Positions 1 through 25,076 of a stretch of DNA of 25,076 bases are shown piece after piece. Numbering within the stretch: the stretch's first letter is position 1; each line of letters begins with the position of its first letter. The notes beneath the pieces are model-generated. The model saw only the letters and a list, made by a program, of their open reading frames with translations, did no database searches and was not told the origin of the DNA. This stretch comes from a virus. Both the position numbers and the translations under genes were made by a program. The DNA lies in the IMG/VR virus record IMGVR_UViG_3300021425_000179, positions 1 through 25,076 of that record. One strand, 5' to 3'.

Positions 1-20
1 ATTTTCGCCAGGCTCAGTAT

Positions 21-38
21 AAAACCTCCCAAAATTTT
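21..38 (-). repeat. Dispersed GGGAG motif, copy 1
   Basis: Reading leftward the element is AAAATTTTGGGAGGTTTT. It is a near-copy of the three units at 1690-1752 and of the one at 8701-8718. It lies just past the terminator of the leftward operon, in front of whatever leftward gene lies beyond the window edge. The similarity to the unit at 1690-1707 continues for several bases on its left side (TACTG after the T-run in both). Its role is unknown: a protein-binding site or promoter-associated element is the simplest idea. Confidence 0.55.
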
Positions 39-41
39 CAG

Positions 42-67
42 AAAAAAAAGCCCGCATGATAGCGGGC
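42..67 (-). terminator. Rho-independent terminator of the leftward operon
   Basis: A perfect 6-bp G+C stem, GCCCGC (50-55) and GCGGGC (62-67), encloses a 6-nt loop. In the leftward direction it is followed by eight consecutive T (42-49). It sits 22 bp beyond the stop of the 90-296 gene, so it ends the 1434-to-90 transcription unit. The A/T-rich flank on the other side gives some bidirectional potential, but the U-tract favours the minus strand. Confidence 0.88.
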
Positions 68-89
68 GATAAAATATTTTTTTGGTTAA

Positions 90-296
90 CTATAATCGAT
101 TATCAATATATTTTTTTTGTTGGTTTTGGTGGATTGCTATTAAATCACGCAACCAATAATGGCGGGCTTTTCTCTTATGCCGCGTTAATCCCGATTTTTT
201 AAGCTTGCCGCGCGCAGCCCTGATTAATGCCCGATTACTGGCGAAAATGCCGCCCGCGTCTCGTTGTATCCTAATATATTGCCCTGAATACGCCAT
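90..296 (-). CDS. Small basic protein of unknown function
   Basis: Encodes 68 residues, strongly basic (many Lys and Arg, including an RKARHYWLRD segment), with no membrane segment or recognised domain. The start at 296 is chosen over an in-frame ATG at 311 because it forms a TAATG overlap with the stop of the upstream gene and has GGGAG about 8 bases ahead of it. It is the last gene of the leftward operon before the terminator at 42-67. The composition is compatible with nucleic-acid binding, but that is only a guess. Confidence 0.72.
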   Translation of the reverse strand: MAYSGQYIRIQRDAGGIFASNRALIRAARGKLKKSGLTRHKRKARHYWLRDLIAIHQNQQKKYIDNRL

Positions 297-577
297 TATA
301 TTAACTCCCATTTGTTGGCTATTGAATGCGAAACCGCACCGGTAAACTTGCCGCGATAGTGCCGCAATTGGTTCGGCTCAAATACTGGATTAGTTTTGTT
401 AAAATAAACCGTATAGTCACCAATTAACTTAAAAGCGCTTAATTGCTGTTTATTATCAAAATAACAATCAACAATAGTTTGCGCGTGTTTTTTGCCGCGC
501 GCTTTAAAATTAAACGCTTTTTTTGCATACAATTCGCCAGATTCATAATAAAAAGTAAAAACCGCGTAACAATTCAT
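296..577 (-). CDS. Hypothetical protein, middle gene of leftward operon
   Basis: Encodes 93 residues rich in aromatic and basic amino acids (for example YAVFTFYYESGELYAKKAF near the N-terminus). No family was recognised. The pattern of alternating hydrophobic residues followed by KARGKKHA looks like a small alpha/beta phage protein. The ATG at 577 follows the sequence AAGGGCTTTA at good spacing, the same ribosome-site type used by the upstream gene. The stop overlaps the next start (TAATG), and only two bases separate it from the upstream stop, so the three leftward genes form one coupled operon. Confidence 0.75.
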   Translation of the reverse strand: MNCYAVFTFYYESGELYAKKAFNFKARGKKHAQTIVDCYFDNKQQLSAFKLIGDYTVYFNKTNPVFEPNQLRHYRGKFTGAVSHSIANKWELI

Positions 578-579
578 AA

Positions 580-1434
580 CTAAAGCCCTTTTAATGCGCT
601 TTCAAGCGCTTTTATTGATTGATCATTAAAAAAGAAATTAGCCCGCACACTATCTGCAGCCCTTTCTAATTTGTTGCTGCCCTTTCTACGCAAAAAGCCT
701 ACCGAATCGGGCTTATCTAAAAACCGCGCGTCTGTGGTATCCATATCGATTAATTTAATATCGCCTATGCGCTTTTTAATGGGCTTCTCGCCTATTGTTT
801 CGGCGTTATTCATGGGGATGACTACGCGGTAATTATTGGTTATAGCCCGCGCGGCCTGTTTAATTGTTCGCGCATTGTTACCACTAGCGCTAAAAGTTAA
901 ATCGTAGTTAGCCAGGTTGTTTTTAATTAATCGCGCATAAATTTTCGTATAGTCGTAAAATCGAATATCCGGCATTGACGAAATAAAAGCGCTAAAATCG
1001 ATATCGCTAGTGCCATTTAATCGAATAACCAAAGAATCGCCGTGCTTTTTATAATGGCGCGCTATTTCCGCTCGCAATTCATCAAAAAAGCGCTTTTGTT
1101 CTAATAAGTAGCAAATAGTGCGTTTTATTTTGGCATTGTCGCCAGTTTGCATCCCTAGTTGCCCGCTACTTTCTAAACAGCCCGTTTTACAGCCCGCTAA
1201 ATCAGCGCCCGCGCAAAGCGTAGTCGTTGCAATGCTATCGGCGGGCTTTAAATACAAAATGCCCGTGTTAATGTTAAGCTTTTTTCCTTTAACAATTTTA
1301 GCGCTTGAATTCACGTTAATTAATGGCGTGTTAACTTGCGTTAAATAATCGAAATTATCACGCGCCCATTGTTTAGCGCTATCAGTTAATAACGCGCTAT
1401 TTTCTATTTCTGCTAATGTTTTTTGTAATTTCAT
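580..1434 (-). CDS. GP88-family phage protein
   Basis: Encodes 284 residues. The signature of the phage family typified by mycobacteriophage gp88 is visible: a cysteine cluster LCAGADLAGCKTGCLESSG (residues about 72-90), an arginine/lysine stretch followed by FFDELRAEI, and the motif RLNGTSDIDF (about 137-146). The family is widespread in phages but has no established biochemical role. The three closely spaced cysteines could bind a metal or an iron-sulphur cluster, which is inference. It is the first gene of the leftward operon, with AAGGGC about 8 bases before the ATG. Its DNA is unusually rich in GCGC tetramers compared with the rest of the window. Family assignment is from remembered motif patterns, not a search. 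Confidence 0.8.
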   Translation of the reverse strand: MKLQKTLAEIENSALLTDSAKQWARDNFDYLTQVNTPLINVNSSAKIVKGKKLNINTGILYLKPADSIATTTLCAGADLAGCKTGCLESSGQLGMQTGDNAKIKRTICYLLEQKRFFDELRAEIARHYKKHGDSLVIRLNGTSDIDFSAFISSMPDIRFYDYTKIYARLIKNNLANYDLTFSASGNNARTIKQAARAITNNYRVVIPMNNAETIGEKPIKKRIGDIKLIDMDTTDARFLDKPDSVGFLRRKGSNKLERAADSVRANFFFNDQSIKALESALKGL

Positions 1435-1484
1435 AATAAAAGCCCTTTTTTGTATTGATGCGATAAGTATAGCTAATTGCGCGC

Positions 1485-1514
1485 AATATAATATTACTTA
1501 TTGTTAACTTGCAA
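1485..1514 (-). promoter_or_regulatory. Candidate promoter for the leftward operon
   Basis: Reading leftward, TTGCAA (1514-1509) and TATATT (1490-1485) are separated by 18 bp. They match the sigma-70 consensus at 4/6 and 5/6 positions. The perfect palindrome ATTGCGCGCAAT (1476-1487) overlaps the -10 end and the expected start site, which is where a repressor would sit. A second -10-like word, TATACT (1471-1466), is present but lacks a -35. Moderate support only. Confidence 0.4.
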
Positions 1515-1558
1515 TCGCAAAGCTTTGCGGGCTTACGCTTTCATTCGATCGCGATATG

Positions 1559-1609
1559 GCGTCACTTTTTTGGCGTCAATTTTCGGTCGCGTCACTTTTT
1601 TGGCGTCAA
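1559..1609. repeat. Paired GCGTCA direct repeats
   Basis: A 21-bp unit, GCGTCAC followed by six T and GGCGTCAA, is present twice without mismatch at 1559-1579 and 1589-1609, 30 bp apart. Each unit contains two GCGTCA words 14 bp apart, giving four words at 1559, 1573, 1589 and 1603. The regular spacing and the location in the control region suggest binding sites for a phage or host protein. No function is known. Confidence 0.75.
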
Positions 1610-1689
1610 AAAATTTACTGTATAAATACTCAGTGCTGTGTTTTTGCACAGTACCAGGTTGATTTAACTGGCCGACACCAATCCAGTAA

Positions 1690-1752
1690 AAAAGCTCCCA
1701 AAATCTAAGAGAAAAGCTCCCAAAATTTAAGGCAAAGGCTCCCAAAATTTAG
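1690..1752 (-). repeat. Three tandem GGGAGC motif repeats, 22-bp period
   Basis: On the plus strand the core GCTCCCAAAAT begins at 1694, 1716 and 1738, exactly 22 bp apart, or about two helical turns. The surrounding AAAA and TTTAAG bases are also largely shared. The same motif occurs singly at 21-38 and 8701-8718. Even phasing on one face of the helix is typical of iterons or operators. The array lies about 50-110 bp upstream of the rightward early promoter. Confidence 0.85.
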
Positions 1753-1798
1753 TGGATAAAATTAAATATTTAAATCAACTAGAATTATTACGCGCAAT

Positions 1799-1814
1799 TG
1801 GTATAATCAAGTCA
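1799..1814 (+). promoter_or_regulatory. Extended -10 promoter with start at the ATG
   Basis: TGGTATAAT (1799-1807) is a perfect extended -10 element (TGnTATAAT). No good -35 is found 16-18 bp upstream, which is common for extended -10 promoters. The expected transcription start, 6-7 bases after the hexamer, falls on the A of the ATG at 1814. No ribosome site fits before that ATG. This is the arrangement seen for leaderless phage regulators such as lambda cI from PRM. Confidence 0.65.
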
Positions 1815-2011
1815 TGCAAAATATAACTTGTTCGCAGTATGCAAAAGCTTACGGCCTGAAATCTTTGAAAGAAGTTCAGGAGTTAACGGGGGGTGTTTAT
1901 CGAGACACCCTATTGAAGTGGTATAAAAATAAACCAGAGCTGTACGAGGTCATTGTCTTAGGATGCGTGGCTAAGAAGCAGATTAGAGAAAAATATGGGC
2001 ATAAAACGTGA
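1814..2011 (+). CDS. Small putative DNA-binding protein, first early gene
   Basis: Encodes 65 residues. The sequence (TCSQYAKAYGLKSLKEVQELTG, then DTLLKWYKNKPELYEVIVLGC, split here for length) has the helix spacing of a small helix-turn-helix protein of the Cro or YdaS kind found at the head of phage early operons. It is the first gene after the extended -10 promoter, and its ATG sits at the predicted transcript 5' end, so it is probably translated leaderless. It overlaps the next gene by 17 bp. An autoregulatory or early-control role is inferred from size, fold pattern and position. No family was matched with certainty. Confidence 0.68.
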   Translation: MQNITCSQYAKAYGLKSLKEVQELTGGVYRDTLLKWYKNKPELYEVIVLGCVAKKQIREKYGHKT

Positions 2012-2423
2012 TGCAGCTGATCATTGGTTTTCAAAATGCGTTAGAGAGCGCACAGATTACACTTGCGAGGTTTGCTTTAAGCAATATGACAGGTCATCGA
2101 CTGGCCTGCATTGCAGTCATTATTTTGGTCGCGCAAACAAATCTGTTAGGTGGCACGGTGACAATGCCTTCGCGCACTGTTATGGGTGTCACCAGAAGAT
2201 GTCAGCAAACCCACACGATTTTTCGCGATGGGCTGAACAAATCCTCGGTGAAGGCCGGTATGCATTACTGGTCGAGCGCAAAAACGATACAAATACGGCA
2301 AAGCAGCTCGTTAAAGACAATAAAGCTGGGCTGATATCCAAGCACTATAAACAGCAGCACGAATTAATTTTAGATAAACGAAGAGAAGGGCATTCGAGGT
2401 ACATTGACTTTGAAAACTACTAG
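1995..2423 (+). CDS. ninG: NinG/Rap-like recombination nuclease
   Basis: Encodes 142 residues. It carries the NinG (lambda Rap) pattern: paired cysteines C24 and C27, then GLHCSHYFGR (H39, C40, H42, R46), SVRWHGDNAFAHC with the N of an HNH-like motif, and C62/C65. In lambda, Rap cuts branched recombination intermediates (D-loops and Holliday junctions). A similar role in recombination alongside the ERF annealase at 4610 and the NinB-like protein at 6819 is inferred. The C-terminal half (about 95-142) is basic and helical. The ATG at 1995 overlaps the previous gene. Other HNH-type phage nucleases share the Cys/His frame, so the family is likely rather than certain. Confidence 0.8.
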   Translation: MGIKRDAADHWFSKCVRERTDYTCEVCFKQYDRSSTGLHCSHYFGRANKSVRWHGDNAFAHCYGCHQKMSANPHDFSRWAEQILGEGRYALLVERKNDTNTAKQLVKDNKAGLISKHYKQQHELILDKRREGHSRYIDFENY

Positions 2424-2601
2424 CACTGAGGCAGTAAAAACTTATCGTCAGCGACAAAAACAAAAAGGCCTGGCTGAGATTCGTGGGCTGTACGTCAAAA
2501 AAGAAGACCACGAACAAATTAAACGACTTGTAAGAAATTTCATTAAGGTGGAAGGGTATGAACAAAATAATAGATTGGCTGGAGTTCATCTGGACGACTG
2601 A
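2404..2601 (+). CDS. Small phage protein, ribbon-helix-helix-like
   Basis: Encodes 65 residues. The pattern AVKTYRQRQKQKGLAEIRG, followed by YVKKEDHEQIKRLVRNF, resembles small phage ribbon-helix-helix proteins (a beta strand followed by two helices). It probably begins with TTG at 2404, preceded by GAGG five bases upstream, inside the end of the NinG-like gene. Its 3' end overlaps the O-like gene by 44 bp. Binding to DNA, or assisting the initiator encoded next to it, is possible but unproven. Confidence 0.6.
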   Translation: MTLKTTSTEAVKTYRQRQKQKGLAEIRGLYVKKEDHEQIKRLVRNFIKVEGYEQNNRLAGVHLDD

Positions 2602-3256
2602 GCTACCAAGCAACTCAAAGTTTGTCGCAGCGTATCTGCGAACATATATGAATGCCAAACGTGACCTTTGCTGGCCCTCTGTGGGCCGTATAGCGAAGGA
2701 AACTGGTCTATCCGAGCAAACAGTAAGGACGCATTTAAAGACGCTGGAGCAGGCGGGGTTTCTCCAAATAGAGAGATCAAATGGTGGCCGCCCATCAGGG
2801 ACGAACAGATATAAAGCCATTTTGCCTAATGATGCAAATGCAGCAATCGAGCAGATTGATGATGCAAATACATCAAAAGCACCCCTGCAACCATTAGACC
2901 CCACCCCTGCAACTGTTGCACCCCTACCCCTGCAACCATTAGACCCGAATATACAAGGGAATAAACAAGGGAATAAACAAATATTAAATAATGATGATTG
3001 CCCTGTTGAATTAGCTGAAAGGGCGATCGACTACTGGATGAAAAAGGGAGCGACCATTGACCTTGATGAACAATGGCAGCTTTTTTGCGCCCATCACCAG
3101 AGTAAGCCCAACGCTAAAATCAAAAACTACGGTGCAGCATGGAGAACCTGGTACGTTAACGCTGTGAAGTTCAACCAGTCCCGTGAGAAGAAAGATCCGG
3201 CAATGACTAGGTTACGGGACACCAGCTGGGCCGACTCAATCATTAACAAAAGTTAA
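2558..3256 (+). CDS. O-like replication initiator with winged helix
   Basis: Encodes 232 residues in two parts. The N-terminal part (about 20-90) holds a winged-helix domain: CWPSVGRIAKETGLSEQTVR (39-58) followed by the wing GGRPSGTNRYKAIL. This is the HTH_36 type common in phage O proteins. The linker (about 91-145) is Pro/Gln-rich and repetitive. The C-terminal part (about 147-215, with NYGAAWRTWYVNAVKF) matches the tail region of O-like initiators that recruits helicase factors. The iteron-like repeats in the linker DNA fit a lambda-type origin inside the initiator gene. No helicase loader follows directly. The ATG at 2558 has GGTGGAAGGG just upstream. Confidence 0.8.
   Translation: MNKIIDWLEFIWTTELPSNSKFVAAYLRTYMNAKRDLCWPSVGRIAKETGLSEQTVRTHLKTLEQAGFLQIERSNGGRPSGTNRYKAILPNDANAAIEQIDDANTSKAPLQPLDPTPATVAPLPLQPLDPNIQGNKQGNKQILNNDDCPVELAERAIDYWMKKGATIDLDEQWQLFCAHHQSKPNAKIKNYGAAWRTWYVNAVKFNQSREKKDPAMTRLRDTSWADSIINKS
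2881..2990 (+). other. Putative replication origin (iterons plus AT-rich tract)
   Basis: Within the linker of the O-like gene, ACCCCTGCAAC recurs at 2881, 2903 and 2926, spaced 22 and 23 bp. The first and third copies extend identically for 21 bp. The middle copy is completed to the palindrome TGCAACTGTTGCA (2908-2920). Immediately downstream, CAAGGGAATAAA is perfectly repeated in tandem (2954-2965, 2966-2977), followed by A+T-only DNA (2978-2991 is almost entirely A/T), which would serve as an unwinding element. Lambda ori has the same order: iterons, then AT-rich DNA, inside gene O. Coding repeats of a Pro/Gln linker are the alternative. Confidence 0.6.
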
Positions 3257-3257
3257 T

Positions 3258-3285
3258 TTGACGATGAGAAGATTGCGCGTAAAAT
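3258..3285 (+). promoter_or_regulatory. Candidate internal early promoter
   Basis: TTGACG (3258-3263) and TAAAAT (3280-3285), 16 bp apart, each match the sigma-70 consensus at 5 of 6 positions. They lie right after the stop of the O-like gene in a 67-bp gap, so this promoter could boost the downstream recombination genes. Predicted from sequence only. Confidence 0.45.
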
Positions 3286-3323
3286 TAAACTCATATTCAA
3301 AACAAAGCGAAAGGGGCTTTACC

Positions 3324-3665
3324 ATGAGAGACAATCCACTAAGAGTTAATTCACCAGAAGAGCCAGCGCGTGAGGCTTGGAATACAACCCAATGCTTTCA
3401 AGCGCTACAAGAAGCTTTGGCCAAAAATCTTGATTGCACAATTCTTGATTACTTGAATGAAGAATTTGAAGAAACGCTAGCGGAGAATGCCCGCTCAATT
3501 GCACGATTAACGCAAGCCGGTGTAGGCGGTGATTTCGTTAGAGAAATATTAAGCAAGTGCATGATGAATATTATTGAGCGATTCCCAGAGCAGCTTGAAG
3601 ATGACCTGCGTATCTCGATCGAAGATGAAGAGTACGACCGTCAACTTGATGCAGGTGAAATCTAA
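3324..3665 (+). CDS. Hypothetical acidic helical phage protein
   Basis: Encodes 113 residues, helical and acidic, with many Glu, especially in the C-terminal third. The ATG at 3324 is preferred over an upstream in-frame start at 3258 because AAGGGG lies seven bases before it. The central stretch (DCTILDYLNEEFEETL, then GGDFVREILSK) resembles the product of 3901-4164 (HLTICEFLREYRDEF, then NDFVGAILKK). The two may be diverged duplicates flanking the zinc-ribbon gene. The stop overlaps the next ATG (TAATG). Function unknown. Confidence 0.68.
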   Translation: MRDNPLRVNSPEEPAREAWNTTQCFQALQEALAKNLDCTILDYLNEEFEETLAENARSIARLTQAGVGGDFVREILSKCMMNIIERFPEQLEDDLRISIEDEEYDRQLDAGEI

Positions 3666-3904
3666 TGGCGATGTATACCTGCTTTCAGTGCGATGCCTTG
3701 GTTGATAACGACTGGCATCCCTGCACTGAAGTAAACGGTGAGCTTCACTGCGAGTCATGTGCAGAAGAATATATCTGCGAATACTGCGGTGAAGTGATGG
3801 AAGATGAGCATAAGCAAAAGTTCAATATGCACTATGCTTGCTATTATCAGTTAAACGGCGATTACGACTACGACCAAATGAAGGACAGGAGGGCAGAAAG
3901 ATGA
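3665..3904 (+). CDS. Small cysteine-rich zinc-ribbon protein
   Basis: Encodes 79 residues with eight cysteines, mostly in CxxC pairs: CFQC near the N-terminus, CESC and CEYC in the middle, and a later HYACYY. The LIM- or ribbon-like layout suggests binding of one or two structural zinc ions. Many phages carry such proteins in the early region, often interacting with nucleic acid or host proteins, but no role can be assigned. The start is coupled to the previous stop by TAATG, and the stop overlaps the next ATG (ATGA). Confidence 0.7.
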   Translation: MAMYTCFQCDALVDNDWHPCTEVNGELHCESCAEEYICEYCGEVMEDEHKQKFNMHYACYYQLNGDYDYDQMKDRRAER

Positions 3905-4164
3905 GCAAAATTAAAACTATAGTTAGTGACTTGCAGGATATGGCAGATTTTAACGGGTTTGGTGATGCACAATCCCATCAAGCGTTTAGAGAATCATTGG
4001 ATATGGATTTACATCTCACAATATGTGAGTTTTTGCGAGAGTATCGCGATGAATTCATGTGCCAAAACGACTTTGTTGGCGCGATTCTGAAAAAAGCCGA
4101 CATTGCTTGGGACTTGCACCAAGAGTCTAACAAAGAGCAAGCAGAAGATAACATTCCATTTTAA
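3901..4164 (+). CDS. Helical protein with SSB-like C-terminal tip
   Basis: Encodes 87 residues, mostly helical. The last residues, AEDNIPF, match the acidic hydrophobic tip of bacterial SSB proteins (consensus DDDIPF) that docks host factors such as exonuclease I, RecQ, PriA and the polymerase chi subunit. No OB-fold is apparent in the rest, so it may imitate the SSB tail rather than bind DNA. The start at 3901 has a near-perfect AGGAGG (3887-3892) and an ATGA overlap with the upstream gene. Its middle resembles the 3324-3665 product. Confidence 0.7.
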   Translation: MSKIKTIVSDLQDMADFNGFGDAQSHQAFRESLDMDLHLTICEFLREYRDEFMCQNDFVGAILKKADIAWDLHQESNKEQAEDNIPF

Positions 4165-4177
4165 AGGGGTAATCGAA

Positions 4178-4360
4178 ATGAAAGATGACACAGCTGGTTT
4201 ATTTTTAATAATGTTTGCGCTTAGTTGCGTTGGAGCCTGGTTAACACATATTGTGCATTGCTTGATTTATGCGAAGTACCTGTTGTTGTTAGCTGGCGGT
4301 GTGATAGCGCCAATTGGGGTTATTCATGGTTTTGGGCTTTGGTTTGGGGTTGCGTGGTGA
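4178..4360 (+). CDS. Small membrane protein
   Basis: Encodes 60 residues. After a short charged start (MKDDT) nearly the whole chain is hydrophobic, enough for two transmembrane helices (about residues 7-27 and 32-55), so it should sit in the inner membrane. The ATG at 4178 follows AAAGGGG. The stop overlaps the next start as GTGA. Early phage membrane peptides of this size are often linked to superinfection exclusion or host takeover, but nothing here identifies the role. Confidence 0.62.
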   Translation: MKDDTAGLFLIMFALSCVGAWLTHIVHCLIYAKYLLLLAGGVIAPIGVIHGFGLWFGVAW

Positions 4361-4608
4361 GTAAGCATATTGAATTAGTTAAAAAGTGGCTTGATGACCC
4401 AAAGAGCTTGACTAAAAAACAGCTTAAAAATAATGCTGATGCTGCGTATGCCGCTTGGGTTGCTGCCTCTTTTGCTGACTCGTCTGCTGATGCTCTGTCT
4501 GTTGGCATTGGTAACGGTCGTGATTATGCTTTTAATGCTGCCGCTGTTTGCGCCACTAATGCTGCTGACTGGGTTAAGAGATACGAAGAACTAACAAAGG
4601 GGAAATAA
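4357..4608 (+). CDS. Alanine-rich hypothetical phage protein
   Basis: Encodes 83 residues starting with GTG at 4357, coupled to the preceding stop (GTGA) and with GGGG seven bases upstream. A lysine-rich N-terminal helix (VKKWLDDPKSLTKKQLKNN) is followed by an alanine-rich stretch (ADAAYAAWVAASFADSSADA) like that of many small phage proteins with repeated A/Y helices. No known domain. It is directly followed by the ERF annealase gene with a one-base gap. Confidence 0.65.
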   Translation: MSKHIELVKKWLDDPKSLTKKQLKNNADAAYAAWVAASFADSSADALSVGIGNGRDYAFNAAAVCATNAADWVKRYEELTKGK

Positions 4609-4609
4609 T

Positions 4610-5245
4610 ATGAAATCAGATAATTTAAGCGAGCTTGCAGCGGCCTTGTGTAAGGCGCAGGCAGAGATGGGAGGTGCAGTTAAGTCTGCATCAAACCCAT
4701 TTTTTAAATCATCATACGCCGATCTTACATCGGTTATAAAGGCAATCAAAGAGCCTTTTGCAAACAATGGGCTTTCTTACGCGCAGTTTCCGGTCACATC
4801 TGAAGGCGGCAATGGTGTAGGAGTCAAAACGATCCTGATGCATGAAAGTGGCCAGTACCTAGAAAGCGAGTTTTTTCTACCTCTTACGAAAGCTGACCCG
4901 CAGGCAGGTGGTAGTGCGATAACTTACGCCCGTAGATACGCCCTACAGGCTATGGCAGGGCTTCCAACAGCTGATGATGATGCTGAGGCTGCGATGATGC
5001 GGGGAAAGCCAGAACCGACTCATGAGGAGCGCTGCGCCCTTGCAGTGGATCGCAACAAAGACTCTCTTAAGTATATCCGTGACTCTTTAGCGGTTAATAC
5101 ACCAGAGAGCGTTCAGTATGCCATTGAGGCTTGGCGCGAGCTGGATAATGACAGCAAATACGACTTATGGCTTGCCCCAACAAAGGGTGGCTGGTTTACA
5201 ACTCAGGAGCGAAAGCTGTTGAAGGAAGGTTTCAATGGGGCATAA
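4610..5245 (+). CDS. erf: ERF-family single-strand annealing protein
   Basis: Encodes 211 residues. The ERF core covers about residues 5-125: LAAALCKAQAEMGGAVKSAS, then NPFFKSSYADLTSVIKAI, the beta-strand region VKTILMHESGQYLES, and GGSAITYARRYALQAMAGL followed by DDDAE, the family's conserved C-terminal signature. ERF proteins (as in phage P22) anneal complementary single strands for phage recombination and genome circularisation. The C-terminal third (about 140-211) is variable and probably mediates partner contacts. The ribosome site AGGGG precedes the ATG. It acts with the NinG-like and NinB-like proteins of the same operon. No partner exonuclease was recognised. Confidence 0.9.
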   Translation: MKSDNLSELAAALCKAQAEMGGAVKSASNPFFKSSYADLTSVIKAIKEPFANNGLSYAQFPVTSEGGNGVGVKTILMHESGQYLESEFFLPLTKADPQAGGSAITYARRYALQAMAGLPTADDDAEAAMMRGKPEPTHEERCALAVDRNKDSLKYIRDSLAVNTPESVQYAIEAWRELDNDSKYDLWLAPTKGGWFTTQERKLLKEGFNGA

Positions 5246-5387
5246 AGGTATAGATCAGCGGCCATACGACCGCGACAAATTTAACAAAGAATTTGATCGA
5301 ATTTTCGGGAAGGGGAAATCGAATGAAAAGCAAGAAAAGAAAAAGCGCAAGCCATCTGGGCTTTCAGATAGTCCAGCACGACAATGA
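5235..5387 (+). CDS. Short charged phage protein overlapping two neighbours
   Basis: Encodes 50 residues. The start overlaps the last codons of the ERF gene and is preceded by GAAGGAAGG at good spacing. The pattern GIDQRPYDRDKFNKEFDRIFGK is typical of short phage proteins (RPYDxxxFxxxxDxIFGK) found near annealases or SSBs. The rest is Lys/Arg-rich. Its last 65 bp overlap the next gene in another frame. The function is not known. Confidence 0.68.
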   Translation: MGHKGIDQRPYDRDKFNKEFDRIFGKGKSNEKQEKKKRKPSGLSDSPARQ

Positions 5388-5526
5388 TGATTATGCCCTG
5401 CTGATTGAGCATGGCCATAGCGTCACACTTATCACTCTTGGTGAGCAAGATGTATTGAAAAATCTTGGCGATGTATTTTTAGAAATCAGAAATGAAATTA
5501 TTGATATAACACGAAAGGTGCATTGA
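5323..5526 (+). CDS. Hypothetical small protein
   Basis: Encodes 67 residues: a basic N-terminus (MKSKKRKSASH), then an alpha/beta region (GFQIVQHDNDDYALLIEHGH, VTLITLGEQD) and a helical end. The ATG at 5323 with AAGGGGAAAT just upstream is preferred over an in-frame start at 5293. It shares 65 bp out of frame with the 5235-5387 gene. No family recognised. It ends two bases before the next gene. Confidence 0.62.
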   Translation: MKSKKRKSASHLGFQIVQHDNDDYALLIEHGHSVTLITLGEQDVLKNLGDVFLEIRNEIIDITRKVH

Positions 5527-5527
5527 A

Positions 5528-5746
5528 ATGAAAAAAGTGAAGCAAACTCAGTTTGACCGCGTATTGTCACACCTTGAAGATGGCAACACGTTAACCAGGT
5601 TAGAGGCTTGGCAGCAGCTTGGGATCATGAACCCGACAGCTAGAATTTGTGAGTTAAGAGCTGCTGGCTACCCTGTAAAGACCACCAATATTAAAGTCAA
5701 GAACAGGTGGAACGAAAGCTGCACTGTCGCACAATGGTCATTGTAG
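5528..5746 (+). CDS. Helix-turn-helix protein (HTH_39-like)
   Basis: Encodes 72 residues. The sequence FDRVLSHLEDGNTLTRLEAW, then LGIMNPTARICELRAAGYPV, is the winged-helix pattern of the HTH_39 phage family (DxVLxHLxxGxxLTxxEA, ARIxELRxxGxPI). A short wing with KVKNRW follows. Such proteins occur singly in phage early regions and probably bind DNA as regulators, but targets are unknown. Its stop codon lies in the 5' arm of the structured element at 5746-5796. Confidence 0.8.
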   Translation: MKKVKQTQFDRVLSHLEDGNTLTRLEAWQQLGIMNPTARICELRAAGYPVKTTNIKVKNRWNESCTVAQWSL

Positions 5747-5796
5747 TAGGCTGCAACCCTTTGCGCTGCGCCGCCCAGCTTAAGCCTACAGGCGGC
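5746..5796 (+). promoter_or_regulatory. Possible RNA pseudoknot upstream of the SSB-tip gene
   Basis: GTAGGCT (5746-5752) pairs with AGCCTAC (5783-5789). GCCGCC (5770-5775), within that loop, pairs with GGCGGC (5791-5796) beyond it. The crossed order is that of an H-type pseudoknot or of two mutually exclusive hairpins. It ends ten bases before the ribosome site at 5806-5810, so it could tune translation of the downstream gene. There is no U-tract, so a plain terminator is unlikely. Confidence 0.4.
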
Positions 5797-5884
5797 ACTT
5801 TAATTAAAGGATATGAAAATGCAATTCGTAAAAACTTACCTAAACCAAGAACCACCAATCATTAAACCGCTTAGGAGGCGAAAG

Positions 5885-6157
5885 ATGGAACAATATGACA
5901 ACACTAATAAAGGTGTTTTATTTAAAGAGCAGGGCGAAAAAGCCGAAGAATGGCACGATGATTACAAAGGCACAATCGATGTTGAAGGTGTTGAGTATTG
6001 GATTGGCGCTGCTGTTCGCAAGTCTAAAAATGGCATCCCATACATGAAGCTTAATCTTCGTAAAAAAGAAAGTAAGGCTAAAGAAATTGAGCAGGGGTTG
6101 GCGAAGCAAGATCCTCAGCCAGCACATCAGTTTCATGACGATGACATTCCCTTTTAA
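5885..6157 (+). CDS. Putative ssDNA-binding-like protein with SSB tip
   Basis: Encodes 90 residues. The pattern NKGVLFK, DDYKGTIDVEGVEYWIGA and GIPYMKLNLRKKE is a small beta-barrel-like phage family (resembling OB-fold or DUF736-type proteins). A linker and the tip HDDDIPF follow, which is the bacterial SSB C-terminal consensus. It may coat single strands or recruit host SSB partners during phage recombination. The start at 5885 has AGGAGG (5873-5878). An in-frame ATG at 5819 with its own AAAGG would add 22 residues, so two starts may be used. It follows the possible pseudoknot at 5746-5796. Confidence 0.72.
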   Translation: MEQYDNTNKGVLFKEQGEKAEEWHDDYKGTIDVEGVEYWIGAAVRKSKNGIPYMKLNLRKKESKAKEIEQGLAKQDPQPAHQFHDDDIPF

Positions 6158-6169
6158 GGAGTTAAAGTA

Positions 6170-6436
6170 ATGGTCAGAGTAGAAATAATAAAAAAACAAA
6201 TTGTTGATGATCTTATGAGTGGCGAAGGCAGGAGCGCCACTTATTTTATCAAAAAGACTAATCAGTCAAAAAAGCTTGTCGATGAAGCTCTCAACGAGCT
6301 TTTAAATGACAAAAAAGCTTACAAAGAGCCAGCCGCCCAAAAAAATGAAATGGTTTGGTTTTTAAATCCATTTGATCTTGGTCTTTTAAAGACAAAGCTA
6401 GTAACCCAGTTATGGGATAAAAACATACAACTATAG
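6170..6436 (+). CDS. Hypothetical protein, possibly winged helix
   Basis: Encodes 88 residues. The run IIKKQIVDDLMSGEGRSATY, then KKLVDEALNELLNDKKAYKE, followed by a strand with VWFLNP, has the length and hydrophobic spacing of a winged-helix fold (helices, then a short hairpin). It could be DNA-binding, but no family is certain. The ATG at 6170 follows a strong AAGGAG. Nine bases separate it from the next gene. Confidence 0.62.
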   Translation: MVRVEIIKKQIVDDLMSGEGRSATYFIKKTNQSKKLVDEALNELLNDKKAYKEPAAQKNEMVWFLNPFDLGLLKTKLVTQLWDKNIQL

Positions 6437-6444
6437 GTGTAAAC

Positions 6445-6819
6445 ATGGGATATAGAGTGGGAGTAAGACCAGATTATATGTCAGGTGGAATGAAGTCATA
6501 TCTCGACGCTAGGGGGTTGTCAGGAACACATGACGGTAATTTCAATAAAGACGAAGAACCATGGTTGAGCAGGACAACAGAATTAAGTAGTGATATTGGA
6601 TCTAACTACCAGCTCCATGAAATAAGAGACAACCCAAAAGATTATACCCACCTTGAACCTTTTAGCGTGTTAGCAATGATGGCTATTCGTGATGGGTTTG
6701 ATGAGTTAACGTGGGCGAAGCTTGCCTCTACAAAGAACACTTCATGCCACGACCTGCGTGTCGGCAATAAAACTTACAGGAAGCTAAAAAGCAAAATATA
6801 CGTTAGGAAAAATAAATAA
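6445..6819 (+). CDS. Hypothetical early protein
   Basis: Encodes 124 residues. Nothing was recognised with certainty. The N-terminal half is Gly/Asp-rich and polar; the C-terminal half has a helix (EPFSVLAMMAIRDGFDELTW) and a basic end (RKLKSKIYVRKNK) that could contact nucleic acid. AGGTGTAAAC precedes the ATG at 6445. Its stop overlaps the next gene as TAATG, so the two are coupled. Confidence 0.62.
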   Translation: MGYRVGVRPDYMSGGMKSYLDARGLSGTHDGNFNKDEEPWLSRTTELSSDIGSNYQLHEIRDNPKDYTHLEPFSVLAMMAIRDGFDELTWAKLASTKNTSCHDLRVGNKTYRKLKSKIYVRKNK

Positions 6820-7280
6820 TGGCCTCAGAATATTTGGTAAACCCAGTACATGATGATTGCGCCGAAGATTGCTTGGTAGAGCTTGAAAATAGAATTAGGT
6901 CAGGCAAGCCGTTCAAGGTGATTTATAAAAACGCAACGATGGCCAGCATCGGGCAAAAAGCCCTATTCCACATATGGTGTAGGGAGATGGCATCGCACTT
7001 CATGAATATACCAGCCTCTTCGGTCACTGAGGACGAAGAAGAGTCTGTTAAAGCAAGTCTAAAAAAGGCCGCATACACTCAGAATAGATGGCCGTGGATG
7101 ATCTACACAAAACGAGATGTGTTCACTGGGGAAGAAAAAAAAGATTATAAGAGTATAGGATCTCTTGGGGTTGGGGAAATGTATAACTTAATGGAATTTA
7201 CTCAAATGATAGCCGCTGAACAGGGTTTGATATTGGAGGCGGCTGGCGAATACAAGAGGCTTAAAGATGACTCAGAATGA
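6819..7280 (+). CDS. NinB-like recombination protein
   Basis: Encodes 153 residues. It follows the NinB layout: a strand region ending in a short motif and helix (ASIGQKALFHIWCREMASHF, about 40-59), a central helix with EESVKASLKKAAY, then GSLGVGEMYNLMEFTQMIAA and EQGL near the end, corresponding to the conserved (R/L)xVGExxxLxExxQxxxxxxG segment of NinB. Lambda NinB (Orf) binds single strands and helps load annealing or recombination proteins. Similarity is by pattern only, with low identity. The start is coupled by TAATG. Confidence 0.55.
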   Translation: MASEYLVNPVHDDCAEDCLVELENRIRSGKPFKVIYKNATMASIGQKALFHIWCREMASHFMNIPASSVTEDEEESVKASLKKAAYTQNRWPWMIYTKRDVFTGEEKKDYKSIGSLGVGEMYNLMEFTQMIAAEQGLILEAAGEYKRLKDDSE

Positions 7281-7452
7281 AAAAAAGGTTGAGCGCTATG
7301 CTCAGGTGTCCGAAGCTCGGTTTTACATGACGATGGCTTATCAGCTTGACGATATTGACCAGGTTAGAAAAGTATTAGAGCGCGGCTTAATTGAAATAGA
7401 TGAATACATAAGGAAAAATTACTGTGATTATTGGTACGACAATAAAGACTGA
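7267..7452 (+). CDS. Small helical hypothetical protein
   Basis: Encodes 61 residues, almost entirely alpha-helical by pattern (VSEARFYMTMAYQLDDIDQV, then KVLERGLIEIDEYIRKNY) and acidic at both ends. It overlaps the previous gene by 14 bp, with AAGAGG upstream of its ATG. Its 3' end overlaps the small gene at 7424-7573. No family recognised. Confidence 0.58.
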   Translation: MTQNEKKVERYAQVSEARFYMTMAYQLDDIDQVRKVLERGLIEIDEYIRKNYCDYWYDNKD

Positions 7453-7573
7453 AACGATAGCCGAAGAAATTGTATGCTGCGTCTTTGACCTGCTTACCTG
7501 TAGCGATGAAGAGCTGGACTACATGAACTTTGTTAGTGATTTAGAGTTCTGGAGCAGATATGCGTGTGCTTGA
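7424..7573 (+). CDS. Short acidic protein filling a gap
   Basis: Encodes 49 residues from a GTG at 7424 with AAGGA nine bases upstream. It overlaps the previous gene by 29 bp and the methyltransferase by 14 bp, which exactly fills an otherwise empty interval in a packed operon. The chain is acidic with two adjacent cysteines (IVCCVFDLLTCSDEEL) and an aromatic end. It is supported by ribosome site and packing rather than by homology. Confidence 0.52.
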   Translation: MIIGTTIKTETIAEEIVCCVFDLLTCSDEELDYMNFVSDLEFWSRYACA

Positions 7574-8306
7574 TTTATTTAGTGGCATTGGTGGATTTAG
7601 CTTAGGGTTGGAGCGAGCAGGGCTTTCCACAGTGGCATTTTGCGAAATTGAAGAATACCCTCGCCGCGTTCTGGCCCAGCACTGGCCTGACGTACCCATT
7701 TATAATGACGTTACTACACTAACAAAAGAGAGATTAGATAATGATGGAATCTCAGTTGACGTTATTTGCGGCGGATTCCCCTGCCAAGACATCAGCCTTG
7801 CCGGAGAACAACAAGGCATCAGTGAGGACACAAGGTCAGGGTTATGGTCGGAGTGCGCCCGTTTACTTGGGGAGCTTCGACCTAAATACGCCATCTTTGA
7901 GAACGTCACAAACCTGCTTGCTGGAAATGGGGGAGACTGGTTTAAGCGAATACTATGGGACATTTCCAAGGTCGGGTATGATGCGGAGTGGCACTGTATA
8001 CCAGCTTCCCAGCTTGGCGCAAACCACCACAGAGATCGGGTCTGGATTATTGCCTACCCCCAGCGCGAGAGATTACAAGGGAGCGAGAAAGCTGGAAACA
8101 TTGAACCTCAAGGGTCGCGGTTCGACAAACTCTTTACCCGACCATTTTGCAGTTTTAGGCAAGACCATACACATCAGCCCATCATTTCTGGAAAATCACA
8201 TGGGATACCCGACAGGGTGGACAGAGTTAAATCGCTCGGAAACGCCGTAGTGCCGCAAATACCTGAATTAATCGGCAGGGCGCTTATGGCCCTGAAAGCT
8301 GGTTAG
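7560..8306 (+). CDS. dcm: C5 cytosine DNA methyltransferase
   Basis: Encodes 248 residues, short for the family. Visible motifs are I DLFSGIGGF (5-13, SAM binding), IV GGFPCQDIS (71-79, catalytic Cys75), VI ENV (114-116), VIII RDR (158-160) and IX/X VKSLGNAVVPQ (223-233). Enzymes of this family transfer a methyl group from SAM to C5 of cytosine, probably shielding phage DNA from host restriction. The target recognition region between motifs VIII and IX is only about 60 residues. From 7741 the same DNA is open in the +1 frame for 169 codons (separate entry). No partner endonuclease is visible. The gene converges on the lysozyme gene and overlaps it by 23 bp. Confidence 0.92.
   Translation: MRVLDLFSGIGGFSLGLERAGLSTVAFCEIEEYPRRVLAQHWPDVPIYNDVTTLTKERLDNDGISVDVICGGFPCQDISLAGEQQGISEDTRSGLWSECARLLGELRPKYAIFENVTNLLAGNGGDWFKRILWDISKVGYDAEWHCIPASQLGANHHRDRVWIIAYPQRERLQGSEKAGNIEPQGSRFDKLFTRPFCSFRQDHTHQPIISGKSHGIPDRVDRVKSLGNAVVPQIPELIGRALMALKAG
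7741..8250 (+). CDS. Possible overprinted protein within the methyltransferase gene
   Basis: A 169-codon ORF lies wholly inside the methyltransferase gene in the +1 frame. It starts at ATGATG with AAGAGAG about nine bases upstream. The product reads like a phage protein I associate with such methylase loci: LTLFAADSPAKTSALP, then YGTFPRSGMMRSGTVYQLP, GSGLLPTPSARDYKG and HMGYPTGWTEL. SPAKTS is the shifted reading of FPCQDIS, LLPTPS that of WIIAYPQ, and YPTGWTEL that of IPDRVDRV. Conservation in other phages could therefore be a by-product of the methylase frame. A genuine second protein or a conserved shadow are both possible. Confidence 0.42.
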   Translation: MMESQLTLFAADSPAKTSALPENNKASVRTQGQGYGRSAPVYLGSFDLNTPSLRTSQTCLLEMGETGLSEYYGTFPRSGMMRSGTVYQLPSLAQTTTEIGSGLLPTPSARDYKGARKLETLNLKGRGSTNSLPDHFAVLGKTIHISPSFLENHMGYPTGWTELNRSETP

Positions 8307-8697
8307 CAACGTCTATGGCTCTTTGCCCTACTTGTTCAGCCCAGCGACTGTTTAGCGCCTCAGCGCCTGCCAGCTCAAATTCGCCGCGCTCAATATACGA
8401 TATGGTCTTTTTAAACTTTTGGAAATTACCAAGCCCCATATTGAAGACCATATTGATGATCGCCTCTTTGCGGCCCTCGCTTAAATCTTTAAACCAGTCA
8501 AAGGTGCGGTATAAAGTGCCAGCGATACGCGCAATATCATTTTCAAGCAAGTACATAGCCTCTTCTTTAGAGATGCCATTATCTTCTAGATTCCTACCAA
8601 CCCCGATAGTGACCTTGCCTGCGGTGCATTCATATGAATTCAGCACCAAACCCTCATGCACGATCAACTGATCGATTAATCTTTTTTTATTAATCAA
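8284..8697 (-). CDS. GH24 phage lysozyme (endolysin)
   Basis: Encodes 137 residues. Muramidase that cleaves the glycan backbone of peptidoglycan at lysis. The T4-type catalytic triad follows the E-8aa-D/C-5aa-T rule: E15 (VIVHEG-type segment), C24 in YECTAG, T30 in KVTIGVG. Cys replaces the T4 Asp20, a known natural variant of this family. GRKEAIINMVFNMGLGNF and the Trp near the end (SRWAEQVGQRA) are also typical. No signal peptide is seen, so a holin should release it. The start is read as TTG at 8697 because GGGAG lies eight bases upstream; a TTG at 8712 would place the ribosome site inside the gene. It is the last gene of the late operon. Confidence 0.9.
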   Translation of the reverse strand: MINKKRLIDQLIVHEGLVLNSYECTAGKVTIGVGRNLEDNGISKEEAMYLLENDIARIAGTLYRTFDWFKDLSEGRKEAIINMVFNMGLGNFQKFKKTISYIERGEFELAGAEALNSRWAEQVGQRAIDVANQLSGP

Positions 8698-8700
8698 TGT

Positions 8701-8718
8701 AAAAGCTCCCAAAAATTT
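8701..8718 (-). repeat. Dispersed GGGAG motif, copy 5
   Basis: Leftward this reads TAAAATTTTTGGGAGCTTTT, matching the array at 1690-1752 with one extra base in the A/T tract. Here the GGGAG also serves as the likely ribosome site of the lysozyme gene, and the element touches the stop codon of the holin gene. The extended A/T match on both sides of GGGAG exceeds what a ribosome site needs. Confidence 0.55.
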
Positions 8719-9191
8719 TAATCTTTTTTATTTGAAGCGCCAAAATAGAATGAGCAAACTGCTGACACTATTCCGCCCATATAACCCATGGTCAAAGAAA
8801 CAATAGTTTCTGAAGTGTTTTCAAGAGGGAAAAAAGTAACAGAGAAAACGTAACCGCCAAAAATAAGAAAGCTAGCAACGGCCAGTACACGAGGCGTCCA
8901 ATCATCTGCAAAAGAAGCTCTAGCGTTTTGAGCGTCAATTGTTTCAAGCTCAAAAACATCGACTTCAAGCTCTTTGCATCTTTGCTGAAAAGAAATTTCT
9001 GCTTTTTTAATTTCTGTAAGTTGCTCAGGAGTTGCCTGCTGTAACGCCCGCTCAATTGATTTTTCATCATTACCACACCCTAAAACACTAGCGATAGCAG
9101 ATGCCGCCGTACCACCTAATGGCCCACCTAAAGCGGTTCCTAAAGTGGGCGCAATAGCCCCGACTATGTTTTTGATCTTATCAAACTTCAT
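8718..9191 (-). CDS. Holin of the 3TM (GTA) type
   Basis: Encodes 157 residues. A Gly/Ala-rich hydrophobic N-terminus (about 8-38), a charged helical middle (KSIERALQQATPEQLTEIKK, then ELETIDAQNARASFADDWTP), and two clear membrane helices (about 100-122 and 130-151) match the 3TM holin family first noted in gene transfer agents. The DAQNARASFADDW segment before the first helix is characteristic. It should form lesions in the inner membrane that release the lysozyme encoded next to it. The start is coupled to the upstream gene by ATGA. Confidence 0.82.
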   Translation of the reverse strand: MKFDKIKNIVGAIAPTLGTALGGPLGGTAASAIASVLGCGNDEKSIERALQQATPEQLTEIKKAEISFQQRCKELEVDVFELETIDAQNARASFADDWTPRVLAVASFLIFGGYVFSVTFFPLENTSETIVSLTMGYMGGIVSAVCSFYFGASNKKD

Positions 9192-9583
9192 CAGTGTATA
9201 GTCCTACTAACAATGCCAGCGAACAGGATAAAAATAACAAGCACAACTCCATCGCCCAAAGGTACATTGGCTGTGCTACCGACAGTAAAATCAGAAGGAG
9301 CAAGTGTAAGCTGATAAAAAGCAGGGTCGCTCTCGGTTCCATCTGTATCAACAGCGCGTAAACTGAACTGGACATCGACTTCATTTTGCTCGTAATCTGC
9401 ATCTGTAAATTCAATAACAAACTGCTGCACCCCTTGAGTATCTATTTCGCGCTCGTTATAACTCTCGGTCGTAGCCCACTCCATCACATAATGCGATAGT
9501 TCATCCTCAGTAAGCAGCGTCCCGTCAACTCTAGATAATGGCGGGTCGAAGTCTATGTAAGCATCGAACGCCAGGTAGTACAT
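9191..9583 (-). CDS. Fn3-like protein with C-terminal membrane helix
   Basis: Encodes 130 residues. The middle (YVMEWATTESYNEREIDTQG, then VQFSLRAVDTDGTESDPAFY) has the strand pattern of a fibronectin type III-like beta sandwich. The last 25 residues (DGVVLVIFILFAGIVSRTIH) form one membrane helix. This suggests an anchored, outward-facing domain, either on the virion or in the host membrane near lysis. It is coupled to the holin gene (ATGA) and begins immediately after the stop of the 33-residue gene. No exact family. Confidence 0.68.
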   Translation of the reverse strand: MYYLAFDAYIDFDPPLSRVDGTLLTEDELSHYVMEWATTESYNEREIDTQGVQQFVIEFTDADYEQNEVDVQFSLRAVDTDGTESDPAFYQLTLAPSDFTVGSTANVPLGDGVVLVIFILFAGIVSRTIH

Positions 9584-9685
9584 TTATTTCTTACGTTTTT
9601 TCTTCATTGCACTTTTTTTAGCTTTTGCAGCAGCTGCTTTACCAGACTTGGTGTAAGGAAATTTCTTTCCATCTACTTTAGGCAT
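9584..9685 (-). CDS. 33-residue lysine-rich peptide
   Basis: An ATG at 9685 with GAGGA eight bases upstream opens a 33-residue frame that ends directly at the next start. The product is very basic (KKFPYTKSGKAAAAKAKKSA in the middle, then a run of Lys and Arg). Short peptides of the form MPxVxGKKFPYTxxGKxAAxKA are common in tailed-phage structural regions. It may bind DNA or be a minor virion component, but the role is unknown. It fills an otherwise empty 105-bp gap. Confidence 0.72.
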   Translation of the reverse strand: MPKVDGKKFPYTKSGKAAAAKAKKSAMKKKRKK

Positions 9686-9688
9686 TGT

Positions 9689-9889
9689 TTAATCCTCAAT
9701 AAAGGTTGTATTCATAATAATTAAAGTGGTTTTAGCCCACTCCAATATGCCAACAGCGTCAGTTGCACTGATAGCACCTTGAGAAGCGTATTGATCAATA
9801 AGCTTCATTATATCGTTGTACAGGTCATCACCAGCGGCATCGCTGTATGTAAAATTCTCATGCTCTGATAAATCTTTTATATCGCCCAT
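9689..9889 (-). CDS. Small acidic hypothetical protein
   Basis: Encodes 66 residues, helical and acidic (DAAGDDLYNDIMKLIDQYAS in the middle). The ATG at 9889 overlaps the upstream stop (ATGA) and is preferred to a TTG one codon earlier. It is coupled to the phosphoesterase gene and ends just before the 33-residue gene. No domain recognised. Confidence 0.65.
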   Translation of the reverse strand: MGDIKDLSEHENFTYSDAAGDDLYNDIMKLIDQYASQGAISATDAVGILEWAKTTLIIMNTTFIED

Positions 9890-11046
9890 CAAACCCGCTC
9901 CGTACTACGTCTGACCTCGCCCTTATCTTTATCAAGGACAATTAGGCACATCGACTGGCCCGAAACATAACCCTGCTCATTGTGCCAAGAATCAGCTGGG
10001 GGAAGCCCAGCAAATGACTCAGTAATACAGCCACCGTATGTTTCTTGAGCAGTGTTTTTGCTGTGAATATGCCCATGGTAGCAGTATCGATGCTTTGTCG
10101 CACCCCAGATTTCAGGATATTTGGCCGCAAAATACTCAGCTAATTTGGCTGGTTTTGGGGCGTGTCCGTGGGTGACCAAAAAGGCAGATTTACCGTGCTG
10201 ATATACCCATGTTGGGGCAGGAGACATTGCAACCTCTAGTCGCTTTTCGCTGCGCCACCACGCCTGCTGGTGGGCTTTTATAGCCATGCTAAGGATATCA
10301 TCATGATTGCCCCTACAATGCCTGACAATGACCTTTTTAAAGCGTTTCAGAGCCTCTGAGGTCATGTAAGTCATAACCTCAAGCCCAATTAGGAAAACGT
10401 GCTCTAATCGACCATCAGTGTCCAAGGCGTGTTTTGATCGAGCCGTAAAGCCCTCGTAGTTATCAGCGTGAAAATAATCGCCTAACTGATTGATAATGCA
10501 GGTTTCGCAGTCTGGGGCATTGATCATCAGCCGGTCGAAGACATCTTTATGCCGCTTTGCAGCTATCTTGGTGTCGTAATTATCGCCTGATATATCATTA
10601 TGAGCATACATACCGAAGTGAGCATCACCAATATTTATTATGGCGATCTCTTGATTTTTTAATTTACTTTTCGGTGCGGGTATTTTGGGAGATTTCCCGT
10701 CATGATCTACGAGAAACTCATCCAGCGCAGCTTTTAATGCGTTTAACTGATCTTCTTGAGTTTGATTAGTTTTTACCCACTGTGCTTTTGGGTTTCCATC
10801 TTCATCATAAAGAGTAGAAACACCCTTGACCGTAAACCCATCAGGTGCAGGTTTGGTCATGTTGTGATCAGGTGCGTACCCCTGACGCGCAGCATTTGTT
10901 TTAACAGTATTGATGTGGGAAGAAACTGTGCCAGCAGAAATCCCAACCAACCTTGCAGTTTGCCGATAGCTATGCCCATCGACCAAACACTGAATTATTT
11001 GTTTTTGTCGGTCAGTCGTGCAGTATTCAAGTAATTTCTTGTCCAC
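9889..11046 (-). CDS. HTH plus calcineurin-like phosphoesterase
   Basis: Encodes 385 residues. The N-terminus (about 8-50) is a LuxR- or sigma-like helix-turn-helix: RQKQIIQCLVDGHSYRQTAR, then VGISAGTVSSHI. After a linker, the metal-binding motifs of metallophosphoesterases appear in order: GDAHFG (D141, H143), LGDYFH (D190), RGNHDD (N247, H248), THGH (H293) and YHGHIH (H326, H328). Relatives include SbcD/Mre11-type nucleases and phosphatases. The substrate here is unknown, but fusion to a DNA-binding motif makes a nucleic acid likely. It starts with GTG at 11046. Similar two-part proteins occur in late regions of other phages. Confidence 0.82.
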   Translation of the reverse strand: MDKKLLEYCTTDRQKQIIQCLVDGHSYRQTARLVGISAGTVSSHINTVKTNAARQGYAPDHNMTKPAPDGFTVKGVSTLYDEDGNPKAQWVKTNQTQEDQLNALKAALDEFLVDHDGKSPKIPAPKSKLKNQEIAIINIGDAHFGMYAHNDISGDNYDTKIAAKRHKDVFDRLMINAPDCETCIINQLGDYFHADNYEGFTARSKHALDTDGRLEHVFLIGLEVMTYMTSEALKRFKKVIVRHCRGNHDDILSMAIKAHQQAWWRSEKRLEVAMSPAPTWVYQHGKSAFLVTHGHAPKPAKLAEYFAAKYPEIWGATKHRYCYHGHIHSKNTAQETYGGCITESFAGLPPADSWHNEQGYVSGQSMCLIVLDKDKGEVRRSTERV

Positions 11047-11061
11047 AACCTTTGTCCCAAA

Positions 11062-11313
11062 TTATTTTTTTCGCTTCTTGCGCTTTTCCTGAACTTGCTT
11101 CCATAAATCACTATCAGCCTTTCTTGCACCACCACTACCAGATGCAAAAGACTTTGCCCTAGCCAACCCCCAAGATGTTGGAGTCTGGCCTGGTCGAGAG
11201 CCGCTAGAATAGTATGCACCTTGGCCGCGCTTCATTACCTTCTTAAGAACGCCTACAGGCACATTGTATTTTTCAGAGTAACCTTTGAGAGTTTTATCGC
11301 TTGGGCTTGGCAC
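11062..11313 (-). CDS. DUF5824-like small basic phage protein
   Basis: Encodes 83 residues. The order SEKYNVPVGVLKKVMKRGQG, GSRPGQTPTSWGLARAKSF and ARKADSDLWKQ matches the DUF5824 family found in many dsDNA phages and large viruses (KYNVPxxxLKxVxxRGxxA, RPGxTPxQWGxARVNSF, DADL). The end is a Lys/Arg run. The function is unknown, and a packaged virion protein is a common guess. It starts with GTG at 11313 and GGAG upstream, inside the end of the previous gene. Confidence 0.8.
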   Translation of the reverse strand: MPSPSDKTLKGYSEKYNVPVGVLKKVMKRGQGAYYSSGSRPGQTPTSWGLARAKSFASGSGGARKADSDLWKQVQEKRKKRKK

Positions 11314-11488
11314 TTTTCGATCTCCGCTTTGCTATTCGATTCATTTCTTCTTTGGTTAACTTACCCGCTTTATATTTTGCGGAAGTAGACTTAATCTCTT
11401 TTTCAGTGGCAGACTTACTCTTTGCACCACGAACATATTTCTTTGGTGTGCCGCCTTTGGTCTTAGGAACTTTTCTAAACTTAGCCAT
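11294..11488 (-). CDS. Small lysine-rich protein
   Basis: Encodes 64 residues, about a third Lys or Arg, with no hydrophobic core worth naming (KKYVRGAKSKSATEKEIKST in the middle). The ATG at 11488 overlaps the upstream stop (TAATG) and follows AGGTGAAG. It lies between the DUF6321-like and DUF5824-like genes and overlaps the latter by 20 bp. It could condense or coat DNA in the virion, which is inferred from charge alone. Confidence 0.7.
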   Translation of the reverse strand: MAKFRKVPKTKGGTPKKYVRGAKSKSATEKEIKSTSAKYKAGKLTKEEMNRIAKRRSKSAKPKR

Positions 11489-11772
11489 TACCACTTCACC
11501 TTGTCTGCCCAGTATGCCGCTGACATCTTACCCTTGGCAATGTTCTTGGCATGACGGGCCTTAAACGATGCTCGTTTTTTCTTCATAGCTTCAGACTCGC
11601 CAGCTTTCGGCTTACCGGCAGTCTTCGCACCTTGCTCACCAAAGCGTATAGTCTTAATCTTATCGCCATCTTTAGCGACAACAACATGAGATTTAGTTGG
11701 GTGACTAGGAGTGCGCTTAGGCTTATTAAAACCCTCAACACCTGCTCGTTTTAATCTTGGATCTTTGGCCAT
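11488..11772 (-). CDS. DUF6321-like phage protein
   Basis: Encodes 94 residues. The pattern DPRLKRAGVEGFNKPKRTPS, then KSHVVVAKDGDKIKTIRFGE, then SFKARHAKNIAKGKMSAAYW is that of a short family very widespread in marine and other phages (DUF6321 by my recollection). It is highly basic with a conserved Trp-rich end. No role has been established. The consistent placement in structural regions suggests a virion component. It is coupled to the next gene by TAATG. Confidence 0.82.
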   Translation of the reverse strand: MAKDPRLKRAGVEGFNKPKRTPSHPTKSHVVVAKDGDKIKTIRFGEQGAKTAGKPKAGESEAMKKKRASFKARHAKNIAKGKMSAAYWADKVKW

Positions 11773-11779
11773 GATTACC

Positions 11780-12151
11780 TCACAATGGGCTGCTATTTAA
11801 TCTATCCAGCTTTTGACGAATTTGTTCAATCGCTGCTTCAATTCTTTCAACCTGATTTTGCAAAGCTCGTATTCTGCTTTGATTAACGCTCGACCGGCTT
11901 TGTATTTCGCTTGTATCTGTAACTTCAATCCCATCCATTGCGTTTTTAACATTATCTAAACTCACCTCTAGTGTGGTTAATCTTCGCTCAAGTACCCTTA
12001 TTTCTTCTACGTTATACAACTCCGACATCTTTTGTTCAAGGGTAGCAACTTTATTTTCAGTGATACCATAGTTAGCCGCCGCACCTGCGACCGCTGTAAA
12101 CAAGCCCACCCATGTAGCTATCTGCTCAACCTTCACCTGTATCTTCTCCAT
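11780..12151 (-). CDS. Membrane-anchored coiled-coil protein
   Basis: Encodes 123 residues. One membrane segment near the N-terminus (ATWVGLFTAVAGAAANYGI, about 13-31) precedes a long coiled coil (VATLEQKMSEL, VLERRLTTLEVSLDNVKNAM, IRALQNQVERIEAAIEQIRQ). This topology is shared by inner-membrane spanins and some phage accessory proteins, so a lysis role is one option. The start at 12151 excludes a 31-residue extension that lies inside the upstream gene and looks non-coding. It overlaps the upstream gene by 26 bp. Confidence 0.68.
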   Translation of the reverse strand: MEKIQVKVEQIATWVGLFTAVAGAAANYGITENKVATLEQKMSELYNVEEIRVLERRLTTLEVSLDNVKNAMDGIEVTDTSEIQSRSSVNQSRIRALQNQVERIEAAIEQIRQKLDRLNSSPL

Positions 12152-12914
12152 AAAATGCAGGCGCTTCGCCGTAGAACTCTTGCTCGCCTGCTGCTTCCCA
12201 AAATTCACCCTCAACGCTAATACTTTGGCCGTCCCACTCAACATTGAGGCTGTCGTTATAAGTCTCTGCTACCGTTTCAGCGCCATCGAAAAACGCCTGC
12301 GCTGTGTCCGTGGCCTGAGCAATAAATGATACTGACTCAACAATAGCGCCGCGATACTGCTCAAGCATATTCGCCGTTCTGCTGGTGCTAACCATATCAT
12401 CAATCGTAGCGTTGAAAATTTGTACTGTATCTTCTTCAATCCCCGTCAAGCTGTTTTCTACAGCGTACTCATTCAGCGCAATCTTACGGGCCTCTTTCGC
12501 TGTCTCAATCTCACTCGCAATTGCCGTTACTGCCGCAATCTCCTCAGCCTGATCAAGCAGCAATTCTTTTTGTGAATAAAACTCACCCTCTAACCCTTCA
12601 ATCTGATTGTCGATGAATTGATTAATCAGGTACTCAGCCGTTGATTGCTCAAGCGCAACACCAAACGCCTCATTGAATGCGAGTACCTCAGCTAAGTCTA
12701 AGTAGTATTCTTTGCCTGTTTGGGAATTAACGATAACAACATTAGGGCCATTCATCGTCATAGATAACTGGCTAATAAAGCTGTCCAGGTTACTTCCTAT
12801 GGCTTGGTTTATGCTTGCGGTTAGTTCTTGGAGTGATGCCCCTTTTGCCATCACCGGCAGGGCGCTCAGGAACGCTATTTGGATTAGTCGCGTAATACCT
12901 ATATGCTTTTTCAC
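12126..12914 (-). CDS. Exported helical protein of unknown function
   Basis: Encodes 262 residues. The N-terminus (MKKHIGITRLIQIAFLSALP, then VMAKGA) looks like a cleavable signal peptide, so the protein should reach the periplasm. The mature part is largely acidic helices (for example DQAEEIAAVTAIASEIETAK) and ends in an acidic, aromatic tail. It starts with GTG at 12914, with GAGG eight bases upstream. Its first 125 bp overlap the end of the 12790-13329 gene in another frame. Homologues were not recognised. Membrane or adhesion functions near the tail-fibre genes are possible. Confidence 0.65.
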   Translation of the reverse strand: MKKHIGITRLIQIAFLSALPVMAKGASLQELTASINQAIGSNLDSFISQLSMTMNGPNVVIVNSQTGKEYYLDLAEVLAFNEAFGVALEQSTAEYLINQFIDNQIEGLEGEFYSQKELLLDQAEEIAAVTAIASEIETAKEARKIALNEYAVENSLTGIEEDTVQIFNATIDDMVSTSRTANMLEQYRGAIVESVSFIAQATDTAQAFFDGAETVAETYNDSLNVEWDGQSISVEGEFWEAAGEQEFYGEAPAFYGEDTGEG

Positions 12915-13329
12915 CTATCAAACCTCGCATTGTTGGACATGGCGTACCGCTGTCATATAACGCCCACCATACCCTATTGTCTTGACATAGAACACTTACA
13001 GCCCCAACCTTTAAGCCTAGCGCCTGAAGCTGTTTTGATAGCTTTAAGCGTTGGCACGTTTCATCGGTAATGCTGGTTCCAACCGCAACACCAAGTAGCT
13101 GAGTTTGAACACCTGCACCACCATTAAACACGCAAACATCTTGTGAATAGACTGGGGATGCCGGAGCAACTGCCGTACTAACCACCTGACCTTCTTGCGT
13201 TACTTTAGTCTCGCTACTGTTGTCGATTACCTCTGCTTGCTGGTTTGAACCAAAGTCGCCAACGCTTGCTTCATTGGCTTGCGAGCAAAGCGGCAACAAC
13301 AGAAAAACCGCCAGCAATAATGAGCGCAT
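12790..13329 (-). CDS. Exported cysteine-containing protein
   Basis: Encodes 179 residues. MRSLLLAVFLLLPLCSQANE is a strong signal peptide, and the mature protein has four further cysteines (DVCVFNGGAG, ETCQRLKLSK, VLCQDNRVWW, TPCPTMRG) that could form two disulphides in the periplasm. The ATG at 13329 is chosen over one 18 codons upstream because the signal peptide begins there. It overlaps the upstream gene by 59 bp and the downstream gene by 125 bp. The basic C-terminal 30 residues lie in the second overlap and could be a by-product of it. No family recognised. Confidence 0.65.
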   Translation of the reverse strand: MRSLLLAVFLLLPLCSQANEASVGDFGSNQQAEVIDNSSETKVTQEGQVVSTAVAPASPVYSQDVCVFNGGAGVQTQLLGVAVGTSITDETCQRLKLSKQLQALGLKVGAVSVLCQDNRVWWALYDSGTPCPTMRGLIGEKAYRYYATNPNSVPERPAGDGKRGITPRTNRKHKPSHRK

Positions 13330-13474
13330 ACAATCCCCATATACTATTCTGCAATGATTCAAACCGATTAGAGCCTTCATCAAGTCGCTTGTTTATCCCA
13401 TCCAGCTTGATGCCGCATTCAGCTTCATGCTTTTCCAGTCTTGCCAATAACTCCCTCATCGTTAAGTTACTCAT
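13271..13474 (-). CDS. XhlA-like coiled-coil membrane peptide
   Basis: Encodes 67 residues: an N-terminal helical segment (RELLARLEKHEAECGIKLDG), a coiled coil, then one C-terminal membrane helix (GLYALIIAGGFSVVAALLAS). The layout resembles haemolysin XhlA, which cooperates with holins in some Gram-positive phages, and similar small proteins in other phages. It could assist lysis, but the main holin seems to be at 8718-9191. The start is coupled to the upstream stop by ATGA. The membrane helix is encoded by the same DNA as the signal peptide of the next gene. Confidence 0.65.
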   Translation of the reverse strand: MSNLTMRELLARLEKHEAECGIKLDGINKRLDEGSNRFESLQNSIWGLYALIIAGGFSVVAALLASQ

Positions 13475-14214
13475 CTAACTACGTCCTTAATCATTCCACC
13501 TCTAGTTTGGAATGGCGGTTTACTGCTATGAAATTGCAATGTATGCCTACCCATATCTTGACCGGCAGCGAAATCACCGCTGACGATACCATAGCCGTTT
13601 GTAAATGTTTTTTGACTCAGGCAGTGAATAGAAGGGTCATAACCTCCGCTACTTGTCGATTTAAATTCAACAACTGTATCACCATTTCCAGTAAGCGCAG
13701 CTGATGTAAGCGCATCTGAGCAACCCATAACAACCAATGTTGTATTTTCTGGGTCTGCTATCACAGACGGGGAGCGAATTTCCTCCATGCCGGTGTTTAC
13801 ACCAAAACCTGAAGATGATACTAAATAGCCATCGACACAAAGAACGCCTATATTTGCGCCCTCGGTTGTAGCGGCTGTGTAATTAACAGTAACTGTTGGT
13901 GTTAAAGCGCCCTTGTCAGACACATCTAAAACAACAATTAAATGATGCTGCACACCAACCGGAGTGTTTGGATAATAATCTTCTAAGTTCAAAGTGTGCT
14001 TCACTGTCAATCCAGAAACAGTAACGCTGTCCACTCTTACGCTGTTGATAAACCCACCATCTAAGGCAGCAATTATGCAAACAGTTTTAGCATTAGCAGG
14101 TATGGTTATATCTTTTGTTTCAGATGACCTTGACGAACCTTCTGTAAGGCCGTACCACGTTGTATCGTTAGTGGTATTGTCGTTTCCTGCATTAATAATC
14201 GTTGGTTGTGGCAT
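13471..14214 (-). CDS. Putative virion surface beta-sandwich protein
   Basis: Encodes 247 residues, Thr/Ser/Gly-rich with few charged residues and a strand pattern typical of phage tail or capsid decoration domains (for example VDSVTVSGLTVKHTL, PTVTVNYTAATTEGANIGV). It has no signal peptide. It lies downstream of the fibre genes and is preceded by AGGTGGA. A fibre-associated adhesin or tip protein is likely from context. No family matched. Confidence 0.62.
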   Translation of the reverse strand: MPQPTIINAGNDNTTNDTTWYGLTEGSSRSSETKDITIPANAKTVCIIAALDGGFINSVRVDSVTVSGLTVKHTLNLEDYYPNTPVGVQHHLIVVLDVSDKGALTPTVTVNYTAATTEGANIGVLCVDGYLVSSSGFGVNTGMEEIRSPSVIADPENTTLVVMGCSDALTSAALTGNGDTVVEFKSTSSGGYDPSIHCLSQKTFTNGYGIVSGDFAAGQDMGRHTLQFHSSKPPFQTRGGMIKDVVR

Positions 14215-14216
14215 AA

Positions 14217-14495
14217 TTATCCACCTCGCGTTTCATCTATAATTACTTTATGAGTTCCAAGCGAACCGCTTGCATCTTCATCTGTAGCGCTGCTTGAGTA
14301 TTTAAAGTGCGGGCAAAGGACTACTTCTTTAATTGTGCTTGCCGAAAAACTCTCAATCAGAGTGTAGTCGCTACCATTTAAGCTGCCATGAAGGTATATG
14401 GTTGCAGAGCCGTAAATAACTTGAAGCACACCAGTGCCGTATGATGCTTGTATTTTAGCTGTGTAAGCTTCGCCTTGTGTTAATTGTGTAGCCAT
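14217..14495 (-). CDS. Small putative virion protein
   Basis: Encodes 92 residues: a short beta-rich chain (GTGVLQVIYGSATIYLHGSL, then YTLIESFSASTIKEVVLCPH) without a membrane segment. It resembles small phage proteins accompanying tail fibres that carry a single beta-sandwich. AAGAGG precedes the ATG. It stops two bases before the next gene, whose ribosome site lies in its final codons. Function unknown. Confidence 0.62.
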   Translation of the reverse strand: MATQLTQGEAYTAKIQASYGTGVLQVIYGSATIYLHGSLNGSDYTLIESFSASTIKEVVLCPHFKYSSSATDEDASGSLGTHKVIIDETRGG

Positions 14496-14496
14496 T

Positions 14497-14988
14497 TTAA
14501 TTACCTCTTACTGTATTGTATTTGATTGCGTGAAGCTCTTGCCCATCAATAATTTGCGTTCCAGACTCCAAGGCATCGCCTCGCGTTTGAACAACAAGGT
14601 CACGCCTTGCTATGTCATAATCCTCAATTGGCGTTTCGTTCAAAGTCGATATATGGTATTCATCAAAATTAGCCGACATTGCCGAATCTATCGCATCACT
14701 CCACTCTGTCGTATAAGCATAAGCCCTGCTGCCTGACTCATCCGGCCCAAAATATGCAGCCTTGTAAATAAGCTCTGAGCCTTCAGCGATACCGCACAGC
14801 ATCGTTAGCAAATATCCATCTTCATACACCGCGACAATAGTGTCGAATCTTCGCAAATTAGATTGATGACCGGCTAGTGCCTGCTCTTTATCACCAGCTA
14901 TAAATTCCTTCATAGACTCCCATGAAGAATTAAACAGCCTAGTAAATTCTTCATCAGTAACTACTGGGTTTATCTCGGCTGTAAACAT
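14497..14988 (-). CDS. Hypothetical protein, fibre-associated
   Basis: Encodes 163 residues of mixed alpha/beta type. Helical N-terminus (EEFTRLFNSSWESMKEFIAG), a strand region (FDTIVAVYEDGYLLTMLCGI), then a tyrosine-rich segment and a helical/strand end. It could be a chaperone or accessory of the tail fibre, given its position two genes downstream of it. The ATG at 14988 overlaps the upstream stop (ATGA) and is preferred over a TTG one codon earlier. No family recognised. Confidence 0.6.
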   Translation of the reverse strand: MFTAEINPVVTDEEFTRLFNSSWESMKEFIAGDKEQALAGHQSNLRRFDTIVAVYEDGYLLTMLCGIAEGSELIYKAAYFGPDESGSRAYAYTTEWSDAIDSAMSANFDEYHISTLNETPIEDYDIARRDLVVQTRGDALESGTQIIDGQELHAIKYNTVRGN

Positions 14989-15488
14989 CAATCCCGCCTC
15001 AATATAATTTTAACAACGTCATTATTGGCCCAGCCTAAATCGAAAGTTGTTGTAAACTGTACAAAGCTAACGCCACCTATAGTAGCTGGGGTGCCTCTAG
15101 TAAAGCTGCTGTACGGCCTTGCCTTTGTTACGCCAGTAGTCTGATTCTCAAACCTAATGGTTTTAAAATAGTTTTCTTCGCTAACTGATGGGAGTGAGCC
15201 GCTTTTAACAAAGCTAATAACAACGGTTGCTTGTGATGATAAACTGCTAAAGCTGTCAATAAATTCAGATGAATTGGTGCTGTTATACAGTAATCCGTTG
15301 GTATCTATTACATCGCCGCTACCTATCGCGTAACTGTCAACATTAATACTGCCGCTGGCGTAAATAGATTCGCTATACCCAATCCTTGTTGTTTTAGATA
15401 TTTGAGTGTTTGTGCCGCAGGTAATCGTAACCTCTGAAATTACAGGGTCTAAACCACCAGCCGCCGCAACCACCCCACTGCTGTGCAT
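14988..15488 (-). CDS. Putative virion protein downstream of fibre
   Basis: Encodes 166 residues, Ser/Thr-rich beta structure (EVTITCGTNTQISKTTRIGY; ATVVISFVKSGSLPSVSEEN) with no signal peptide or membrane segment. The start is coupled by TAATG to the fibre gene, so the two proteins are probably made in similar amounts. A fibre partner or receptor-binding tip is a reasonable inference, but nothing in the sequence proves it. Confidence 0.62.
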   Translation of the reverse strand: MHSSGVVAAAGGLDPVISEVTITCGTNTQISKTTRIGYSESIYASGSINVDSYAIGSGDVIDTNGLLYNSTNSSEFIDSFSSLSSQATVVISFVKSGSLPSVSEENYFKTIRFENQTTGVTKARPYSSFTRGTPATIGGVSFVQFTTTFDLGWANNDVVKIILRRD

Positions 15489-16540
15489 TACGATATACCC
15501 GAACCAAAGATAATATAGTTATCAGCAGCAGTGCATACAAGCTCTGCTACACCACCAGAAGCGATATTAACCGAAGTACCAGTGGCAACGGTTATCGTGG
15601 TCACCGCCGAGCCTGTTAGGTGTTTAACGGTCTGGTCAGCAGTACCCTTATCTAATGTAATCGCACCCGAATGCGTGTTATGAATTACCCATGTATAACC
15701 CACCTCGCTCGCTGTAGCATCAGGCAAAGTAATATCATGGTCGCCATTAATAATGATTCTTTTGCCGCGCTCAGTAACTAAGGTGCTTGCTGATATATTC
15801 CCTGTCGATGTGTAAATCGCCATGCCATCAGCAGTTACAGTGCCTGCAACGGTTAGCTGGTTTTGAGCAAGGGTTAAAAGGTCTTCATCGTTAAATGTCC
15901 CGATTGTTCCAGTGTTGCTTTTGGTATCAGTAGTTGAAGAAGCACCACCCATACCCTCAACAATAATGCCGTTTTCGCTTGGCTGTAGCCTTATATTATG
16001 GTTAGTGTTATTTGTTTGGCCCCAGTGTAATCGTAGAATTGTTCCTTGAGTCTCATCGCCATCGATGCTTAAACCCATATCGGAGTCGTGTGCGTACTTA
16101 TCATCACCAGTTGGGTCATTATCGTAATACCGCTTACCCCTTAACCTTAATTTGCCTGCGGATATGTTTAAGTCACCGTTACCAATTTGCGATATATTAG
16201 CGTCAAGATATTCTGTGCCGACTCCTTGGCCGCCGTAGTTGGCGGTACTATCGTAGTTAGCCTGAATAATAAAAACAGGGTTTGTAAACCCGTCACTGTC
16301 TTCTGAATGCGGGTGCTGTATAGAATCAAAAACAATCCGAGAATATGTATCACCATCACCATCCACCTGCATTTTAATATCGCTGCCATCCATGTTTACA
16401 AGCGGATAACCACCAGCCTGACTACCATCGTGAACAACGATAGTATTCTTATCAGTATCGACAGTGACTTCGCCTTCAGCACCTGTGAAGGTTGAATGGT
16501 CGCTTGTGTTACCGCGCCTTAGTTGGATTCTAGTAGCCAT
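15488..16540 (-). CDS. Tail fibre with Mtd-type N-terminal domain
   Basis: Encodes 350 residues. The first 48 (TRIQLRRGNTSDHSTFTGAE, GEVTVDTDKNTIVVHDGS) match the N-terminal domain of the major tropism determinant of Bordetella phage and many tail fibres (RIQxRRGTxxEW, AxGExGxDTDTxxxxVGDG). The body is Gly/Asn/Thr-rich beta material. The C-terminal part (RGKRIIINGDHDITLPDATA, then VGYTWVIHNTHSGAITLDKG) is a recurrent phage fibre-end domain. It should project from the tail tip and touch the host surface. AGAGGTAGAG precedes the ATG at 16540. No repeat-driven variation machinery is visible nearby. Confidence 0.8.
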   Translation of the reverse strand: MATRIQLRRGNTSDHSTFTGAEGEVTVDTDKNTIVVHDGSQAGGYPLVNMDGSDIKMQVDGDGDTYSRIVFDSIQHPHSEDSDGFTNPVFIIQANYDSTANYGGQGVGTEYLDANISQIGNGDLNISAGKLRLRGKRYYDNDPTGDDKYAHDSDMGLSIDGDETQGTILRLHWGQTNNTNHNIRLQPSENGIIVEGMGGASSTTDTKSNTGTIGTFNDEDLLTLAQNQLTVAGTVTADGMAIYTSTGNISASTLVTERGKRIIINGDHDITLPDATASEVGYTWVIHNTHSGAITLDKGTADQTVKHLTGSAVTTITVATGTSVNIASGGVAELVCTAADNYIIFGSGIS

Positions 16541-16555
16541 CTCTACCTCTTAAAG

Positions 16556-17215
16556 CTATGGGCTTCTTAAGCCGTAAACTTTTAACTCACCAAATGAAAA
16601 TGAAGAACCGCCTTCTTCTCGCAACCTAAACTGACTATGTGATGTGGTTGACAATCTTGCTCCTGCAAATTCAGAACGCTTTACCCTATTTGAATCTGTA
16701 CGGATTACAGTGGGAAAAATCCTGCCCTCAACGGCTGACCTTCGGCTTTGATACATCTGCGTAATCGTGAATTCAATCCTGAAATCATCACCACCGTTTA
16801 ATAGGTCAGTATCAGAGAGTAGTATTTGGTCATCACTGGTATCAAAACCTGTGCTAGTAGTCCAAGAGTAATGATTACTGCTGCCATCATAACTACCTGA
16901 ATTTCCAAATTGAAGGCCAACTCTGGTATCACCACTCATGCCAAGATAACCAATAACCTTAATCGTTTCGTAATTTATTAATTCCGAGTCAGTGAATGTA
17001 ACGGTTGCATCGCCACTACCGATTGTCTTTGTTTCTATATGCACCCAAGGCGAAAGGCCGCTTTCAAGCGCCTCTTTTTGTATTCTAACACCACTAGCAG
17101 TGGCATCACCCTCTTGTATAGCAAGGACATTATCCTTTAATGCCTGCACCAACTGTTGAGTAATCGGCGCATCAACCGCCACCTCTGTATCTGATATTGC
17201 TCGATAAGTAGTCAT
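16556..17215 (-). CDS. Tail tip or fibre-connector protein
   Basis: Encodes 219 residues. The N-terminal segment (YRAISDTEVAVDAPITQQLV, QALKDNVLAIQEGD) recurs in phage proteins that sit next to tail-tip hubs. The remainder is a beta-rich domain with many Ser/Gly (for example GDATVTFTDSELINYETIKV). It probably links the hub (17223-20483) to the fibre (15488-16540). GAGGAAATT before the ATG is a good ribosome site. The assignment rests on context. Confidence 0.62.
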   Translation of the reverse strand: MTTYRAISDTEVAVDAPITQQLVQALKDNVLAIQEGDATASGVRIQKEALESGLSPWVHIETKTIGSGDATVTFTDSELINYETIKVIGYLGMSGDTRVGLQFGNSGSYDGSSNHYSWTTSTGFDTSDDQILLSDTDLLNGGDDFRIEFTITQMYQSRRSAVEGRIFPTVIRTDSNRVKRSEFAGARLSTTSHSQFRLREEGGSSFSFGELKVYGLRSP

Positions 17216-17222
17216 AATTTCC

Positions 17223-20200
17223 TCAAAGTATCGTGTACGGTTCTTGGCCGCCTGACATTCTAGCCCTAGTAGTAACTCTTACGCTCAAACCGCTACCCGT
17301 TGAACTTTCGCCAGTTAGTATTTCTGTCGCACTATAACCATCGTGGTCATCATCTGCAATATCACCGGATGCAGTGTTAGAGCTAACAGAATCAATGCTG
17401 GTGACTGCACCACTCGACTGAGTATATGTAACCGCTAAATCTCGTGTGCCAGCCGTTGCCCCAGTCTCAGTTTCATCTGGTTTAAACTCTATCGTATCAC
17501 CAGTGCCAAACCCAGTGCCGCCACTTAACAACTCGACCGTGATATGGTTTGCATCAGATATAAATGAATCAGTAGCCCTTACAGCTTTATATGGGTCGTC
17601 CTCTGTGCCGGTGCCACCTGCCGCATCGTTTACCGAGTTAAACCCAGCACTTGTGTTATCTGCTGCATCTTTATCAAACCCGCCGACATCATTTTCAGTA
17701 ACAATCCCGAAGTTTGTAGAGCCAAACCTAAACTGTTTAGCCTTAATCTCGTAGCATTGCTTATTACTATCAAACTTGGTCGATGTGCATTGCATCTGCA
17801 TCAATCGTTCTTGACCTTGATAATTCAAAATATGCTTTGTAAGTAGATAGAAATGCTGCCCTGTTGATAACGAATCTTGCGAGGCATCCATTTTAAATTG
17901 CACTGACTTTGGTGTTTGCTTGAACCGGTTAAGCATTCGTTGGGAGACACTGGTTGCGGTTGATGTATCTTTTACACCCCAGCCGTAAATAGTCTTAATC
18001 GCAGATGAGTTGTATTCATTGACACCTTCGCTATCAACATCAAAATTTAAGTAAAGGTTTTTGTAGTTTCTGGGCTTATCCCTGTCCTCTGTATGGTCGC
18101 GAAGGTTGTAGTAATACTGAACCCTTGAAACACGCTCTTTTTCAGCGTTTATTAATTTAACGCTATCCTCAATAATCTCGTTATCAGTAATCGTAACTAA
18201 TACTGAAGTATCAAGCTCTGGCGTTTCAGCCCTCATAATTATCTGGCTTAGCAGGTCATCATAGAAAAAGTTTACACCTACCATGCTACCCAGTTGCGAT
18301 AACTGCTTATTGACTTCTTTAGGCTCGCTCAGAATAGCGTTTATCTTGAAAGAGGCTAACCACAATGACTTTTCATCTGCCCATGAATACAATTCACCAA
18401 CGGCATTGTTTACTAGGTCAGCGGATATTCCTGCCTGTGTAACCAATAACTCATAAGCGACATCATCAATGGTAACGCCTGAGCCTCCGGTATCGTATGA
18501 GCCAAACACAATACACTTTTGAACGCTATCATCAGCATCATAAGCAACAGTAGCGGCTTCAGAACCCCATTCGCCGCGAGCTTCAAAATCAAGTGCCGCG
18601 TGACTTCCAGATACATCAACCCTATATTCTAATATCTCATCATTAATACGGACAAAACCAGTAGCATTATCCGCACCGAAATAATCAGTCACTTTATCTT
18701 TATCAGCCTGAACACTGCCATCCAAAGCAACATCATCAAACTTCAATTCAATATGGTTATGTGTGCCGCTATTTAAAGCAGCGCCTAAACTGAAACGTGT
18801 AGCAGATGGAACCTTTGCCTTTAGCTCATCTGCCAGTGTCATTGGGTCTTTACACTTTATTGTGCAAACATCGTTATCCAAAAACATTGAGTCAATAATG
18901 TATTCGCGCTTGCCATCATATATTTCAAGGTCGCCTTTGTAGTCAATATAGCCATCATAAACTTCAACAGCCCGACCATAAAAATGCGGATTACGCTCAA
19001 TCAACTTTGTAAAGTAAGTGCCGTTTTCTAATGCAATGATATTGCGAGTAGCAAAGTATGGGTCAACGTCAGCATCATTTGAAATAAAATCGCGCAGCTT
19101 GATAGATACATTGGCCCTAACTGATACGCCTTTTGTTGGCTGAATCTCAACTGGCGCTGTGGATACCGACATCAAAGCCGGATGTGCATCACGCTCTTTA
19201 CCTGTAAGCATATCTCCTTGCTCACTGATAAATGTATAAACACGCTTGCCGCTGTTTGACGTTCGATAATTGGTTAAATCTTGACAGGTTTCTCTTGTGT
19301 TGAAACATTCACTGCCAGCACTCGCACCCGCAGTGCAAGTTGATAGAATAGTGCTGCCACTCTGGCCATAAACATTATCGCAAAAATCAAGGTATAGCTT
19401 GACCACTTGTATCGGCTTTCTTGGCGACAGTTTATGAGCATCATTAAACAATGTATCTAAGGTGGGTACTGTGTTTTTATATTTTGCAAAGTCTTCAAGG
19501 CTTTGTTGCTTATACTTGTATTCTAAGTATCCATGAACTTTGCTTCTTTCTTCACCAGTGAGTTTTCGATTAAAAATTAAAATCTCATATATCGCGCCAT
19601 CTGCACGACCGCTAAAGGCGTCTGTTTTCATTAGCCTCAACGTGTAGTTGCTGTCTGGTAAGTCAGCGCCTACATTATTTTGAAGTGCTGGAACGGTAGT
19701 ACCATCAACGCCAATAAAGTTTACAGATTCATTTGTCGCTAAAGCCTCGTGGATATGTGGCTCTAACTCAGTCAATGTGGCTGTAAAGGATGAGCTTCCG
19801 CCACTTGTGTTGGTGTACTCGATACCGGCTTTATAATCATCAGCATCGGTAGTACTTTCAAAATTAAAAGTAACGTCTTTGCTTCCCACACCATCTTCAA
19901 TTTCAAAGTATGAAACCCCAGTGGTGTCTGACCTGAAATTAGCAAGCATGAAAAAATGCAAATCTTCAAGCGGTACTGATGCTTCAACATTAAAAGAGTC
20001 TGCACCACCCTCAAATAACACGCCGCCAACATCATGTACCTCTGCGACCGTAAGCTCTAAATTACTCCCGCTAAGGCTTGATGGATTTAATGTATCACCT
20101 ACCTGCCAGTCATAAGAGCCGCCAATACTATCAACTGATGTGATAGAACCACCTGATACAGTTATATTAACGAAAACAATATGATTAGCGTCAGCTGTAT

Positions 20201-20483
20201 CTCTCATTGATACATCTGTGATTGTTCCATCAGTGTAGCCTGAACCGGCATTAGTAATCGTAAAAGATACAATTTGCCCCTGCATATATTTAGGGTTTGT
20301 TAAATCAATGCGGCCTTCAGGTGATAGCTTAAAAATAAAGTTGTTGTTACTTTTGTCGCGCCACTCATCAATAATCTGTCCGGCATCAGGTATCCCCTGA
20401 CCATTGTTATTGTTAGGGTCTTGACCATCCAGCCAAACGAATAAATCGCTTTGTAGCTGTTTTGGTGTCCACTCTCTGCTCAC
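17223..20483 (-). CDS. Large tail-tip hub protein with lectin-like N-terminus
   Basis: Encodes 1086 residues, starting with GTG coupled to the upstream stop (GTGA). Residues 1-330 resemble a concanavalin/LamG domain: FVWLDGQDPNNNNGQG and the closing ILIFNRKLTGEERSKVHGYL. Inside it lies an inserted phage repeat domain (NAGSGYTDGTITDVSM; SGGSITSVDSIGG). The middle (about 350-420) has the cysteine cluster of tail hub proteins (KLYLDFCDNVYGQSG; ECFNTRETCQDLTNYRT). The C-terminal 120 residues hold a second GSGYT-like domain. Position between a distal-tail-like protein and the fibre genes, and size, fit a J-like central hub that binds the host and opens the tail. Confidence 0.8.
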   Translation of the reverse strand: MSREWTPKQLQSDLFVWLDGQDPNNNNGQGIPDAGQIIDEWRDKSNNNFIFKLSPEGRIDLTNPKYMQGQIVSFTITNAGSGYTDGTITDVSMRDTADANHIVFVNITVSGGSITSVDSIGGSYDWQVGDTLNPSSLSGSNLELTVAEVHDVGGVLFEGGADSFNVEASVPLEDLHFFMLANFRSDTTGVSYFEIEDGVGSKDVTFNFESTTDADDYKAGIEYTNTSGGSSSFTATLTELEPHIHEALATNESVNFIGVDGTTVPALQNNVGADLPDSNYTLRLMKTDAFSGRADGAIYEILIFNRKLTGEERSKVHGYLEYKYKQQSLEDFAKYKNTVPTLDTLFNDAHKLSPRKPIQVVKLYLDFCDNVYGQSGSTILSTCTAGASAGSECFNTRETCQDLTNYRTSNSGKRVYTFISEQGDMLTGKERDAHPALMSVSTAPVEIQPTKGVSVRANVSIKLRDFISNDADVDPYFATRNIIALENGTYFTKLIERNPHFYGRAVEVYDGYIDYKGDLEIYDGKREYIIDSMFLDNDVCTIKCKDPMTLADELKAKVPSATRFSLGAALNSGTHNHIELKFDDVALDGSVQADKDKVTDYFGADNATGFVRINDEILEYRVDVSGSHAALDFEARGEWGSEAATVAYDADDSVQKCIVFGSYDTGGSGVTIDDVAYELLVTQAGISADLVNNAVGELYSWADEKSLWLASFKINAILSEPKEVNKQLSQLGSMVGVNFFYDDLLSQIIMRAETPELDTSVLVTITDNEIIEDSVKLINAEKERVSRVQYYYNLRDHTEDRDKPRNYKNLYLNFDVDSEGVNEYNSSAIKTIYGWGVKDTSTATSVSQRMLNRFKQTPKSVQFKMDASQDSLSTGQHFYLLTKHILNYQGQERLMQMQCTSTKFDSNKQCYEIKAKQFRFGSTNFGIVTENDVGGFDKDAADNTSAGFNSVNDAAGGTGTEDDPYKAVRATDSFISDANHITVELLSGGTGFGTGDTIEFKPDETETGATAGTRDLAVTYTQSSGAVTSIDSVSSNTASGDIADDDHDGYSATEILTGESSTGSGLSVRVTTRARMSGGQEPYTIL

Positions 20484-21364
20484 GATATATAACCTACGAC
20501 TGGGATACGCCAGTTAAGCGTTGTCGGCGTATTGTATGAAGGCTGTCGGCTTTGCTTATCGAGTACCGCATACCAAATACGGTTACGTCTTGAAGCCTTT
20601 TCAGCATCAGTTGAGGCGGCACTGCCATCGTCATACATTAAGTAGAAAGGAAAACGTGGAAGGTAGTACCCAAAATACTCAGAAAACCCATAATTAGCAC
20701 TGTGTCCGTTAATCGTATCTGTAAAACCAACAGGAGAAACTAAATCCGCCTCAGTTAATGTAGCGAGATTAATACTAAACTTTTGAGGCATCTTTCTCGT
20801 GTCAGTAAGTAATGGGTTACCCTTGTTGTTTCGTTTTATCTCTGCCATCTGCGGCTCATAAAGTGGCGGTGTAAACGGTGCTGATATATCTATACCATCA
20901 ACCCAGCGGCCAATCGCAAAGTTACTCATAAAGGTATTTACATCCCAGCCAACGGTTGTAATTTTAAGCCTCCTCAAAGGCTGGTCTTTGTCAATATATG
21001 CCCCGTAAGCTCGATAGAATTTATCACCAGCCAAATAAGTGCCATCATAAAGACCGCCATCATCTTCAAAGTCGAGGTAAGTGCCATCGGTAGCAGTATC
21101 ATACTCAATCTTGATGCCTTGATTGCTGTTAAAGTTATGACCGTAAATAGCAAAACCATTCATCGTAACCGACTCGCCAAAAACAACCTCAACCACAAGC
21201 TGAGTCGAACCACTTATTTTTAAACTGGTTGCGGCGTTATCATCAAACGAGTTTAAAAACCCATGCCCATCAGCCTCTGTGCCTGCGCTGATTGTTATAG
21301 TTGGTTTTGTGGTGCTTCGCCAATACCTATGATGAAGCTCATTCTTTGCTAGTATGTAGCCCAT
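20480..21364 (-). CDS. Distal tail protein-like
   Basis: Encodes 294 residues, beta-rich, with a discoidin-like feel in the first half (VVEVVFGESVTMNGFAIYGH, then GIKIEYDTATDGTYLD) and a second part with YFGYYLPRFPFYLMYDD. It lies between the tape measure and the hub gene, where siphoviruses encode Dit-like proteins that cap the tail tube. Coupled to the tape measure stop by TAATG and to the hub by GTGA. The Dit assignment is from position and strand pattern, not a matched signature. Confidence 0.65.
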   Translation of the reverse strand: MGYILAKNELHHRYWRSTTKPTITISAGTEADGHGFLNSFDDNAATSLKISGSTQLVVEVVFGESVTMNGFAIYGHNFNSNQGIKIEYDTATDGTYLDFEDDGGLYDGTYLAGDKFYRAYGAYIDKDQPLRRLKITTVGWDVNTFMSNFAIGRWVDGIDISAPFTPPLYEPQMAEIKRNNKGNPLLTDTRKMPQKFSINLATLTEADLVSPVGFTDTINGHSANYGFSEYFGYYLPRFPFYLMYDDGSAASTDAEKASRRNRIWYAVLDKQSRQPSYNTPTTLNWRIPVVGYIS

Positions 21365-23730
21365 TACGTCCCCACCAATGCGTTAATTTCTAGGCCATCT
21401 TCAGTGGCCTCGTTGATAGCTTCAATGATACGTCTTGCACCTGAAGGGTCAATAGTTCCATCGACTGTGACGTTTATTACACTAGGAGCCTCGGCAGCCT
21501 CATCATTAGCGGCTGGCTGGATAGGCGCAGATGCCGCAGCAGCAGAACCTGAAGCGCCACCGCCACCGCCACCGCCACCGCCTGAAAACTTCATAGCCCC
21601 AGCTGCGATAATAGTTGCAGCCCTTATTTTGCTTGAAGTCAAAGCTGTAGCTACAAGCGGAGCAGCTGCTCCTGGTACAGCAGCGTAAGCTTTCTCTATT
21701 CCTGATATTTGAACTTGAGTGTTAATTGCGTTCTCTGCTAACCCTATCCCGACCTCAGCCAATACCATGGCTTTGCCAAGCGCCTTGCTTTTGCCTGCGA
21801 AAACAGCAGCAAGCCCAAGCATATCTTTATACATTTTTTGTTTAGTTTTGCCGCGAACCTTATCAAGTTTTGCCTCTTCTTTTATTTGTTTGGCTTTTTG
21901 TTTATCAACAATTTCTTGCTCTTTTTTCTCATTTTCTTCAATAATCACCAGCTTTTCGTCATACTCCGCTTGTATTCTTGCAAGCCTTTGCTCTTTCAGA
22001 ATATCTGCTGTCTCAGCCTCAATCTCGCCAGCAGCAAGCATTCTGTTAATATCTTCCTCAGCAAGCCTATCCTTTAACTCTTTTTCAGCCAAAGCAGCTT
22101 CTTCGAGTTTTCCTTGGCGCTCAAGTAGAAAAATATCTATCTGCTCTAGCTCGGTAGCAGCAGCAGACTGATTTCTTGCTAAATTTTCTTGTCGCTCCCT
22201 TTCTTTTTCCTGAGCCTCTTTTTGTCGAACGACTTTTTCTTTTGCAATTTCTGCAGTCAAAGCATCTAACGGGCCTTTAACTGGGTCTGCAAAATCTGCT
22301 TCTTCAAAGTCAAAATCATCCTCGAAAGGCTCTTCTTTTTTCCTTGTTACCTCAAGTTTGGCTCTTTCCTTAGTAACTTCTTTTAGCCTCATCTCCTGCT
22401 TTATTCGTTCGCCACCAGCAATTCTTGTTTCATTCAAAAGGTATTTTATTGAAGCTATCTCTTTATCATAAGCCTCTATCTTCTCATCAGTAGTCGTTGT
22501 AACAAGATCAGCTAAACTCCCCATGACTTTGGCGAGAGATGTGAATTGGGTTGTTGCAAAATCAGCCAATCCTGAAGACTCAGCAAGACCAATAGCAAAC
22601 TGCTTAAAGTTGTCGCCAAGCAAATCTGTAGCGCCAACCAAGCCACCGCCACCAGCTGCTCCACCAACCTGCTCTTGAATTTTATCAAGAATTATATTTT
22701 GAGCTTCAGATAGCTTATTAGATTCAGCAAGAGTCTTTATTTTCTCTTTCTCTGCCTCACTAAAGCTAATACCATTTCTAGTAAGAGCGCCAAGATTAGT
22801 TATTGGATCTTCAAGCGCCTTACCCAATGATTTAGCACCGGAGGCAGCGGTGGTTCCCATAACAGCACCAACATCTGCGGTTAGTGCAATTGATCGTTTA
22901 AATACATCGTCTTGCACAGCCTTAAAGGTAAGCATGATTGCCTGTGCATTTCTTATATCTTCTGATGACGTTAAAGTATCACGGCCAGCTTGTATGGCCA
23001 TATCATTCAGTTGGCTCGCAGAAAACCCAGCAGAAGCGCCCGTTGACTTAACAACTGCCTCAAGCTTGAACATTTGCCGCTCGTAATCCTGAAACACTCT
23101 TAAGGAGTTACTTACCGCAAAACCCATGCCTGCGACACCAGCACCAGCCGCGACTCCCGCTATACCAATCCTGTTTAAGCCTGTTGATATAAACGAAAGG
23201 CGCCCCGAAAGACCATTTAGTGGGCCGGTTAAGGTTGCCGTTGCATTGCTTGCGTTTCTAAAGCTTTCTGAAAGTCTCTGACTAGCAGCGCTACTTTTGT
23301 TTATTTGTGCTGCTAGCTTCTTTGACTGCTCGGCAGCTTTCTTTTTTCTTACTGCGGCTTCTTTGTAGGCATTAATTTCAGCTCTTCTAATAGCAGCTTC
23401 TTTTTTTGAAATTGTATTGCCTGTTCTTTGCGTCTGCGATAATTTTTCTCTTGCTGCGGCTTCTTTGTAGGCATTAATTTCAGCTCGCTTCATCCTTTTT
23501 ATATTTTCTGCGTAGGCTTTTATTTCAGCCTTTCTTACAGCATTAGCAATTTTATTGGCTTGCGCTTCTTCCTTGGAAAGGCGAGTACCAGTCTTAGTAG
23601 CTTGATTTTTCTTATTAGCAGCATTTTGAGCTGATGCGGCATTTTTTGTAAGCTCACCAAGCTCTTTATTTGCTTTTTTAAGCTCTGATGTGTCAGCCTG
23701 AAATATCAGCTTTGCAATTGTGTCTGCCAT
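21364..23730 (-). CDS. Tail tape measure protein
   Basis: Encodes 788 residues. A charged coiled-coil N-terminus (ELKKANKELGELTKNAASAQ, with AEINAYKEAA repeated) leads to a hydrophobic Gly/Ala region (GIAGVAAGAGVAGMGFAVS, about 190-210) and the characteristic DRTAASGAKS-type block (VGAVMGTTAASGAKSLGKAL). A second coiled coil (about 455-650), a hydrophobic helix and a Gly9 run follow near the C-terminus. It sets the tail length during assembly. At about 0.15 nm per residue the tail would be near 118 nm. Translation begins inside the end of the frameshifted chaperone gene. Confidence 0.92.
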   Translation of the reverse strand: MADTIAKLIFQADTSELKKANKELGELTKNAASAQNAANKKNQATKTGTRLSKEEAQANKIANAVRKAEIKAYAENIKRMKRAEINAYKEAAAREKLSQTQRTGNTISKKEAAIRRAEINAYKEAAVRKKKAAEQSKKLAAQINKSSAASQRLSESFRNASNATATLTGPLNGLSGRLSFISTGLNRIGIAGVAAGAGVAGMGFAVSNSLRVFQDYERQMFKLEAVVKSTGASAGFSASQLNDMAIQAGRDTLTSSEDIRNAQAIMLTFKAVQDDVFKRSIALTADVGAVMGTTAASGAKSLGKALEDPITNLGALTRNGISFSEAEKEKIKTLAESNKLSEAQNIILDKIQEQVGGAAGGGGLVGATDLLGDNFKQFAIGLAESSGLADFATTQFTSLAKVMGSLADLVTTTTDEKIEAYDKEIASIKYLLNETRIAGGERIKQEMRLKEVTKERAKLEVTRKKEEPFEDDFDFEEADFADPVKGPLDALTAEIAKEKVVRQKEAQEKERERQENLARNQSAAATELEQIDIFLLERQGKLEEAALAEKELKDRLAEEDINRMLAAGEIEAETADILKEQRLARIQAEYDEKLVIIEENEKKEQEIVDKQKAKQIKEEAKLDKVRGKTKQKMYKDMLGLAAVFAGKSKALGKAMVLAEVGIGLAENAINTQVQISGIEKAYAAVPGAAAPLVATALTSSKIRAATIIAAGAMKFSGGGGGGGGGASGSAAAASAPIQPAANDEAAEAPSVINVTVDGTIDPSGARRIIEAINEATEDGLEINALVGT
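23353..23486 (-). repeat. 32-bp direct repeat within the tape measure gene
   Basis: Identical 32-bp segments lie at 23353-23384 and 23455-23486, 102 bp (34 codons) apart and in frame. They encode RAEINAYKEAA in both copies, and a diverged third copy (KAEIKAYAEN) is just upstream in the protein. This points to a recent internal duplication in the coiled-coil N-terminus. Confidence 0.8.
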
Positions 23731-24400
23731 TCTTTCTGCCTTGCGCTATCTAAAGCTAAAATGGCATCAACCTGCCATCGATCTAATGTTTCATCAAAAA
23801 TATCACAATATGCATTTATATCTTGCAGAGTGACATTCTCAACACCATGGGAAATAGCTAAGTAAGCGTCCCATGTTGGAACCAAATGATCATCAAGTAC
23901 CGGCTGATTTTTTAATTCTGAAGGTTTGTTCCCACTAATCCTTTCAATAGCCTTCCAAGATTCAAGCCTAGTTGACTTACTTCCTTTCTGGCGACCATTA
24001 GCGTGAAAAACCCATTCGCCAAACCTTATTAACTCTTCGGCTTGGCTTTTGTAAAATTTGCCCTATCAGCCATAAAGCGATCAATCTGCTCTTTAACGTA
24101 GGGGGCTTTAGAATAAAGCTCTTTACACAACTTCTTACTGAATTCTTCGTCAGTGCCTCGCCACCCAACAGTGGCTGCAACTAAGCCATCAATAGACATT
24201 TTTTCATCATCGAAGTCTTTTTCATTTCTAATTGCTTCGATATATGCCTTTTGCTGCTTTTTTGCTTCAGCCCTAAACACGGGAGAGTCAACACCCATCA
24301 CCGTTATAAACAATCCAGTCTGATTCCCTTCGCCATCAAGTATTTCACACTCAGCTCCGTCTGCGTGAAGGTCAGTTGTATAAAGGTCGCTAATATTCAT
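23706..24400 (-). CDS. Tail assembly chaperone GT fusion (-1 frameshift)
   Basis: The stretch between the 24029 stop and the tape measure gene is open in the -1 frame from before the end of the G gene to TGA at 23708-23706, with no start of its own. Slipping -1 at AAATTTT (24059-24053) joins 116 residues of G to a 115-residue T extension (starting YKSQAEELIRFGEWVF and ending KEWQTQLQS), about 231 residues. This is the lambda gpG/gpGT arrangement, in which the minor fusion recruits tail tube subunits to the tape measure. It overlaps the tape measure start by 25 bp. Slippage efficiency is not known. Confidence 0.82.
24029..24400 (-). CDS. Tail assembly chaperone G
   Basis: Encodes 123 residues, mixed strand then helix, with acidic centre (AIRNEKDFDDEKMSIDGLVA) and a basic helical end. 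Position between the tail tube and tape measure genes, plus the -1 extension downstream, identify it as the tail assembly chaperone (lambda gpG equivalent), which coats the tape measure during tube polymerisation and is absent from mature virions. GGGGGA lies six bases before the ATG at 24400. Most ribosomes should end at the TAA at 24029-24031. Confidence 0.85.
   Translation of the reverse strand: MNISDLYTTDLHADGAECEILDGEGNQTGLFITVMGVDSPVFRAEAKKQQKAYIEAIRNEKDFDDEKMSIDGLVAATVGWRGTDEEFSKKLCKELYSKAPYVKEQIDRFMADRANFTKAKPKS
24053..24059 (-). other. Slippery heptamer for -1 frameshift
   Basis: Leftward the bases are A AAT TTT in the zero frame, an X XXY YYZ heptamer. After slipping, the two tRNAs read AAA and TTT. 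It lies seven codons before the zero-frame stop, where the -1 frame stays open for 115 more codons. A second slip-prone tract, A AAA G (24050-24046), is close by. Downstream pairing was not evaluated. Confidence 0.65.
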
Positions 24401-24422
24401 AAATCCCCCAAGGATTTGTTAA

Positions 24423-24439
24423 GCCTCTCCCAGAGAGGC
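24423..24439 (-). terminator. Hairpin between tail tube and chaperone genes
   Basis: GCCTCTC (24423-24429) and GAGAGGC (24433-24439) form a perfect 7-bp stem with a three-base loop, in the 45-bp gap between the tail tube stop and the chaperone start. There is no real U-tract leftward, so it is at most a partial terminator or an mRNA-protecting hairpin that could keep tail tube mRNA more abundant than chaperone mRNA. Confidence 0.4.
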
Positions 24440-24445
24440 GTTTAA

Positions 24446-25076
24446 TTAGGCGCTTAAGTCAGTGTCAAACTGAATAGCTCCGTCAATACCTGAATCGTAA
24501 AGCGCAGTAAATTCTAAACTAGCAGTAACAACGCCATCAGCTGAAACTTCAGTAGTGCCAGCAGTGAAAGCACATACGGGCATATTAAACTTAATACCAT
24601 CTGTGCTGTCATAGCTTGTTCGATCGTTATCAATTTCAATAACTATTGCCGCAGTACCCGCCTCTTGGCTTGCTGAGTTAACAAAGCGAGTGTAGTTAGC
24701 ATTGCTAGTAAAATGAGCTTGAAGGCTTCCAGTAACAGACATCTTGCCTAAATGGCCCTCGATGGGCTTTTCATCACCAATAACATAAACGGGCGACATT
24801 CCATTATCAATATTAAGGGTAATCTCAGTGACAGTTGTGTCCTCTGCCCCGCCAATAGAAATCCTTGCATCTTGAGATGTGAAAGGAGTAACTGTAGTGG
24901 TTGCTGTTGGTGAGTTACCAGGATGAGCGTCAGCTTCTGTCATGGTTGCGCCCATGAGTGAAATGCTTGACTCAATAAAACCATCAGCAGGTATTGTCAT
25001 TGAAAATGCATTAACCTGACAGCCTGTAAATATCTGTGCATCGCCAGTTGCGTTAATGTCAGTAAACTCGCGAACG
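24446..25076 (-). CDS. Tail tube protein, 5' end cut by window
   Basis: At least 209 residues are visible. The frame stays open past the internal ATG at 25000 up to the window edge, and the extra residues (REFTDINATGDAQIFTGCQV, then NAFS) read naturally into TIPADGFIESSISLMG, the usual entry strand and turn of siphovirus tail tube proteins (Phage_tube_2-like). The rest is a beta-rich chain with SGSLQAHF-type strand (KMSVTGSLQAHFTS) and a terminal strand ASLEFTALYDSG. It polymerises around the tape measure to form the tail shaft. The true start is outside the window. Confidence 0.82.
   Translation of the reverse strand, partial: VREFTDINATGDAQIFTGCQVNAFSMTIPADGFIESSISLMGATMTEADAHPGNSPTATTTVTPFTSQDARISIGGAEDTTVTEITLNIDNGMSPVYVIGDEKPIEGHLGKMSVTGSLQAHFTSNANYTRFVNSASQEAGTAAIVIEIDNDRTSYDSTDGIKFNMPVCAFTAGTTEVSADGVVTASLEFTALYDSGIDGAIQFDTDLSA

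Follow-up and report, generated by a model that had tools for sequence, protein, structure and literature searches.

In the two-chain methylase M.EcoHK31I, the gene for the small chain (~176 aa) lies within that for the large chain and is read in a different frame. M.EcoHK31I (YGGCCR), reportedly described by Lee, Kam and Shaw in 1995, is a two-polypeptide C5-methyltransferase whose large chain carries motifs I–VIII and X and whose small chain carries motif IX, and its recognition domain is predicted to lie in the large chain (PMC3404938). M.AquI (CYCGRG) is also composed of two chains, with motif X accompanying motif IX in the second, and its second gene follows the first (PMC3404938).

Here we analyzed a phage contig of 25,076 bases, the whole of which we refer to as the window. 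One stretch of its DNA very probably encodes both chains, alpha and beta, of a heteromeric C5-cytosine methyltransferase of the M.EcoHK31I kind. Compared by description rather than by sequence, the two systems agree in that motifs I–VIII and X are found in the window's alpha and a candidate motif IX in its beta, and in that the small-chain gene lies in another frame within the large-chain gene, the window's beta being fully nested at +1. They differ in the location of the recognition domain, which M.EcoHK31I is predicted to have in its large chain, whereas the putative recognition modules of the window are in beta and alpha has no room for them. In addition, M.EcoHK31I belongs to a restriction-modification system, whereas the window is phage DNA, and no restriction gene was recognized near alpha and beta among the window ORFs tested.

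A second comparison is offered by M.AquI and by the cluster A mycobacteriophage Phontbonne, in which motifs I–VIII are in gp79 and the recognition region, IX and X are in the next gene, gp78, in the +1 frame. Like the window pair, both are split after motif VIII, with recognition and motif IX in the second reading frame. However, motif X accompanies IX in the second chain in these systems, whereas it stays in alpha in the window, and their second gene follows the first, whereas the window's beta sits inside alpha.

A nested reading frame in a phage cytosine methyltransferase gene

Replication and recombination genes surround alpha and beta in the window, and the opposite strand downstream of the pair carries an endolysin, a putative membrane gene, an exonuclease and tail genes. 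The features used below are as follows.

2558–3256: replication initiator-like gene
4610–5245: Erf-like annealing protein
5813–6157: SSB
6819–7280: NinB/Orf-like gene
7560–8306, + strand: alpha, C5-cytosine methyltransferase ORF, 248 aa
7572–7613, + strand: alpha motif I (motif map)
7725–7740, + strand: weak Shine-Dalgarno-like stretch (AGAGAG region) preceding the beta ATG
7741–8250, + strand: beta, nested ORF at +1 offset to alpha, 169 aa, start ATGATG
7770–7796, + strand: alpha motif IV, including the catalytic Cys (PCQ; motif map)
7899–7919, + strand: alpha motif VI (ENV; motif map)
8028–8057, + strand: alpha motif VIII (motif map)
8047–8172, + strand: putative recognition (TRD) module, beta frame, opening LLPTPSARDYKG (beta alignment A1; single-chain relatives)
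8173–8229, + strand: candidate motif IX, beta frame, ISPSFLENHMGYPTGWTEL (beta alignment, profile comparisons, single-chain relatives)
8229–8285, + strand: motif X, alpha frame, KSLGNAVVPQIPELIGRAL (motif map)

On the minus strand, a tail fibre-like ORF (17223–20483, 1086 aa, phrog_11439) adjoins the tail and tape-measure genes.

Alpha matches the Pfam family DNA_methylase over residues 1–173 (E = 7e-47), with further matches to dcm TIGR00675, phrog_363 and phrog_116, and its N-terminal 171 aa align with M.HhaI. Beta matches phrog_1008 (E = 9e-22) and has no model in Pfam. The sequence 5' of the beta start reads AAAAGAGAGATTAGATA-ATGATG. A plausible ribosome site had been noted here in the first-pass annotation, and such a site is present but weak, consisting of a Shine-Dalgarno-like GAGAG ~8 nt before the start; this position is occupied by GAGG in the near relatives L063 and L084. 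Among 148 distinct nested loci, 53% have a core Shine-Dalgarno sequence before the beta start codon, compared with 32% (sd 3%) of synonymous shuffles.

The +1 frame is open and conserved beyond chance

The first-pass annotation had reported a 169-codon +1 ORF at 7741–8250 within the methyltransferase, starting at ATGATG, and had read three of its motifs as shifted versions of methylase segments (SPAKTS for FPCQDIS, GSGLLPTP for RVWIIAYP and YPTGWTEL for IPDRVDRV). The coordinates confirm the ORF, and all three frame correspondences are correct. A chance ORF is ruled out by the +2 control frame and by synonymous-shuffle nulls, in which synonymous codons were permuted while the alpha protein and its codon content were preserved. 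The window's 169-codon stretch was stop-free in only 14 of 20,000 such shuffles. The +1 frame exceeded the null length in all 69 distinct alpha genes (p < 0.05 each), as against 1/69 for the +2 frame.

Conservation of the pair was assessed from both sides. A beta-homologous +1 ORF is present in 80/80 IMG/VR phage loci selected by alpha protein similarity alone. Scans based only on the beta alignment retrieved 80 loci from viruses and 80 from bacteria or archaea, and alpha overlaps beta at offset +1 in all 160, which come from viral contigs, bacterial phyla and one archaeal MAG. A search of 398 genomes, all from a single phylum, with the phrog_1008 profile gave matches in 27 genomes and returned 30 loci, and each of the 28 loci with a confident beta is nested at +1. 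The first-pass annotation had mentioned free-standing annotated phage proteins of this pattern and had proposed looking for phages that keep the ORF without an overlapping methylase. No such phage occurs among the 160 and 28 beta-retrieved loci, and no free-standing beta was found in the 268 loci tested (80 + 160 + 28), which are partly shared between scans and several of which are fragments or MAG contigs; throughout these loci the family is nested with alpha. A plasmid search with beta gave only three matches, all from Bacteroides.

Frequent +1 stops among homologues had been named in advance as evidence against a gene. Across the catalytic overlap, however, the +1 frame is free of stops in 222 of 227 loci. 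Stops are present in all 227 loci both in the +2 frame of the same region and in the +1 frame upstream of beta. One indel moves both frames in some loci, among them several from mycobacteriophages and a few from bacteria (L261, Mycobacterium phage Llama, at ~1815; L397; L245, Paenibacillus macquariensis; and L209), and alpha and beta each run on intact in the next frame. These loci could represent decay or a functioning three-piece form.

Both frames are under selection

Substitutions in the two frames were counted in 39 disjoint locus pairs with a simplified, OLGenie-like, Jukes–Cantor-corrected method. By this count, in which rates saturate at doubly silent sites, the alpha-silent rate per site is 1.08 upstream of beta, 0.27 in the catalytic overlap, 0.14 in the recognition region and 0.21 in the IX/X region, such that alpha-synonymous sites within the beta ORF evolve 4–8 fold more slowly. 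The dN/dS of beta is 0.51 (0.44–0.59) in the catalytic overlap, 0.23 (0.15–0.31) in the recognition region and 0.23 (0.15–0.34) in the IX/X region, whereas the +2 control gives 1.3–2.0. Over the recognition region, the dN/dS of alpha is 0.84, which is near neutral. Since beta is constrained in this region where alpha is not, beta is the master frame there and alpha the passenger.

Fourfold alpha sites, compared in 12-codon bins, differ in 0.44–0.49 of comparisons over alpha codons 1–48 and in 0.01–0.31 over codons 49–228 (mostly 0.01–0.22, with the exception of bin 85–96 at 0.42), and divergence is back to 0.45 from codon 229, directly past the beta stop. The upstream edge of this dip is consistent with the position of the beta start in many relatives, at alpha codon 48. 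Thus, the synonymous depression is confined to the overlap and the second frame is under purifying selection, and the stretch is dual-coding. These measurements of synonymous constraint and dN/dS had been suggested with the original description of the ORF, along with the expectation that a mere shadow would vary neutrally in the +1 frame. Instead, alpha-silent change is depressed and beta is under purifying selection (dN/dS 0.23–0.51), and selection, conservation and homology all support the suggestion that beta is a true overprinted gene partnering a methylase with a short recognition region.

The methyltransferase motifs are divided between the frames

Motifs I, IV, VI, VIII and X are present and in order in alpha, with a gap of ~57 aa between VIII and X that forms a gappy, poorly conserved linker. 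By alignment and motif map, the recognition domain and motif IX are absent from the alpha frame. The N-half of beta, which overlaps the catalytic part of alpha, is conserved (SPAKTS..., PRSGMMRSGTVYQLP), and the C-half consists of one to three modules, each opening with [WL]PTP, followed by the element NPxWVEWLMGFPxGWTDL (alignment A1). The window's beta has one of these putative recognition cassettes, and its relatives have 1–3. The element that follows them looks like motif IX. In the window it ends at 8229, where motif X of alpha starts, so the canonical motif order is kept on the DNA and the frame alone differs.

Modules of the [WL]PTP type are also seen in L062 (2775–3503), L064 (3098–3871) and L357 (Aggie gp53), the last of which has more than three. 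The same cassettes recur across phages in varied combinations, which suggests that they may be exchangeable or may provide multiple specificities.

Database comparisons of beta touch the same element. A beta HMM run against all PDB sequences matched a plant DRM C5-methyltransferase alone, weakly and at motif IX (E = 1.3), and phmmer gave no direct match of beta to the PDB. A profile comparison with single-chain methylases aligned only the motif IX stretch, again weakly (p = 0.095). The AlphaFold model of beta alone has a mean pLDDT of 67 and is confident only at residues ~100–169; Foldseek/VIA found no fold match with this model, a result that is uninformative because the model is weak.

Natural single-chain relatives give the firm link between the C-half and the recognition/IX parts. 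Gordonia phage Sanjuju gp4 and Mycobacterium phage Aggie gp53 have the same catalytic part, recognition modules and motif IX as the window pair, but they carry motifs I–VIII, LLPTP modules, IX and X in one frame, and stops interrupt their +1 frame. Among the IMG/VR loci related to Sanjuju gp4, 11/11 have a recognition/IX region that the beta profile matches in the alpha frame (E = 3e-4 to 2e-8), and in each the +1 frame of the overlap zone contains stops. Because these enzymes hold the matching segment in the alpha frame, the C-half of beta is, by profile similarity, homologous to their recognition/IX part. An AlphaFold model of one single-chain relative (L364; pTM 0.72) is confident in the catalytic and IX–X parts but not in the modules, and it aligns end to end with M.HhaI (Z = 24). 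In the Slopekvirus methylases, used as a negative control, the +1 frame is not open and beta has no match.

Streptococcus-type methylases keep only the N-half of beta

The Streptococcus-type phage methylases (L262 and L264–L343) are single-chain enzymes, complete with a recognition region and motif IX. All 74 distinct members tested nonetheless have a +1 ORF of ~120–190 codons that is homologous to the N-half of beta (p ≤ 0.017 each), and alpha-silent change in these genes is 0.24 in the overlap versus 0.94 before it and 0.80 after it. Judged by their synonymous rates, these genes are strongly dual-coding. The nested ORF, a short one of about 140 aa, matches phrog_16143 (E = 2e-86), as in these two examples.

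1595–2017: short nested ORF, L262, phrog_16143
1150–1575: short nested ORF, Streptococcus phage MM1 ORF14 (L372), phrog_16143

Since this ORF occurs beside a methylase that has its own motif IX, the supply of motif IX does not explain the N-half of beta, which probably plays a further part. Either the N-half serves some purpose by itself, or the Streptococcus-type enzymes are former two-chain enzymes that have retained half of beta. It is conceivable, if somewhat doubtful, that the N-half forms an overprinted module in its own right, with a separate function, and is not merely the carrier of motif IX. If so, it would be a very widespread and unrecognized overprinted companion of phage cytosine methylases, such as a regulator, a chaperone or a counter-defence factor.

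Discussion

Our results favor a model in which alpha and beta are the two halves of one enzyme. We infer that alpha would supply cofactor binding, catalysis (motifs I–VIII) and the closing motif X, while beta, translated from its own ATG inside alpha, would supply the target-recognition module or modules and motif IX through its C-half. The N-half of beta probably packs against alpha. The two chains would assemble into a single enzyme, as in M.EcoHK31I, that may mark phage DNA by methylation at a specific site, presumably allowing escape from host restriction or self-labelling.

Several other readings of the locus were weighed against this model. Beta could be a real gene whose product does something other than target recognition, acting for instance as a regulator, an inhibitor or a counter-defence factor and overlapping a methylase only by coincidence, and the short Streptococcus ORF, which is conserved without recognition/IX parts next to a methylase that has its own, is in keeping with this idea. 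We nevertheless regard it as improbable, given that the C-half is homologous to alpha-frame recognition/IX segments in 11/11 single-chain relatives, that these parts are absent from alpha, and that beta never occurs without alpha in the 160 beta-retrieved and 28 sampled loci.

Programmed frameshifting could in principle produce one chain and no separate beta, with motifs I–VIII followed by a +1 shift into recognition–IX and a shift back for X. The collinearity of I–VIII, recognition, IX and X with canonical enzymes, the junction at which IX ends and X starts, and the existence of natural splits at the same place, as in Phontbonne, would all fit such a mechanism. However, two shifts would be required, both frames are open past any switch point, and the +1 constraint over the whole catalytic half, the conserved ATG and the Shine-Dalgarno enrichment would be left unexplained, making this account very improbable. 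We reject as hardly credible the proposal, raised in the first-pass annotation, that beta is an untranslated shadow kept open and conserved only through constraint on the alpha protein and its codons: the ORF does lie wholly inside a conserved gene, and in the most divergent loci the +1 similarity to the window's beta is weak, little above the null, with the Z of the +2 frame also raised, but alpha-synonymous sites are 4–8 fold slower within the beta ORF and recover past its stop, the +1 frame is stop-free in 222/227 loci versus 0/227 for +2, beta is conserved in a region over which alpha evolves almost neutrally, and neither single-chain relatives nor Slopekvirus methylases are open in +1.

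Several aspects of the layout appear to be new: how widely and how strictly it is kept, the modular make-up of its recognition cassettes, and how rarely it is annotated. If alpha and beta do form a two-chain methyltransferase, an isolated biochemical oddity, one two-chain methylase known from a 1995 paper, would become a general gene arrangement, strictly conserved among very many phages and prophages of numerous phyla. Recognition cassettes would be exchangeable in a region that must stay readable as a linker in the other frame, and the loci together would offer unusually rich material for studying how overlapping genes evolve. Our search of the open-access literature, with most subscription papers and REBASE outside its scope, found M.EcoHK31I mentioned in four papers and none describing phage beta genes of this nested kind.

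The layout has been overlooked because annotation usually retains one of two overlapping frames. In Vibrio phage 1.236.O (MG592600) and Pseudomonas phage phPA-G (PP083311), the beta frame alone is annotated and an intact methylase is found in the overlapping frame. In Paenibacillus phage BN12, both nested genes are annotated as methyltransferase, as are the methylase and the short nested ORF in Streptococcus phages MM1 and P0093. The nested pair is also present, with the alpha frame alone annotated, in Bacteroides phages and on a Bacteroides plasmid (L088, L359 and L354). PHROG 1008 and 16143, both labelled 'DNA methyltransferase', match nested-frame proteins; the label suggests a complete enzyme, whereas the nested products here are without catalytic motifs, which the overlapping frame has, and these labels need correcting. 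Prediction of methylase specificity from the annotated frame alone would likewise miss the recognition domain.

Finally, two Sanjuju-type single-chain methylases (L361 and L362) have an in-frame insertion of ~190 codons at alpha codons ~120–306. By description, it resembles the ShiLan-type insertion, which holds a hidden out-of-frame HNH endonuclease (PMC11855218).
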